From assembly GCF_029815055.1 (NCBI RefSeq), contig NZ_JAPPWA010000002.1, forward strand, positions 1,488,001-1,552,000: a DNA stretch of 64,000 nt, in the 5' to 3' direction. The DNA is from Ignatzschineria sp. RMDPL8A (GTDB lineage: Bacteria; Pseudomonadota; Gammaproteobacteria; Cardiobacteriales; Wohlfahrtiimonadaceae). The notes beneath the pieces were generated by a model. The model made no database searches and had not been told where the DNA came from. It saw nothing but the letters and a program-made list of their open reading frames with translations. A program made the position numbers and the translations under genes. Numbering within the stretch: position 1 is the first letter of the stretch; each line of letters begins with the position of its first letter. Positions 1 to 64,000 of the stretch are shown here, piece by piece.

Positions 1-1
1 A

Positions 2-28
2 CGACGAGACCAATTATTAATGCGATGA
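2..28 (+). CDS. C-terminal end of capsule export permease (KpsM-like), partial
   Basis: The frame starting at base 2 reads eight codons and then TGA at 26-28, and the stop overlaps the ATG of the next gene (ATGA). An overlap of this kind is typical of kpsM-kpsT. Too little is present to recognise the protein from its sequence, so the identification rests on gene order alone. Confidence 0.35.
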   Translation, partial: RRDQLLMR

Positions 29-684
29 TCGAAGTTAAGAATCTCACAAAATCCTATCTGCATCATAAGGGCGGGCGGAAATATGTATTTAGGGATCTCT
101 CATTTACGATCCCAACCGATCGAAATGTGGCCATCATTGGAAGAAATGGCGCCGGCAAATCAACGCTAATGAATCTACTGGCTAAAGTGGATACGCCCGA
201 TAGTGGCGAGATTATTACGGATAAATCGATCTCATGGCCCGTTGGGTTATCCGGTGGTTTTCAAGGCTCATTATCTGCACGAGAAAATGTAAAGTTTATT
301 GCACGCACCCAAGGCTTTCGCGGAGATGCACTGCGGGAAAAGGTTCGTTTTGTAGAGGCATTTGCAGAAATTGAGGAATACTTTGATCTCCCCGTCAAAA
401 CCTATTCATCAGGCATGCGCGGGCGGGTAGCATTCGGCTTGAGCCTTGCTTTTGAGTTTGATTACTATCTCGTCGATGAGGCGATGTCCGTAGGGGATGC
501 TCACTTTAAGAAAAAGGCAAGCGATGCCTTTAAGGACAAAGTGGGGAAAGCAAACATTATCTTAGTCACCCATGGAATGACCCAAGTACGCACAATGTGT
601 GATCTTGTGTTAGTGCTCGATGGCGGAAAAGCGACACTTTATGATGATATAGAAGAGGGCATAAAAGTTTATCAAAACTTATAG
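25..684 (+). CDS. kpsT: Capsular polysaccharide ABC exporter, ATPase subunit (KpsT/CtrD/BexA family)
   Basis: This is the 219-residue ATP-binding subunit that powers export of a lipid-linked group 2 capsule across the inner membrane together with KpsM. Walker A is GRNGAGKST near residues 39-47. A KpsT-type signature SSGMRGR lies near residues 128-134, and the Walker B/switch region YLVDEAMSVGD follows near 148-158. Length matches the family (about 215-220 residues). It overlaps the upstream frame by ATGA, and an 80-base gap separates it from kpsF. Its base composition is richer in GC than the capsule genes that follow, which fits a conserved export block flanking a variable cassette. Function is assigned from the family; the exported polymer is not known. 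Confidence 0.93.
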   Translation: MIEVKNLTKSYLHHKGGRKYVFRDLSFTIPTDRNVAIIGRNGAGKSTLMNLLAKVDTPDSGEIITDKSISWPVGLSGGFQGSLSARENVKFIARTQGFRGDALREKVRFVEAFAEIEEYFDLPVKTYSSGMRGRVAFGLSLAFEFDYYLVDEAMSVGDAHFKKKASDAFKDKVGKANIILVTHGMTQVRTMCDLVLVLDGGKATLYDDIEEGIKVYQNL

Positions 685-776
685 ATAGGCTTGCAATATA
701 ACGGAATAAGAGTATTGTTATAGCGCTGATTATTAATAGATAGATATAAAAGAATAGTTGATAGAGATTGGTGAAA

Positions 777-1721
777 ATGATTGATCAAAAATATATAGAA
801 ATTGTTCGAGAAACGGTTGACGCACAAGTTGAGACATTGTCGAGATGGAAAGAAAAATTAAATGGTGAAGTTGTTCATGCAATCAATACCATTTTAGCGT
901 GCGAAGGACGCGTAATCATCTCGGGAGTTGGAAAATCAGGTTTAATTGGTAAAAAAATTGTTGCAACGCTCGCATCTACTGGTACCCCCAGTTTTTTTAT
1001 TCATCCAACAGAAGCATTCCATGGGGATTTAGGGATGATTAAATCATCCGATGTGTTAATTCTCATCTCTTATAGCGGTGAAACGGATGAGGTTAATAAA
1101 TTAATTCCTAGCTTAAAAAGCTTTGGTAATAAAATCATTGCAATTACAGGGAAAGCAGAATCTACACTAGCGATCCATTCAGATGTTTTTTTAGATATCG
1201 GTGTTGAAAGAGAAATTTGCCCTAATAATCTAGCACCAACATCCTCTACATTAGTTACTCTTGCATTAGGGGATGCTTTGGCAGTGGCTTTAATGAAAGC
1301 CAGAGATTTTAAACCAGAAGACTTTGCTAAATTTCATCCTGGTGGAAGTCTTGGACGAAAATTATTATGTAAAGTCGAGGATGAAATGCAAAGTGAGGTA
1401 TTACCATTTGTATTGCCTCAAGATACATTATCTAAGTGTCTATTAAAAATGACGGCCTCTAAAGCAGGTGTGGCTCTTGTAGGGAAGACTGAGCACCTTC
1501 AAGGGATTATTACCGATGGTGATATTCGCAGAGCCTTATTATCTAATAATATGGATACCTCATTGGAGGCTCAAGAAATTATGACTAAGGCGCCACATAC
1601 AATTTCTAAAAATGAGTATCTAGTAAAAGCGGAAGAATATCTTAAAAACAATAAAATTCATACGCTAGTTGTATTAGATGAAGATAATCATGTCGTTGGA
1701 CTATTTGAACAATCAATTTAA
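777..1721 (+). CDS. kpsF: Arabinose-5-phosphate isomerase, capsule-linked (KpsF/KdsD family)
   Basis: It converts ribulose 5-phosphate to arabinose 5-phosphate, the first committed step to Kdo. An N-terminal SIS sugar-isomerase domain carries the SGVGKSGLIGKK motif and the AFHGDLGM motif. A tandem CBS pair occupies roughly residues 200-314. TTG (768) and GTG (771) codons lie just upstream in frame, but ATG at 777 is preferred because a weak GGTG ribosome site sits a few bases before it; homologues also begin close to the SIS domain. kdsA follows 12 bases after the stop. KdsD is a paralogue with the same activity; I choose KpsF because the gene sits in the capsule operon. Confidence 0.9.
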   Translation: MIDQKYIEIVRETVDAQVETLSRWKEKLNGEVVHAINTILACEGRVIISGVGKSGLIGKKIVATLASTGTPSFFIHPTEAFHGDLGMIKSSDVLILISYSGETDEVNKLIPSLKSFGNKIIAITGKAESTLAIHSDVFLDIGVEREICPNNLAPTSSTLVTLALGDALAVALMKARDFKPEDFAKFHPGGSLGRKLLCKVEDEMQSEVLPFVLPQDTLSKCLLKMTASKAGVALVGKTEHLQGIITDGDIRRALLSNNMDTSLEAQEIMTKAPHTISKNEYLVKAEEYLKNNKIHTLVVLDEDNHVVGLFEQSI

Positions 1722-2573
<852 letters not shown>

Positions 2574-2581
2574 GAAGCGCT

Positions 2582-3325
2582 ATGTCATTAAAAACAGTTA
2601 TTATAATTCCTGCTCGATATCAGTCTTCTAGATTGCCCGGAAAGCCTTTAATCGACATTAATGGAAAGCCAATGATTCAGCATGTCGTCGAGGCGGCTCA
2701 TAAAGTAAAAGGTGTTGATGAAGTCTATGTGGCAACAGATGATCAAAGAATATTAGAGGTAGTCGAAGGACTTGGTTATAAAGCCTTGATGACAGATAAA
2801 AATCATCCATCAGGTACTGATCGCTTAATAGAAGTTTCTCAAAAGATAAAAGCAGATATCTATATTAATTTACAAGGTGATGAGCCACTGATTAATGTAG
2901 AGGATGTGGGTAAGTTAGTTACATTAATAAAAAACAACCCAAAAATTGATTGTGCTTCAATGTGTCACCCAATTACAGAGGAAGAGGCAAACAACCCAAA
3001 CTCAGTAAAAGTCGTTTTGGGTAAGGGCAAGAAAGCACTTTATTTCAGTCGCTCTAGAATTCCTTATAAACGTGAAGAAACGGCGCTCCCATATTATAAG
3101 CATATTGGGGTTTATGCCTATCGCTCAAACCTACTAGCCGATTATCCAAAGGTGGAAAATAACTCATTGGAGTTAACAGAATCTCTTGAGCAACTTCGCC
3201 TGTTATCTAACGATGTAGATATTTATATGATGGAAGTTGAGTTTGCTTATCCAGGTGTTGATACAAAAGATGGGTTATTGATGGTAAAAAAAATAATGCA
3301 AAGTAGAGAGGATAACAATGAGTAA
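2582..3325 (+). CDS. kdsB: CMP-Kdo synthetase (3-deoxy-manno-octulosonate cytidylyltransferase)
   Basis: It activates Kdo as CMP-Kdo, the donor for Kdo transferases. The N-terminal nucleotide-binding segment IIPARYQSSRLPGKPL and the later LQGDEPLI motif are diagnostic of KdsB/KpsU. Length (247 residues) is normal. It starts 8 bases after kdsA behind an AGGAAG ribosome site. Its last 8 bases overlap the start of the triple-module glycosyltransferase, so the two are probably translationally coupled. This direct coupling of CMP-Kdo supply to a KpsC-family enzyme supports Kdo as the sugar transferred, but that is an inference. Confidence 0.94.
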   Translation: MSLKTVIIIPARYQSSRLPGKPLIDINGKPMIQHVVEAAHKVKGVDEVYVATDDQRILEVVEGLGYKALMTDKNHPSGTDRLIEVSQKIKADIYINLQGDEPLINVEDVGKLVTLIKNNPKIDCASMCHPITEEEANNPNSVKVVLGKGKKALYFSRSRIPYKREETALPYYKHIGVYAYRSNLLADYPKVENNSLELTESLEQLRLLSNDVDIYMMEVEFAYPGVDTKDGLLMVKKIMQSREDNNE

Positions 3326-6300
3326 AGTGTCGAAATTCTTTTTTAGTCCCAGATTGTTTTTTTATGATGCATGGAAAAATTTTAACAGACGTTTGTTGTT
3401 AAAGAAATCTATTAATAAGACACTTTATTTTTATCGTTTTAATGACTGGAAGAAAACATTTATTAAAGATTTTTTTGTAGAAAGTCATATTGAGTTTTTC
3501 CCTTTTAAAATGACCGCTTCAGAGTTTAGTAATAAGTATGAATCTAAAGTTTTAAAAAATAGTAATGTTGAGATTTTAGTATGGGGAATGAATGCTCCTA
3601 GTTACCTTATACGTTTTTGTAGAAGAAATAATATTCCATTAAAATACGTAGAAGATGGTTTTATTCGTTCCATTGGTCTAGGAGCCGAACATACAATACC
3701 TTTATCTATGGCAATTGATAGTCAGACACTATATTTTAATGCTCAGAAAACATCGGATTTAGAAGAAATCTTATTAACATATGATTTTGATAGTGATTTT
3801 GAGTTATTAGAAAGAGCCCGTACGATGATGAAACGTTTATTGGAGACGGGGATTAGCAAATATAATCAGGGACAGGCAATAGATATTGAAGAGATTTACG
3901 GAGAAAAAAATACAAAACGAGTTTTAGTGATTGGACAAGTTGAGGATGATGCATCTATTAAATATGGGTGTACCCGAAGTTTAACAAATAATGATTTAGT
4001 GCGTATTGCTTATATTGAAAACCCCAATGCTCAGATAATTTATAAGCCACATCCAGATGTGTTGCATCAAAAGCGAAAAATGCAATCAAACCCTAAAGAT
4101 GTGATGCATATTTGTAACGTTTTGGAAGAAGATATATCTTTATCTCAATCATTTGAAACTATAGATCATGTTTATACAATTACTTCTTTAGCAGGTTTTG
4201 AGGCTTTATTAAGAGGAATTAAAGTCACGACACTGGGATGCCCTTTTTATTCAGGGTGGGGGTTAACAGATGATCGTCAAGAGAATGTTAGGCGAACAAG
4301 GGCGTTAACGCTGGAAGAGGTGTTTGCTGGCGCATATTTACTGTATCCTATTTACTTTGATCCAATTTATAAAGTACGAGTTCGTCCAGAAGAAGCATTA
4401 GAGCGATTGATTAGTTTAAAAAATGATACTTTACTAAATACGCCTGTTCAGGCGGAGCCAGTGGAAATTCCAGCTATTAATAAGACACTTTATTTTTATC
4501 GTTTTAATGACTGGAAGAAAACATTTATTAAAGATTTTTTTGTAGAAAGTCATATTGAGTTTTTCCCTTTTAAAATGACCGCTTCAGAGTTTAGTAATAA
4601 GTATGAATCTAAAGTTTTAAAAAATAGTAATGTTGAGATTTTAGTATGGGGAATGAATGCTCCTAGTTACCTTATACGTTTTTGTAGAAGAAATAATATT
4701 CCATTAAAATACGTAGAAGATGGTTTTATTCGTTCCATTGGTCTAGGAGCCGAACATACAATACCTTTATCTATGGCAATTGATAGTCAGACACTATATT
4801 TTAATGCTCAGAAAACATCGGATTTAGAAGAAATCTTATTAACATATGATTTTGATAGTGATTTTGAGTTATTAGAAAGAGCCCGTACGATGATGAAACG
4901 TTTATTGGAGACGGGGATTAGCAAATATAATCAGGGACAGGCAATAGATATTGAAGAGATTTACGGAGAAAAAAATACAAAACGAGTTTTAGTGATTGGA
5001 CAAGTTGAGGATGATGCATCTATTAAATATGGGTGTACCCGAAGTTTAACAAATAATGATTTAGTGCGTATTGCTTATATTGAAAACCCCAATGCTCAGA
5101 TAATTTATAAGCCACATCCAGATGTGTTGCATCAAAAGCGAAAAATGCAATCAAACCCTAAAGATGTGATGCATATTTGTAACGTTTTGGAAGAAGATAT
5201 ATCTTTATCTCAATCATTTGAAACTATAGATCATGTTTATACAATTACTTCTTTAGCAGGTTTTGAGGCTTTATTAAGAGGAATTAAAGTCACGACACTG
5301 GGATGCCCTTTTTATTCAGGGTGGGGGTTAACAGATGATCGTCAAGAGAATGTTAGGCGAACAAGGGCGTTAACGCTGGAAGAGGTGTTTGCTGGCGCAT
5401 ATTTACTGTATCCTATTTACTTTGATCCAATTTATAAAGTACGAGTTCGTCCAGAAGAAGCATTAGAGCGATTGATTAGTTTAAAAAATGATACTTTACT
5501 AAATACGCCTGTTCAGGCGGAGCCAGTGGAAATTCCAGCTATTAATAAGACACTTTATTTTTATCGTTTTAATGACTGGAAGAAAACATTTATTAAAGAT
5601 TTTTTTGTAGAAAGTCATATTGAGTTTTTCCCTTTTAAAATGACCGCTTCAGAGTTTAGTAATAAGTATGAATCTAAAGTTTTAAAAAATAGTAATGTTG
5701 AGATTTTAGTATGGGGAATGAATGCTCCTAGTTACCTTATACGTTTTTGTAGAAGAAATAATATTCCATTAAAATACGTAGAAGATGGTTTTATTCGTTC
5801 CATTGGTCTAGGAGCCGAACATACAATACCTTTATCTATGGCAATTGATAGTCAGACACTATATTTTAATGCTCAGAAAACATCGGATTTAGAAGAAATC
5901 TTATTAACATATGATTTTGATAGTGATTTTGAGTTATTAGAAAGAGCCCGTACGATGATGAAACGTTTATTGGAGACGGGGATTAGCAAATATAATCAGG
6001 GACAGGCAATAGATATTGAAGAGATTTACGGAGAAAAAAATACAAAACGAGTTTTAGTGATTGGACAAGTTGAGGATGATGCATCTATTAAATATGGGTG
6101 TACCCGAAGTTTAACAAATAATGATTTAGTGCGTATTGCTTATATTGAAAACCCCAATGCTCAGATAATTTATAAGCCACATCCAGATGTGTTGCATCAA
6201 AAGCGAAAAATGCAATCAAACCCTAAAGATGTGATGCATATTTGTAACGTTTTGGAAGAAGATATATCTTTATCTCAATCATTTGAAACTATAGATCATG

Positions 6301-6689
6301 TTTATACAATTACTTCTTTAGCAGGTTTTGAGGCTTTATTAAGAGGAATTAAAGTCACGACACTGGGATGCCCTTTTTATTCAGGGTGGGGGTTAACAGA
6401 TGATCGTCAAGAGAATGTTAGGCGAACAAGGGCGTTAACGCTGGAAGAGGTGTTTGCTGGCGCATATTTACTGTATCCTATTTACTTTGATCCAATTTAT
6501 AAAGTACGAGTTCGTCCAGAAGAAGCATTAGAGCGATTGATTAGTTTAAAAAATGATACTTTACTAAATACGCCTGTTCAGGCGGAGAGTAATATCGATG
6601 TAGACACGATTGATATAAAAGACCATTTTATATTACTAAATCGAAATAGCATGCCTAAAAATTATTGTTATCAATATAAATTCGACTAG
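3318..6689 (+). CDS. Triple-module KpsC/KpsS-family capsule glycosyltransferase with three identical tandem modules
   Basis: This 1123-residue protein consists of a 31-residue lead peptide (FFFSPRLFFYDAWKNF, probably an amphipathic membrane-association segment), three copies of one 355-residue module (residues about 32-386, 387-741 and 742-1090) and a 33-residue tail. Each module carries the hallmarks of the capsule-synthesis (PF05159) family: EDGFIRS, QVEDDASI, YKPHPDV, GFEALL and PFYSGWG. These match the C-terminal half of KpsC (the beta-2,7-Kdo transferase, GT107-like) better than its N-terminal half. It is translationally overlapped with kdsB. The likely role is transfer of Kdo or a related sugar in capsule assembly at the cytoplasmic membrane. 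No family member I recall has three such modules. Linkage and acceptor are unknown, and an assembly artefact cannot be excluded. Confidence 0.85.
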   Translation: MSKVSKFFFSPRLFFYDAWKNFNRRLLLKKSINKTLYFYRFNDWKKTFIKDFFVESHIEFFPFKMTASEFSNKYESKVLKNSNVEILVWGMNAPSYLIRFCRRNNIPLKYVEDGFIRSIGLGAEHTIPLSMAIDSQTLYFNAQKTSDLEEILLTYDFDSDFELLERARTMMKRLLETGISKYNQGQAIDIEEIYGEKNTKRVLVIGQVEDDASIKYGCTRSLTNNDLVRIAYIENPNAQIIYKPHPDVLHQKRKMQSNPKDVMHICNVLEEDISLSQSFETIDHVYTITSLAGFEALLRGIKVTTLGCPFYSGWGLTDDRQENVRRTRALTLEEVFAGAYLLYPIYFDPIYKVRVRPEEALERLISLKNDTLLNTPVQAEPVEIPAINKTLYFYRFNDWKKTFIKDFFVESHIEFFPFKMTASEFSNKYESKVLKNSNVEILVWGMNAPSYLIRFCRRNNIPLKYVEDGFIRSIGLGAEHTIPLSMAIDSQTLYFNAQKTSDLEEILLTYDFDSDFELLERARTMMKRLLETGISKYNQGQAIDIEEIYGEKNTKRVLVIGQVEDDASIKYGCTRSLTNNDLVRIAYIENPNAQIIYKPHPDVLHQKRKMQSNPKDVMHICNVLEEDISLSQSFETIDHVYTITSLAGFEALLRGIKVTTLGCPFYSGWGLTDDRQENVRRTRALTLEEVFAGAYLLYPIYFDPIYKVRVRPEEALERLISLKNDTLLNTPVQAEPVEIPAINKTLYFYRFNDWKKTFIKDFFVESHIEFFPFKMTASEFSNKYESKVLKNSNVEILVWGMNAPSYLIRFCRRNNIPLKYVEDGFIRSIGLGAEHTIPLSMAIDSQTLYFNAQKTSDLEEILLTYDFDSDFELLERARTMMKRLLETGISKYNQGQAIDIEEIYGEKNTKRVLVIGQVEDDASIKYGCTRSLTNNDLVRIAYIENPNAQIIYKPHPDVLHQKRKMQSNPKDVMHICNVLEEDISLSQSFETIDHVYTITSLAGFEALLRGIKVTTLGCPFYSGWGLTDDRQENVRRTRALTLEEVFAGAYLLYPIYFDPIYKVRVRPEEALERLISLKNDTLLNTPVQAESNIDVDTIDIKDHFILLNRNSMPKNYCYQYKFD
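3409..4473 (+). repeat. Tandem coding repeat, copy 1 of 3 (1065-bp unit)
   Basis: First of three head-to-tail copies with a 1065-base period (355 codons, frame preserving). By eye it is base-for-base identical to copy 2 over its full length. The final 16 bases (4458-4473) form the inter-module linker, which is absent after the last copy. Confidence 0.95.
4474..5538 (+). repeat. Tandem coding repeat, copy 2 of 3 (1065-bp unit)
   Basis: The second full-length copy begins exactly 1065 bases after copy 1, with no difference seen by eye. It also ends with the 16-base linker (5523-5538). Confidence 0.95.
5539..6587 (+). repeat. Tandem coding repeat, copy 3 of 3 (1049 bp, lacks 16-bp linker)
   Basis: The third copy is identical to the others up to 6587, where the sequence diverges into the unique C-terminal tail. 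The 16-base linker present at the end of copies 1 and 2 is replaced. Confidence 0.95.
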
Positions 6690-6730
6690 GTGATTTTGTG
6701 TAACATACAAATATATATGAGGGTATAGGA

Positions 6731-7333
6731 ATGGAGATCGGTAACTTTAAGATAAAAGGAAATATATCAGATAACCATTTTTCAGTTTCTACTATAGAAA
6801 CTAAGGGGTTAAATGAAATACATTTTTGGAGGAAATCTGAAAATAACACCTTGATAATTGAGGAAGGTTGTAGTTTTAACAAATTAAAAATTGTTTTTAA
6901 AGGTAATAATAACAAATTGATTATTGGTGCTAATGTTCGTTGGACTGGTCATATACTAGTTGTCGGGAACAACCGTCTAGTTACTATTGGGGAGGGGACT
7001 ACCGCGCAAGGAGTATATATTTTAAGTAGAGATGAAGACGTGATTATTGGGAAAAATTGTATGTTTTCTAGGGAAATTGAAATCAGATCCACAGACGTGC
7101 ATAAAATTTATGATTTAGATACAGGAGAAAGAATTAATCCTGCAAAAAAAGTTATTATTGGAGATAACGTATGGATCGGAGCAAGAGTTATAGTCTCTAA
7201 AGGAGCAAATATTCCCAATGGGTGTGTTATAGGTGCATCATCATTTGTTAATAAAAAATTTGAGACATGTAATGTCATCATTGCAGGAACACCTGCGAAA
7301 GTAGTTAAAAATAATATAATATGGGAAAGGTAA
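6731..7333 (+). CDS. Left-handed beta-helix O-acetyltransferase, capsule-associated
   Basis: This 200-residue protein has irregular hexapeptide repeats through its middle and C-terminal half (IIEEGC, LIIGANV, VTIGEGT, VIIGKNC, VIIGDNVWIG, VIGASSFV). They end in the family's usual IIAGTPAKVVK signature near residues 184-194. Proteins of this shape transfer acetyl groups from acetyl-CoA to sugars. It sits between two capsule glycosyltransferases, behind a GAGGG ribosome site, and its last 13 bases overlap the next gene. The likely job is O-acetylation of the capsule or of a capsule precursor. A serine or virginiamycin-type acetyltransferase is the alternative, but the context argues against it. 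The region is strongly AT-rich, as is the rest of the variable cassette. Confidence 0.85.
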   Translation: MEIGNFKIKGNISDNHFSVSTIETKGLNEIHFWRKSENNTLIIEEGCSFNKLKIVFKGNNNKLIIGANVRWTGHILVVGNNRLVTIGEGTTAQGVYILSRDEDVIIGKNCMFSREIEIRSTDVHKIYDLDTGERINPAKKVIIGDNVWIGARVIVSKGANIPNGCVIGASSFVNKKFETCNVIIAGTPAKVVKNNIIWER

Positions 7334-8463
7334 GTTTTATTAAATTAAATGGTGTAAAAAACAAGCTTAAAAAATTTTTTAATAATCCTAAACAATATTT
7401 TTATGACGGATTGCAAAGGTTTTTGAACAAACGATTTAGTAATGCGTATAAAAATTGCAACAAACCAGCACTATATTTGTACCACTTTAGTTACTGGAAA
7501 AGAGATTTTTTACAAGATTGGTATCCTAATAATTCTTTAGAATTCTTGCCATTTTATCTATCAGAAAAAAAATTTTTACGGGTTTTTGCTTCAAAAATCT
7601 TAAAAGATTCAGGGGATGGATTTTTAATCTGGGGAATGAATGCTCCAGATTACTTATTAAAGTTTTTATTAGAAAATAATATTCCATACTACTATGTTGA
7701 GGATGGCTTTTTACGCTCTAAAAAACTAGGTATAGAATATGTCGCTCCAGCATCCTTAATTTTTGACAGGACAACTCTATATTTTGATGCTACTAAAGAA
7801 TCTGATCTTGAAAAAATGTTATTGAGTTATGATTTTAAAGAAGATACTCAATTATTAAAAGCTTCCAGAGCTTTAATTGATTTTTTAATAGAAAAGGGTG
7901 TTAGTAAATATAATCAAGGGATTAATAGCGGTGTTGATTTAATATACGGTGAAAAGTCTCAAAAACGGGTATTAGTCCTTGGACAAGTTGAGCATGATGC
8001 ATCCATAAAGTATGGATGTATAGAACCAATTACTAATCAGCAATTGCTGGAAGTGGCGATAACAGAAAATCCTAACGCTCAAATTATTTACAAGCCTCAT
8101 CCAGACGTGTTGAAAAAAAATAAACAGTTTTCTAGTGGTAGTTTAGCTAACAATATTACAATTTTGACTGAAAATATCGCATTATCAGAAGCATTTAAAA
8201 CTATAGATCATGTATATACGATTACATCTTTGTCAGGACTTGAGGCACTCATGAGAGATATTAAAGTTACTACCTTAGGCTGCCCTTTTTATTCCGGTTG
8301 GGGATTAACGGATGATAGGCAAATTAATGACCGTAGAGATAGGCAATTATCAATAGAAGAGTTAGTGGCTGTGGCATATATACTTTATCCGAAGTATTTT
8401 CATCCTTATATGAAAGAATATACAACTGCCGAAAAAATAGCACATTTTTTATATAGTTGTTAA
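7321..8463 (+). CDS. Single-module KpsC/KpsS-family capsule glycosyltransferase
   Basis: This 380-residue paralogue of one module of the 3318-6689 protein shares EDGFLRS, QVEHDASIKYGC, YKPHPDV, SGLEALM and PFYSGWGLTDDRQ. It has the same N-terminal layout (FFNNPKQYFYDGLQRF), interpreted as a membrane-association helix. It resembles the C-terminal half of KpsC more than KpsS. Its ATG overlaps the acetyltransferase stop region by 13 bases, and kpsC begins 2 bases after its stop, so it is part of a tightly packed operon. It shows what the neighbouring gene would look like with one module (about 413 residues). Probably a beta-Kdo or related transferase; acceptor unknown. It could alternatively fill the KpsS role, since no clear kpsS is in the window. 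Confidence 0.82.
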   Translation: MGKVSFIKLNGVKNKLKKFFNNPKQYFYDGLQRFLNKRFSNAYKNCNKPALYLYHFSYWKRDFLQDWYPNNSLEFLPFYLSEKKFLRVFASKILKDSGDGFLIWGMNAPDYLLKFLLENNIPYYYVEDGFLRSKKLGIEYVAPASLIFDRTTLYFDATKESDLEKMLLSYDFKEDTQLLKASRALIDFLIEKGVSKYNQGINSGVDLIYGEKSQKRVLVLGQVEHDASIKYGCIEPITNQQLLEVAITENPNAQIIYKPHPDVLKKNKQFSSGSLANNITILTENIALSEAFKTIDHVYTITSLSGLEALMRDIKVTTLGCPFYSGWGLTDDRQINDRRDRQLSIEELVAVAYILYPKYFHPYMKEYTTAEKIAHFLYSC

Positions 8464-8465
8464 TT

Positions 8466-10505
8466 ATGTTTAATAGAGTAAAATTCTCTAGTTATAAGCT
8501 GTGGTTGAATAGAAAATATTTATCATTATTTCAATTAGCTGGTATTATTGGCTGGGGCAACAAACCCAATACGGCTAAAGCTCGGGCGTATGCTAAAAAA
8601 CACCATCTTCCATATATCTCTTTGGAAGATGGCTTTCTGCGTTCGGTGGGATTGGGGGTGGAAGGGTATCCGCCACTGTCGCTTGTGGTGGATGATCTGG
8701 GGATCTATTATGATGCCTCGAAACCGTCGCGCCTTGAAAATTTAATATTAGATAATGGTGCGTTAGAGCCATTTTTAGAGGATGCAAAGCGGGCGATCGC
8801 GCTCATTACAGAGCATCATCTTTCTAAATATAATCATGTTAAAGCAGGGTGGCCAGCGCATCTTGAAATAGATGAGAGTAAAAAACAGGTTTTAGTGATT
8901 GATCAAACTGCCGGTGATATGGCGCTCGTTTATGGCGGTGTGACACCGGAAACGTTTGAGGCAATGCTCACCGCCGCAAAAGCGGAAAATCCGGAGGCTG
9001 ATATCTGGGTGAAAATTCATCCGGATGTATTAGCGGGAAAGAAAAAAGGGCATCTGACGGGGCTGTTGGATGGGGATAATATCCGAATATTATCTGAGAA
9101 TATTAATCCAATCTCGCTATTGGAAAAGATGGATCGGGTCTACACGGCAACCTCACAAATGGGGTTTGAGGCATTAATGCTTGGTAAAGAGGTGGTGACA
9201 TTTGGGCTCTCTTGGTATGCCGGATGGGGGATTACCGATGATCGTCATGCTAAGATTCAGGCGTTACAGCAGGCGGAAAGGCGTAAGGATCGAACATTGG
9301 AAGAGCTCTTTGCCGCCGCTTATTTGCGCTATTGCCGTTACCTAAATCCTTTTACGAAAGAGCGAGGCGATATTTTTGATCTGCTTAAATACTTTGTCAT
9401 GGCGAAAGAGCGAGCCATCTTGCTTGAAGGTGAGATTTTATGCGTCGGGCTCTCTTGGTGGAAAAAGCGCATCATAAAGCCATTTCTTACAACGTATAAT
9501 AATAAGGTTCACTTTTTTAAGACGCTTAAAGCCTGTGAGCTTTATTCTCAAAACCATCCTAAGCCCAACGAGCTAAAAGTGATGATCTGGGGGCAGAAGT
9601 ATCCGCAGGTTGCGAAGTGGGCAACGGAGGTGGGAATCCCACTTTTACGCATGGAAGATGGGTTTATTCGGTCAGTTGGATTGGGGTCTAATCTGGTGCC
9701 TCCATTGTCGCTTGTGATTGATGATCGTGGGATCTATTTTGATGCTCGTACGCCATCTCGTTTAGAAGATCTATTGCAACACCACAGCTTCAATGATGCA
9801 GAATTAGAGATGGCCGATTGTTTAATCAGCAATCTTATTGAGAAACATATTGGTAAATACAATGTGGGCAGTGGGGGGGTTACGTTGCCAAACCCTCGGC
9901 CTGAGACGGTTATTTTAATTCCTGGGCAAGTGGAAGAGGATGCCTCAATTCGATTTGGTTCAGAAAGGATTAAAACCAATCTCGAGCTTGTCCAAGCGGT
10001 GCGTAAGGAAAATCCGAAAGCCTATCTTATCTATAAACCCCATCCAGATGTTGTCAGCGGGAATCGTAAAGCGATTACGACGATTGAAGATGCGAGAAAA
10101 TATGTGGATGATGTGGTGATTCATGCGGATATTCTGAGCTGTATTCAAGCGGTGGATGAGGTACATACGATGACATCTCTCTCTGGATTTGAAGCATTGT
10201 TACGTAAAAAGAAGGTGACCTGTTATGGAGCACCATTTTATTCTGGCTGGGGATTAACGACGGATAAACAGCTCGTTAATCGGCGTACGCGAACCCTCAC
10301 ATTAGCGGAATTAGTCGCTGGTAGTATGCTTTTATATCCTACTTATATTAATCCTGAAACGGGAGAATTAATGGATGCATTAACGGCGTTAACCATTTTG
10401 GAGGCGATGCGTAAAGAGCGCCATTCTGAGATTAAAACCCATTGGTTAGAGCGAAAGTGGAATCAATTACGAGCACTCTATCGAGTATATCGGCATTCGC
10501 GATAA
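8466..10505 (+). CDS. kpsC: Bifunctional beta-Kdo transferase of the capsule lipid anchor (KpsC)
   Basis: KpsC extends the oligo-Kdo linker on phosphatidylglycerol with alternating beta-2,4 and beta-2,7 Kdo before capsule export. Two modules are visible. The N-terminal one (about residues 25-330) has LEDGFLRSVGLG, VIDQTAGDMALVYGG, KIHPDV and YAGWGITDDR. The C-terminal one (about 380-650) has MEDGFIRSVGLGS, PGQVEEDASIRFGS, YKPHPDV and PFYSGWGLT. An in-frame TTG lies at 8457, but ATG at 8466 is preferred. The first 30 or so codons are AT-rich and the protein starts about 25 residues shorter than my recollection of the E. coli protein. From about 8560 the base composition rises, which looks like the right edge of the variable cassette. 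Confidence 0.92.
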   Translation: MFNRVKFSSYKLWLNRKYLSLFQLAGIIGWGNKPNTAKARAYAKKHHLPYISLEDGFLRSVGLGVEGYPPLSLVVDDLGIYYDASKPSRLENLILDNGALEPFLEDAKRAIALITEHHLSKYNHVKAGWPAHLEIDESKKQVLVIDQTAGDMALVYGGVTPETFEAMLTAAKAENPEADIWVKIHPDVLAGKKKGHLTGLLDGDNIRILSENINPISLLEKMDRVYTATSQMGFEALMLGKEVVTFGLSWYAGWGITDDRHAKIQALQQAERRKDRTLEELFAAAYLRYCRYLNPFTKERGDIFDLLKYFVMAKERAILLEGEILCVGLSWWKKRIIKPFLTTYNNKVHFFKTLKACELYSQNHPKPNELKVMIWGQKYPQVAKWATEVGIPLLRMEDGFIRSVGLGSNLVPPLSLVIDDRGIYFDARTPSRLEDLLQHHSFNDAELEMADCLISNLIEKHIGKYNVGSGGVTLPNPRPETVILIPGQVEEDASIRFGSERIKTNLELVQAVRKENPKAYLIYKPHPDVVSGNRKAITTIEDARKYVDDVVIHADILSCIQAVDEVHTMTSLSGFEALLRKKKVTCYGAPFYSGWGLTTDKQLVNRRTRTLTLAELVAGSMLLYPTYINPETGELMDALTALTILEAMRKERHSEIKTHWLERKWNQLRALYRVYRHSR

Positions 10506-10519
10506 GCATTTTATGCCTG

Positions 10520-11155
10520 TCAATCAGGCTTAGAGACATCCTCTAATAATCTAGTAATCTTATTCTTAACCGTTTGCAAATCGTCATCATCGTATCGAAT
10601 CGCTAAGTAGATAATGCCGGCTTTTTCTAGGGTGATTCGTTTAACTTCATCGCGAACTTTATAGTTACCTCGATAATGGCCTTGTCCGTGATATTCGATA
10701 GCGATGATAGGGTTAAAGCGCTGATTGACGATTAAGAAATCCACTCGTTTAGAATTAATAATGTTAAAAGCGCTAATATTTTTATTTTTCGCCTTAATGA
10801 TTTCTCCCAGACTGACTTGCGGGTAGATAAAGAAATCACTTTTTAAATACTTCTGGAGTTCGTTAAATACACGTATCTCGCTGTGATTTAGTAGATTAAC
10901 GCGATAAAAATCTGAGTTGTGAGCGATATCGATAGACTTATTCTCAACGGATGGGTTTCTATTAAGCGGTGGGATTGGAGGCGTTCGATGTTGTGACGAT
11001 TCTTCAATCGATTTTTTCATCTCATTGAGCGTATTCTCAATAAATGTTTTTACCTCTTTTATCGTTTCTGGTCGTTTTATAACAATGGCTGCAGCGATCG
11101 CTAGCAAAATAACAATTATTAAACTCATTCTTAATCTCTTACTATTAAAAGTCAT
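10520..11155 (-). CDS. Membrane-anchored DUF2726 protein
   Basis: The 211-residue protein has one hydrophobic segment near residues 10-27 (SLIIVILLAIAAAIVI) and a charged linker. Its C-terminal DUF2726 domain spans about residues 80-205. The core carries VDFLIV, then IAIEYHGQGHY and AGIIYLAIRYDD, an arrangement reminiscent of PD-(D/E)XK nuclease folds (D..E.H spacing). Catalysis is not proven. It is convergent with kpsC, with only 14 bases between the stops. No good ribosome site precedes the first ATG (11155); the ATG at codon 10 is an alternative. Function unknown. Confidence 0.75.
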   Translation of the reverse strand: MTFNSKRLRMSLIIVILLAIAAAIVIKRPETIKEVKTFIENTLNEMKKSIEESSQHRTPPIPPLNRNPSVENKSIDIAHNSDFYRVNLLNHSEIRVFNELQKYLKSDFFIYPQVSLGEIIKAKNKNISAFNIINSKRVDFLIVNQRFNPIIAIEYHGQGHYRGNYKVRDEVKRITLEKAGIIYLAIRYDDDDLQTVKNKITRLLEDVSKPD

Positions 11156-11916
11156 ATGTATGGTATGGGTTTGCGGATCGCTTTACAACCGCGTTCAGGC
11201 AAATGGGACTTAAGATGAGATGAAGTTCTCTATTTCATTATAGGTATGATAGCCATTTCTATATATTATGTTAAATTATTGAGATGGCACTATAGACATC
11301 GTTAACTATCAGAGTAGACAGATCAGATTTCCTCTTGTTCTATTTGTATTACCTATGCCCCACGGCTTTGGATTCGTTTTCAAGATTAGTGCATAATCCA
11401 TTCGCTAAAACTTCTCAACCAGAAAAAATAACTAATGACTATATTCAGAAAGGTTTCAAAAAATTCTTACTAATCTGACTAATCCATTATGATTAGTCAG
11501 CGTTTATTTGAGCTTGACGGAGAGCTTACTAAGATCTCTTAATCCTGAGATAAAAAACCTCCCAAATTCTGCATAATTCCTACGGCGGATACTACACTTG
11601 TACTAATAAAGGTTATTAAGGTGATCCATAGAGCTCAGTTGGCATGCTTTTATAGAATGATTAAAAATAGCTCTAAAGGATGAGTGATTGTCGGATGAAA
11701 ACGCAACTAACTGCAAAAAATTTGACATAGATCGGGGTTTAAATGAAAAACTGCCAATTTTTAGCGTTTTTAAGAATTTTCTACTACACTTATTTTCACC
11801 GAATGACAATAATACTTAATAATTAGATCAGCATTCGATCAACGAGATAATTGAATTAATTGCGCCGGTCATACAAGGATAATGTGTGGCCGTTCCTGTG
11901 GAAACGGAGGTTAGGA
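11156..11916. other. Gene-poor AT-rich interval
   Basis: About 760 bases separate the divergent DUF2726 and 69-residue genes. Short frames exist on both strands but lack ribosome sites and recognisable sequence. The only clear structure is the perfect inverted repeat at 11475-11500. It could be degraded sequence, a long regulatory interval or an unrecognised RNA. Confidence 0.5.
11475..11500. repeat. Perfect 10-bp inverted repeat with 6-base loop
   Basis: The arms CTGACTAATC and GATTAGTCAG flank a CATTAT loop. No adjacent T-run makes it a standard terminator on the + strand; on the - strand the downstream sequence is T-rich after a few bases. It could be an operator, an orphan terminator or a trace of a mobile element end. 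Confidence 0.6.
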
Positions 11917-12126
11917 ATGTATGCGTTAAAAGAGACGTTTGCGGTAAATGATAATGTGATAGACTTGCGAACTAAAATTTTAGAGAAACGAAGTGCGTTA
12001 TACCGCAGAGCGAAGCCATTACTTGAGAAAAAAGGCTATCTGATTTGGAATGAAGGTGATGAACTTCATCTAATCACCTCAGTTGGTGAATTAAATGACT
12101 TTTTCTATGATTATATCCTCGAATAG
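11917..12126 (+). CDS. Small protein of unknown function (69 residues)
   Basis: The ATG at 11917 is preceded by a clear GGAGG ribosome site 6-10 bases upstream. A longer in-frame TTG start at 11860 has no such site. The predicted protein has a helical charged middle (LRTKILEKRSALYRRAKPLL) and an acidic/aromatic end (FFYDYILE). No signal peptide, membrane segment, cysteine motif or known domain is recognised. It is followed by a strong terminator shared with the convergent ppnN. I do not recognise the gene; the good ribosome site and terminator support it being expressed. Confidence 0.5.
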   Translation: MYALKETFAVNDNVIDLRTKILEKRSALYRRAKPLLEKKGYLIWNEGDELHLITSVGELNDFFYDYILE

Positions 12127-12257
12127 CGTATTATAGAGGTCATATTAATCGAGAATCCTCGATAACAGAACATCCAAATTTCTGTTATTTATCTTTTTCC
12201 TACATGTAAATGTATGATAATTGACTCTCCTGTCTATTGTATAGATAACAGAAAAAC

Positions 12258-12291
12258 GCCCCAGATGAGCAATCATTTGGGGCACTTTTTT
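12258..12291 (+). terminator. Rho-independent terminator, probably bidirectional
   Basis: An 11-bp stem (GCCCCAGATGA with TCATTTGGGGC, one G-T pair), loop GCAA, is followed by a T6 run, with an A5 run on the other side. It lies between the convergent 69-residue gene and ppnN. Confidence 0.85.
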
Positions 12292-12331
12292 GTCTGTGTT
12301 TTGGAGTTAAAGTTTGGAAAGTATTAAACGT

Positions 12332-13759
12332 TTAACGATTAACCACATAGCACGGAACGTACTCTTTCCCGGGGAGTTTCATGCGCTGCTGATCCACAAA
12401 ATCACGCAACAATTCATCCATCATCTCCATCAGTTCAGGATCGCCATGTAGTTGGAATGGCCCTTTTTCTTCAATGGCTTTTACCCCAAAATCTTTAACA
12501 TTTCCTGCAACAATGCCTGAAAATGCCTGACGAAGCGATGCCGCAAGCTCTGCTTTTGGCTGATTAAGGTGAAGATTGAGTGCCGCCATATTCTCATGGG
12601 TCGGCTCAAACGGGACTTGAAAATCGGTGGTGATTTTAAGTGACCAGTTATAGCAAAATGAGTCGCCCCGGCCACGGCGATTTTCCTTCACCCGTGGCAT
12701 TGCATTCTTCATTTTGCGCGCAACCTCTGCCGGATTATCAATAATAATCTCATAGAGCGCTTGTGCTTCTTTACCTAAACTGCGCTCAATAAACCGATCG
12801 AGTGTACGGAAATATTCTTCACTCTCTTTAGGGCCTGTTAAAATGACCGGCACATGAATCTTGCGGTTTTCCGGCATCAGGAGAATTCCCAAGATATAGA
12901 AAAACTCTTCCGCCGTACCAACACCACCGGGGAAAATCACAATGCCATGGCCAAGACGCACAAACGCTTCAAGGCGTTTTTCAATATCCGGCATAATGAC
13001 AAGTTCATTTACTAATGGGTTTGGTGGTTCAGCTGCAATAATCGAGGTTTCTGTAATCCCGATGAAGCGCCCTTCTTTATAAGATTGTCTTGCATGGCCA
13101 ACCGCTGCGCCTCGCATCGGCGCTTCCATCGCTCCCGGTCCACAACCGGTACAGATATTGAGATGACGCACACCCAGTTCTTGCCCAACTAATCGGCCAT
13201 AATCATATTCTGATTGATTAATTGAGTGCCCGCCCCAACAGACCACAATGCTAGGATCTTGCGCTGCATGGAGTGCGTTGGCATTGCGTAAAATAATGAA
13301 CACAATGTCGGTTAATAGCGAGCTATTGCGCACGCCATTATTACTATATGAGCGGTAACTATCGGTCGCCGCCTTTACAAATAAAATATCGCGAAGCGCT
13401 GAAAAGAGATTGCGGCGAATAACGTCGGTAAGTTCCCCATCAACAAATACCTCAGTCGGCGGATTAATAAGATGGAGTTTAATGCCCCGTTCGGTGCGCA
13501 TCAATTCCACATCAAAATCTTTAAAACGATCGAAAAGCTCGCGAGGATCATCGGTTTGGCTTCCGGTATTGAGTACCGCTAACAGACAATTGCGAAAAAG
13601 TTGATACAACTCGCCATCGGCCGTACTTTTTAAAATGACGCTCTCGATGTGGGATAACAGGTCCATCGATCCCACGGGTGGGTAGATAAAACATTGATTA
13701 GAAGCAGTCAATTCTCTTCTCCTCTTGTGCATGATGCCCCAATCCTGAGGCAATTTCAT
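12332..13759 (-). CDS. ppnN: Nucleotide 5'-monophosphate nucleosidase PpnN (YgdH)
   Basis: PpnN cleaves purine and pyrimidine nucleoside 5'-monophosphates to base plus ribose 5-phosphate and is known as a (p)ppGpp-responsive salvage enzyme. It has an N-terminal DUF4478 part (SMDLLSHIE...[17 protein letters not shown]), a central Rossmann lysine-decarboxylase-like domain and a C-terminal DUF3412 part ending [15 protein letters not shown]. Central-domain motifs are [21 protein letters not shown] and [18 protein letters not shown]. At 475 residues it is slightly longer than E. coli's 454. The first ATG (13759) has no ribosome site. A TTG at 13711 has AGGAG just upstream and would give a length closer to the family, so the true start may be there. 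Confidence 0.95.
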
Positions 13760-13874
13760 CGTTCTAAACTATTTTTCGTAAAAAATCCTATGATAGCACC
13801 GATGGGCGTGTACGGGAATGCTTACATCAAATAATTACCTCGATGGAGATCAACTCAGATCGGTTTTTAATGGG

Positions 13875-15017
13875 TTAAATCGGGGCCTTATCGGATTTAA
13901 GGCGAATGACTAAATATTCCGACTCAGTGCCAATACGGATTTTTGCGCCCCAAATGCCAATCCCAGAGCTAACGATAAAGGTACTATTATTGATCGTTTT
14001 CATCCCGTGAGTGAGATGATAGATTTTCTCGGTAAGCCATGAATAAGGCCAAATTTGCCCGCGATGAGTATGGCCAGAAAGTTGCAGTGTAATCGGGTGT
14101 TTCGCGACTTCCTCTACGCCAAATGGTTGATGATCCATCACAATAATCGGCTTATCGATATGATCCGGTAACAGTTCTTCTAAACGATGTCTTTCATAAT
14201 GGGTTCGATCATCGCGCCCGATGAGATAGAGCTCATCATTAATGATCGTCCCTTCATCAATTAAAAGCTGTATGCCGAGCGCTTGTAAAAAGGCAATATT
14301 GGCCGTTCGCGACTCAATATATTCATGATTTCCCAATACGCCGTAGACGCCAAAACGGCTCTCGATTCGATCAAATTCGGCTTTAATGGCATTAAAATCG
14401 ATTGAATGAAGGGAGTGATCAATAATATCGCCAAGAAGCAGCACAAAATCAGGATTTTCTTGATTAATGAGATCGACCCATTCGGCAAGCTCGTCCGCCT
14501 TCACCAAGTGCCCCAAATGCAGATCGCTCAGCGCCACAATCGTGTATGTTTCTGTAAGGTCTTTTTCGGTAATAACGCTATATTCCACCCGCTTTTTCTG
14601 GTGATATTGGTGATTGCCATACAGGGTTAAACCGATCATACATCCCGCTACTAGGATAAAAACCCCGAGATTTCCTTCCTTACCGATCCAGCTTTTCAGC
14701 GTGCGAGGATGAATCCAGCCGGTAAAATGATTGCAAATGCGAAAGAGATCCCAACAAATGGTGAGTAGCAAAACATAAACCATCATAATGATCCAACCTG
14801 CGCCCCATTCCGATAAAATCGCCTCGACCGGATTGGGTATCACATTGGGGAAAAAGCGTGTGCTAACAATGGTAAAGGGCCATGCGAGAGTAAAGAAAAC
14901 GCCCGCAATTTTAGTCAGTTTACGGAGTAATCCTTTTGGTGCGAGGTGTGCGAGCCGATACCATAAATAGATGCTCAGAAGCATTATCATCGCTAGCATA
15001 AAATAGAATACGAGCAC
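13875..15017 (-). CDS. Membrane-anchored metallophosphoesterase (YkuE/YpbG-like)
   Basis: This 380-residue protein has about four hydrophobic segments in its first 145 residues. A calcineurin-like phosphoesterase domain follows: ALSDLHLGH (D-x-H), LLGDIIDHS (GD), GVLGNHEY (GNHE), a MDHQP histidine and SGHTHRGQ (GHTH). All five metal-ligand motifs are intact, so it should be active. Related enzymes act on lipid or nucleotide phosphodiesters, but the substrate here is not known. The start is a GTG with an AAGGA site 8 bases before it; an ATG six codons later is possible. It lies downstream of the YgiM-like gene. Confidence 0.85.
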   Translation of the reverse strand: MLVFYFMLAMIMLLSIYLWYRLAHLAPKGLLRKLTKIAGVFFTLAWPFTIVSTRFFPNVIPNPVEAILSEWGAGWIIMMVYVLLLTICWDLFRICNHFTGWIHPRTLKSWIGKEGNLGVFILVAGCMIGLTLYGNHQYHQKKRVEYSVITEKDLTETYTIVALSDLHLGHLVKADELAEWVDLINQENPDFVLLLGDIIDHSLHSIDFNAIKAEFDRIESRFGVYGVLGNHEYIESRTANIAFLQALGIQLLIDEGTIINDELYLIGRDDRTHYERHRLEELLPDHIDKPIIVMDHQPFGVEEVAKHPITLQLSGHTHRGQIWPYSWLTEKIYHLTHGMKTINNSTFIVSSGIGIWGAKIRIGTESEYLVIRLKSDKAPI

Positions 15018-15051
15018 GTCTGTTATCCTTTTTCTTAAATTACATAGACAA

Positions 15052-15083
15052 TAAAAAACGCAGTGATCGTGATAATCCTGCGC
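15052..15083 (-). terminator. Probable terminator after the YgiM-like gene
   Basis: On the - strand a CGCAG/CTGCG stem with a long imperfect inner part is followed by a T6 run. It sits directly after the stop of the 15103-15759 gene. Confidence 0.55.
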
Positions 15084-15102
15084 TTTTCATTACTCTATAA
15101 GC

Positions 15103-15759
15103 TTAAAGATCCCACGAGCGTTTACGGCGCAATTTCGCAACCAGACGTGGCATAATCATCGAGCCAAAGATAATTCCCGAAAAGAGAATAATCGCCCCAA
15201 CCGTCCACTCATTACTGCGGATGCTCTGTTTTAGCACATCATGTTTTTGCTGAAGCGCTTTTAAATCCACATCGAGCTGATGATTCTCTTTGGTGAGTAC
15301 TTTATTTTGCTCATCGATTTTAAAGATGCTCTCCGAGGTTTTCATAATCTCGGTAATCCGGCTCTCAAGCTGCTCTTGGGCGGTTTTACTCTCTGCAAGC
15401 TCACTTTCGAGAGTTTTAATAATGCTCTCTTGCTCGGTGATTTTTGTTTTATAAGTTTCTACCGCTTTTAAATCTTCGCGCGCTTTTTCAACAAGATCGC
15501 GAGCCACGGGCTCATCCATTAAAAAACGTTGATGCATCCAGCCAGTCACCCCGCCTGAATAGCGGATTTGTACAAATTGCCCACGGCGAGAAACCTCTTC
15601 CACCGGCGTTCCTGAATCGAGCATTTTTTGAATACGGAAACTATCGCCTGATCCTGCACGCACGGGCGCTTCAAGTTGATCACTCACATAGAGCTGTTTT
15701 GCTTCTGCGCCGACAACAAGTACCATCGCCAAAGTGATCATGCTAATCAATCGTTTCAT
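15103..15759 (-). CDS. SH3-domain membrane protein, YgiM/TIGR04211 type
   Basis: The 218-residue protein has a signal peptide (about residues 1-20, ending AEA), a bacterial SH3 domain (about 22-85) and a long coiled coil (about 90-178). A single C-terminal transmembrane helix (about 186-205) is followed by a basic tail KLRRKRSWDL. This layout is that of the YgiM family, in which the periplasmic SH3 and coiled coil are anchored by the C-terminus. The SH3 fold suggests binding to cell-wall peptides, but the role is not established. It lies between htpG and the phosphoesterase. Confidence 0.85.
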   Translation of the reverse strand: MKRLISMITLAMVLVVGAEAKQLYVSDQLEAPVRAGSGDSFRIQKMLDSGTPVEEVSRRGQFVQIRYSGGVTGWMHQRFLMDEPVARDLVEKAREDLKAVETYKTKITEQESIIKTLESELAESKTAQEQLESRITEIMKTSESIFKIDEQNKVLTKENHQLDVDLKALQQKHDVLKQSIRSNEWTVGAIILFSGIIFGSMIMPRLVAKLRRKRSWDL

Positions 15760-15884
15760 ATCCCATCCTATTTGTTTCGATTCGGTGAAAATTGTTTAGA
15801 AGAATTTCGATATTATACACATAAATTTTGCAATAACCTATGGTTATGCGCCCTTTTTCACCCCAAACTTGAGAAAAATCCGCA

Positions 15885-15940
15885 TAAAAAAGAGCGATCC
15901 CAATCCGTTTGATTGACGAATCTAGAATCACTCTTTTTAC
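15885..15940 (-). terminator. Terminator after htpG
   Basis: On the - strand AGAGTGAT pairs with ATCGCTCT (one mismatch) across a long loop and is followed by a T6 run. It begins about 20 bases after the htpG stop. Confidence 0.6.
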
Positions 15941-15960
15941 AGTGTGTAGAGATCTCTCTT

Positions 15961-17865
15961 TTAATTCTGTTCTTTCATTAAGCGGTTTAAACGAGCCACA
16001 AATGCCGATGGATCGGGAAGTTGCGCGCCCTCTAATAACAGCGCCTCTTCATAGAGAAGTTTCGCTAAATCACTCTGTTTATCGCTCTCTTTTTCCGCTT
16101 CAAAGGCTTTAACAATAAAGTGATCGGGATTGATCTCAAGCCAAGGTTTCACCTCGGGCACTTCATGGCCTGCCTCTTTTAAGAGCTTCTCAAAATGTCC
16201 GCTCAGTGCCATCTCATTACGCACTAAACAGGAGGCTGAATCGGTTAAGCGTTTTGAAATTTTCACCGACTCCACTTCATTTTTAAGCAGGGTTTCAAGC
16301 GAATCCACTAAGGATTTCTCTTCCGCGGATAGAGGTTTTTCTTCTTTGTCCGCCTCTTCTTTAGCATCATCACCATCGAGATTGATATCGCCTTTGGCAA
16401 CGTTTACAAATGCTTTATCTTGATACTCGTGGAGGAAGCCCATCATCCAATCATCGACCACATCGGTCATCAGAATCACTTCAATGCCTTTTTTCTTGAA
16501 GATCTCAAGGTGCGGGCTATTTTTCGCGGTGTTGAGCGAATCGGCAGTGATGTAATAAATCTTATCTTGCCCCTCTTTCATGCGCTCAATGTATTGATCA
16601 AATGATACGGTCTGCGCATCGGTTTCCGTCGATGAGAACCGTAATAGGCTTGCGATCTTATTGCGATTGGAGAAATCCTCCCCAAAGCCCTCTTTTAATA
16701 CCCGTCCAAACTGCTCCCAGAAGGTCTGATATTTCGCTTCATCTTGCGCCGCTAATGATTCAAGCATCGAGAGCGAACGGCGCGTGAGTCCTTGGCGAAT
16801 CGCATCGATGGTTTTCGACGATTGTAAAATTTCGCGGGAGATATTGAGCGGTAAATCTTGCGTATCCACGACCCCTTTCATAAAGCGGAGATAGCGAGGA
16901 ATCAGTTTATCTGAGCCATCCATAATGAAAACGCGCTGAACATAGAGCTGTACGCCATACTCAACATTTTGATCCCAAAGCCCCATCGGCGCAACGGATG
17001 GAAGATACAAAAGCGATGTATAGCTGTGATTGCCTTCAACGCGGTTATGCGACCATGAGAGCGGGTCTTGATAATCATGGGTGAGCGATTTATAGAACTC
17101 AACGTACTCCTCATCTTTTATTTCGGAGCGCTCCCGCTGCCAGAGCGATGTGGCTGAGTTCACCTGCTCGATCGCCACTTCCGTCTCAAATTCGCCCTCT
17201 TTTCCTTCAACCGGCACCTCTTTTTCCACCTGCATCATAATGGGATAGGCAATATGATCGGAATATTTAGTGATAATCGATTTAAGCGACCACTCATTTA
17301 AAAGATCGAGATGCTCCTCATTCATATGGAGCGTAATGGTGGTGCCGACGCTATCGCGTGTGCTATTTTCAAGGGTGAATTCGCCCTTACCTTCTGAAAT
17401 CCAGCGAATGGCGTCGCTTGCCTCGGTGCCCGCTTTACGGGTTAAAACTTCTACCTTATCGGCCACAATAAATGCCGAATAGAAGCCAACGCCAAATTGC
17501 CCAATCAAATTGGACGCATTTTTCTGATCCGCTTCGAGCTTTTCAATAAAGGCTTTGGTGCCTGATTTTGCAATCGTTCCGATATTGTCGATTACATCTT
17601 GGCGATCCATCCCGATGCCGTTATCAGAGAGCGTTAAGGTTTTTGCATTTTTATCAAAGCTCAGCGAGATTTTCGCATCGCCCTGATCTTCAATTATCTT
17701 CGCATCCGTCAATCCCTCAAAACGGCGCTTATCGAGTGCGTCTGAGGCGTTTGAGATCAATTCACGTAAGAAAATTTCGCGGTTTGAATAGAGCGAATGC
17801 ACCATCAAATTGAGTAGTTGGTTAACTTCCGTTTGGAACTGCATCGTCTCTCTTTGATTGGACAT
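15961..17865 (-). CDS. htpG: Molecular chaperone HtpG (bacterial Hsp90)
   Basis: HtpG is the cytoplasmic ATP-dependent Hsp90 homologue that remodels clients together with DnaK. The GHKL ATPase domain shows FLRELISNASDALDK, LSDNGIGMD and GQFGVGFYSAF. The middle domain includes the SREILQSS arginine loop. The C-terminal dimerisation region follows an acidic DDAKEEADKEE linker. Length (634 residues) is normal. The ATG is preceded by AAGGAGT at a 9-base spacing. A near-consensus sigma-32 promoter lies about 90 bases upstream (17956-17983), so heat-shock control is expected. Confidence 0.97.
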   Translation of the reverse strand: MSNQRETMQFQTEVNQLLNLMVHSLYSNREIFLRELISNASDALDKRRFEGLTDAKIIEDQGDAKISLSFDKNAKTLTLSDNGIGMDRQDVIDNIGTIAKSGTKAFIEKLEADQKNASNLIGQFGVGFYSAFIVADKVEVLTRKAGTEASDAIRWISEGKGEFTLENSTRDSVGTTITLHMNEEHLDLLNEWSLKSIITKYSDHIAYPIMMQVEKEVPVEGKEGEFETEVAIEQVNSATSLWQRERSEIKDEEYVEFYKSLTHDYQDPLSWSHNRVEGNHSYTSLLYLPSVAPMGLWDQNVEYGVQLYVQRVFIMDGSDKLIPRYLRFMKGVVDTQDLPLNISREILQSSKTIDAIRQGLTRRSLSMLESLAAQDEAKYQTFWEQFGRVLKEGFGEDFSNRNKIASLLRFSSTETDAQTVSFDQYIERMKEGQDKIYYITADSLNTAKNSPHLEIFKKKGIEVILMTDVVDDWMMGFLHEYQDKAFVNVAKGDINLDGDDAKEEADKEEKPLSAEEKSLVDSLETLLKNEVESVKISKRLTDSASCLVRNEMALSGHFEKLLKEAGHEVPEVKPWLEINPDHFIVKAFEAEKESDKQSDLAKLLYEEALLLEGAQLPDPSAFVARLNRLMKEQN

Positions 17866-17955
17866 AATTGATGTACTCCTTATGCAATAAAATAGCTAAA
17901 CTTTGGTTATTTATTTGGTTGGCATGATGGGCGTTCTTCCCTGCCTTCCGATCAA

Positions 17956-17983
17956 ATATGGGGCGGAATTTACCGATTTCAAG
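17956..17983 (-). promoter_or_regulatory. Sigma-32 (heat-shock) promoter of htpG
   Basis: Read on the - strand: CTTGAAA at 17983-17977, a 13-base spacer, then CCCCATAT at 17963-17956. This matches the RpoH consensus CTTGAAA-N13-15-CCCCATNT at essentially every position. It is about 90 bases upstream of the htpG start. Confidence 0.88.
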
Positions 17984-18389
17984 CATAAAAAATAATCACT
18001 TTAGTTTTAAAATGCATTTTTTGAGAAAAATTTCCGTGCCAATTTTTGAATTACGTCACGGCATGATCATATTTAGATAGAAAAGAAAATAAATAATTCA
18101 TTAAAAATCAATACAAAACAAGCCATTAAACGTAGATTAACATTCCTTTTACACTTCTTAGTACGTTAAATTCGTTTGATCTACATCAACCAAGAAATGT
18201 TAAGCCTCTTAACAAGTAAGCTAAATAGATCAATATGTTAAAATAGATTAACTAATGTAGTGTTTTAATTTCAAGTGTAAACCCTTTCTTAAACCATCTC
18301 TCTTGGGCGGAGCGATGATTTATATGGAAAACACTGCTTTAAAATTCATTCTAATCTATTCAATTTTAACGTATTTATGAGGCAAATCG
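17984..18389. other. AT-rich interval between htpG and the PilY1 array
   Basis: About 400 bases without a supported gene lead into the divergent pilY1 array. An 8-bp inverted repeat (AGTGTTTT at 18259-18266, AAAACACT at 18328-18335) lies 54-131 bases before the first pilY1 start and may belong to its leader or operator. No confident promoter was identified. Confidence 0.45.
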
Positions 18390-21503
<3,114 letters not shown>

Positions 21504-21524
21504 ATATTTTTAAATCAACTTACG

Positions 21525-21548
21525 GGAGAGCTTCGGCTCTCCTTTTTT
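21525..21548 (+). terminator. Rho-independent terminator after pilY1 paralogue A
   Basis: A perfect 7-bp stem GGAGAGC/GCTCTCC with a TTCG tetraloop is followed by T6. Confidence 0.95.
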
Positions 21549-21708
21549 ATTGTCGTTTTTTGATTGACGATGATATCCCATCGAATTGATCCATGTTGAC
21601 GTTAAGTTTTGTAATGATGCTATATTATTTGTATATATTTGTAATTATTCGACATTAGCATGATCTTTCATGCGATATGTTTATTTAGTTCACTTTTACG
21701 GAGAAATA

Positions 21709-24700
21709 ATGAAAAAACAGCTTTCCCTTCTTGTGAGTGCCCTGCTCTTATCTAATGCAAGCTTTGCATTTACGCCCCACCAAGAGCCTTTAGTGAAACA
21801 AAATCCGCCAAAACCCAATATCTTAATGGTTCTCGATACCTCAGGATCGATGAATGCTGTCGATATGTCTGATGCAAAAGGTAATAAAATAACGCGGATT
21901 GCTGCTTTAAAATCTACAGTAGTGAATTTACTAGCACGTTATCGATACGATGCCAACATTGGCTTTACAACCCTTGGCCCAACGGGATATCAGGAAGCGA
22001 GCACAACAAATGCAATGTCTTCTGTAAGTTTTAATATTTTAAAGATGCCAATTCAGGATTTGAGCAACCCTAATAATTATGAATCAGCCGTTAATTTAAT
22101 CAAACATAAGTTTACCATCCCGCCTCGCACAGAATACCGCCAAACACCGATTGCATTTGGGATTTATGAGGCGGCCAAAGTGTTTCGCGGAGAGCCGTTA
22201 TTGCAGTCAATCAAGGCCGAGCGTCGTTATAGGGTTGGTCTTGGCATATTGAGTCCAAAATATAAAATTATTCCTGCAGAATACTCTTTTAATCGCGTGC
22301 AAGATTCACCGATCCAATATCGTTGCCAAGAGCAACATATGATTCTTATGACGGATGGTGACCCTATGAATGACGCGGTTGGCCCTATTTTATCTCGAGA
22401 TAAAGGCAAATTAAATCATAACGAGACCGATTACCGTAAGGTAACAAAATTACTTTGGAACATTGACCTCATTAAAGATGCTTCAAACTTAACGCTGAAA
22501 GATAGCGCGAATAAATTTTGGAATGCGAAAGGAGCGACTCGTTTACCAATTTATTTTAATGCCATTGGATTCAGCGGTGACGTAAGTGATGCGTCGAGTA
22601 ATAAACTTAAGCAAGCGGTAAGTTATAGTGATGGAACCTACGTTCATGCTTATGATACAAAACAACTCAATAAAGCCTTTCACGATATTTTTCAAAGCAT
22701 TATTCAGACCCGAAGTGGAACCGGTGCGATTCAAGACCAGCAGGCGCAATCGAAAAATTCCCTTCGTTATTCAAGTAGCTATGAGCCCCGCGTTTGGACC
22801 GGTGCTATAGTGGCGCGTTCTTATAATAGTGACACGGGTAAATTCGATACCATCAAATGGGATACTCGCGACAGGATTAAACCCAATCAAGGTCAGTTTT
22901 ATACCGCTAAAAAAGGGAATAAAAAGAGCACTGGACAGCTTGAAAAAGTGGCGCTTAAAAAGGCCAATATTAACGCACAATATGTTAGCTGGCTTCAAGG
23001 AAATGAGCGTCTCGATAAATTTCGCGACCGTCAAGGCAATACGCTCGGAGCCATTATCCACTCGGATCTTACCTATATGGCAAACGATATTCCCTATGTC
23101 AATCTCAGTTCATTGAGTCCTTCCGTGCAGGATGAATTTTTCAATTACGCCATGCTTCGCCGTGACAAAATGCATCATAATCTCTTAATTGCCGGCACAA
23201 ACGATGTGCCTTATTAATTTTATCTACGCCGATAAATCAAGTATTGGGAATCATCCCCGTGCGGGCGAGCGTTATGTGAGTTATTTCCCATCATTTTTTA
23301 AAGATGAGCTCGATGACATTACCGAATTTTACTACAATCACAGCTATAAAGTGGATGGAAAAACCCATATTTTTGATGCGCTCCACCAAGAGGTATTTCG
23401 TACAATCGGGATTACCTCAATGGGCGCCGGCGCGAAAGCATTAGTGGGCTATCAGCTCTTTGAAGCGCCAAGACATACCGAACGGACTTCTCGTTATGCA
23501 TCAGGCGTATCATCTGAGTTTCAGATCAATTTTGAGATTACCAATCAAACCAAAGGGTTTGAAAATTTAGGCTATACCTATTCTGAGATCGACTTTTTTA
23601 ACCCAAAAACCCCCGTCGAAAATCGAGCCGTGGCTGTGTTTGGGAATGGATTTGGCAATCAAGTATCGTCAATCCTTCTGATTGATGCGGTGACTGGCCA
23701 AAAAATCAATGAGATTATCTTATCTGATGAAGGTCTTGGCGCGGCTTCTCCGGCCCTTGTGGTTGATCGGGATCCGGATACCGGCTTTCAAATTTTAAGT
23801 AAGCTCTACGTCGGCGATTACAGTGGTGATCTTTATAAATTAAGTTTCAATCCTGCATCCACGAATTTTTCCGATGTAAAAAAGGTGAAACTGTTTAGTA
23901 CAGGATCGAGCGATCAGCCGATTACTGTTCGTCCCATCATCAATCGCGATAAAAGTGAAACCATGTGGCTCTATTTTGGTAGCGGTAGTGCCATGACGCT
24001 CGATGATATTGCTAAAGAGGCTCTTAATGTTACGCACTACTTCTACGGCATTAAAGATCTTAATGAGCAGATTAAAAAGGATGATCTACTCAAACAGGAG
24101 ATTACTAAAGTGGAGGGTGATGGTGAGCGTAAAGTGCTCTATACGTCGATGAATGGAGATAGTCCTGCGGAAAAAGGTTGGTCAATTTCCCTCTCACATC
24201 CGAGAAATGCTGCCGGCGAACGGGTGATCTTCCCTGCTGTCTTTATTGGGAATAAATACTTAAGTCTTGCGACTTGGTCCATTATCCCCGGCGCTAAAAA
24301 CGACCCCTGCCTTGCTGATAAAAGTACCGGATCAAAAATGTATCTTGATCTTTACAATGGCAACGCCGGTAAAATTATTGTTAAAACCGATAAGAATGGT
24401 AAAAAAGTAACCGACAATGATGGCAATCGTATATTAGAAGACAATAATGGTTCGCATTTAGAGGATGACGCCTATGGTCGCCCGACGGGAGATTACGTCA
24501 CGGCCTATAATATCTATGGTGGCTCGTATACGCATAATCCGGTCTACAATCGAGACCAACGCACTGGCCAATCACGGATCTCCAAACGTTTTGAATCAAC
24601 CGTGAAGATGGAGCATTTTAATACGCTTCTTTTAACCAAAGAGTACCACGAGCAAGAGATTCTCGGGGCACAAAGCGATACCGAGAAAGGGAATACCGAA

Positions 24701-24787
24701 ACCGACCTGCTCTCTCTTTTCGATATTTATAGTGGTGAGGAGTTACGTAACCATTCAGGTCGTCTTTACATTAAGTCAAGACTCTAA
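21709..24787 (+). pseudogene. PilY1-like paralogue B, interrupted by a 1-base frameshift
   Basis: Two overlapping frames (21709-23217 and a +1-shifted one to 24787) together encode one PilY1-like protein. The first has the signal peptide (MKKQLSLL...ASFAF), VWA domain (DTSGSM) and LMTDGDP, and stops right after AGTNDVPY. The second resumes with LINFIYADKS and carries LGYTYSEIDFF, FGNGFGNQ, YVGDYSGDLYK and the usual end GRLYIKSRL. In paralogues A and C the same place reads NDGLINFI without interruption. Removing the T at 23207 restores the frame and gives about 1025 residues, matching the others. Translation should start at 21709 (GGAGA site), not the upstream in-frame ATG at 21670. It could be a real pseudogene, a switched-off variant or a sequencing error. 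Confidence 0.85.
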
Positions 24788-24831
24788 CCTCATTTAAAAA
24801 ATAAGAAATCGCTCAAAAATAGCTAATATAG

Positions 24832-24863
24832 GCTCTATCAAGAGATTCGTGATAGAGCTTTTT
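24832..24863 (+). terminator. Rho-independent terminator after pilY1 paralogue B
   Basis: A 9-bp perfect stem GCTCTATCA/TGATAGAGC with a 9-base loop is followed by T5 and a further T-rich stretch. Confidence 0.9.
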
Positions 24864-25187
24864 GTTTTGTATCTCACTCATTTATAAAAAAGTGTTAACA
24901 AATATTAAATTGTATACTAAACTCCTGTAGTCAAAATCAACCGGAATGAGCACAAAAAAGGCTTATTCCAACAGAAAAACTTGCTAAAGTAGCGTCGAAT
25001 TTACATTTCTAAACTGATTAATTATTTTCATAATCAGCTGAAAGCATTGAGATAGGCGCTTTTTGGCCACAAAACTAACATTGAGTTTCCTGCATTAAAT
25101 CAATATATGAATCTGCGTTTGTGGCATATATAATGTCAATTTATGTTAAGATCTGTAACTAATTTATAGAGTTGTGAGTAGAATAGA
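24864..25187. other. Leader region of pilY1 paralogue C
   Basis: About 320 AT-rich bases without a supported gene. An 8-bp inverted repeat (GCCACAAA at 25066-25073, TTTGTGGC at 25118-25125) lies within the last 125 bases before the start codon, and TATAAT-like sequence follows it. Promoter assignment is not secure. Confidence 0.4.
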
Positions 25188-28100
25188 ATGAAAAAACGAT
25201 TATCTTTAGCTCTTGGGACCGCCCTATTAATGTCCCAATTTGGCTTTGCGCAAGAATCCACAGGATTTAAGCCACACCATGAGCCACTGATTAAACAAAA
25301 TCCGCCTAAGCCTAATATCTTAATGATTCTCGATACGTCAGGATCGATGCGAGAATACGATATGGGAGTTCCTTGTGAAAATGGTTATCCAGGCGAGATG
25401 TGTAGTGATAGCAGAATTAATGTTTTAAGAAGCACGGTTGATAGGTTATTAGCTCGGTATCGTAATGATGCGTATCTTGGCATTTCGACATTAGGAAAAT
25501 TTGGGTATCACATTGATCCAAGATTCGGTTATCGAAATGATTTAAATATTATTAAACATGATTTAAGTGACCTTAGTACATCCGATGATCCAAGAATAAA
25601 TACTGAAAATGCTGCGAAGCTTAGATCAATTCAGAATACGGTGAAAGGACTACAAGCAAACGGAGGAACGCCGTTGGCCTTTGCCCTATATGAAGCAGCA
25701 AAGTATTTCCGAGGTGACAAGTTATTAAAAGAAACAAATTATAAATATAGCTGGAATGATGGACGTTATGCGCACTTTGATAGTTTTATAGGTGTTAAAC
25801 CATCGCCTATAAAGTATCGTTGTCAGGCACAGCATATTGTCCTATTAACTGATGGTGACCCAGATGTTGACCAGGTAGGGCAAATATTGCCACGTGATAA
25901 GTCTGCATTACAGAGACTGTCTAATTTAAATTCGGTGAGAAATAGAGCCGCTGTACGTCGGGCTGAAATTGAAAGGATTGCTAGGAGTAATCCCAGAAAT
26001 CAAATCATACAAAGATACTATCAGACAGTACTAACACAAGATCGATACAATGGATCAGACTATTTGGGTAACTTTTCAACCTCGTTTATTGCACAGCATT
26101 TGTGGAATTTAGATCTTAGAACAGATACTCAAAATCTTGCCACTAAAGACAATGCTGGAAAAGGATGGCTGGATGAGGGATCGGTAAGAATGCCGATTTA
26201 TGTTAATGCGATCACATTTGGGGATGATACTAACTCTACGTCTAAAAAAGAGTTGGATTTAACGGTTGCTCCAAGTGGTGGTGTTCACGTTCATGCCAAA
26301 AACCCAAAACAGCTTGATGACGCATTTAATGATATTTTCCAAAGCATTATTCAAACACGAAGTGGTACGGGAGCGGTAGAAGACCAAAATGCTCAAACGC
26401 TCAATACCATTCGTTATACAACAAGTTATGAGCCCCGTGTTTGGACCGGCGCCATTGTTGCTAGACGATATGACAGTAAAACCGGTAAGTTTTCTATTCC
26501 TGTGTGGGACACCAAAGAGCGTATTAAACCTGGACAAGGCAAGCTTTATACCGCAGAAATTCAAAATAGAAATGTGATAACTAAAGAGTTAACGGAAGGT
26601 AAATGGATCGTAGAGAATGATCGCAGAGGCCGTCCAAAAAAGCCTTTTTGGGTTAATGGATATTACGGTGCATTGGGCGAGCAATATGTACGTTGGCTTA
26701 AAGGCTATGATGATCCTGAGTTAAGAGATCGTCAAGGCAATACGCTAGGTGCGATTATTAACTCGGATATCTACCATTTTTCGTCAGACATGCCAAATGT
26801 AAATATTAATGAAACGGTGGTAGGAAAAGCGCACCGCGATAACATCATTAAATATGTAAAAAAACGTCGCGATACAATGGGGATCAACTACCTTATCACT
26901 GGCTCTAATGATGGACTGATTAACTTTATCGTGGCTGAAAAAACTGACTCAAGTAAACGCTCAGAATTACCAGGAACACGTATTTTTAGCTATTTCCCAT
27001 CATTTTTTAAAGATGACTTAGCTGATATTACGAGCGTGCCTTATTCGCATCAATATAAAGTCGATGGAACAACGCATTTCTTTGATGCTTTAGTCGATGA
27101 TCATTATCGCACAATTGGTATTACATCGATGGGATCCGGTGCAAGAGCATTGGTGGGTTATCAAGTTTTTGAAAGCGATAGCGAATTCAAAAAGACCTCG
27201 GATGATTTTAAAATTAATTTTGAAATCACCAATAAAACGGCAGGATTTGAAAACTTAGGCTATACCTATTCAGAAGTTGATTACGTTAATCAAGCTAAAG
27301 ATGATAAGCATTCCCGCGCTGTTGCTGTGTTTGGAAATGGTTTTGGTGCGCCTTCTAAAGTATCGTCCATTTATATGATTGATGCAATAACCGGGCAAAA
27401 GATCGAAGAAATTGTTTTATCGAATAATGGCCTAGGTGCGGCATCACCATCGTTATTAGTCTCAAAAGATCCTGTTACAAAGATGCAACGCTTAGAGTCG
27501 ATCTATGTCGGCGATTATAGTGGCAATATGTACAAAATCGTATTTGACTATACCGCTTCTGACAAAGAAGGAAGCTATAACTTTAAACATTATTCCAAAC
27601 AAACAATCTTCCAAAGCGGCGGCTCAACAAGACCGATCACAACTCGTCCAGTTGTGATGAAGAACAAAAAAGATAATGATCAGGTTTGGGTCTATTTTGG
27701 TACAGGAAGCGCAAAAACAGCGAATGATATCTCCGAGAAAGCATTAAATGCTCAACACTATTTTTATGGTATCAAAGATATCAATGAGACCATTGAAGAT
27801 GGGCAGTTGATTGAGCAGAAAGTGGAAAAAACGTTTGGTACTGGAAAAGAGCGCCAACTTCTTACCTCAAAAGCAGTGGATGGTGCGACGACACCCTATG
27901 GTTGGAAATTAAAGCTCACGCATCGTTCAGATGAAAATAACGAGCGAGTGATCCGCCCTGCTGTATTGGTGGGTAACAAATATATTACCTTTGCAACCTG
28001 GTCGATTGTTCGTGGTGGCGCAAACGATCCTTGCTTAAGTGACAACTTAGTGGGCTCTGAATTTACTTTAGATCTCTATACCGGAAATGCAGGAACTATT

Positions 28101-28520
28101 TTCTGGGAGACCAATCCTGATGGAAGCCTTAAAGGTATCGATAAAGATGGTCAAGGAGAGCCCATTCGCGCCAAATATAATGGTGAACATCTTGATGATG
28201 ACGCGTTTGGTCGTCCTACCGGTGAGGGAATTATTCCTCATAACATCTATGGCGGTAACTACTATTATGGCTTCATCGAGGAACTCGCTTCATCTGATGG
28301 TTATTATGTAGATCTCTCCAAAGACTCTGGCAATCAGTCAGGTATGGCTATTGGTGGTGCTACAATCAGTGGCAAAAATGGTGGTAAATTCTCTTCAATG
28401 TCATCGACAACCGAAGGTGGTAAACAGAAGAATAAACTGATTCTTCAAGATGATATCTGGGAATCAGAAGATGAATTAATCAGCGGCAAACGTCTCTACA
28501 TTAAACAAAGAGCTATTTAA
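25188..28520 (+). CDS. PilY1-like type IV pilus tip protein, paralogue C
   Basis: The intact 1110-residue member has a signal peptide (about 1-21), a VWA domain (MIDAS DTSGSM near residue 49, LLTDGDP later) and the PilY1 propeller. Propeller motifs are LGYTYSEVDY, AVFGNGFG, IDAITGQKI and YVGDYSGNMYK. It ends RLYIKQRAI. Relative to A and B it has an extra charged, arginine-rich insertion in the VWA half (around residues 240-285, with RRAEIERIARSNP). Expected location is the pilus tip or outer surface, exported through the type IV pilus apparatus. It has its own leader and terminator, so it may be expressed independently of A and B. Confidence 0.87.
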   Translation: MKKRLSLALGTALLMSQFGFAQESTGFKPHHEPLIKQNPPKPNILMILDTSGSMREYDMGVPCENGYPGEMCSDSRINVLRSTVDRLLARYRNDAYLGISTLGKFGYHIDPRFGYRNDLNIIKHDLSDLSTSDDPRINTENAAKLRSIQNTVKGLQANGGTPLAFALYEAAKYFRGDKLLKETNYKYSWNDGRYAHFDSFIGVKPSPIKYRCQAQHIVLLTDGDPDVDQVGQILPRDKSALQRLSNLNSVRNRAAVRRAEIERIARSNPRNQIIQRYYQTVLTQDRYNGSDYLGNFSTSFIAQHLWNLDLRTDTQNLATKDNAGKGWLDEGSVRMPIYVNAITFGDDTNSTSKKELDLTVAPSGGVHVHAKNPKQLDDAFNDIFQSIIQTRSGTGAVEDQNAQTLNTIRYTTSYEPRVWTGAIVARRYDSKTGKFSIPVWDTKERIKPGQGKLYTAEIQNRNVITKELTEGKWIVENDRRGRPKKPFWVNGYYGALGEQYVRWLKGYDDPELRDRQGNTLGAIINSDIYHFSSDMPNVNINETVVGKAHRDNIIKYVKKRRDTMGINYLITGSNDGLINFIVAEKTDSSKRSELPGTRIFSYFPSFFKDDLADITSVPYSHQYKVDGTTHFFDALVDDHYRTIGITSMGSGARALVGYQVFESDSEFKKTSDDFKINFEITNKTAGFENLGYTYSEVDYVNQAKDDKHSRAVAVFGNGFGAPSKVSSIYMIDAITGQKIEEIVLSNNGLGAASPSLLVSKDPVTKMQRLESIYVGDYSGNMYKIVFDYTASDKEGSYNFKHYSKQTIFQSGGSTRPITTRPVVMKNKKDNDQVWVYFGTGSAKTANDISEKALNAQHYFYGIKDINETIEDGQLIEQKVEKTFGTGKERQLLTSKAVDGATTPYGWKLKLTHRSDENNERVIRPAVLVGNKYITFATWSIVRGGANDPCLSDNLVGSEFTLDLYTGNAGTIFWETNPDGSLKGIDKDGQGEPIRAKYNGEHLDDDAFGRPTGEGIIPHNIYGGNYYYGFIEELASSDGYYVDLSKDSGNQSGMAIGGATISGKNGGKFSSMSSTTEGGKQKNKLILQDDIWESEDELISGKRLYIKQRAI

Positions 28521-28552
28521 TTAAAGTATTATTAATTTATTATAAGTAAATC

Positions 28553-28597
28553 GCCCTGAAGATCCTCGCTTAATGCAAACGATCTCAGGGCTTTTTT
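28553..28597 (+). terminator. Rho-independent terminator after pilY1 paralogue C
   Basis: GCCCTGA-A-GATC pairs with GATCTCAGGGC (one bulged A) and is followed by T6. Confidence 0.85.
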
Positions 28598-28709
28598 ATG
28601 CCTCTTGTTTGCGTTATTGAACGTTAAAAAGCTTATTGATTCGTTAACCTTAAATTTTTCTCATGCTATGATAACGATATCGAACATAATCCACTTTGGA
28701 GGTTTATTT

Positions 28710-29012
28710 ATGAAACGTTCAACATTACTGATGACCGCTGGTTTAATCGGCGTTTTCACCCTGACAAGTTGCAGTAGCAATCCGTATAATACCGGGTCAA
28801 ATCCGTATGCCGGTGAAAAGGCGCAAGTAGGTATTGTAACTGGCGCTGCGGTAGGCGCAGGATTAGGCGCGCTGGTTTCTTCGAAAAAAGACCGCGGTAA
28901 AGGCGCTCTCATTGGTGCGGGAGCGGGAGCTGTATTAGGCGGAAATACCGGCTATATGATGGATAAAAGTGACCGTAACCAACAGCAATATAATCGTTAC
29001 GAGCGCTACTAA
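28710..29012 (+). CDS. Glycine-zipper lipoprotein (100 residues)
   Basis: The start is ATG 28710, 5 bases after a GGAGGTTT ribosome site; upstream in-frame codons belong to the leader. A lipoprotein signal peptide ends in the lipobox LTSC, with cysteine near residue 20. A glycine-zipper segment (VTGAAVGAGLGALVSSKK, then GALIGAGAGAVLGG) predicts insertion or packing in the outer membrane. The tail is polar (SDRNQQQYNRYERY). It resembles the N-terminal half of the next gene almost word for word, including at the DNA level around SSKKDRGKGALIGAG, so the two probably share a duplicated zipper. Confidence 0.85.
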   Translation: MKRSTLLMTAGLIGVFTLTSCSSNPYNTGSNPYAGEKAQVGIVTGAAVGAGLGALVSSKKDRGKGALIGAGAGAVLGGNTGYMMDKSDRNQQQYNRYERY

Positions 29013-29064
29013 AAAATAATGAATTTAAGCTAAATTTGAGACAACTAGAAAGGAATTGACTTAG

Positions 29065-29724
29065 ATGATGAAAAAATTAGCGTTCACAATAACAGCGCTC
29101 TTTATTCTTTCAGCGTGCACGACGGTGGACCCTTACACTCGTGAAGATAAGATGGCCAAAGGTTCGACAGGTGCGATGATTGGCGCGGCCGTTGGTGCAG
29201 GCGTTGGCGCCCTAACCTCTTCGAAAAAAGATCGCGGTAAAGGCGCACTGATTGGTGCCGGTGCCGGCGCAGCACTGGGGGGTGGCGTTGGGTATTACAT
29301 GGACGTGCAAGAAGCAAAACTCCGTGATGAACTGGCACAAACGGGCGTCAGTGTAACTCGTCAAGGCAATCAAATTATCCTCAATATGCCCAATAATGTG
29401 ACCTTCGACTCAAGCGAGAGTAACATTAAACCGCAAGGCGCGAACACCCTTCGCGGCGTTGCGATGGTGCTAAAAGAGTACAATCGTACCAGCATTAATG
29501 TGATTGGTCATACCGATAGCACTGGATCGGATGCGCTCAATAGCAAGCTTTCTCGCCAACGTGCGGAGAGTGTTGCTTCGCAACTGATTATGATGGGCGT
29601 CGATCAAAACCGCATCCAGATGTATGGCGCAGGTCCGCGTGAGCCGCTTGTGAGCAATGCAACCCCTGAAGGGCGCGCGCAAAACCGCCGTGTTGAGATT
29701 ACCCTCAATCCTCCGGCGCAATAA
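29065..29724 (+). CDS. OmpA-family outer-membrane lipoprotein (YiaD-like)
   Basis: The 219-residue lipoprotein has the lipobox LSAC (Cys about residue 18) and a glycine zipper (about 33-78). Its OmpA/MotB peptidoglycan-binding domain (about 100-216) includes VTFDSSESNIKPQG, NVIGHTDSTGSDALN, LSRQRAESVA and PEGRAQNRRVEI. Proteins of this form tether the outer membrane to peptidoglycan through the TD...LS..RA...R residues, all present here. It lies 52 bases after the smaller zipper lipoprotein, with which it may be co-transcribed, and is followed by a terminator. Confidence 0.9.
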   Translation: MMKKLAFTITALFILSACTTVDPYTREDKMAKGSTGAMIGAAVGAGVGALTSSKKDRGKGALIGAGAGAALGGGVGYYMDVQEAKLRDELAQTGVSVTRQGNQIILNMPNNVTFDSSESNIKPQGANTLRGVAMVLKEYNRTSINVIGHTDSTGSDALNSKLSRQRAESVASQLIMMGVDQNRIQMYGAGPREPLVSNATPEGRAQNRRVEITLNPPAQ

Positions 29725-29766
29725 TTACGGGCTTTACGATTATTGATGCATCGATTAATCAAACAG

Positions 29767-29812
29767 AAAGCGTTGGTAATGCCTAATTTTTAGGAGTATC
29801 CCAACGCTTTTT
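29767..29812 (+). terminator. Rho-independent terminator after the OmpA-family lipoprotein
   Basis: AAAGCGTTGG pairs perfectly with CCAACGCTTT and is followed by further T residues; the loop is about 24 bases. Confidence 0.75.
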
Positions 29813-29869
29813 ATGTTTATAGTATTTTTATCATAAAAGTAGTGTGAGAGTTTCATTTTAGGAGAGAAA

Positions 29870-30586
29870 ATGACAATTGCGATCATTGGCGCGATGGAGC
29901 AAGAGATTGCCCTCCTCGCCGAAAAAATCGAAAATAGAACGGAGCTGACCGTAGCGAATACCAAGCTATTTCAAGGCACGTTTGAAGGGCTTGATATTGT
30001 GCTGGTAAAATCGGGGATTGGTAAGGTGAATGCCGCAATGGCGACCACCATTTTGCATGAGCGCTTTCAGCCTGAACTGATCTTAAATATTGGTTCTGCG
30101 GGCGGTTTAATTACCGATTTGGCCATTGGGGATATTGTGATTTCCGATGAAACGATCCATCATGACATCGATTCCACGGCGATTAATGATTGTGTACTCG
30201 GAGAATTGCCGGGCATGCCGGCGCGCTATCCTTCCGATCCGCGTCTTGTAAAACTGATGAGTGAAATTGTGCCACAGATTGGGCTCAATTATCGGATCGG
30301 TCTTATCGGTACGGGCGATGCCTTTATTGCCGATAAAGCGCGGACGGAATTTATCAAAACCAGTTTCCCGGGAATTTTAGCGGTTGAGATGGAAGCCGCG
30401 GCCATTGCGCAAGTCTGCTATCAATACGATACGCCGTTTGTAGTGCTCCGGGCCCTTTCGGATATCCCCGAGCAAGAGATGCCGATGACCTTTGTGGAAT
30501 ATCTTGAATTTGCTGCGAAAAACTCCACAAAAATGGTGATCGCCGCACTTAAAGCGCTTAAAGAAACCCCGCTTAATACGTTATAA
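29870..30586 (+). CDS. mtnN: 5'-methylthioadenosine/S-adenosylhomocysteine nucleosidase
   Basis: MtnN (Pfs) cleaves adenine from MTA, SAH and 5'-deoxyadenosine, clearing by-products of methylation, polyamine synthesis and radical-SAM enzymes. Family motifs are IGAMEQEI at the N-terminus, VKSGIGKVNAA, NIGSAGGL, GTGDAFI, the VEMEAAA active-site glutamate region and RALSDIP with its catalytic aspartate. Length (238 residues) is typical. A TAGGAGAG ribosome site precedes the ATG. It appears monocistronic, with terminators on both sides. Confidence 0.96.
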   Translation: MTIAIIGAMEQEIALLAEKIENRTELTVANTKLFQGTFEGLDIVLVKSGIGKVNAAMATTILHERFQPELILNIGSAGGLITDLAIGDIVISDETIHHDIDSTAINDCVLGELPGMPARYPSDPRLVKLMSEIVPQIGLNYRIGLIGTGDAFIADKARTEFIKTSFPGILAVEMEAAAIAQVCYQYDTPFVVLRALSDIPEQEMPMTFVEYLEFAAKNSTKMVIAALKALKETPLNTL

Positions 30587-30620
30587 GCATTGATGGAATT
30601 GTTTAAAGGCGCATAAAAAA

Positions 30621-30653
30621 AGGGACTGATTGAGGATTCGATCAGTCCCTTTT
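30621..30653 (+). terminator. Strong bidirectional terminator
   Basis: Perfect 10-bp stem AGGGACTGAT/ATCAGTCCCT with a 10-base loop, A7 on one side and T-run on the other. It separates the convergent mtnN and metallochaperone genes. Confidence 0.9.
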
Positions 30654-30722
30654 AACACCTCTCTAGAGATCTTGATATGATTTTAGAGCGTGTTTGAATG
30701 TCTATCTTTTTGTAATTTGCCG

Positions 30723-30935
30723 TTAGGCTTCCATGGCATCAAACCCAATTGCATCGAACTCGTCGATTAAATCGTCAACGGTTAACTTTTCGCTGTCATA
30801 CGTGACTTCAACCATTTTGTCATCAACGCTTGCAGAAACCTTTGAAACGCCTTCAAGTTCCGCTAATGCCTTCTCGATACGTGATGTACAGTGTCCGCAG
30901 CTGATCTCTTCTACTTTAAAAAATGCTTGGCTCAT
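30723..30935 (-). CDS. Heavy-metal-associated (HMA) domain copper chaperone-like protein
   Basis: The 70-residue single HMA domain has the metal-binding pair CGHC near residues 13-16, followed by the usual helix (RIEKALAELEGV). The start is ATG at 30935 because an AAGGTGG site lies upstream and the domain begins at once; an upstream in-frame ATG (31043) would add an unrelated 36 residues. CopZ-type proteins deliver Cu(I) to P-type ATPases. No copper ATPase is adjacent, so the partner must be elsewhere. Mercury or another soft metal is the alternative ligand. Confidence 0.88.
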   Translation of the reverse strand: MSQAFFKVEEISCGHCTSRIEKALAELEGVSKVSASVDDKMVEVTYDSEKLTVDDLIDEFDAIGFDAMEA

Positions 30936-31158
30936 CCCATTCCACCTTTCCAATTTGATTGATCGGTTATACGCTTTTTGACTTTGGGCGATTTCCCCAA
31001 TTTGTTGGGTGAGTATTATAGCGCAAGCTGGAATCATTCGCATCTGAATTTATTCATTTACAGTGATGCCGGACTTTTTCCCATCGCGCCACGCCCTTTT
31101 GAGACAATATAGCGTATAATTGTGCGTTTACGATTTTTAGTTTTCCAAAAGGATTTTC

Positions 31159-31977
31159 ATGACACAGACCATCTCCATCATTGGACTCGGTTGGCTTGGC
31201 TTACCGCTTGCAAAAGCACTCAAAGCCGATGGATTTAACGTTAAAGGCTCGAAAAGTTCCTCCGAAGGCGTGGAAAAAGTGCTGGCTGAAGGGATCGATT
31301 GCCAGCTCTTTAATACCACGCTCGACTTCTCACTTCGGGAAAGTGGCGTGCGCGATCTTTTCAATTGTGACACCATGATTGTAACGCTCCCACCGAATGC
31401 CCATCATGGGGTGAAAAAATATCCTTCCATTGTGAAAGCTCTAGGGAAAACCGCCCATTATTGCGGGGTGAAACGCCTCATTTTTACCGGCTCAATCTCG
31501 GTTTATGGTGATCAAACCGGGAATCTCACAGAAGAGGCTATTTTAGATCCGGTGAGCGATAGCGGAAAAGCGATTCAAGTGATTGAAGATGCGCTCATTC
31601 ACGAGGTTAATATCCCCGTTACGATTCTTCGTTTAGGCGGTTTAATTGGCGCGGATCGTCACCCTGCCCATGCATTATCCGGCCGTCATGATGTGAAAAA
31701 TCCGCATCATCCAGTGAATCTTGTTCATCAAAACGATGTGATTGAGATGATTAAAGCGCTGGTAAAATCCGATTGGGAGAGTAATCAAATCTATAATGTT
31801 GTCGCCGATTCTCATCCAACCCGTATTGACTACTACACCAACATGGCTGAGACGCTTGGAATCCCCGCACCAAAATTTGTAGACGATGAGAATGGTAGCG
31901 AAACAGAAGGAAAAGTGATCGATGGGTCTAAAATTACCCGTGATTACGGCGTTCATTACACTACCGGAATTTATTAA
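31159..31977 (+). CDS. NAD(P)-binding epimerase-like protein (YeeZ family)
   Basis: A Rossmann-fold protein of 272 residues with an N-terminal GLGWLGLPLA dinucleotide-binding loop, FTGSISVYGDQ in the middle, ILRLGGLIGADRHP and NLVHQNDVI. These identify the YeeZ-like atypical SDR/epimerase group. The usual catalytic YxxxK of extended SDRs is not evident; the corresponding segment reads SDSGKAIQ, so activity may differ or be absent. An AAAAGGA site precedes the ATG. It is convergent with sprT. The substrate is not known. Confidence 0.82.
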   Translation: MTQTISIIGLGWLGLPLAKALKADGFNVKGSKSSSEGVEKVLAEGIDCQLFNTTLDFSLRESGVRDLFNCDTMIVTLPPNAHHGVKKYPSIVKALGKTAHYCGVKRLIFTGSISVYGDQTGNLTEEAILDPVSDSGKAIQVIEDALIHEVNIPVTILRLGGLIGADRHPAHALSGRHDVKNPHHPVNLVHQNDVIEMIKALVKSDWESNQIYNVVADSHPTRIDYYTNMAETLGIPAPKFVDDENGSETEGKVIDGSKITRDYGVHYTTGIY

Positions 31978-32025
31978 AAATCTGGATAATCTGTTCAGAA
32001 ATTAAAACTATCTATTAATCGCTCT

Positions 32026-32586
32026 TTATTTTATCTCATTGTCGAGATAGATAAGGAGCGATTTGCATTTAACGCAACGATATTCGCCGCCCCGTAAAAT
32101 GCGATTATGACGAATAATGGTGAGCGCGTGAGTTTGGCATTGACAGCGGTAGGGATATGTTTTTCCCGCGACAGATGTCGTCTCAAATTGGTGGGTGACC
32201 CGTGCAGGAAGCCCCATCACGTTATTCATCACAAACTGCCACTCTTTGCCGTGAGGTTTCACTCGTCCATAACGGCGCGCGGTAATGAGATGCGCCGCTT
32301 CATGGGGAATCACCTCGCTTAAAAACGCCTCACTATTTTCTAAAAAAAGAATGGGATTGAGCCGAATCTCCCAGGTATTTGGTCTTGCTGATCCTGCAAT
32401 CTTTCCCCGTTGTTTAAAATTAAGCTCTGGCCGTGGAAAGGGGGTTTGATAAAATTTCTCGGCCTTTAAAAACACATTTTCTAAAGCAACGAGCGCCTCA
32501 TCGGCAAGCGCGTAAAGCCTCGTTTCTTTATCGGTTAATGGCCGATCAGGTCTTGGAAAACGGTGGATTATTGGTAAGTCAGTCAT
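32026..32586 (-). CDS. sprT: SprT-like zinc metalloprotease-family protein
   Basis: The 186-residue SprT-family protein has the zinc motif HEAAH (about residues 94-98), followed by RRYGRVKPHGKEW. A C-terminal zinc ribbon is formed by CQCQTH and CVKCKS. The eukaryotic relative Spartan degrades DNA-protein crosslinks; the bacterial role is not settled. The gene is transcribed away from the ABC importer upstream and separated from it by a terminator. Confidence 0.88.
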   Translation of the reverse strand: MTDLPIIHRFPRPDRPLTDKETRLYALADEALVALENVFLKAEKFYQTPFPRPELNFKQRGKIAGSARPNTWEIRLNPILFLENSEAFLSEVIPHEAAHLITARRYGRVKPHGKEWQFVMNNVMGLPARVTHQFETTSVAGKTYPYRCQCQTHALTIIRHNRILRGGEYRCVKCKSLLIYLDNEIK

Positions 32587-32600
32587 TAATTATATAGGGC

Positions 32601-32640
32601 AAAAAAATACTGTGAGCGATTTTAAGATCGATCACAGTAT
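32601..32640 (-). terminator. Terminator of the TrpXYZ-like ABC operon
   Basis: A 14-bp stem with one mismatch (ATACTGTGATCGAT/ATCGCTCACAGTAT) and a 6-base loop, followed by T7 on the - strand. Confidence 0.92.
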
Positions 32641-32679
32641 CCTAGCATGATTTGATGTAATTCCGAGAGAATCCTCAGA

Positions 32680-33435
32680 TTACGCTTCCGCAAATTCAAG
32701 CGCTAAATCGGTTGCTTTAAGCGCCTTTTTCTCTTCTTTGGTATAGCACTTCATAAACGCCCCATTTTTAAGGAGCATGGTGCGGTCGCCATATTCAATG
32801 GCATGTTCCATGTTATGGGTAATCATGATGCAGGTGAGTTTTTCCTCTCGTACAATTCGGTTGGCAATCTCCATCACGTTTTCCGCAATTTTCGGGTCGA
32901 GCGCTGCCGTAATCTCATCTAATAGTAGAATTTTAGACTCACTGATGATCGACATAATTAGGCTAAGTGCCTGCCGCTGCCCGCCTGAGAGATTCGCTAC
33001 CGTTTCATTAAGACGATTTTCAAGCCCCATATCAAGGAGTGCAAGACGTTTTTTAAAGAGTTCCACGCGCTCTTTTTGATTAAAAAACCGAAAGAGACGA
33101 TTTTTTCCACGTTTATAGGCAAAGGCCATATTTTCTAAAATTGTGAGATTTTCCATGGTGCCAACGCGTGGATCTTGCATCACAATAGAGACATCCCGTG
33201 AGCGCGCAATTTGAGAGGTTTTGGTAATCTCTTTTCCATCTAAGAAAATAGAGCCACTTTCAGGGCGCATAAATCCTGAAATAACGTTAAAGAGTGTCGA
33301 TTTTCCTGCGCCGTTGCCGCCAATAATGACGAGAAATTCACCCTCAGCCACCTCTAAATCAAGATCAAAGAGCACTTTTCGTTCAAGTTGAGTACCCTTG
33401 CCGACCACCACATCGATCGAGTTAAGTTTTAGCAT
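32680..33435 (-). CDS. ABC importer ATPase (TrpZ-like, PF04392-associated)
   Basis: The 251-residue ATPase has Walker A GGNGAGKST near residue 40, the Q-loop IVMQDPR, the ABC signature LSGGQRQALS and Walker B ILLLDEITAALDPK. The H-switch is MITHNMEHA. It is the last gene of a three-gene operon; its start overlaps the permease gene by 7 bases. Systems of this build (periplasmic ABC_sub_bind protein, single permease, ATPase) include TrpXYZ-type tryptophan importers, but substrate cannot be read from the sequence. Confidence 0.9.
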   Translation of the reverse strand: MLKLNSIDVVVGKGTQLERKVLFDLDLEVAEGEFLVIIGGNGAGKSTLFNVISGFMRPESGSIFLDGKEITKTSQIARSRDVSIVMQDPRVGTMENLTILENMAFAYKRGKNRLFRFFNQKERVELFKKRLALLDMGLENRLNETVANLSGGQRQALSLIMSIISESKILLLDEITAALDPKIAENVMEIANRIVREEKLTCIMITHNMEHAIEYGDRTMLLKNGAFMKCYTKEEKKALKATDLALEFAEA

Positions 33436-34337
33436 TTCCGTCTCCCTGGCATTGCCATCACAAGCACAATAATGATTCCTGCAATAAGGTTAAAATCATA
33501 GGCTTCAAGGTTTAGACTTTCTGCATTGAGCGCCGCACTTTTGATTAAGTGGAAGAGCGTTGAGCCGAGGATACAGCTAATGAGTTTGACCCAAATCGAG
33601 CGGAAAGGGAGAACTTTTTCCCCAATAATGACCGCTGCAAAGCCGGTAATAATGGTGCCGATTCCCGCGGTAATATCTGCAACGCCGGTAAATTGGCTAA
33701 AGAGTGAGCCACCGAGTGCCACTAACCCATTTCCCATGGCAACCCCTAGGATCACCATCCATTTCACATTCACGCCGCTATTTTGGCAAAGACGTTTGTT
33801 TTGACCAATCGCGCGAATAGAGAGCCCCATATCGGTGCTGAGTAACCAGGTTAACAGCCCGATAATAAAAAGGGAAATAACGATTAAAATCGTCATAGGA
33901 TGATCCATACCAAGATTTTTGATAAAGCCTGATGCGCCTTCGAGCGGTGCCATCACTTTATCGGTCCAAACAGTAAAGGTTGTATCATCAAATAAGAGCG
34001 TCCGGTTGGTCTGTTCACTCATGACGCGTACGTTCACAGAATAGAGCATAAATGCCACTAAAATCCCCGCTAACAGATCGGTCACTTTAAAGTAGGCATT
34101 TAAAATCCCCGTGACTGCTCCGGCAAGCGCGCCGGCAATCACAGAGACTAAAAGTACATAGTAGGGATTGACGCCCTGCTGAATTAAAACGCCGGTGACG
34201 GCGAGTCCAAGGGCGAACGATCCATCGCACGTAAGGTCTGGGAAGTCGATCACTTTAAAGGTGATGAAAACCCCCATCCCTACAATTCCAAAGATGAGCC
34301 CGAGATTCAGGCTCATCATTAATTCATCAAATCCCAT
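33429..34337 (-). CDS. ABC importer permease (TrpY-like)
   Basis: The 302-residue integral membrane protein has roughly eight or nine hydrophobic segments and the branched-chain-type permease architecture. Characteristic stretches are FPDLTCDGSFALGLAV near the N-terminus and AIGQNKRLCQNSGVNVKWM, the ATPase-coupling loop. A single permease gene implies a homodimeric channel. It starts only 3 bases after the binding-protein stop, so the operon is tightly coupled. Confidence 0.88.
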   Translation of the reverse strand: MGFDELMMSLNLGLIFGIVGMGVFITFKVIDFPDLTCDGSFALGLAVTGVLIQQGVNPYYVLLVSVIAGALAGAVTGILNAYFKVTDLLAGILVAFMLYSVNVRVMSEQTNRTLLFDDTTFTVWTDKVMAPLEGASGFIKNLGMDHPMTILIVISLFIIGLLTWLLSTDMGLSIRAIGQNKRLCQNSGVNVKWMVILGVAMGNGLVALGGSLFSQFTGVADITAGIGTIITGFAAVIIGEKVLPFRSIWVKLISCILGSTLFHLIKSAALNAESLNLEAYDFNLIAGIIIVLVMAMPGRRKC

Positions 34338-34340
34338 CGA

Positions 34341-35327
34341 TTATTTTACTTCTTGTTTGCCATCGTTGATTAATACTGCCGCGCTATCGATTAGCGCTTG
34401 TGGCAATTCCATATTGAGTGCTTTTGCAGCGTCAAGATTGAGATAGAGTTCCATTTTTGAAGGGAATCCTACCGGAATCGTATTGATATCTTTACCGTTT
34501 AAAATATCGGCAATCATATCCGCTGTTTCTAAACCGTGATCATATTGGTTTGGACCAAGCGCCGCTAAAGGACCGACTTCTACCGCATCCGTATCAGCAA
34601 CAAATACCGGTACGCCACCTTTATTGCCGGCCATCACAATGCTTTCGAGCGCTGCAAGAGCTGTATTATCACCGTAGATGAAGATCGCATCAGTACGCGC
34701 TGCTAAATAGGCTGCCGCTTGCGGTACATCAGAGGTACGGTTAACCACTTGGCGAACCACTTCTAAATCCATCGCTTTCGCTGCTTTTTTAAGGTCATCA
34801 TATTGCTTGATTGAGTTCGCGTCGCCCGGATTATAGATAAATCCTAATTTTTTAAGATTGGGGATCACACGTTTAAACATCTCAAGTTGTGGCTCAACAT
34901 CGACGTAGTTTGACATACCGGTAACGTTATTATTCGAGCCTTCTAATTTAGTAACAAGGTTCGCGCCAACGGGATCGGTGATTGAGCTAAAGACCATTTT
35001 GGTTTTGCCATCCATCGCCGGTTTCACTAAACTTTGCGCGGAAGGCGTTCCTAATCCAACGGTCACATCGGCGCCTTGGCTCACAAATTTAGTGGAGATC
35101 TGCCCTGCAAGCGGTACGTTTGCTTGAGCCGATTCAACACGGAAATCAAGGTTTTTCCCATCAACAAAGCCGTGCTTTTCAAGACCATCTTTGATCCCTT
35201 TTGCCGTCATATCGAGCGCAGGGTGATCGACGATTTTATTGACATAGACTTTCTTCACTTCTTCAGCATTTACAGCGCCTGTCACAAGTAGGCTACCGAC
35301 CATCAATGACATTAGTAACTTTTTCAT
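34341..35327 (-). CDS. ABC importer periplasmic substrate-binding protein (TrpX/ABC_sub_bind family)
   Basis: The 328-residue PF04392-type binding protein has a signal peptide (about 1-21, ending VNA). It shows two-lobe features: VGLGTPSAQSL, VFSSITDPVGANLV, GFIYNPGDANS and FIYGDNTAL. It is first in the operon with the permease and ATPase. Family members bind aromatic amino acids or other small solutes. A YerC/TrpR-like regulator gene lies one gene further upstream, which makes tryptophan an attractive but unproven ligand. No T-box, leader peptide or riboswitch was seen in the roughly 210 bases upstream. Confidence 0.88.
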   Translation of the reverse strand: MKKLLMSLMVGSLLVTGAVNAEEVKKVYVNKIVDHPALDMTAKGIKDGLEKHGFVDGKNLDFRVESAQANVPLAGQISTKFVSQGADVTVGLGTPSAQSLVKPAMDGKTKMVFSSITDPVGANLVTKLEGSNNNVTGMSNYVDVEPQLEMFKRVIPNLKKLGFIYNPGDANSIKQYDDLKKAAKAMDLEVVRQVVNRTSDVPQAAAYLAARTDAIFIYGDNTALAALESIVMAGNKGGVPVFVADTDAVEVGPLAALGPNQYDHGLETADMIADILNGKDINTIPVGFPSKMELYLNLDAAKALNMELPQALIDSAAVLINDGKQEVK

Positions 35328-35477
35328 GATTCTCCTTACACACGACCGTGTTGAATGATTATAAATGGACTTAGTTTGTATAAAAGGGGCGGAATTTACA
35401 CATCTCCGCTACCGCTTTCTGCCTGTTCCACTGTAATGGTACAACAATATATCCTAATTGGAAAGAGTGAAGCCAAA

Positions 35478-35517
35478 ATAAAACCTCCCCTCATGGTGAC
35501 ATCATGATGAAGGAGGC
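35478..35517 (-). terminator. Terminator after the nitronate monooxygenase gene
   Basis: On the - strand CCTCCTTCAT pairs with ATGAGGGGAGG (one bulge) and is followed by a TTTTATTTT run. Confidence 0.7.
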
Positions 35518-35539
35518 TGATATGGTTCGAAAAGGAGCA

Positions 35540-36601
35540 TTACGGCGATACAAGACGCGCCATCAGCGCTTTAACTGTTTTCTCGGTGACGCGGTGCGCA
35601 TTCATTCCCGCCCAAAGCGACATATATTCGGGAAAATTGTTTTTTTTCGCTTCCGCCCGGAGCGCGCTTGTAAAATAATGCTGGACAGGATAACAGGCAA
35701 CGGGAAGATCATCTTCGGCATATTGCACCATAAAGCGATTGGTAAATCCGCGAGCCCATTTGCCGGTAAAGGCGTTGGTGAGCATCGTTTCACCGGCGCA
35801 GGCATTTAAGATTTTCTCTTTATGAAGTGACGATGCGCCACTTTCAGCGCACGCTAAAAAGGCCGTCCCAATGACCGCAGCGGCTGCCCCTTCCGTTAAA
35901 TAGTGATCGATATCGAGATACTGACAAATCCCGCCAGCCACAAGAAGTGGGCGATCGGTCACTTGTTTGGCTTTTTTCAGAAGGGTGCGAAGATCATCCC
36001 CATCCCCACAACCTGAAATAAAACTGGCCCGGTGCCCGCCCGCCTCAATCCCTTGGAGAATGATCGCATCTAGCTCAAGCGTATCGAGCGCCACGACCTC
36101 TTCAACGGATGTTGCCGTACCAATCGTATACGTGCCAATCGCTTTAAACTGGCGAATAATCTCCAACGAGGGCATATCAAATACAAACGAGACAATCGGC
36201 ACACGATATTCCAATAGAAGCTCAATCTTTTTGGCATAATCGTCAAGCTCTTGGATTTCACGAAACTCGATCGGTTCTTGGGTGATATTTAACGCCCCAT
36301 AAAAGGGTTTTAATGCCTGATAAGCAGGCTTTGCCTTAGCAACCGTCTCTTTTGTTAATAGCTCTGGCACAAAGAGATTGGCATTATAGACACTCACGCC
36401 TAACGTTTTTAGCGCCTCTAAATCCTCTTTTAATCCCGTAAGCGAGCGATAGCCCGTTGCAAGCGAGGGTAACGCACCTGCATCAAACACAGACTTTAAA
36501 AATTCTGGCGTTGTAATGCCCCCAGCCATCGGCGCTTGAATAATGGGATATTGAATCTTAAATTGGCTGAGTAAATGATTCTCAAAACGTGAATTTGTCA
36601 T
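35540..36601 (-). CDS. Nitronate monooxygenase-family FMN enzyme
   Basis: This 353-residue TIM-barrel flavoprotein belongs to the nitronate monooxygenase (2-nitropropane dioxygenase) family. Evidence includes the N-terminal IQAPMAGGITTPEF, the FMN-phosphate loop region LQGIEAGGHRASF with the conserved histidine, LLVAGGICQY and AAVIGTAFLAC. Enzymes of this family oxidise alkyl nitronates such as propionate 3-nitronate. The EAGGH motif is the expected catalytic histidine. It appears to be transcribed alone or after the YerC-like gene. Confidence 0.85.
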   Translation of the reverse strand: MTNSRFENHLLSQFKIQYPIIQAPMAGGITTPEFLKSVFDAGALPSLATGYRSLTGLKEDLEALKTLGVSVYNANLFVPELLTKETVAKAKPAYQALKPFYGALNITQEPIEFREIQELDDYAKKIELLLEYRVPIVSFVFDMPSLEIIRQFKAIGTYTIGTATSVEEVVALDTLELDAIILQGIEAGGHRASFISGCGDGDDLRTLLKKAKQVTDRPLLVAGGICQYLDIDHYLTEGAAAAVIGTAFLACAESGASSLHKEKILNACAGETMLTNAFTGKWARGFTNRFMVQYAEDDLPVACYPVQHYFTSALRAEAKKNNFPEYMSLWAGMNAHRVTEKTVKALMARLVSP

Positions 36602-36667
36602 AGGTTTAATTAGATTGTCCGGGGTTTGCGTTGATGAGAGATGGATTAAAATGAGATTGAACTAAAA

Positions 36668-36997
36668 CTAGAGCTTTTCCTCAGGTGAAAGCTTAGCAAG
36701 TACATTAATGTAGCCGCGATTATCCTCATCTTTAATAAAACGCGCCACACGCCCAATCGTTGTCAAACTTGCGCCAGTAAGTGCATTAATATCCCGATAA
36801 GAGAGATCGCCCCGCTCGAGAAGCTGACACACTTTCCAACGTTCCGCCATGGCACTAATTTCTTGAGGCGTACAGAGATCTTTGAAAAAGGCCTTCATCT
36901 CCTCTTTTGTCTCCAGCAGTAAAATCGCCTTATAGAGTTCATCCTCAAAATTGCGCTCTTCAAGCTTGGTGCGAAGAGCATCATTAATTTTATCCAT
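36668..36997 (-). CDS. YerC/YecD-type TrpR-related DNA-binding protein
   Basis: The 109-residue helical protein is of the TrpR/YerC-YecD group. A helix-turn-helix lies near residues 65-85 (LSYRDINALTGASLTTIGRVARF), preceded by CTPQEISAMAERWKVCQLL. The ATG at 36997 is chosen because GAGGA lies 10 bases before it; an in-frame TTG at 37015 would add six residues. Family members are repressors of unknown or amino-acid-related regulons. Its neighbours include a TrpXYZ-like transporter operon, which could be a target, although no clear Trp operator was found. Confidence 0.85.
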   Translation of the reverse strand: MDKINDALRTKLEERNFEDELYKAILLLETKEEMKAFFKDLCTPQEISAMAERWKVCQLLERGDLSYRDINALTGASLTTIGRVARFIKDEDNRGYINVLAKLSPEEKL

Positions 36998-37133
36998 ATC
37001 TGTCAGTATCCTCAATGTAACGATATTATTTTATTGGTTATTCCTTGATCCACTATACTAATACATCCATACAATGATTGTCTATTATACGCATTAATCC
37101 CCCTCGCGCCTATTAATCCTATTAAATCGATCA

Positions 37134-37160
37134 TAAAAAAGCCCGGCACATCGCCAGGCT
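37134..37160 (-). terminator. Terminator of glpD
   Basis: On the - strand AGCCTGGC/GCCGGGCT (one G-T pair) with a 5-base loop is followed by T6. Confidence 0.85.
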
Positions 37161-37214
37161 CTCTTTGTTTGTATATATCTATATATCTTATTTCATAAAT
37201 ATTGAACGTAACGT

Positions 37215-39098
37215 CTACTCTTCATCCATCTCAGGTTCCTCCTTTTGAGGATTCTTCGGTGTTTCTTGATGATGGAGGGCTTTTTTCGCCTCTTTCGCTT
37301 GATGGCTAAGACGCGCCTGACGGGCTTTAAAATGCGCCTCCACATCGGCTTCAAGTGCTTTTAAGGTTTCAGGTTTTTGAGCGCCGTCCATTCCTGTCAT
37401 ACCAATCTTAATCACGCCCTCTTCTTCCACTGCGTGCGTTGCATGATAGATTGCACTCGCCATCTCTGCATTATAGTAGGCAATTCGCTCAAGCGACCAA
37501 CCAAAATAACGCGCCATCACTTTTAGAAGATCATCTTTATAAGTGTAGACCGCATCAATATCAAAATAGAGCGCGCCGGTACGACGAATGAAGAAATCAG
37601 CGGGGGTCATAATCGCCTCTTCCTCGAGTCCATATAAAAGACGGACATAGAGCTCAATGGGGAGATTCCCCATCTTATCGGGCGTTGCATTTTTCGCTAA
37701 GGTAAAGAGTTTATCGACGTTGGTGCCATAAAAGGCCGCTAAGCGTCTGCCTGCCTCTTCGGTGAGATTAAAATCTACAGCCTCTTTTCCTTTTGCTTCA
37801 ATAAATGCTTCATATTGATCGATAGCGATATTCCCGCCTGAAATGGGAAGTGTGAGCGTTTGGCACGGATTAAATTCCCGTTCAAAGCCGATTTTAAGCT
37901 TTTCAGCGACGCGATCGACAATCTCTTCCGCCATTAAGCGATAGCCTGTTAATTTCCCACCGGCAATGGTCATCACGCCGGTATGATCTTCCCAAATCTC
38001 ATCTTTACGGGAGATGGCTGAAGGATCTTTTCCATCCTCTTTAATTAACGGACGTAAGCCCGCCCACGACGATTCAATATCCACTTCCGTCAAACCAAGC
38101 GTTGGGAACATATAATTGATCGCGCCGAGCAGATAGTAACGATCCATCGTGGTAATGGGAGGATTTTCTTTCTCGGCCACATAGATGGTATCGGTCGTTC
38201 CGACGTAAACCTTATTACCCCGCGGGATCGCAAAGATCATCCGCTTATCATATTCAGTATCAAAATAGATCGATTGCTCAAGCGGGAAACGCGCTTTATC
38301 AAAGACAATGTGCACCCCTTTAGTTAAAAGTAGGCGCTCGTTTTGCTGATCCTTTGTTGAGTCGTTTTTAGGATTAATAATGCGTTCTAAATTTTCCACC
38401 CAAGGACCGGTCGCATTGACCACCACGCGCGCATCGATAAGATAGGTATTATTGGTTGCCTTATCGGTAATCACCGCGCCTTCCACCATGCCGGAATCAT
38501 CATAGTTAAAGGCTTTCACTTCGGCGTAGTTAATCACATCCGCCCCAAGCTCATGGGCTTTTTTAATCACCTCAATGGTTAGACGCGCATCATCGGTGCG
38601 ATATTCCACATAATATCCGCCCCCTTTAAGCCCCTCTTTTTTAAGATTAGGGACTTTCGCTAAGACATCGCCCGCCTTTAGCATTGCGCGGCGTTCATCC
38701 TCTTTCACCCCCGCCAGATAATCATAAAAACGAAGACCAAGGGATGTCGTAAATCGCCCGAGTCCACCGCCTTTATGAATGGGCAATAACATCGGCTCAC
38801 GATGAGTAACATGTGGCCCATTTTGATGGACGATGGAGCGCTCTTTCCCGGTATCGGCGACCACTTTAAATTGGAAATTTTTAAGATAGCGCAATCCCCC
38901 GTGAACTAGCTTGGTTGAACGGCTACTCGTCCCCGCGGCAAAGTCACTTTTGTCAACGAGCGCAACGCTCATTCCGCGACTTACTGCATCAAGCGCAATC
39001 CCCGCACCGGTAATCCCTCCACCGATCACAAGCAGGTCATAGGTTTTCTCTTTAAATTGTAAAAAGGTGTGACGTCGATTGAGTGAAGATAAGCTCAT
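37215..39098 (-). CDS. glpD: Aerobic glycerol-3-phosphate dehydrogenase
   Basis: GlpD oxidises glycerol 3-phosphate to dihydroxyacetone phosphate and passes electrons to quinone at the inner membrane. The FAD-binding motif is LLVIGGGITGAGIALDAVSRG near residue 22, followed by TSSRSTKLVHGGLRYL. A C-terminal DAO_C domain spans about residues 440-570. At 627 residues it is over 100 longer than E. coli GlpD, partly because of a highly charged C-terminal tail rich in Lys, Glu and Pro. AAGGAAC precedes the ATG. The kinase gene glpK is nearby on the same strand but separated by sucCD on the other. Confidence 0.93.
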   Translation of the reverse strand: MSLSSLNRRHTFLQFKEKTYDLLVIGGGITGAGIALDAVSRGMSVALVDKSDFAAGTSSRSTKLVHGGLRYLKNFQFKVVADTGKERSIVHQNGPHVTHREPMLLPIHKGGGLGRFTTSLGLRFYDYLAGVKEDERRAMLKAGDVLAKVPNLKKEGLKGGGYYVEYRTDDARLTIEVIKKAHELGADVINYAEVKAFNYDDSGMVEGAVITDKATNNTYLIDARVVVNATGPWVENLERIINPKNDSTKDQQNERLLLTKGVHIVFDKARFPLEQSIYFDTEYDKRMIFAIPRGNKVYVGTTDTIYVAEKENPPITTMDRYYLLGAINYMFPTLGLTEVDIESSWAGLRPLIKEDGKDPSAISRKDEIWEDHTGVMTIAGGKLTGYRLMAEEIVDRVAEKLKIGFEREFNPCQTLTLPISGGNIAIDQYEAFIEAKGKEAVDFNLTEEAGRRLAAFYGTNVDKLFTLAKNATPDKMGNLPIELYVRLLYGLEEEAIMTPADFFIRRTGALYFDIDAVYTYKDDLLKVMARYFGWSLERIAYYNAEMASAIYHATHAVEEEGVIKIGMTGMDGAQKPETLKALEADVEAHFKARQARLSHQAKEAKKALHHQETPKNPQKEEPEMDEE

Positions 39099-39288
39099 AC
39101 CATAGTTCCTTTCGAGTAAATACTAGAGAATTACACGTTCATATTTCTTAATAAGAGTATGTTATCACATCTCTTATAACGGAAAAATAATGAAAATTAT
39201 GATTCAATATAGAAGACTTGGCCGTTTATTATTAAGAAGATACCCATCTATAACAACAATAACAAAAGTAAAACGAGAGGTAATGCCA

Positions 39289-40515
39289 ATGAATCTACAC
39301 GAATATCAAGCCAAAGCCCTGCTTAAGCAATATGGATTTCCCCTGCCCAATGAGATCCTAGCCACAACGATTGAGGAGGTGGTGGAAGCGTACACGCAAT
39401 TATCGAGCCAATTAGGCACGCATACGACGGTTGTTAAAGCACAAATTCATGCAGGAGGACGTGGAAAAGCCGGCGGTGTCCGTGTGGTGGAGAGCTTAGG
39501 AGAAGCGCGGGAATATGCCTCCTCGCTCCTTGGGAAATCGCTCGTAACCCCGCAAACCGATGAAAAAGGCCAGCCCATTCATGCGCTTTTAATCTCTGAA
39601 AATCTCTATCCGGTTGAAAAGGAGTTCTATCTAGGGGCAACGCTCGACCGGGAAAATGAGTGCATCACCTTTATGGTCTCCACTGAAGGCGGTATGGAGA
39701 TTGAAGAGGTTGCCAAAATCATGCCCGATAAGATCTTTAAAATAGCGCTCTCTCCACTCGTTGGATTGCGCGTTAGCCATGCACGAAATATGGGGTATCA
39801 CTTAGGACTCAATGAATCGCAACTTAACGCATTTATTAAAATGGTGCAAGGCGCGTATAAGGCCTTTATAGAGCATGATCTTGCGCTGCTAGAGATTAAC
39901 CCACTTTCGGTATTGAGAGATGGCCGGCTGATGACGATCGATGCAAAAATTGCCATTGATGATAATGCACGCTTTAGACAGCCTCATCACGTTGCCGAGC
40001 AAGATCGTTCGCAGGAAAATCGCTATGAGCTGATGGCGGCGGAATATAATCTTAGCTACGTATCCCTCGGGGGAAATATTGGGTGTATGGTCAATGGCGC
40101 GGGGCTTGCTATGGCGACCATGGATATTATTCAATTTTATGGTGCAACGCCGGCGAATTTTTTAGATGTGGGCGGTGGCGCGACTGAAAAGGCGGTTTTA
40201 GCGGCTTTTAAACTGATTTTGTCTGATCCGAAGGTAGAGGCGATTTTAGTCAATATCTTTGGTGGTATTGTGCGTTGCGATATGATTGCCGAGGCCATTA
40301 TTAACGCGATGGAGGAGGGATATATTACTCGTCCTATCGTAGTGCGCCTTGCGGGAAATCACGCCGAAGATGGGCTTGCGCTGATTGATCGAGCCAATCT
40401 TCCCATAATAGTGGCCGAGGATCTTGCTGATGCCGCTCAAAAAGTGATCCAAGCCACCGGAAATACTCCTATGGATAACAGAACAACAGGAGGTCAAAAT
40501 GGCGATCTTAGTTAA
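39289..40515 (+). CDS. sucC: Succinyl-CoA synthetase beta subunit (ADP/GDP-forming)
   Basis: Together with SucD it interconverts succinyl-CoA and succinate with substrate-level phosphorylation in the citric-acid cycle. The start [16 protein letters not shown] is the near-universal SucC N-terminus, and GAGAGG lies 8 bases before ATG 39289; an in-frame ATG at 39190 would add 33 unrelated residues. ATP-grasp features include [20 protein letters not shown] and [10 protein letters not shown]. Near the C-terminus the usual RLEGTN reads RLAGNH. A short hydrophilic extension beyond the family end overlaps sucD by 17 bases. It is encoded apart from other cycle genes, between glpD and glpK. Confidence 0.95.
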
Positions 40516-41386
40516 TCAAGAGACAAAAGTCTTAGTGCAAGGTTTTACCGGACAAACGGGTACCTATCACGCAAAAGAGTGCATGGCGTATGGAACCCAT
40601 ATTGTGGGCGGTGTGACCCCTGGGAAAGGGGGCGAAATCCATCTTGGAAAGCCGGTATTTAATACGATGCGCGAGGCGGTTTTAGCCACATCTGCCGATA
40701 CCAGTGTCATCTTTGTGCCCGCGCCTTTTGTGCTCGACTCCATTATTGAAGCGGTCGATGCCGGCATTACACTGATTATCGTAATCACCGAGCATGTCCC
40801 CATTCACGATATGATTATTGCGAAAAAGTATATCCAATCGGTGCCCAATGTCCGTTTAATTGGTCCTAATTGCCCGGGAATTATTGTGCCTGATGCCTGT
40901 AAAATTGGGATTATGCCGGGACATATTCATAAAAAAGGACGGATCGGCGTAATATCACGCTCGGGGACTTTGACCTATGAAGCCGTCACGCAGACTACCA
41001 CATTAGGCCTTGGGCAATCTACCTGCATTGGCATCGGCGGCGATCCGATTATTGGATTGAATCAGATGGAGATCCTCGCTTTATTTGAAGACGATCCTGA
41101 GACAGATGCCATTATTATGATTGGCGAAATTGGTGGCACCGCTGAAGAACGCGCGGCTGAATTTATCCAATCGAACATTCGTAAACCCGTGATCGCTTAT
41201 ATCGCCGGGGTTACCTCGCCCCCTGGAAAACGAATGGGCCATGCCGGCGCGATTATTGCCGGAGGGAAAGGCACGGCCGAGGATAAATTTAAAGCGTTTG
41301 AACGAGCCGGAATTACCTATACACGTTCACCGGCCGAAATCGGGCGGACCACCTACAGCGTATTAAAGCAACACAACTTACTTTAG
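40499..41386 (+). CDS. sucD: Succinyl-CoA synthetase alpha subunit
   Basis: The 295-residue partner of SucC has the CoA-binding [19 protein letters not shown] loop and the GPNCPGII segment. The phosphohistidine region is GEIGGTAEE and then [20 protein letters not shown], in which the His of GHAGAI is phosphorylated during catalysis. AGGAGG precedes the ATG inside the end of sucC, so translation is coupled. The stop lies only 7 bases from the convergent glpK stop, leaving no room for a terminator between them. Confidence 0.96.
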
Positions 41387-41393
41387 GCGCAAC

Positions 41394-42920
<1,527 letters not shown>

Positions 42921-43024
42921 TCAATCGTTCAAATATTATAATAAAAATACCATAATTCACGCGGGAATGGGTTACACTCAACTCTTAAGAATAACTATAA
43001 AACAGATTAGGAGTATTCATATTT

Positions 43025-43753
43025 ATGGCGACTCATCTCTATATTGTGACAGGTGCATCGCGAGGAATTGGTAAGGCGCTCGCAACAAAACTTGATAAAG
43101 ATCCCGAGAGCATTGTGCTCCGTATCGCGCGTAATAATCCCGAAGCCCTTGAGCACTTTTTAACCCTCGATCTTACCGATATTGATACCATTCCGGAGGT
43201 TATTAATTGGATTGATGAAAATCGGCAAGGCGCGGCAAGCATCACGCTTATTAATAATGCCGGTATGGTGGAACCGATTGGATTAATCGGGAGCGTCAAT
43301 GCCCATTCGATTCAAAATGCGGTGGCGCTCAATATTACCGCTCCGATCGCGTTAACCAATGCATTTATCGAGGCCTTAGAGGATTTTCCCGGGGAAAAAT
43401 ATGTGCTGAATATCTCATCGGGCGCGGGGCGAAAAGCTTATCTCGGTTGGGGCGTTTATTGCATGACCAAAGCGGCGCTCGATCACTTCACTCGCGTGGT
43501 CTTTGAAGAGCAGAAATCGGTTAAAAATCCGGTCTATATCGCCTCTATTGCCCCGGGCGTGATTGATACGGATATGCAATCGGTCATTCGGAGCAGTTCC
43601 ATTGAAACCTTCCCGCTTGTAGAGCGTTTTATCTCCCTTAAAGAGGAGGAGCTCTTAAGCTCCCCGGAAGAGACGGCGCAAAAACTGATCCGTTTTCGCC
43701 ATAGCGATGCGATGAAAACAACGCCGATCGCCGATGTGAGAGATTACGATTAG
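43025..43753 (+). CDS. Short-chain dehydrogenase/reductase (YueD/benzil-reductase-like)
   Basis: The 242-residue classical SDR has the cofactor loop VTGASRGIGKAL at the N-terminus, NNAG near residue 77, NISSGAG with the catalytic serine and YCMTK with the catalytic Tyr and Lys. It closes with APGVIDTDMQ. The pattern resembles YueD and sepiapterin-reductase-like enzymes that reduce diketones or pteridines with NADPH. The real substrate is unknown. The AGGAG site is slightly far (about 11 bases) from the ATG. It is convergent with the Bcr/CflA pump gene. Confidence 0.85.
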   Translation: MATHLYIVTGASRGIGKALATKLDKDPESIVLRIARNNPEALEHFLTLDLTDIDTIPEVINWIDENRQGAASITLINNAGMVEPIGLIGSVNAHSIQNAVALNITAPIALTNAFIEALEDFPGEKYVLNISSGAGRKAYLGWGVYCMTKAALDHFTRVVFEEQKSVKNPVYIASIAPGVIDTDMQSVIRSSSIETFPLVERFISLKEEELLSSPEETAQKLIRFRHSDAMKTTPIADVRDYD

Positions 43754-43771
43754 CGGAATGATCCGTGCTGA

Positions 43772-44965
43772 TTAACCAGCATGACGTTTTTGATAAAACA
43801 CCACCAAGAAGAGATAGGCAAAGAGCGCTGAGATCCCACAAAATGCCATTACCGGCACCATCAGCGCTTGATTATGCCCGACGATGAAACTTGCAATCGA
43901 GCCGATCATAAATTGTGAGGCGGAATTGAGCGCCATCGCCGCGCCCGCTTGATGATAATTGAGCTCAATAATTTTCGACGCAAGGTTATTGCCCACAAAG
44001 CCCGATACGCACATCAATAAAAAGATCGAAATAAGGAAGCTAATCAGCGAATAATCGGCAAAGAAGAAGGTAATCACACCGGCAACCGCCATCCACGAGA
44101 GCCCAAACATAATCAGGCTATTGACGGAAAATCGGCGCAGCAACACGATATTAAGGAGCGCACTAATAATCACCCCAATAATATTGATTCCAAAGAGGAG
44201 ACTAAAGGTCTGCTCGCTCACTCCGTAGGTCTGCTGATAAAGATGCGGCGAGCCGGTAATATAGGCAAATACAAAGCCCGAAGGAAGCGCACACCCTAAG
44301 ATTGAGCCGAGCGAATCGGGCTTTTTAAGAATGCGAATGTAATTATAAAAAGTGCCGAGAATGCTCACCTCTTGGCGATCCTCTTTTTTATAGGTTTCTG
44401 GGAGGAAAAAGAGCGTCGAGAGAAAGGTAATTATCCCAAAAAACGCGAGTAGCCAGAAAAGTGCCCGCCATGAATCAAAGAGTTTCAAAACTTGGACGCC
44501 AATAAAAGGCGCTGCGAGCGGCGCGATCATTAAAATCACCTGCACTACCGACATCATCATCGCCACTTTTTTTCCGCTAAAGACATCACGGATAATAGCC
44601 CGTCCGACCACCATGCACGCCCCCGCTCCGATCGCTTGGAAAAATCGCGCATAAATAAGGTATTCAATGGAGGTGGCAAAGGCGCTAATAATGCTGGTGG
44701 CGGTATAGATCACCGAGCCGATTAAAACCAGTTTCCGCCGGCCATATTTATCCGAGAGTGAGCCATAAAACATCATCCCGATACAAAGCCCGGTTAAAAA
44801 GGTAGTGAGCGTTCGTTTTACATCGGAAGGATCGGCATTGAGCCCCTCTTGGATCTGTAAAAATGCGGGGAGATAGAGATCAATCGAGAGCGGACCAAAA
44901 GCCGCCATCAGCGTTAAAATCGCCACTAAAAAATGAGCCGCGGGCAAAGCCTTCGGTTGAATCAT
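43772..44965 (-). CDS. Bcr/CflA-family multidrug efflux MFS transporter
   Basis: A 12-helix major-facilitator protein of 397 residues. Family marks are the N-terminal GPLSIDLYLPAF in helix 1, the loop motif GSLSDKYGRRKLVLIG between helices 2 and 3, RFFQAIGAGACMVVGRAIIRD in helix 4 and an APLAAPFIG helix 5 segment. Such drug:proton antiporters export bicyclomycin, chloramphenicol-type drugs or other hydrophobic compounds. Start ATG 44965 is favoured over an in-frame TTG at 44992 because AAGGG lies 8 bases before it. Confidence 0.9.
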   Translation of the reverse strand: MIQPKALPAAHFLVAILTLMAAFGPLSIDLYLPAFLQIQEGLNADPSDVKRTLTTFLTGLCIGMMFYGSLSDKYGRRKLVLIGSVIYTATSIISAFATSIEYLIYARFFQAIGAGACMVVGRAIIRDVFSGKKVAMMMSVVQVILMIAPLAAPFIGVQVLKLFDSWRALFWLLAFFGIITFLSTLFFLPETYKKEDRQEVSILGTFYNYIRILKKPDSLGSILGCALPSGFVFAYITGSPHLYQQTYGVSEQTFSLLFGINIIGVIISALLNIVLLRRFSVNSLIMFGLSWMAVAGVITFFFADYSLISFLISIFLLMCVSGFVGNNLASKIIELNYHQAGAAMALNSASQFMIGSIASFIVGHNQALMVPVMAFCGISALFAYLFLVVFYQKRHAG

Positions 44966-45186
44966 AGATACATCCCTTACAATCGATCGCAAATAAACGA
45001 GCCGATAGTATAGCAGATAGAATAGGAATTATTCTCAATTCGAATCGTACGAAACGGATCGCTTTAAGGCACTTCTCTATTTATATCAAGCAAACACCGC
45101 TTTCGGGGTGATATTTCCCACCGTTTACGCTAAAATTAAGGATTGTCTTATTTATTCTTTATTCGATTCAAGGTGGATAAACCAAT

Positions 45187-46569
45187 ATGATCAAACTCTA
45201 CAATAGTCTTACCCGTAAAAAAGAGGATTTTACACCCATTGCACCGCCTAAGGTCAATATGTATGTCTGCGGAATGACAGTCTACGACTATTGTCACATT
45301 GGTCATGCGCGTTCACTCGTTGCCTTTGATATGATCAATCGCTACCTACGTTTTGCCGGTTATGATGTCAATTTTGTGCGCAACATCACCGATATCGACG
45401 ATAAAATCATTGCCCGCGCCAATGAGCGTGGTATCACAATTGGTGAGCTGACTACCGAATTTATCGATGCGATGCATGAAGATTGTGACGCGCTGAACGT
45501 TATGGCACCCGATCATGAACCTCGCGCGACCGATTATATCGGCGGCATGATTGAGATGATCGAAACCCTTATTGAAAAAGGGCTCGCTTATGAAGCTAAA
45601 AACGGCGATGTCTACTATCGTGTGCGTAAATTCCCGGAATATGGCAAATTATCGAACCAAAATATCGATGATCTTCGCTCGGGTGAACGCATTGCCGTTG
45701 ATGAACATAAAGAAGATCCGCTCGATTTTGTGCTCTGGAAACGTGCAAAAGAGGGAGAACCTGCGTGGGAATCGCCCTTTGGTAACGGTCGTCCGGGCTG
45801 GCATATTGAGTGTTCGGTAATGAGTAAGGAAAAACTTGGCGAACATTTTGATATTCACGGCGGTGGAATGGACCTTAAATTCCCCCATCATGAGTGTGAA
45901 ATTGCCCAATCGGAAGGTTGCCACGACACGCCGATGGCGAACTTTTGGATGCATAACGGCTTTATCAATATCGATAATGAAAAGATGAGTAAATCGCTCG
46001 GAAACTTCTTCACCATTAGTGAGATTTTAGCGCGCTATCCGGCGGAAGTGTTACGCTTTTTCATCTTAAATGCCCACTATCGCACGCACATTAATTACTG
46101 CGATGAGACCATTGAGCAATCAGAAAATGCACTCAAGCGTTTCTACACCGCTCTAAATCAAGTGGCGATTGAGGATCGTGATGAGGCCCTGTTTGACAAG
46201 GCAATCGCGGAAAATCATGATTATATTGTTCGCTTTAAAGAGGCGATGAATGATGATTTCAATACCCCGCTTGCCTTAAGTGTGATGCATGAGGTGGCCG
46301 CACAGCTCAATATCCATAAAGATGCGCTGCACCACGCCATTTTAAAAGGGCTTGGAAATGTGCTCGGCATTTTAACGGAAGAGCCAAAAAAATTCTTACA
46401 AGGAGACCAAACGGACCTTGATTTTGACATCGACGCCCTCATTACTAAACGTAATGAAGCACGCGCGAATAAAGATTGGGCCGAGTCCGATCGCATTCGT
46501 GATGAATTGAAGGAAAAAGGCATTGTTCTTGAAGACAAGGATGGCCAAACAACGTGGAGACGTATTTAA
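45187..46569 (+). CDS. cysS: Cysteinyl-tRNA synthetase
   Basis: The class I aminoacyl-tRNA synthetase of 460 residues has the zinc cysteine and HIGH motif in CGMTVYDYCHIGHARS. Further zinc ligands lie in ECSVMS and PHHECEIAQ, and the KMSKS loop is EKMSKSLGN. The C-terminal domain ends in GIVLEDKDGQTTWRRI, as in the family. An AAGGTGG ribosome site precedes the ATG. It is immediately followed, without a gap, by the YbeD gene. Confidence 0.98.
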   Translation: MIKLYNSLTRKKEDFTPIAPPKVNMYVCGMTVYDYCHIGHARSLVAFDMINRYLRFAGYDVNFVRNITDIDDKIIARANERGITIGELTTEFIDAMHEDCDALNVMAPDHEPRATDYIGGMIEMIETLIEKGLAYEAKNGDVYYRVRKFPEYGKLSNQNIDDLRSGERIAVDEHKEDPLDFVLWKRAKEGEPAWESPFGNGRPGWHIECSVMSKEKLGEHFDIHGGGMDLKFPHHECEIAQSEGCHDTPMANFWMHNGFINIDNEKMSKSLGNFFTISEILARYPAEVLRFFILNAHYRTHINYCDETIEQSENALKRFYTALNQVAIEDRDEALFDKAIAENHDYIVRFKEAMNDDFNTPLALSVMHEVAAQLNIHKDALHHAILKGLGNVLGILTEEPKKFLQGDQTDLDFDIDALITKRNEARANKDWAESDRIRDELKEKGIVLEDKDGQTTWRRI

Positions 46570-46845
46570 ATGATTAATCCAGAAACTGGCGAATCGCTCA
46601 TCGAATTTCCCACCTACTTTACCTATAAAGTGGTTGGCGGTAATGATGAGGCATTTGAACCGGCGATTTTATCGCTTGTTGAGCGCGTCGCTCCTCCCGT
46701 TAAAGAGGAACATATCGTGCGCACGTTCAGCAAAACCAATAAATATATGACCTTAACGCTCAAAGTTTATGTTACAACTTCAGAAGAAGTTCATTCGATT
46801 TATGAGCATTTAAAAGGTGAAGAGCGCGTTTTATGGGCGCTGTAA
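46570..46845 (+). CDS. ybeD: YbeD/DUF493 family protein
   Basis: This 91-residue protein matches the YbeD (DUF493) family: LIEFPTYFTYKVVGGNDEAF at the N-terminus and SEEVHSIYEHLKGEERVLWAL at the end. The fold is ACT-like ferredoxin and small-ligand regulation has been suggested; the function is not established. Its ATG directly abuts the cysS stop, with GGAG in the end of cysS serving as ribosome site, so the two are co-translated. A terminator follows. Confidence 0.9.
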   Translation: MINPETGESLIEFPTYFTYKVVGGNDEAFEPAILSLVERVAPPVKEEHIVRTFSKTNKYMTLTLKVYVTTSEEVHSIYEHLKGEERVLWAL

Positions 46846-46866
46846 TCCTTAAATTTTAATGATTTA

Positions 46867-46900
46867 AAAAGAGGCCATCCTGTGATCGGTCTCTTTTTTT
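46867..46900 (+). terminator. Terminator of cysS-ybeD
   Basis: AAAGAGGCC pairs with GGTCTCTTT (one G-T pair), 11-base loop, followed by a long T run. Confidence 0.85.
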
Positions 46901-46934
46901 GTTTGATTCCATCCATTCTTGCAAGGAGAGCAAC

Positions 46935-47522
46935 ATGAAACAGATCGCCGTATATTGCGGATCAAATTTAGGGGAAGACCCCAACTATTTAGCCGGCGCT
47001 AAAGCGCTTGGAAAAGCGATGGCTGAAAAAGAGATTACCCTAGTCTACGGAGGCGGCGCGATTGGTCTCATGGGCGCGGTGGCCGATTCGGTGCTTGAGC
47101 ATGGCGGCAAAGTGATCGGTGTGATCCCGACCTTTTTAAAAGAGATGGAAGTCGCTCACGAAGGCGTGACGGAATTGATCGTCACACCCGACATGGTCAC
47201 CCGTAAAGCTAAAATGATGGAGCTTTCCGATGGATTTATCGCAATGCCCGGCGGGATTGGTACGCTCGAAGAGCTCTTTGAAGTACTCTCCGCGTCACAA
47301 TTAAAACTCCACCATAAACCTACTGGGCTACTCAATATCTCAGGTTTTTACGATCCCCTTGTGACCTGCATTAAGAGCATTATCGCGCAAAAATTTATGC
47401 CTGAATCGAATCTCTCCCTCTTTGATAGCGACGCTGATCCTGAAATCCTATTAACCAAAATGGCCAACTATGCGCCCCACTTCACCTCAAAATGGCAAGA
47501 TCCCAGTTATTTGAAGAAGTAG
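46935..47522 (+). CDS. LOG-family nucleotide phosphoribohydrolase (TIGR00730)
   Basis: The 195-residue Rossmann protein begins KQIAVYCGSNLGEDPNY. It carries LVYGGGAIGLMG and the catalytic MPGGIGTLEELFE of the LOG family, which hydrolyses nucleoside monophosphates such as cytokinin-type N6-substituted AMP to base and ribose 5-phosphate. ATG 46935 has AAGGAG 8 bases before it; an in-frame TTG at 46899 lies in the preceding terminator and is rejected. It is a distant paralogue of PpnN at 12332-13759, so the window holds two members of this superfamily. Confidence 0.9.
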   Translation: MKQIAVYCGSNLGEDPNYLAGAKALGKAMAEKEITLVYGGGAIGLMGAVADSVLEHGGKVIGVIPTFLKEMEVAHEGVTELIVTPDMVTRKAKMMELSDGFIAMPGGIGTLEELFEVLSASQLKLHHKPTGLLNISGFYDPLVTCIKSIIAQKFMPESNLSLFDSDADPEILLTKMANYAPHFTSKWQDPSYLKK

Positions 47523-47584
47523 GATATATTGCTATATTGCTTTTGGGAGTTGAGCGACTCTAAAACCTCATCTCTCGAGGGCGT

Positions 47585-48670
47585 TTACGCTTTATTGGCC
47601 TCTCGATAATAGGGTTTATCGATAACCCGTATAATAAAATCAAAATAGATTACTGTGATTATAAGGCTTGTGGCAAAAGCGACCCCTAAGCCGATCAATA
47701 GATAATACGCGGAGGCATTAATCATGATGCTAAAAAGATTGGTCAAGATTCCGAGCCTCCAACCATATTTTATGATTTTTTCTACATAGCGCCACTTCGA
47801 GCGTTCCTTGGTAAGATCGGCAATCATCGAAAGCAGCGATAGAACCATTAATCCTGAAAAAATGTATGCCAATAGCAAAAACATTTTGATGAACATATCT
47901 TCTCCCGCCGACCCGATTCCGGATCCCGCCCCCATTGCCACGGCTAAAAATGCCATGATTATTCCCACTAGTAGCATGAGTCCGCTCCGCACTAGTGTTT
48001 TCTGATCTTTTTCCCGCTGAAGACGCACGCTATAGGGGAGTTCAGGCTCGATCATCACCCTCATTTTATCCTTTTTCCCCGTTAAAAAGAGCCTATTTTT
48101 CTCTAAAATCGGCACGCCCAGCGCATGAACCGAATCCCCCTCTTTTAAGACTTGAGAAAATTCAAACGGCGCGTGGAGAGTCATCTCCGTCTCTTTTTTA
48201 AGATAGATCCGCCCCGTACCATCATTGATGCAAAAATCTTCTGAATCATAGTAACTATCGGCAGTGCTTGCTAGATAGACAAAGGGTTTACTTAATGCTC
48301 GCGACTCAGGATCACGATCGCTCATTTCAATATATCCCTTGATGATGACTCTGTTAGCCGGCTCGTCAGGATTTTTGGAGGAACTGCTTGAGATGTCTGC
48401 GGACGCCACTCTCTTATAAATGTCTGATATTGCCTCCGGCGCGAATGAATGAGCATCACCCAGCGGTTTATTTAAACGATGAAAGGGATCACTCAATGCC
48501 TTAAAGAGCCTAATATAAGTGAATACTTCTCCAGTAAATATCACAAGTAACAACAATCCGACCGACCAGAAAACGCCCCCATCAACAATAATCACGATAA
48601 ACAGAAATGCTAAAATAATTGGAACGAATTTGGCCATCAGCCGCTCTTTTATCGTATCTTTCTTTGTCAT
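47585..48670 (-). CDS. Multi-pass membrane protein with GIDE-like domain
   Basis: The 361-residue protein has two N-terminal hydrophobic segments (about residues 15-50), a soluble region (about 60-225) and about four further transmembrane helices to residue 350. The soluble part contains IKGYIEMSDRDPESRALSKP, then FCINDGTGRIYL and a VLKEGDSVHALG segment. This resembles the order seen in MULAN/GIDE-like domains (side-exit, D-G-T-G loop, G-D-x-V-x-x-x-G). The match is by eye and tentative. It is convergent with the LOG gene. Function unknown. Confidence 0.65.
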   Translation of the reverse strand: MTKKDTIKERLMAKFVPIILAFLFIVIIVDGGVFWSVGLLLLVIFTGEVFTYIRLFKALSDPFHRLNKPLGDAHSFAPEAISDIYKRVASADISSSSSKNPDEPANRVIIKGYIEMSDRDPESRALSKPFVYLASTADSYYDSEDFCINDGTGRIYLKKETEMTLHAPFEFSQVLKEGDSVHALGVPILEKNRLFLTGKKDKMRVMIEPELPYSVRLQREKDQKTLVRSGLMLLVGIIMAFLAVAMGAGSGIGSAGEDMFIKMFLLLAYIFSGLMVLSLLSMIADLTKERSKWRYVEKIIKYGWRLGILTNLFSIMINASAYYLLIGLGVAFATSLIITVIYFDFIIRVIDKPYYREANKA

Positions 48671-48778
48671 TTTAAGGGTGCTTATTTGTTATTGTAGAGA
48701 AACGTTCATGCTATCAGGCTCTTAGACATTCTTTAAGATTTGCATCAATGATGGCCGATAATTGGATAGGTAACAAAT

Positions 48779-49609
48779 TTATGAAATAAATGAGGCGCGT
48801 CCACGAAGTTTGGCTTTATCGGTCTCACTATTAACAATATGCATTTTTTTATGGCAATTTGGACACAGTGCAACGGTATTTTCTATCGTATCTTTTCCAC
48901 CTTGCGCAAGCCATATAATATGATGTGATTCCAAATAAGGGGCACCTCTTGGAGTATTAAAGGGAGCGGCTTGATCACACAATTGGCACATTCCTTTCGC
49001 TCTACGTTTGGCATATTCCGCAACATAGACATTACGTTTATAATTAGTTGCCAACTCTTGATAAAGCTCTAATGTATCGGCAGCAAGAAGCGCTTCTGCT
49101 AACACCTCTTCATCGGATAACTTACTTAGGCGGCGTAATTTTATTCGCGTTGCAGCATCAATATCGTCTTTTAATAATAACCGCGACCCATGTGTTAATT
49201 TAAGAGGAAAAACGCACACATTTCTTAAATTGCCTGTGCTATCCGGTTGCTGCTCTTTATATGGCTCATCCGCTAATTCCATTTTTCCTGTATAGGTATA
49301 TTCTTTATCTTTAAACACCTCAAATAGATAGATGTTTACTTGATTTGTCTCCGACTCATAGAGCGTTTTGTTTTGGCTCTGATCAAATCGCTGATCCCCA
49401 ATCGTCCCCATCCCGGTATAATGCAAAATATCATTTTCCCAACGATCATCATAGATAGATTTAATATGATTAGAGACCAGGACTAGAGCATTTGTTTTAA
49501 GTGATCGCCTCATTCCACCTTGAGGACTGCATAAGAATATCTCACAAAGCTCATGATTATTTAATTTGGTGCCGATCTGTAAATTATTAATTAATTTTTG
49601 ATACATCAT
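48779..49609 (-). CDS. HNH endonuclease with ScoMcrA-like SRA domain (type IV restriction-type)
   Basis: The 276-residue nuclease has an N-terminal SRA-like domain (about residues 8-140): the stretch GGMRRSLKTNALVLVSNH, then DDRWENDILHYTGMG and NKTLYESETN. A C-terminal HNH domain (about 205-265) shows CQLCDQAAPF, LESHHIIWLAQGG, ENTVALCPNCHKKMH and two zinc CxxC pairs. By family knowledge such proteins recognise modified DNA (methylated or otherwise marked) and cut it, acting against phages or foreign DNA. A GGAGGG site lies just before two adjacent ATGs. No partner gene is adjacent, in keeping with stand-alone type IV systems. Confidence 0.82.
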   Translation of the reverse strand: MMYQKLINNLQIGTKLNNHELCEIFLCSPQGGMRRSLKTNALVLVSNHIKSIYDDRWENDILHYTGMGTIGDQRFDQSQNKTLYESETNQVNIYLFEVFKDKEYTYTGKMELADEPYKEQQPDSTGNLRNVCVFPLKLTHGSRLLLKDDIDAATRIKLRRLSKLSDEEVLAEALLAADTLELYQELATNYKRNVYVAEYAKRRAKGMCQLCDQAAPFNTPRGAPYLESHHIIWLAQGGKDTIENTVALCPNCHKKMHIVNSETDKAKLRGRASFIS

Positions 49610-49711
49610 TTCCCTCCTTTATAGATCACATATCTTTACATAATGATACGTAACATAAAGAAAGCAAATGCATCTTCATATATTTTGATGTTGTTAAAAT
49701 TCGTAGAGAAC

Positions 49712-49744
49712 AAAAAAGCCTAGACTCGTTAAAATCTAGGCTTT
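49712..49744 (-). terminator. Terminator of the DEAD-box helicase gene
   Basis: On the - strand AAGCCTAGA pairs with TCTAGGCTT across a 10-base loop and is followed by a T6 run. Confidence 0.88.
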
Positions 49745-49803
49745 CTGATTACCCTTTTCAATAGTTGATCAGGGCGATTTGATTAATTTGATTAAATTAA
49801 CAA

Positions 49804-51480
49804 CTAACCTGCGTGACGTGAACGGCGTGGTTTTGCGTTATCAAAGCTACGTTTTGCTTTGAAACCGCCCCCTTCGCTATCACGACGGCTACGGCGTTCG
49901 CCACGATTGTTGTCATTATCGCGACGATCTGAGAATTGACCGCGTTCATTGCGATCTGAACGACCACGACCACCGCCAAAGCTACGCTCGCCTTGATTAT
50001 TGCTATTGCCACCACGACGCGATTCAAATCCACGTTCATTGTGCGCTGCACGCTCACGACGACCTTCGCCACCACCGCGACGATTATCGCGATCACCACG
50101 GGCTTCAAAACGATCATTACTACGCTCGTTACGTCCACCGCGCTCACCGCGAGATTCAGAGAAATCACGACGGCCACGGCTTTCACGGCGCTCTTCATTA
50201 CGGCCTTCGCCACGACGACCACCACCGCTATTACGGCGTGAGCGACCGCGACCTTTTCCGCCGCCATTGCCACCCATTGATGGAGTTTTGTGAGGCTCTA
50301 ATCCTTCGATGACGTTCGCTTCAATCTCTTGATCGATAAAACGAGTCACTTCTGAAAGTAGGCGACCATCTTTATGATGAAGAATCGTTACCGCAACACC
50401 GCTACGACCCGCACGGCCAGTACGACCGATACGATGCACATAATCTTCGGCTTTACGAGGAAGACCGATATTAATCACGTGAGTGATCGACGCAACGTCA
50501 ATCCCGCGCGCTGCAACATCCGTTGCGATTAAGATTTTAGTACGACCACGGCGAAGATCATCTAAACGGCGATTACGCACATTTTGTGGTAAGCCGCCAT
50601 GTAAGAAGCTTGCAGATACGCCTTCATCACGAAGTTCATCGGCAATTTCTTCACTCTCTTTTTGCGTTGGTGCAAACACTACCGCTTGGTCGATCGCGGC
50701 ATCATCAAGCCAATGACGTAAAATTTTACGCTGATGCTCTTTACCGTCCGCCCAGTTTAAAAGCTGTTCGATTTTTGGATTAATATTATCTTTAATCGCA
50801 AGCTCAACACGAACCGGATGATCCATCATGCTTTCCGCTAAATCCATCACTTTACGTGGGAATGTTGCTGAGAACATTAAGGTTTGATTAACGTTATGAC
50901 AAGCATTATGAATCGCTTTAATATCGTCTGAGAAGCCCATATCAAGCATACGGTCTGCTTCGTCAGCAACGAAGAAACGCACATCATCAAAGTTAATCGC
51001 ATTTTGATTATAAAGGTCTAAAAGACGGCCCGGCGTTGCAACCACAAGCGCGACATTTTGTAACTCTTTAATTTGACGACGATATGGCATACCACCGACC
51101 ACTGTTGCAATGCGGAGGTTACGGCTATCGCCTTTTAATAAAATTGCTTCTTTAGAAACCTGAAGGGCAAGTTCACGCGTTGGGCACATAACAATGGCCT
51201 TAGGTTTTGCAACTTGCATGCGCTCACGATCTCCGCGACCACGACGTGGACGAGATTGTGAATCGCCAGAAGGAGAATCACTCTCTTCTGTTAAAATTTG
51301 GTGTAATGTGGGTAATAAAAACGCAGCCGTTTTACCGCTACCGGTCTGGCTACTTACCATCACATCTGCGCCGCCCATTGCAACCGGCACAACTTTATTT
51401 TGAACCTCTGTAGGTTCGTTATACCCCATTTTTGCCACAGCTTCGAGTAACGTAGGATGGAGATTTAATTTTGAAAACAT
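49804..51480 (-). CDS. DEAD-box RNA helicase with RGG-rich tail (RhlE-like)
   Basis: The 558-residue ATP-dependent RNA helicase has all core motifs: Q-motif region PTEVQNKVVP, motif I SQTGSGKT, Ia PTRELALQ, Ib TPGRL, II DEAD, III SAT, V ATDVAARGID and VI HRIGRTGRAGR. A short Arg/Gly-rich insertion separates motifs I and Ia. The C-terminal 150 residues are a low-complexity RGG/SRG/ERR tail expected to bind RNA. It is closest to RhlE-type enzymes, which act in ribosome assembly, RNA decay or cold growth. The tail gives long repetitive sequence whose opposite strand produces false frames. Confidence 0.92.
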   Translation of the reverse strand: MFSKLNLHPTLLEAVAKMGYNEPTEVQNKVVPVAMGGADVMVSSQTGSGKTAAFLLPTLHQILTEESDSPSGDSQSRPRRGRGDRERMQVAKPKAIVMCPTRELALQVSKEAILLKGDSRNLRIATVVGGMPYRRQIKELQNVALVVATPGRLLDLYNQNAINFDDVRFFVADEADRMLDMGFSDDIKAIHNACHNVNQTLMFSATFPRKVMDLAESMMDHPVRVELAIKDNINPKIEQLLNWADGKEHQRKILRHWLDDAAIDQAVVFAPTQKESEEIADELRDEGVSASFLHGGLPQNVRNRRLDDLRRGRTKILIATDVAARGIDVASITHVINIGLPRKAEDYVHRIGRTGRAGRSGVAVTILHHKDGRLLSEVTRFIDQEIEANVIEGLEPHKTPSMGGNGGGKGRGRSRRNSGGGRRGEGRNEERRESRGRRDFSESRGERGGRNERSNDRFEARGDRDNRRGGGEGRRERAAHNERGFESRRGGNSNNQGERSFGGGRGRSDRNERGQFSDRRDNDNNRGERRSRRDSEGGGFKAKRSFDNAKPRRSRHAG

Positions 51481-51716
51481 AAAAAACTATCGGCCTTATT
51501 GCTAAGGTCGCCTTTTATAAGCTTGGAATGTGCTTGATCATTCTCGGTCAGAAGAAACATCGACCGGATACTACTCTTAAGTGTCAAGTACACTTAGCTC
51601 ATAATCTCACATTATGAATTCACTGGGCGATGAGGAAAGGAGGAATCATACGCTGTTTTATAAAAAAAGCAACGCTTATTTACTTTTTTATTTGCCTCAA
51701 GGGGCGTTAATTCATC

Positions 51717-52211
51717 TTAATCTGCTTTAATTAGGTAGCGCAGATTAATGCGGTCTTGGCATAAGATCCCGTTTTCAATAATTTTAAAGGGATATTGCTC
51801 GACAAAGTAATTGAGCTCGATTCCATCAATCCGAAAGCCCATTTTTTGGTAGAGCGCCTGTGCGCCAAAGCTTGAGTTGCCAGTACCGACTAAGAGCGAA
51901 TCATACCCCTCGGCGATCGCTTCATTAATGGCATATTCAATTAATAACGTTGCAAGACCTGAGCGGCGATAGGCTTCTAAAACCGCAATGTTCATAATCT
52001 CAAGCACGCCCTTCTCATGGGCTCTAGGGGCTAAAATCAGAACGCCAACGAGCTCTTCTTCATGATAGAGCGCAAAGAGTTTTCCGATCGAAAGCGCTTC
52101 ATTTATTCGTGCTTTAAGGGGATCGGCATCGAGTAATAGCTCATAATGGCTCGGATCGGGCTTCGCAATTTCACGGATATCACAATGAGCCTTCGAGATT
52201 AATATCGTCAT
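51717..52211 (-). CDS. GNAT-family N-acetyltransferase
   Basis: The 164-residue GNAT protein has the acetyl-CoA segment VLEAYRRSGLATLLIEYAI (R-x-x-G-x-A loop), GYDSLLVGTGNSS and the motif B region ALYQKMGFRIDGIELNYF. These fit the family that acetylates small molecules or protein N-termini; the last motif resembles YvbK-type enzymes. Substrate unknown. It is the next gene downstream of dedA on the same strand, with a 92-base gap. Confidence 0.82.
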   Translation of the reverse strand: MTILISKAHCDIREIAKPDPSHYELLLDADPLKARINEALSIGKLFALYHEEELVGVLILAPRAHEKGVLEIMNIAVLEAYRRSGLATLLIEYAINEAIAEGYDSLLVGTGNSSFGAQALYQKMGFRIDGIELNYFVEQYPFKIIENGILCQDRINLRYLIKAD

Positions 52212-52303
52212 AAGATCTCCTTTTTCCGTAACGATTTAGTAACAAACAATAACTATCACCCCATTATAGAATAACCATCGTAACTTACAATACTTATAAA
52301 GGA

Positions 52304-52942
52304 TTACTCAGCGGGCTTATTCTCGAGTTTTGCGAGCTTTTTCGCGCGATATTTACGCCAGAAAACAGAGACTAAAATAAGTGCGCCGATGCCTAAAAGT
52401 GCAAAAATCCCCACCTGAAATTGATGGATTTTATGCTCAAGCCAGTCGATATTTTCAGCGCCAAAGACTCCCAGATAGATCCAAACCGGCACCGAAATGA
52501 GTGCAGCGAGCCCATCCATAATCAAAAATTGCATAATGGAAACACGGCGCGTGATGCCGGAGGTGATATAGATCGGCGTTCGTAATCCTGGTAAAAAGCG
52601 CGCAATAAAGAGCACCCAATTGCCATATTTGGTAAAAAGCGCTTTAATGCGAATATAGCGTTTGCGCGTGATAATCCGCGCCACCCATTTTAGCCGTAAA
52701 ATCCGATAGCCAAAGATGCGCCCGGCGAGAAACATCACCCCATCACCAATTAAGACACCGGCAAGCCCGACAATCACCATAAAATGTGGGTTTGCGTGCC
52801 CGAGTCCTGCGATCACCCCGCCTGCTACCAGCGTCACATCTTCCGGGATCGGAACCCCAAATCCGCACAGCAGTAAAACGATGAATACGGCGACGTATCC
52901 ATAGTCAATAAAGATGAGTTCCAACCACGAAAATAGATCCAT
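52304..52942 (-). CDS. DedA-family inner-membrane protein
   Basis: The 212-residue polytopic protein has DedA/VTT signatures: GFGVPIPEDVTLVAGG near residue 27, the FTKYGNWVLFIARFLPGLRTPIYITSGI stretch near 104-131 and several hydrophobic helices. DedA proteins flip phospholipids or undecaprenyl phosphate and support membrane potential and drug resistance; conserved acidic and arginine residues of the reentrant loops (PED, ARFLPGLR) are present. It is separated from hrpA by about 120 bases. Confidence 0.9.
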   Translation of the reverse strand: MDLFSWLELIFIDYGYVAVFIVLLLCGFGVPIPEDVTLVAGGVIAGLGHANPHFMVIVGLAGVLIGDGVMFLAGRIFGYRILRLKWVARIITRKRYIRIKALFTKYGNWVLFIARFLPGLRTPIYITSGITRRVSIMQFLIMDGLAALISVPVWIYLGVFGAENIDWLEHKIHQFQVGIFALLGIGALILVSVFWRKYRAKKLAKLENKPAE

Positions 52943-53059
52943 ACTTTAATATACACCGGCACAGCATCGATCCTTTGATCTTTGCCATGCTTTTGCGTCT
53001 TGGTGCCTCCTATCCTCTCCTTAAATATTGTCGATCCTGCGTTACATCATCAGGGTTCC

Positions 53060-56000
53060 TTAACGATAATCACTATTTTTAATCACCAGTTCAATCGCTT
53101 CCCACGCCTTTTTAAGCCGCTTTTCAGAGACGGTAATCACCGTTTTCATCGGCTGAGCAAAAAAGGAGACCGCCATCTCTTCAATCATCCAGCGATACTC
53201 TTCCACCGCGCCGTAAAGTTCTTCACGATTTTTAAAGAATTCCCGCGCTTTTAGATAATTTTGCCAATGGGATTCAAGCACTGCGTGTTGCGCTTTATCG
53301 CGATTCACATTTTGCGGGAAGCGTTCAACTCGAATGGCCATCGCCTCTAAATATCGAGGAATTTGTAAGCGCCATTCCCGCGGCGTTTGGCTAATAAAGT
53401 CCACATAGATTAAGCGATCGAGATGGGTTTTAATCTCCCGTTCAATCATCGCTTTATTCATCGGGTGAAGCGTATTTAGCGTTTCGCGCACGGTTTTATA
53501 ACGCTCAAAAATATCGATAATCAGCCCACTTAAATCGGTGGCATTTTTCACAATTTCACGGCGAAGACGCTCCACAATGTGATTAAACGTTTTCGCATCT
53601 CGGGGCAATTCATTTGCCTCAAAGCCATCTTTAATTACCGCGCGCATGAGATCTTCACGGAGTGCCTCTTCACTGCCAACCGGGCGAAACATTAACGCCA
53701 ATTTCCCAAACTGTGGCCATTGACGACGGAGATATTTAATCTGCTCACTAAGTGCATTGAGGCTCAGTTCAATCAGCGTGGTGAGATGTTTCTGCTCCGC
53801 CACCGCTTCCCGGTCGCAGAGCTCCATTTTAAGCTGATCTTTTTTAAGAACAAGCGCAGGATAGCCCATCAATTGGATACCATTACGATTAAAACTGACC
53901 GATTTTTCCAGCGCCCAACTGTTCGGATCGAGCACCGTATCATGATCCGGAAGATGAGTGTCAGATGCGTTTTGAGTGCCCGCTTGATGGTGATGCGTAC
54001 CATTTTCCTCGCCGGATTTCCCGCGAGTTTTACGCACTTTAACTTTCGGCTTGCCCTTTTCTACAAGCGTTTGGAACGCTGAGGCCGCTTTTGCTTTAAA
54101 GGTTTCCCGCAGTTCATTGAGATCACGGCTCTCGCCCAAGGTTTTCCCGCCAGTATCGATCACACGGATATTCATACGCAGATGGCGCGGCAATGCCTCT
54201 TCATTAAAATTGTGCGGTTCGATAGTAATGCCGGAGCGCTTGGTTAAAAAGTCGGCGATTTGATAATAGAGATTCCCCTCACCAAATTCGAGGCGCTCCA
54301 CCATTTCGGCCGCCACATTGGGAAGCGGGACAAAATTCCGGCGTAACGCGCGGGGCATGGTACGCATAATCTCCACCACCTTTTCTTCAATCAGCCCGCG
54401 TACCAGCCAATCAAGGCGCGTTTTATCGAGCAGATTGAGCGCAGCCAGCGGAACCAAGAGCGTCATTCCATCGGATTCATTCGATGGATCAAACAGATAG
54501 AGCGCATTTAAGGTTAATTGATTAAACTGCACCGTTTCAGGGAAATCTTCGAGATTGAGCGCATCATCACGGGCTAAAATATCGGCTTTCGTTAAGATGA
54601 GCGAATCATTATTGTTCGGCGTTTTACACCATTTTTCAAGGGCGGCAACGGAGTAACAATCGGCGGGAATGCGTTTTGTGTACCACTCAAAGAGCTGCCA
54701 TTCTTCCACTAAGATATCGCGGCGACGGGTCTTTTCTTCCATCAGCTCAACATCTTCAATCACCTTGCTATTTTTACGATAAAACGGCGCACGAATATTG
54801 ATCTCCCCTTCCACGAGTCCTTCACGAATCATCAGCTCTCGGGAGAGCTCAGGCGCGACTTTCCCGTAGCTAATTTGGCGATTGGCCACAACGGGAAGCC
54901 CAAATAGTAGGAGCGTTTCATACGCAGCCGCTTGCCCTTGGGTTTTACTCCAGTGAGGCTCGCTATATTGTTTTTTAATGAGGTGATCTGCGATCGATTC
55001 AAGCCACGCCGGATCAATCACCCCACAGGTGCGCGCGTAGACTTGGGAGGTTTCCACAATCTCCATCGCCATCACCCATTTCGGCGGCTTTTTAAAGAGA
55101 AACGAGCCAGGAAAAATCTTAAATTTACGATTATTGGGGCCCGTATACGTTTTATCATCGCCAATCATCCCGATCTGATCGAGAAGGCCCACAAGGAGCG
55201 ACTGATGAATCAGATCTTCTGAAAAACTCGGGAATCTAAATTCGTCATTGTCTGAGTCTTTATTATTTTTACGATTGCCATTACCGCTGCCGCGTCCTTT
55301 TTTACTCACCTCTTTTGTCACCGTTGGGAAAGGATTAATCGAGAATTTCATCGATTTCAGTAACCCTTCAATTTGGCGATAGAGATCGTACCATTCGCGC
55401 ATGCGCATGAAGTTTAAAAAATACTGCCTACACAATTTACGCAGCTGCGATTGCGAGCTATTGACCGCGTAGGATTGATACCAGGTCCAGAGATTTAAAA
55501 AGCTAATAAAATCAGAATGAGGCTCTTTAAAGAGACGATGTTTTTCATCGGCCTGTTGCTGAAATTCAAGGGGCCGTTCCCGCGGATCTTGGATCGACAT
55601 CATCGCAACGAGCACCAATAATTCATGCCCAACGCCCCGTTTTACTCCATCAAGCAGCATCGCCCCAAAGCGCGGATCGATCGGTAGGCGCGCAAGATCA
55701 TTCCCGAGTCTTGTTAATGTACCATTATGGCGCACGGCTCGAAGCTCACGCAGCGTGCGAAATCCCTCCCGAATTTGGCGCGTTTCAGGCGCTTCAATAA
55801 AGGGAAACGCTTCCGGATCGCCAAGGCGAAGATACCCCATCTGTAAAATTACCGAGGCTAAATGGGTGCGTAAAATTTCAGGGTCTAAAAACTCAGGGCG
55901 ACTCTCAAAATCCTCCTCACTAAAGAGACGAATACAGATCCCTTCACTCACTCGCCCGCACCGCCCGGCACGCTGATCGGCGGAGGCTCTTGCGATCGGC

Positions 56001-57166
56001 TCAACGAGCAGACTCTGTAAGCGCGAGGTGGGATTATATCGGCTAATCCGTGCAACGCCCGAATCGATCACATATTTAATGCCCGGTACAGTGAGCGAGG
56101 TTTCGGCAACGTTGGTGGACAAAACAATGCGAGGACGATTGCCCGGGCGGAAAATCCGCGATTGCTCTGCTTGGCTTAAGCGTGAAAAGAGCGGCAAAAT
56201 CTCATAATAACTCGCAAATTCTCGGCGAAGCTCATCAGCCGCCTCCCGAATCTCCCGCTCACCGGATAAAAAGACGAGAATATCCCCGCGCCCTTCTTGC
56301 GAAAGCTCGCGCACCGCATCAATGATCCCCTCATTGAGATCTTTTTCATCAGAATCTTTCCCACCATCCATCTCCAAAAGAGGACGATAGCGCATCTCAA
56401 CGGGATAAGTTCGGCCTGAAACTTCAATAATCGGCGCTTTTTTCGCACCGCCAAAATAGTTAGAAAACTTCTCAGGGTCGATGGTTGCCGAGGTAATGAT
56501 CAATTTAAGATCGGGGCGGCGTGGCAAAATATTCTTTAAAATACCGAGCAGAAAGTCGATATTGAGGCTACGTTCGTGCGCCTCGTCGATAATTAAGACT
56601 TCATATTGATTGAGATAGCGATCGCGGGAAAGCTCCGTGAGTAAAATCCCGTCAGTCATCAGTTTAATGACGGTATCGTCCGCGGTTTTATCATTAAAGC
56701 GCATCTTATAGCCGACAAATTCCCCAAGGGGACGATCAAGCTCTTCTGCTATGCGCGAGGCCACCGAGTGCGCAGCAATTCGCCGAGGCTGAGTATGCCC
56801 AATTAATCCGCGCGAGCCAAACCCAAGCTCAAGGCACATCTTCGCAAGCTGAGTGGTTTTCCCCGAGCCCGTCTCCCCGCAGACAATCACCACCTGATAC
56901 TCGTTTAATGCCTCTTTGATAATCTCACGCTTTTCCGCAATGGGAAGCGCATCATCATAAGTGATCTTCGGCACATTTTTCTGGCGCAATAACACCCGCT
57001 CCGCCGAGCTAACAATTCGCTCTTTCAGCGAGATCAGCGCCTCATCCATCTCCCGATGATTATCACGCATCGCCCGCTTAAGATCGCGTTCTAAAAAGTA
57101 ACGATCTTTCGTTTCAGTGTGAGGAAGCAGTTGCTCTAATTTTTTAAGCTCGGTGGCAATATCCAT
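53060..57166 (-). CDS. hrpA: ATP-dependent RNA helicase HrpA
   Basis: The 1368-residue DEAH-box helicase has motif I GETGSGKTTQ near residue 95, IGHTQPRR, motif II DEAH, SAT, STNVAETSLT and QRAGRCGR. The helicase-associated and OB-fold regions follow, then the large DUF3418 C-terminal domain typical of HrpA. It is somewhat longer than the E. coli protein (1300), with low-complexity hydrophilic inserts around residues 620-640 (KKGRGSGNGNRKNNKDSDND) and 1050-1080. In E. coli it rescues stalled or collided ribosomes. It stands alone between dedA and nrdB. Confidence 0.95.
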   Translation of the reverse strand: MDIATELKKLEQLLPHTETKDRYFLERDLKRAMRDNHREMDEALISLKERIVSSAERVLLRQKNVPKITYDDALPIAEKREIIKEALNEYQVVIVCGETGSGKTTQLAKMCLELGFGSRGLIGHTQPRRIAAHSVASRIAEELDRPLGEFVGYKMRFNDKTADDTVIKLMTDGILLTELSRDRYLNQYEVLIIDEAHERSLNIDFLLGILKNILPRRPDLKLIITSATIDPEKFSNYFGGAKKAPIIEVSGRTYPVEMRYRPLLEMDGGKDSDEKDLNEGIIDAVRELSQEGRGDILVFLSGEREIREAADELRREFASYYEILPLFSRLSQAEQSRIFRPGNRPRIVLSTNVAETSLTVPGIKYVIDSGVARISRYNPTSRLQSLLVEPIARASADQRAGRCGRVSEGICIRLFSEEDFESRPEFLDPEILRTHLASVILQMGYLRLGDPEAFPFIEAPETRQIREGFRTLRELRAVRHNGTLTRLGNDLARLPIDPRFGAMLLDGVKRGVGHELLVLVAMMSIQDPRERPLEFQQQADEKHRLFKEPHSDFISFLNLWTWYQSYAVNSSQSQLRKLCRQYFLNFMRMREWYDLYRQIEGLLKSMKFSINPFPTVTKEVSKKGRGSGNGNRKNNKDSDNDEFRFPSFSEDLIHQSLLVGLLDQIGMIGDDKTYTGPNNRKFKIFPGSFLFKKPPKWVMAMEIVETSQVYARTCGVIDPAWLESIADHLIKKQYSEPHWSKTQGQAAAYETLLLFGLPVVANRQISYGKVAPELSRELMIREGLVEGEINIRAPFYRKNSKVIEDVELMEEKTRRRDILVEEWQLFEWYTKRIPADCYSVAALEKWCKTPNNNDSLILTKADILARDDALNLEDFPETVQFNQLTLNALYLFDPSNESDGMTLLVPLAALNLLDKTRLDWLVRGLIEEKVVEIMRTMPRALRRNFVPLPNVAAEMVERLEFGEGNLYYQIADFLTKRSGITIEPHNFNEEALPRHLRMNIRVIDTGGKTLGESRDLNELRETFKAKAASAFQTLVEKGKPKVKVRKTRGKSGEENGTHHHQAGTQNASDTHLPDHDTVLDPNSWALEKSVSFNRNGIQLMGYPALVLKKDQLKMELCDREAVAEQKHLTTLIELSLNALSEQIKYLRRQWPQFGKLALMFRPVGSEEALREDLMRAVIKDGFEANELPRDAKTFNHIVERLRREIVKNATDLSGLIIDIFERYKTVRETLNTLHPMNKAMIEREIKTHLDRLIYVDFISQTPREWRLQIPRYLEAMAIRVERFPQNVNRDKAQHAVLESHWQNYLKAREFFKNREELYGAVEEYRWMIEEMAVSFFAQPMKTVITVSEKRLKKAWEAIELVIKNSDYR

Positions 57167-57270
57167 AAAATGTCTTAGTTATTATCGTAAACAAATCAAA
57201 AAGAGCTATTTTACCATAGCTCTCAATTATTTTTAGATTCTCAAACCGCGCTTTAATTAATTCCGCCCAT

Positions 57271-57293
57271 AAAAAAGCCCTCAATCGAGGGCT
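57271..57293 (-). terminator. Terminator of nrdAB
   Basis: On the - strand a perfect 7-bp stem AGCCCTC/GAGGGCT with loop GATT is followed by T6. Confidence 0.95.
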
Positions 57294-57333
57294 TCCAATA
57301 TTTTTACTTCGTTTTAATCAATTTTAGAGATCG

Positions 57334-58443
57334 TTAAATCTCAAAAATCTCATCTTCCGCATCGTCGGTGACGCTGTTGAGGCGGTAGTTGGTGTTGTCC
57401 ATCTCTTGGTTCGCGTTTTGCGTTTTGTTGAGGTCTAACCAGTTATCCATCCACATGAGCGGTTTTTTCGCGATCGGTTTGTAGGGGTTTTCTAAGCCTA
57501 AGAAACCGTAGAGTTCTTGCGCGTTCCAAAGTACCCACTCATCGAGGAGCGTTTTGTTGAGCCCAACGATTGAACGATTTTCACTAAAGAGATACTCATT
57601 CCAATCGAGCTCTTGCGAGATCACCGAGCGGATAATTTCGTGAACGTACTCTTTGTTTTCTTCAAAGAGATTGCGCCACTCTTCTTCTCTAAAGAGAATC
57701 TCAAGCACCGCTTCGTCCATCATCACGTGCACTTGCTCATCTTGTGCGATTTTTTGCACGAGTTTGGCAATGCCTTGGAAGATATTTTGCTCAGCGAGCG
57801 CGAATGTACACGCAAATGAGCTCATAAATTCGATTTTTTCTAAGCAATAAAGCGCAACAAAGCCTTTTAAAACCACCGCTTTAAGCTCTTTTGAATCCCG
57901 CTCAACTTGCCCTAATTTATAGAGCGCGCCGTAACGGTCAAGCTCATTGAAGCAGTCGATAATGGTGGTAGAACGATTTAAGACTTCATCGTTACGCATC
58001 ACCTCTTTAAAGACTTCTTGCGGATCGGAGATACATTGGCGAATGATCTCTGAATAGGTGAGCGCGTGCAGGTTTTCCACTTCCGATTGCTTCGAAAGCA
58101 TCACCCACAGCTCACTATTGGTGACAAATGGCGCAAATAATGGCGCGATGGTACGCGATGCCACCGAGTCGAGCTCCCATTGGAACGCGAGGGTTTTCAC
58201 CATAATGTCATAGTTATTTTTCGAGCAGTTGAGTAGGTCCATACGTGATTGCTCAAGATTCACCTCATCTTCCGTCCAGTCCATGGATTTTTGAAGCTTA
58301 TACAGATCAAATAGACGAGGATATGGCGTGTTGATTGAATCGTATAACGCAAGTGGTTCGCCCAAAAAGAGCGGATAACGCCCTGTTTGCCACGCATCAT
58401 TATCCTGATTAAAAATTGACGTTTCGAGAACAGCGTCCTTCAT
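57334..58443 (-). CDS. nrdB: Class Ia ribonucleotide reductase beta subunit
   Basis: NrdB houses the diferric tyrosyl radical used by NrdA to reduce ribonucleoside diphosphates. Metal ligands and radical residue are recognisable: the aspartate in WELDSV, the Glu/His of EVENLHALTY with the tyrosine four residues after the histidine, the glutamate in KIEFMSSFACTF and DEQVH. Length (369) is close to E. coli's 376. It lies 169 bases after nrdA and is followed by a strong terminator. No ferredoxin (yfaE) gene adjoins it. The enzyme needs oxygen and iron, not cobalamin, which makes the upstream B12 riboswitch meaningful. Confidence 0.95.
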   Translation of the reverse strand: MKDAVLETSIFNQDNDAWQTGRYPLFLGEPLALYDSINTPYPRLFDLYKLQKSMDWTEDEVNLEQSRMDLLNCSKNNYDIMVKTLAFQWELDSVASRTIAPLFAPFVTNSELWVMLSKQSEVENLHALTYSEIIRQCISDPQEVFKEVMRNDEVLNRSTTIIDCFNELDRYGALYKLGQVERDSKELKAVVLKGFVALYCLEKIEFMSSFACTFALAEQNIFQGIAKLVQKIAQDEQVHVMMDEAVLEILFREEEWRNLFEENKEYVHEIIRSVISQELDWNEYLFSENRSIVGLNKTLLDEWVLWNAQELYGFLGLENPYKPIAKKPLMWMDNWLDLNKTQNANQEMDNTNYRLNSVTDDAEDEIFEI

Positions 58444-58612
58444 TTTACCAATCCTTTATATTAAAGCTGTTGGTTACAGTTGATATAATTGCCATTTCCA
58501 ACAATCAAACATCTTGGCAATTACGATCGTCGTACCTTATAAAAATGGGGCTGTTACGACGCACCCTAGCCCCACCATTTTACCCGAGCCATAGCTCAAG
58601 GCCTTGTGTACC

Positions 58613-60853
58613 TTACAGCGTACACGCACCGCCCGCACAACTTGCATCGGCAACGGTTTCATACCCTTCATGCACAATGCCCGACGCACTATTTAAGTAG
58701 TAACGTGTTTTACAACCGAGGCGCATCATGTAGATGAAATCCGTTAAAAGCTGACGGGTTGAGATGGTTTGCTCTTCTTGCAGATTGAGATAGAGGTCCG
58801 CGGAGATCGCTTGCCCTGTAAATTTCTGAATAATCGCATACATCTCAATTAAGTCTTTTGAATCTAAGTTCCACGCAATATCATAATATTGGCCGAGCTC
58901 ATCCATATCGGGCGCAAGCAGTAAGTTTTTGCCCGTGCCTGAGGTTTTCATCACTTTAAGATTACGAATTGGATAGAGACCGTTCGTGGTATTGGTGAGC
59001 TGGCTTGACGATTCAACCGGCATCATCGCTTCTAGCACACTGTGACGAATCCCGCCCTGCTCAATAATTGCTTGACGTAACGCTTCCCAATCGTAGCGAA
59101 GCTCCGCATCATGCACCGAATCCACATTTTTATTGTAGGTATCGATCGGTAACCAACCCTCTGGGTATTTGGTTTTATCGATCCACGGCGCATTGCCTTT
59201 CTCTTTGGCAAGACGAAGACTCGCTTTATGGAGATAGTAACTGTGGCGCTCGGCGATAAAATGGATATAGTTTTTTCCTTCACGTGAAGCGTAGCTCAAT
59301 TTATGCATCGCCATATCGTGGGCAAGGTTAGTAATTCCCACCCCGATCGAACGGCGCGCTTTTGCGGTCACTTCAAGGGATTTAAATGGATACTCCATAA
59401 TCTCCATGACGTTATCGATCATCAGCGCGGTGTAGTACGCAATCTCTTCATACTCCTCTTCCGCAATACGGCCCACCACAAGTGATGCCAAGCTACAGAG
59501 CCCAATTTCCCCTTCCGGATTGTCGCTATAAAGATCCATCATGCCGGTATACGGTTTTGTCGGAAGCGCAATCTCTAAACAGAGGTTACTTGAATAGATC
59601 GTATCTTTAAACGGCGTGTGGCGGTTCATCTCATCGATATAGGTGAGGTAGATACGCCCCGTTTCTGCCGATTCGGTGAGCGCTTTGATCGCAATTTCAC
59701 GGGCTTTTACAAATTGTTTTTTACAGTCCGATTTCTCGTATTTGTCATAGACCGCTTTAAAGTGTTCATAATCGCTTGAGTAGAACGCCTCGTAAAGATC
59801 CGGCGCTTCAAGCAGACTGATCAGCATCCAATCTTCATTTTTTGCCACTTTTTCAACAAAGTAACGATTAACGAGCATCGCATAGTCGATATCACGAATT
59901 CGTTTTTGCGTTACCGTTGTGGGGTTTTTAAGCACTAATAGATCGAAAATTTCAGGATCGAGCGTATTGAAATAGACCGTCGCACTTCCGCCACGGCTTG
60001 CTTGCATATTGGCATGTACCGCCGATTGAATCATACGGTAATAAGGGAGTTTTCCTTGATGGACAACGCGCCCCTCTTTCACCGGATCCCCTTTTGAGCG
60101 CGTTAACAGATGCGCCCCAATCCCTGCACTCGCACAGGTCATCATATACGAGATATGATCCCCAACCGAGAGCGATTCAACATTATCATCGGTGGTATAT
60201 ACACAGCACGACGCATAGCCTTTATGAGGCGTACGCATGTTGATTAACATCGGCGTTGGGGTATTAATTTTAAGCTCATTTAAATAACGATAAAGTTTTT
60301 TAACGTCTTCTAAACGGCGCTCACGCGGCTGGTTCTGCATGTTTTGCATCGCCATCCCCATAAACATAAATTGAGGCGATTCTAAACAACGTCCCGTCAC
60401 ACGATTGCTAATGAGATAGCGATCTTTCATCTGGTGAAGCGTGGTGTAGTTGTAATTAATATCGATATTGTGATCGATCACCGCATCAAGCTCGTTGAGC
60501 TCTTCGGCGTTATAATCCATATTTTCCCAATGTTTGAGCGAAATCATGTGCGCATAAAATTCAGGAAGCGATGGAATTTGACGAAATCCGCCAAACGCTT
60601 CTTTATAGATCGTCCCGATTAAAAGACGGCCCGCCATCTTAAGATGACGATGATCTTCACGTTCAACACAGGCATCAATCATCGCTTTGTGCAGTTCTAA
60701 CGTCGTGCACCCGTCGTAACATTTACGGTACGCTTCTAGCGCAATCGCACTCCAATCGACTTCATAATGAGAGGCAAACTCCGCCCATTTATTGAGTTTC
60801 TCGGGAATAAATTCTTCGCGTTCTCCGCTACTTTTTACGACGTAATTGATCAT
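58613..60853 (-). CDS. nrdA: Class Ia ribonucleotide reductase alpha subunit
   Basis: The 746-residue catalytic subunit has an N-terminal ATP-cone (about 1-95, beginning INYVVKSSGEREEF) that mediates dATP inhibition. Active-site segments include PTPMLINMRTPHKGYASCCVY, NLCLEIALPTKP, EIGLCSLASLVVG and RRSIGVGITNLAHD. The C-terminal swinging cysteines are CAGGACTL. The start ATG 60853 has AGGG 7-10 bases upstream. A cobalamin riboswitch lies 222-372 bases upstream on the same strand with no gene between, so nrdAB should be repressed when B12 is plentiful. Confidence 0.96.
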   Translation of the reverse strand: MINYVVKSSGEREEFIPEKLNKWAEFASHYEVDWSAIALEAYRKCYDGCTTLELHKAMIDACVEREDHRHLKMAGRLLIGTIYKEAFGGFRQIPSLPEFYAHMISLKHWENMDYNAEELNELDAVIDHNIDINYNYTTLHQMKDRYLISNRVTGRCLESPQFMFMGMAMQNMQNQPRERRLEDVKKLYRYLNELKINTPTPMLINMRTPHKGYASCCVYTTDDNVESLSVGDHISYMMTCASAGIGAHLLTRSKGDPVKEGRVVHQGKLPYYRMIQSAVHANMQASRGGSATVYFNTLDPEIFDLLVLKNPTTVTQKRIRDIDYAMLVNRYFVEKVAKNEDWMLISLLEAPDLYEAFYSSDYEHFKAVYDKYEKSDCKKQFVKAREIAIKALTESAETGRIYLTYIDEMNRHTPFKDTIYSSNLCLEIALPTKPYTGMMDLYSDNPEGEIGLCSLASLVVGRIAEEEYEEIAYYTALMIDNVMEIMEYPFKSLEVTAKARRSIGVGITNLAHDMAMHKLSYASREGKNYIHFIAERHSYYLHKASLRLAKEKGNAPWIDKTKYPEGWLPIDTYNKNVDSVHDAELRYDWEALRQAIIEQGGIRHSVLEAMMPVESSSQLTNTTNGLYPIRNLKVMKTSGTGKNLLLAPDMDELGQYYDIAWNLDSKDLIEMYAIIQKFTGQAISADLYLNLQEEQTISTRQLLTDFIYMMRLGCKTRYYLNSASGIVHEGYETVADASCAGGACTL

Positions 60854-60910
60854 GATTTAGCCCTATTTATACATTTAAAAGAATACAAAAAAAAGAATAT
60901 TCATTAGTCT

Positions 60911-60957
60911 AAAAAAAGAGGCAAAACCGAAGCGTCCACGGATTTCCATGGAGGCGC
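60911..60957 (-). terminator. Terminator-like hairpin in the nrdAB leader
   Basis: On the - strand GCGCCTCCATGG, loop AAAT, CCGTGGACGC form an imperfect stem with a 2-base bulge and one G-T pair. A T7 run starts 14 bases after it. It may serve as the expression platform of the upstream riboswitch, but the distance to the T run is longer than ideal. Confidence 0.4.
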
Positions 60958-61074
60958 GTCTTTATACCCCTTTTTTTAACCTAAGGCGCATAAAAACGAA
61001 GAAGTAGGCTGTATAGAAAAATTCTAATACAAGAGGCTTCCCCGCTCTCAAGCATTTGTTAAGTTGTGTTAATT

Positions 61075-61225
61075 AGTTGATAGGTCTCCTGACTTATAGG
61101 TCTTAAAAATTCCTCAAGCCTTCCCAGATCTAACCTTTTACCCAGTGGCTTCTCCCGAGAAACTTCTAGCTAATTACAGTTGCGGGGGCAGTGTTTGCTT
61201 TCCACAAACTTCCCTTGAATCAACT
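61075..61225 (-). ncRNA. Cobalamin (B12) riboswitch upstream of nrdAB
   Basis: Read on the - strand the element opens with GGGAAGTTTGTGG and contains CACTGCCCCCGCAACTGTA (61193-61175). It continues with AGAAGCCACTGGG and ends with the B12 box AAGTCAGGAGACCTAT (61095-61080). The outer helix P1 pairs AGTTGAT with ATCAACT exactly (61225-61219 with 61081-61075). These features and their order are those of the adenosylcobalamin riboswitch family. The next gene in the same direction is nrdA. Such elements usually switch expression off when cobalamin binds. Confidence 0.93.
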
Positions 61226-61232
61226 TGTCGTT

Positions 61233-61241
61233 ACTATAGCA
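61233..61241 (-). promoter_or_regulatory. Probable extended -10 promoter element for the riboswitch-nrdAB transcript
   Basis: On the - strand TGCTATAGT (extended -10) ends 7 bases before the riboswitch P1 helix. No good -35 is seen at the usual spacing, which is tolerated by extended -10 promoters. Confidence 0.45.
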
Positions 61242-61543
61242 AACTTAGCAAAAAAAGTTTGACCAAATAATTGAATGGACATTCGCCCATTTTTGTTATC
61301 TGTCTGATTTCATTTAACGGGAATATTGCATCAAAAGAGCGATTCTTATCGCGGTGATAAATGATAATAGTTCTCAATAGAAACGTTCGATTCGCCCCAA
61401 TTCATTGGTGAAAGAATATTCAATTTTCATGAATTTTTATGATAAATATCAGTCAAAAAAGCATTTGTAGATCAAAACTCTAAATGAAAATATAATTGAC
61501 TTAATTGAGGCCGATTTCAGGCGCAAAACAGCGCTTAAAACCG

Positions 61544-61828
61544 TTAGCGCCGTGCCTTTCGATAAGCGGTGATCATCTCTTGGCTCACATCCTTTGCGTA
61601 GCAAAGTGGACGCGCCCCACCAGGTTTTGAGTAGGCACTTCGCTTCCCGCAACGGGCCCCATTTTTCGCAAGATCATCCGGGCAAGCACACCGCCCCGCA
61701 TAGCGCGCTTTCGATTCGCGAATCATCTTCTCGATAATCACCGCATCACTCTGTGCCATCGCGATCGGCAGATAGAGCATGCCTATCAGCAGACACCCCG
61801 CCACTTTTTTGACGATTTTTTTTAACAT
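61544..61828 (-). CDS. Small secreted cysteine-containing protein of unknown function
   Basis: The 94-residue protein has a signal peptide (about 1-25, ending AMA). Its mature part of about 69 residues contains four closely placed cysteines (CACPDD, CGKRSAYSKPGGARPLCY). The CGKRSAYSKPGG stretch is one I have seen in many unannotated proteobacterial periplasmic proteins. Disulfides are likely. No function is known to me. It lies upstream of the riboswitch on the same strand, with about 300 bases between. Confidence 0.7.
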   Translation of the reverse strand: MLKKIVKKVAGCLLIGMLYLPIAMAQSDAVIIEKMIRESKARYAGRCACPDDLAKNGARCGKRSAYSKPGGARPLCYAKDVSQEMITAYRKARR

Positions 61829-62031
61829 TCCCCAACACTCATTAACAATTTAAACAGCTCAATCCTACTTAATAAAATGTCTAAATGGAAGGGGAAAACG
61901 AATTTGAAAAGTCGCCTTCATAATTGGATAAATTGAGAGCGGATCATTTGCCTTATTTAAGCCCATGCTATTGATGAATCAAGTTAAATAAAATATGATC
62001 AAATGGTTCGATCAATAAATATAATTTTACG

Positions 62032-62658
62032 ATGAGTGACGAAACAAATATAGAGTATTACAACCAAAATGCCGATGCGTTTTGCGAGCAGACTTGGGCA
62101 GTCGATATGTCTGAGTTATATCGCCCCTTTGAAGCCTATGTACCGCCAAAAGCGTCGATTTTAGATGTTGGCTGTGGCGCAGGACGGGACGCACTCTATT
62201 TCTACGAAAAAGGCTACGACGTTACCGCCTTTGATTATTCATTAGAACTGGTTAAAAATGCACAAGCCTTAACCGGACTTCCCATTTTGCACCGCTCTTT
62301 TTACGAGATTGATGAACGCTATCAATATGATGGAATTTGGTGTTGCGCATCGCTTTTGCACGTGCCTTTCGATCAACTCTCCGATGTTTTAATGCGCTTA
62401 GTGAGAGCTTTAAAAATAGAGGGCGTTGCTTATCTCTCCTTTAAATATGGCGATTCAATGCGCGAACATAATGGACGAATCTTTACCGATCTTAACGAGC
62501 AATCAATTCGCGCCTATTTAACCCCGCTTCCCGTTTCAATCCAAAAGGAATGGATTACCGAAGATCAGCGCCCCGATCGAGTAGAACGTTGGCTTAATGT
62601 CATTATTCAGAAAAAGGATTTTTTAGATGACGCTTCCCAGTGCCGAATGGCAGATTGA
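62032..62658 (+). CDS. Class I SAM-dependent methyltransferase paired with an HNH nuclease
   Basis: The 208-residue Rossmann methyltransferase has motif I ILDVGCGAGRDALYF near residue 43, the acidic FDYSLELV after it and CASLLHVPFDQL. It resembles small-molecule methyltransferases (UbiG/TehB-like) rather than DNA methylases: no DPPY or PCQ motif is present. Its 3' end overlaps the next gene, an HNH nuclease, by 32 bases, so the two are co-translated. Pairs of this form, sometimes with a DUF3427 helicase, occur in bacterial genomes and may be defence-related; that recollection needs checking. Substrate unknown. Confidence 0.8.
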   Translation: MSDETNIEYYNQNADAFCEQTWAVDMSELYRPFEAYVPPKASILDVGCGAGRDALYFYEKGYDVTAFDYSLELVKNAQALTGLPILHRSFYEIDERYQYDGIWCCASLLHVPFDQLSDVLMRLVRALKIEGVAYLSFKYGDSMREHNGRIFTDLNEQSIRAYLTPLPVSIQKEWITEDQRPDRVERWLNVIIQKKDFLDDASQCRMAD

Positions 62659-63700
62659 GTTTTTAAAATATATTCAAAACATTCTACAGGCAGGCTCATT
62701 CACCTCAACCTATAAATGCGCCCTATTAATCGCGCTTAGTAATGTCGCGATCGAAAAAGGGAGCGATACTGACGCGCCGTTAACAATTCATTATCGAGAT
62801 TTAGCTGAGCAATTTATTCAGCTTTACTGGCACCAAGCGCGCCCCTATAAAATTGTTAATCAAACAGAAATTATCCTTGCGCAAAATACAGGTAATACGA
62901 TCGCCATCATGCAACGAATCGATGAACTGCAAGCTCGTTATACAACGCTCGCCAATGCACGCCGTCAATCCGATTGGAATAGCACGATTACAAGTGTTGC
63001 CCAAACCGTTAAAAAAATGCCGGCGCAATATCTCCAAAATATCGGCGGTCAAACGTATCCTTTTTTATATGAATGGTCATCAAAAGGTATGGAGATTACC
63101 CTTAAACGCGGGGTGATGTACGGTTTTAGACAATTTAACGGCATTATTACACAGCTCGCGGAGCATAAATGGCTACAATTGATTCGTCAAAATAGCCAAA
63201 ACGCGGAGCTTTTCCAAGACGATCACGATCTCTATACCTTCCTGTTTGAACCCTCGCGCCAAGCACTTGGTAAAGTCAAAGATCAATTAATTCCCCTCCA
63301 AAATAATTGCTGTTTTTATTGTGGCAAGCCGATTAAAGAGAACGATCATCACGTCGATCACTTTATCCCGTGGTCGCTCTACAGTAGCGATACAGGGCAT
63401 AATTTTGTGCTCTCTGATAGCCGTTGTAATTTACAAAAAAGTGATGCTCTTGCGTCGCTTCCTGTATTAGCACGCTGGCTTGAACGCAACGAACTGCGCA
63501 ATCATGAGATTATTGAAGCGATTACTCCGATTGGATTTATTTGCGATAAAGAGCGTAGCCATAATGTTGCCAAATGGGCATATTCGAAACTCTTTAAAGC
63601 CGATTCCTTTTTCTGGGTGCCTCCAAAAACATTAACGCGCATTGTAGAAAATCCCGATCTCACTTTTGACGCTCATAACGCAAAATATCCTGCTCCGTAA
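62627..63700 (+). CDS. HNH endonuclease-domain protein overlapping a methyltransferase gene
   Basis: The 357-residue protein has a helical N-terminal part (about 1-210) without a recognised domain. An HNH domain follows at about 220-275: NNCCFYCGKPI zinc pair, DHHVDHFIPWSLY with the catalytic histidine, and NFVLSDSRCNLQKSD. The nuclease residues are all present. A typical ribosome site (AAGGA) lies about 10 bases before the ATG within the methyltransferase gene. Likely cytoplasmic DNA-cutting activity, possibly directed at foreign DNA. No helicase or specificity gene adjoins it in this window. Confidence 0.8.
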   Translation: MTLPSAEWQIEFLKYIQNILQAGSFTSTYKCALLIALSNVAIEKGSDTDAPLTIHYRDLAEQFIQLYWHQARPYKIVNQTEIILAQNTGNTIAIMQRIDELQARYTTLANARRQSDWNSTITSVAQTVKKMPAQYLQNIGGQTYPFLYEWSSKGMEITLKRGVMYGFRQFNGIITQLAEHKWLQLIRQNSQNAELFQDDHDLYTFLFEPSRQALGKVKDQLIPLQNNCCFYCGKPIKENDHHVDHFIPWSLYSSDTGHNFVLSDSRCNLQKSDALASLPVLARWLERNELRNHEIIEAITPIGFICDKERSHNVAKWAYSKLFKADSFFWVPPKTLTRIVENPDLTFDAHNAKYPAP

Positions 63701-63783
63701 GATTATTAACATCATCAGCTTCATCCACCGCCCCAATTACAGCCAGCGTATCTATCTACGCACGGTTAAATAGATTAAACAAG

Positions 63784-64000
63784 CTAAATAAGCGTAATTG
63801 TTTCATGGGTAGTCGCATCAAAAAAGATTGGCGTTGGCGTCTCTTCAGCGAAATTGATCATACCATAGGAAGCGATCGATCCGCCTCGGGGATAGGTAAT
63901 GCTACCGGGATTAATCACAGTGACCTCGTTCTTATGGCTTACAGCTGTCCGGTGGGTATGCCCGTGAAAGGCGATGCTTGCTTTATGAATTAGCGCGCGA
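63784..64000 (-). CDS. YfcE-type metallophosphoesterase, C-terminal part (runs off the window)
   Basis: On the - strand, in the frame ending at the TAG 63786-63784, 71 codons are visible without a stop. The translation contains FHGHTHRTAV, INPGSITYPRGG and SYGMINF, which match the C-terminal end of YfcE/MJ0936-type phosphodiesterases (GHTH metal motif, then NPGS and PRGG). The N-terminal part and its other metal motifs lie beyond the window. It is convergent with the HNH gene. Confidence 0.82.
   Translation of the reverse strand, partial: RALIHKASIAFHGHTHRTAVSHKNEVTVINPGSITYPRGGSIASYGMINFAEETPTPIFFDATTHETITLI

Follow-up and report, generated by a model that had tools for sequence, protein, structure and literature searches.

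A probable capsule Kdo polymerase with three identical GT107-type modules in one reading frame

A capsule locus of Ignatzschineria sp. RMDPL8A contains a gene in which the same kilobase of DNA appears three times in one open frame. This raises the question of what such a gene encodes, how the repeat arose and whether the number of modules matters to the capsule. The gene lies in a 64-kb stretch of DNA, the whole of which was analysed and is referred to here as the window. The gene order of the locus is kpsS, kpsE, kpsD, kpsM, kpsT, kdsD, kdsA, kdsB, the array gene, an acetyltransferase gene, a single-module paralogue of the repeated unit and kpsC. The first four genes are just upstream of the window and were named by sequence and gene order, kpsS also by its PF05159 match. 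The genes of this locus that lie within the window are:

25-684, + strand: kpsT, capsule export ATPase
768-1721, + strand: kdsD/kpsF-like gene, which from its sequence and family we take to encode an arabinose-5-phosphate isomerase (Kdo precursor)
1734-2573, + strand: kdsA-like gene, presumably for Kdo-8-phosphate synthase, named on the same grounds
2582-3325, + strand: kdsB/kpsU, CMP-Kdo synthetase
3318-6689, + strand: array gene, predicted three-module retaining beta-Kdo transferase (GT107-type) and probable capsule polymerase, from PF05159 and the KpsC structures
6731-7333, + strand: hexapeptide-repeat acyltransferase (WbbJ-like), probable O-acetyltransferase
7321-8463, + strand: paralogue with one module, 55% identical to the repeated unit
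8457-10505, + strand: kpsC, with two different beta-Kdo transferase modules (linker synthesis)

The GC content of the middle part of the locus is 30-33%, against 42% for the window. Low GC is usual for serotype-specific capsule genes. Relatives of the module in other genomes also often adjoin kdsD/A/B, kps export genes and acetyltransferase genes.

The array gene is a single open frame of 1123 residues. When the whole window was compared with itself, a shift of 1065 bases gave 0 mismatches across 2114 consecutive bases, and this unbroken match places the array at 3409-6587, or 2.985 copies of a 1065-base period. The three-fold 1065-base tandem repeat in one 1123-residue frame that was described in the initial annotation is therefore present, with a third copy of 1049 bases. 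An exact match of this length rules out chance or low complexity as the origin of the array. No second repeat of 40 bases or more was found in the 64-kb window. The parts of the array gene are:

3318-3413, + strand: N-terminal segment MSKVSKFFFSPRLFFYDAWKNFNRRLLLKKSI, residues 1-32, ahead of the first module and unrepeated save for its final bases
3409-4473, + strand: repeat copy 1, 1065 bases
4474-5538, + strand: repeat copy 2, 1065 bases
5539-6587, + strand: repeat copy 3, 1049 bases, with the last 16 missing
4458-4473 and 5523-5538, + strand: junction linker CCAGTGGAAATTCCAG, present at both internal junctions and at neither outer flank

The 355 residues encoded by copies 1 and 2 are identical, and copy 3 encodes the first 349 of them, which leaves about 30 N-terminal and about 33 C-terminal residues outside the repeat. 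The linker does not occur again in the window, even with up to three mismatches allowed. A protein search of the genome matched only the three units, the open reading frame (ORF) at 7321-8463 and kpsC. With 0 differences at 2114 sites, the divergence between copies is below about 0.14% (95% limit), and we accept the earlier argument that identity at the base level reflects recent amplification or homogenisation.

Two other features of the window were noted. Three consecutive PilY1-like genes occupy 18390-28520. The middle one lies in two frames, 21670-23217 and 23189-24787, and so looks interrupted. A perfect (TGA)12 tract at 21356-21391, near the 3' end of the first of these genes, is read as a run of aspartates, the length of which would be altered in frame by triplet slippage.

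The family to which the repeated unit belongs is indicated by domain, fold and active site. A Pfam search found PF05159 in three stretches of the 1123-residue protein. Weak matches to other Pfam and NCBIfam families (RuvC, FabI, beta-lactamase and others) were rejected as spurious sums over the repeat, with no significant single stretch. Among solved structures, KpsC modules are the best sequence matches, the top one being the beta-2,7-Kdo transferase 6mgd. A structure model of residues 1-413, for which 22 relatives were used, has a mean pLDDT of 81; it is confident for the module itself (about residues 33-370) but not for the first 30 residues or the linker. The best fold match of this model is again 6mgd (E 1.4e-27, TM 0.87 over the target), with the KpsC 2,4 module next and WbbB and KrkA far behind.

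The active site of KpsC includes Trp42, Glu66, Asp67, Lys133, a QxxxD motif and a His (PMC10148158). Alignment and spacing map these residues to W89, E112, D113, K181, Q207-x3-D211 and H245 of the unit, all of which are invariant in 23 of 23 aligned proteins. The unit thus combines PF05159 and the KpsC fold with the QxxxD motif, the Glu-Asp pair, and the Trp, Lys and His of a GT107-type retaining beta-Kdo transferase. From this fold and these catalytic residues we infer that each module is such an enzyme, predicted to transfer Kdo from CMP-Kdo, and since the three copies are identical, three active modules would be expected. The earlier assignment to the KpsC/KpsS family, with three whole catalytic modules in frame, agrees with the three PF05159 stretches and the KpsC fold.

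A tree of 70 modules falls into three groups with strong support: KpsC-N, KpsC-C and, as the third, a clade of 37 rows (support 100/99). The third clade, whose members are probable Kdo polymerases, branches beside KpsC-C, the beta-2,7-Kdo module, and not within it. It also holds single-module proteins of rhizobia and modules of Salinicola, Amphritea and Bacillus. A duplicate of the KpsC modules is ruled out as the source of the array, as the unit lies outside both KpsC clades (100/99) and the locus has a separate kpsC. The unit also lacks the pairing of one N-type and one C-type module that defines KpsC proper. Within the third clade the unit and ORF 7321-8463 form a sister pair (99/87). This pairing points to two duplications, an old one that separated ORF 7321 from the unit and another, very recent, that made the array. 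ORF 7321-8463 keeps the Kdo-transferase motifs of the unit and starts with a segment similar to the N-terminus of the array protein. Matches to the module were also seen in Klebsiella, Enterobacter, Escherichia and Citrobacter plasmids; these are probably kpsC-type capsule genes carried on plasmids.

Relatives with one module are the norm in this family. Chains with several modules are found in Salinicola lusitanus (1429 residues), Amphritea atlantica (1559), Salinicola salarius (1113), Salinicola aestuarinus (1143) and Bacillus sp. J37 (1111). Each has two or three modules, which are 30-54% identical within a chain in pairwise alignments of the cut-out modules. No 20-base word is common to the modules of any one of these chains, and blast of the chains against themselves gave no off-diagonal matches. 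In the Bacillus sp. J37 chain the middle module is without QxxxD and the third groups with KpsC-N. The initial annotation considered the arrangement to be unknown. This does not hold for several modules in one chain, which occur in Salinicola, Amphritea and Bacillus, but it does hold for identical modules, which were seen only here. A comparison of copy number in related genomes, also suggested there, yielded no comparable array among 57 relatives, nor was there one in 369 genomes of the class or 398 of the phylum at the cut-offs used (a strict 1e-70 for class and phylum). Identical and, by their motifs, active modules in series were thus seen only here among the 32 loci and the genomes searched. 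No case of glycosyltransferase modules duplicated in frame turned up in a literature search.

Some of the loci with relatives deserve mention in their own right. Bacillus sp. J37, which is filed as Gram-positive, has kpsS-, kdsB-, kdsA- and kdsD-like genes beside its three-module chain (locus L038, 4639-16070), together with a one-module chain and two acetyltransferase-like genes, in a layout much like that of the window. In the complete genome of Rhizobium sp. RCAM05350 two loci (L039 and L041) each have a relative of the module that is split over two overlapping frames, possibly through sequencing errors or because these are pseudogenes.

The array could be real but transient, a neutral duplication fixed by chance in one strain whose capsule is the same as with a single module. 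We regard this as a serious possibility. Zero differences between copies fit a very young event, no comparable gene was found in the relatives, class and phylum at the cut-offs used, and single-module relatives predominate; since the rhizobial relatives manage with one module, having three may make no difference. On the other hand, the junctions are in frame, the catalytic motifs are intact in all copies, and multi-module chains recur in other lineages, a hint that having several modules can be of benefit. Even with a neutral array the region would still be a probable poly-Kdo capsule locus, and the third, polymerase-like clade of GT107-type modules would stand.

A different concern is whether the count of three is correct. 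The genome, of 2.18 Mb, is in three contigs, one of which (5631 bases) is a lone rRNA operon whose 23S gene is followed by a 5S gene broken by the contig end. A separate rRNA contig, of the kind seen when an assembly leaves repeats unresolved, suggests that repeats of about 5.6 kb were not resolved, and this makes the exact count of three less secure. The true count might then be two, or some other number, with the assembler having written three identical copies from a looped graph; copies that derive from a single graph path cannot differ. We think this rather unlikely. The 16-base linker CCAGTGGAAATTCCAG is found between copies, and nowhere else in the window including the outer flanks, so the unit must be present at least twice, with one or more genuine junctions between copies, and the array is not an artefact of joining its two flanks. 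The array is also in frame, and the contig continues into unique sequence on both sides. We are therefore confident that the genome carries at least two copies of the unit, and a count of exactly three is likely. Both the exact count and the perfect identity are read from the assembly and could partly reflect the writing out of a loop. The two tuf genes are resolved in the assembly, but their longest common exact run is only 89 bases, so they are uninformative on this point. The two other contigs have a 66-base stretch in common near one end.

What the array gene would make is suggested by the locus and by a rhizobial relative. The repeat, the intact catalytic residues of each module, the third-clade position and the Kdo-only gene set are read directly from the sequence. 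The likely interpretation is that the array protein is a retaining beta-Kdo transferase which builds a group-2-type capsule by polymerising Kdo from CMP-Kdo, that this capsule is probably an O-acetylated Kdo homopolymer, and that in-frame amplification of a single module took place recently. In Sinorhizobium meliloti 1021 a single-module gene on pSymB (611859-612896) is 53-54% identical to the unit over about 340 residues and sits among homologues of kpsE, kpsT, kpsM and kdsD. The capsule of this strain has been reported to be a beta-(2-7)-linked Kdo homopolymer (PMC5539429; PMC4881576). The S. meliloti gene may be taken by analogy as a putative poly-Kdo polymerase, and the array gene resembles it in both its close homology (53-54%) and its Kdo-only locus. 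The clade position and the S. meliloti case together suggest a 2-7 linkage for the Kdo polymer.

Many capsule enzymes of the GT107 or GT99 type produce heteropolymers that contain Kdo, for example Ribf-Kdo in E. coli (PMC13171606). The polymer might likewise be a mixed repeat to which this enzyme adds Kdo. The other sugar could then come from a transferase whose gene lies outside the locus, or from ORF 7321 if it uses another donor. We consider a mixed repeat unlikely. No further recognised glycosyltransferase was found in the locus besides the array gene, ORF 7321-8463 and kpsC/kpsS, ORF 7321 keeps its Kdo-transferase motifs, and the capsule reported for S. meliloti 1021 is a homopolymer (PMC5539429).

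For the proposed Kdo homopolymer we suggest the following mechanism. A single catalytic module of about 340 residues would have been amplified by recent tandem duplication in frame, giving a protein whose one N-terminal segment is followed by three copies of the same active site on short, probably flexible linkers. The N-terminal segment is a possible membrane or complex anchor, in view of the similar start of ORF 7321. A covalent Asp-Kdo intermediate has been established for KpsC (PMC10148158), and each module would form such an intermediate and then add its Kdo to the end of the growing chain. With three sites close to one anchor, local addition could be faster or the chain could be retained for longer.

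Homologous recombination between identical direct repeats of 1 kb is expected to add or remove whole modules. The initial annotation had proposed contraction or expansion by whole modules without a frameshift, and removal of one or two periods does leave open frames of 768 and 413 residues; the existence of single-module relatives indicates that one module can suffice. Tuning of chain length by module number is plausible. That module number acts as a recombination-variable control of capsule length or amount in a population is improbable in our estimation: perfect direct repeats on the kilobase scale, with a period divisible by three and contraction products that stay open, are in its favour, but the array is known from one genome, without a variant or a linked phenotype. 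It is likewise doubtful that a recombination-adjustable number of identical modules behind one anchor makes cells of one population differ in the processivity, length or amount of Kdo polymer. If it were so, recombination would change the enzyme by whole catalytic domains without loss of the gene. A polymerase set apart from its single-module relatives chiefly by how many identical active sites it has would also lend itself to asking how ABC-exported capsules set their chain length, since one, two or three such sites on a chain could be compared.

The array protein can be compared with several known systems. KpsC (GT107, dual-module; PDB 6mgd, 6mgb, 6mgc and 8fux) has the same fold, catalytic residues, kps locus and expected CMP-Kdo chemistry, but its two modules are different (clades N and C) and build a short linker, whereas the window enzyme has one third-clade module three times. 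E. coli K6, which has a GT29-GT107 protein, gave signals consistent with poly-Kdo (PMC13171606). In that protein too a GT107-type module has been proposed to make a Kdo homopolymer, but a GT29 domain is attached and identical repeats were not reported (PMC13171606). KrkA (GT140) of E. coli K13 is the retaining Kdo transferase of a capsule polymerase and functions as a trimer; it belongs to another sequence family, its trimer is formed from separate chains and a ribosyltransferase is attached (PMC12887879). The chains of Salinicola, Amphritea and Bacillus also have two or three superfamily modules and adjoin Kdo genes, but the modules are diverged and some chains have an added GT29-like part. 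Further counterparts are the single-module transferase of S. meliloti 1021 and its rhizobial relatives, with 53-54% identity, kps and kds neighbours and a strain with reported poly-Kdo, and they have one module where the window enzyme has three.

Follow-up and report, generated by a model that had tools for sequence, protein, structure and literature searches.

A cobalamin riboswitch upstream of the class I reductase genes nrdA-nrdB in a gammaproteobacterium that also encodes NrdJ

The nrdA-nrdB locus and its leader

The window, i.e., the whole 64,000-nucleotide stretch of DNA that was analysed, carries on its minus strand a cobalamin riboswitch followed by the two subunit genes of a class I ribonucleotide reductase (Table 1). 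The aptamer was recognized by covariance search with Rfam. RF00174, which has a gathering score of 31.5 bits, matched over the full model length and was the sole match at or above the gathering threshold when the whole 64 kb were scanned. The preliminary description had read a complete B12 riboswitch on the minus strand (60854-61241) with nrdA-nrdB as the next genes, and both points were borne out; the core, B12 box and P1 all fall inside those coordinates, and no ORF of at least 90 aa was found between the aptamer and nrdA. At the possible promoter element in front of the aptamer, no sigma-70 site was returned by a consensus scan.

Table 1. Coordinates of genes, aptamer elements and predicted leader structures in the window
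Feature	Position	Strand	Basis or remark
nrdA, large subunit of a class I ribonucleotide reductase, 746 aa	60853-58613	-	TIGR02506; conserved residues of catalysis and the radical path
nrdB, class I small subunit, 369 aa	58443-57334	-	PF00268; metal ligands and radical tyrosine align with E. coli R2
Cobalamin riboswitch aptamer	61239-61062	-	RF00174, 89.4 bits, E 8.8e-21, model 1-189
Aptamer core ACTGCCCCCGCAACTGTAA	61192-61174	-	Sequence; intact
B12 box	61095-61082	-	Sequence; intact
P1 of the aptamer	61225-61219 pairing with 61081-61075	-	Sequence; intact
L5 CCCCGC, putative kissing-loop half inside the aptamer	61187-61182	-	Perfect complement of GCGGGG, 61045-61040
Possible extended -10 promoter element TGCTATAGT	61233..61241	-	Immediately upstream of the aptamer; reading of sequence only
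P13 hairpin with L13 GCGGGG (61045-61040)	61030..61050	-	Predicted, -5.5 kcal/mol
P13 3' arm GCCUCUU	61031..61037	-	Complements the T 5' arm AAGGGGU (60972-60966)
Helix B, alternative to P13, terminator-like, ends UUUUUA	60991..61050	-	-20.0 kcal/mol
AT2 hairpin, incompatible with T and with the outer part of B	60957..60998	-	-16.7 kcal/mol
T, terminator-like hairpin followed by U7	60911..60977	-	-28.8 kcal/mol
nrdA Shine-Dalgarno region UAGGGC	60860..60865	-	Sequence; in the unconstrained fold paired to GCCUUA upstream

The NrdA product exceeded the cut-off of the general NrdE/NrdA model TIGR02506 (495 bits, cut-off 341). Alignment with E. coli R1 showed that it keeps the N-x-C-x-E motif, the tyrosine pair and both sets of cysteines, the three of the active site and those at the C terminus, and NrdB aligned with E. 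coli R2 kept the metal ligands, the radical tyrosine and the C-terminal tyrosine. These are positions of the active site, the radical path and the di-iron ligands. The NCBIfam class Ia equivalog cut-offs were missed, i.e., 558 of 813 bits for NF006578 and 183.5 of 346 bits for NF006576. The earlier assignment to class Ia thus stood as far as the conserved E. coli class Ia residues go, but not by the curated models. Judged from its residues, NrdAB is an oxygen-dependent class I enzyme of the class Ia type, and it is called divergent because the class Ia models were matched below their curated cut-offs. The identity of NrdA to that of the neighbouring family was 35-36%.

The leader between aptamer and nrdA (61061-60854, 208 bases) has a strongly structured predicted fold, with a z score of -5.07 and none of 200 shuffles as good. 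The L5 and L13 loops have the complementarity of a kissing loop and may pair with each other. Helix B uses the 5' arm of P13, a layout also found in terminator-like hairpins of Wohlfahrtiimonas nrdA leaders, and the P13 sequence GAGCGGGGAG also follows the aptamer of the relative G015. Hairpin T, which has long internal loops, was not flagged by a simple terminator scan. The 3' arm of P13 is repeated over seven bases within the 3' arm of T (60922-60916), the longest stretch shared; a 7-base sharing with the T 3' arm was reached by 85 of 20000 random 12-mers.

NrdJ, B12 supply and the occurrence of the riboswitch

The assembly of the window has 2.18 Mb and is 99% complete. Its host belongs to the Cardiobacteriales (Ignatzschineriaceae), and the named genera closest to it are Ignatzschineria and Wohlfahrtiimonas. 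A B12-dependent reductase is encoded in two parts, i.e., NrdJa of 705 aa, which scored above cut-off in the profile search (590.7 bits), and NrdJb of 229 aa, which has a TSCPD domain and a Cys-rich tail. The catalytic subunit aligns with 1xje, a solved B12-dependent enzyme. A B12 uptake cluster (btuD/btuC...btuB-btuF) was also found. BtuB, BtuC and BtuF matched the named families with scores below the curated cut-offs and BtuD was identified by eye, so that the Btu names combine family match and gene context. A PduO-type adenosyltransferase is encoded (172.6 bits), and neither BtuR nor NrdD was found in the genome. The preliminary description had supposed a cobalamin-dependent reductase or a B12 uptake route, and both are present. 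It had also proposed looking for nrdJ, btuB and further riboswitches; besides NrdJ and btuB, one other riboswitch was found, the sole one in the genome, and it precedes btuB of the uptake cluster.

The btuB riboswitch (L019:8889-9040) overlaps the 3' end of a protoglobin gene (L019:8387-9063) that lies between btuC and btuB. It is of the short form with core GCGGGCCCGCC, and the nrdA riboswitch (61239-61062) is of the long form with core CTGCCCCCGCAACTG. Riboswitches that differ in this way tend to prefer different cobalamins. With two forms in one genome, uptake and reductase may therefore sense different forms of B12. Control by NrdR was considered separately. The NrdR consensus box ACACWATATATWGTGT had no match with up to three mismatches in the window, in L018 (the nrdJ region) or in L061; this was a single consensus, and other NrdR boxes are possible.

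In the order, 32 genomes of Cardiobacteriales were compared. Within the family of the window, the riboswitch stands at nrdA in all three genomes with both NrdJ and NrdAB (G000, G016, and G015) and in none of the 15 with NrdAB and no NrdJ. The NrdJ of G015 is cut by a contig end and hence scored below cut-off; it was counted as NrdJ. Twelve of the 15 genomes without NrdJ have one riboswitch match elsewhere, below the gathering score in two of these 12, and the match precedes a btuB-like gene in 3/3 inspected. Two genomes of other families (G001 and G014) have NrdJ and riboswitches without a class I NrdA, and in the remaining 12 of the 32 neither a riboswitch nor NrdJ above cut-off was found. 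Among named records, a riboswitch match was found at 0/12 Ignatzschineria and Wohlfahrtiimonas nrdA loci and at the one locus of L005, a record of the window's species.

The contrast of 3/3 with 0/15 has a p value of 0.0012 if the genomes are treated as independent, but they are related. The NrdA tree was (G015,(Wohlfahrtiimonas,(window genus, Ignatzschineria))), in which the last pair had support of 87/98, some forks stayed open and G015 sat on a long branch. The lineages with the nrdA riboswitch are not sisters on this tree, and the contrast thus amounts to about two events, either joint losses or joint gains. NrdJ is 70-76% identical between lineages of the order, and these identities fit vertical descent with joint loss.

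Matches of 565 aa to TIGR02504 in relatives were also considered as a second B12 enzyme. In L049 and L055 they have an adjacent small subunit of 325 aa, and the L049 protein scored above the cut-off of the class I model TIGR02510; for these reasons they were not counted as NrdJ. Some Ignatzschineria and Wohlfahrtiimonas genomes have a second, short class I reductase, i.e., a 565-aa protein of the NrdE-prime type with a 325-aa small subunit.

An intact or decayed copy was sought in the nrdA leaders of other relatives. In G030, a Wohlfahrtiimonas without NrdJ and without a match to the PduO-type adenosyltransferase, the leader is collinear with that of the window (score 89; 100 shuffles with mean 42.1 and largest 76; z 6.3). 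Among the 16 genomes whose leaders were aligned to that of the window, the next were G029 (z 3.8), G031 (3.2) and G015 (2.4), and the rest reached at most 1.8. At a permissive Rfam setting, the G030 leader matched the cobalamin model below threshold (17.9 bits, E 0.019), with altered L5 loop and B12 box, and no aptamer was matched at nrdA of G031, G026 or G025, i.e., one of four tested was positive. An unrelated family reached E 0.025 at the same setting, so the case for G030 comes mainly from the collinear alignment. A leader of this kind is what a decayed aptamer would look like after disuse following the loss of NrdJ. The G015 leader has another platform, and that of G016 is almost identical to the window's. 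The G016 aptamer (L005:1685-1862), from the same species as the window, scored 83.5 bits to the window's 89.4, and GGAGACC of the B12 box is GGAGCCC, which is real variation or an assembly error.

The apparent decay in G030 and the changed B12 box of G016, a conserved element, raise the question whether the window's aptamer, too, has ceased to regulate, as in relatives with a decayed or lost copy. This seems very improbable. At 89.4 bits, the window's aptamer has its core, B12 box, P1 and kissing sequences intact, and the NrdJ and uptake genes are also intact.

Outside the order, 229 genomes of Gammaproteobacteria were sampled, and the listed riboswitch rows were paired with the listed NrdA rows by position, by eye. 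A same-strand riboswitch in front of nrdA was found in at least five genomes besides that of the window (G043, G195, G158, G086, and G216), a lower bound because the listed riboswitch matches reach down to about 91 bits. The five belong to four other families, and Rfam confirmed the riboswitch on the DNA of all of them. The arrangement is therefore recurrent, and the earlier remark that it would be unusual in a gammaproteobacterium was too strong. NrdJ above cut-off was found in 5/5, interrupted inside the frame in two, and was listed in 31 of the 125 remaining genomes that had a listed NrdA (p 0.0013, a value biased because interrupted genes were sought only in the five). By the survey rows alone, it was 3/5 vs 31/125 (p 0.11).

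Predicted direction of control

The cell probably chooses between NrdAB and NrdJ by its B12 supply. When B12 is scarce, nrdAB would be transcribed and the oxygen-dependent, B12-independent NrdAB would supply deoxyribonucleotides. When B12 is plentiful, BtuBCDF would import it and the PduO-type enzyme would turn it into adenosylcobalamin. This presumed ligand would then stabilise the L5-L13 kissing loop together with P13, and with P13 formed its 3' arm would be unavailable to the 5' arm of T. T could then form and transcription would end before nrdA, with NrdJ taking over. We infer the direction, and hold repression of nrdAB by premature termination with some confidence. It is favoured by metabolic logic, by the co-occurrence with NrdJ and by precedent, i.e., the reported Streptomyces case and the cases in PMC3848588 and PMC545781.

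The folding predictions do not side with repression. The antiterminator it would need, between the P13 3' arm and the T 5' arm, carries a penalty of about 9 to 17 kcal/mol relative to the free fold in nested folding without B at the lengths tested; together with B it would be a pseudoknot, which lies outside nested-folding scores. In RNA exposed to 60917, where T is first able to form, the unconstrained leader gave T 0.978 and AT2 0.016, and with P13 enforced T 0.005 and AT2 0.993. The Turner 2004, Turner 1999 and Langdon 2018 energy sets agreed on the direction of this effect, and so did folding with the aptamer included. The repressing reading is thus weakened by the disfavoured antiterminator, by an unliganded leader that forms the terminator and an enforced P13 that blocks it in three of four energy sets, and by the p value of 0.11 in the survey. 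A weak direct antiterminator between 61004 and 60967 (-4.4 kcal/mol) was also tried and dropped.

These predictions suit an activating switch, in which B12 would turn nrdAB on and P13 would act as the antiterminator. Without ligand, helix B and T would form and transcription would stop; with ligand, P13 would block B and free the 5' arm of AT2, and AT2 would block T. The P13-like hairpin of G030 and G031 shares its 5' arm with a U-tract terminator hairpin, and mutual exclusion of P13 and terminator is the activating layout in PMC10653944. However, the fourth energy set (Andronescu) gave little difference, and once T is complete it wins with and without P13 enforced. At lengths 60997 and 60917, the P13 state is also costlier than the free state by 13 to 18 kcal/mol in the nested model without pseudoknots, and kissing and ligand would have to meet this cost. 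Moreover, a cell that made NrdAB in response to B12 would run short of DNA precursors when B12 is absent, and activation gives no reason for the riboswitch to go with NrdJ. PMC10653944 terms its own activating corrinoid riboswitch the first known. Activation is regarded as unlikely; if true, the window would add a second case of a natural activating corrinoid riboswitch and, as far as the literature search goes, the first case on a reductase. Prediction from anatomy (activating) and metabolic logic (repressing) disagree here, and the locus is a test case for how far such predictions of riboswitch sign can be trusted.

Control could also be mainly translational, with the ligand state setting the pairing of the Shine-Dalgarno region (60865-60860) with GCCUUA and with T of minor weight. 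This pairing was 0.94-0.98 unconstrained and 0.01-0.03 with P13 enforced, and G015 has an nrdA aptamer and the P13 sequence with no terminator-like hairpin found in its leader. The start region of G015, however, was predicted to be paired in both states, and in the window 177 nt, which include the U7 hairpin, separate the end of P13 from the start codon. Such control is judged quite improbable.

Comparison with known systems

That B12 controls B12-independent reductases is already established, with known cases in Streptomyces and Propionibacterium. Borovok and colleagues reportedly described in 2006 a B12 riboswitch at Streptomyces nrdABS with repression by B12. Like the window, that system has a cobalamin riboswitch on a class Ia reductase operon; it belongs to an actinobacterium, in which repression by B12 is reported, whereas in the window repression is predicted.

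For Propionibacterium acnes, PMC3848588 describes the leaders of nrdAB and nrdDG; a cobalamin riboswitch precedes nrdAB, RNA-seq shows early termination, and NrdJ is present. The riboswitch before nrdAB is shared with the window and the NrdJ with its genome. P. acnes is an actinobacterium with three reductase classes and NrdR boxes; in the genome of the window NrdD was not found, and the window, L018 and L061 gave no NrdR-like box. For Desulfovibrio vulgaris and Desulfuromonas, PMC545781 places B12 elements before nrdDG and predicts repression by B12 where NrdJ exists. As predicted for the host of the window, a B12-independent reductase would be repressed by B12 in a genome with NrdJ, but there it is the class III NrdDG.

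The sign has been measured for cobT of Alkalihalobacillus halodurans, where PMC10653944 reports an activating corrinoid riboswitch with the best response to cobinamide. The same paper gives, for a repressing corrinoid riboswitch, an antiterminator made of the P13 3' arm and the terminator 5' arm. Either layout may have a counterpart in the window. The 7-bp complementarity of P13 3' arm and T 5' arm would correspond to the repressing one and is disfavoured in nested folding; P13, which excludes helix B by sequence and is modelled to act on T in three of four energy sets, would correspond to the activating one, in which P13 and terminator exclude each other as at cobT. The target in A. halodurans is cobT with a measured sign, whereas in the window it is nrdAB and the sign is modelled.

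Pseudomonas aeruginosa is a gammaproteobacterium that, like the window's host, has NrdAB and a split NrdJa/NrdJb (PMC5962746 and PMC4520616). It has an additional class III enzyme according to these sources, whereas no NrdD was found in the window's genome, and the response of its nrd genes to B12 does not depend on a riboswitch. In a literature search that missed key older papers, no published account was found of a B12-controlled reductase in the family of the window, nor of one for nrdAB of a gammaproteobacterium. Repression by B12, if correct, would link the making of DNA precursors to the supply of a vitamin in this family of Gammaproteobacteria. The close relatives offer a natural experiment, since those without NrdJ are without the switch and one seems to carry a decaying copy.

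Terminator-like hairpins were observed in the nrdA leaders of five of six Wohlfahrtiimonas genomes (L070, L071, L072, L073, and L075; -11.5 to -25.7 kcal/mol). They end 29-45 nt before the nrdA start and occur without an intact riboswitch, and in four of the five the 5' arm can form a small P13-like hairpin. These hairpins may be an attenuator answering some signal or a remnant of the riboswitch platform.
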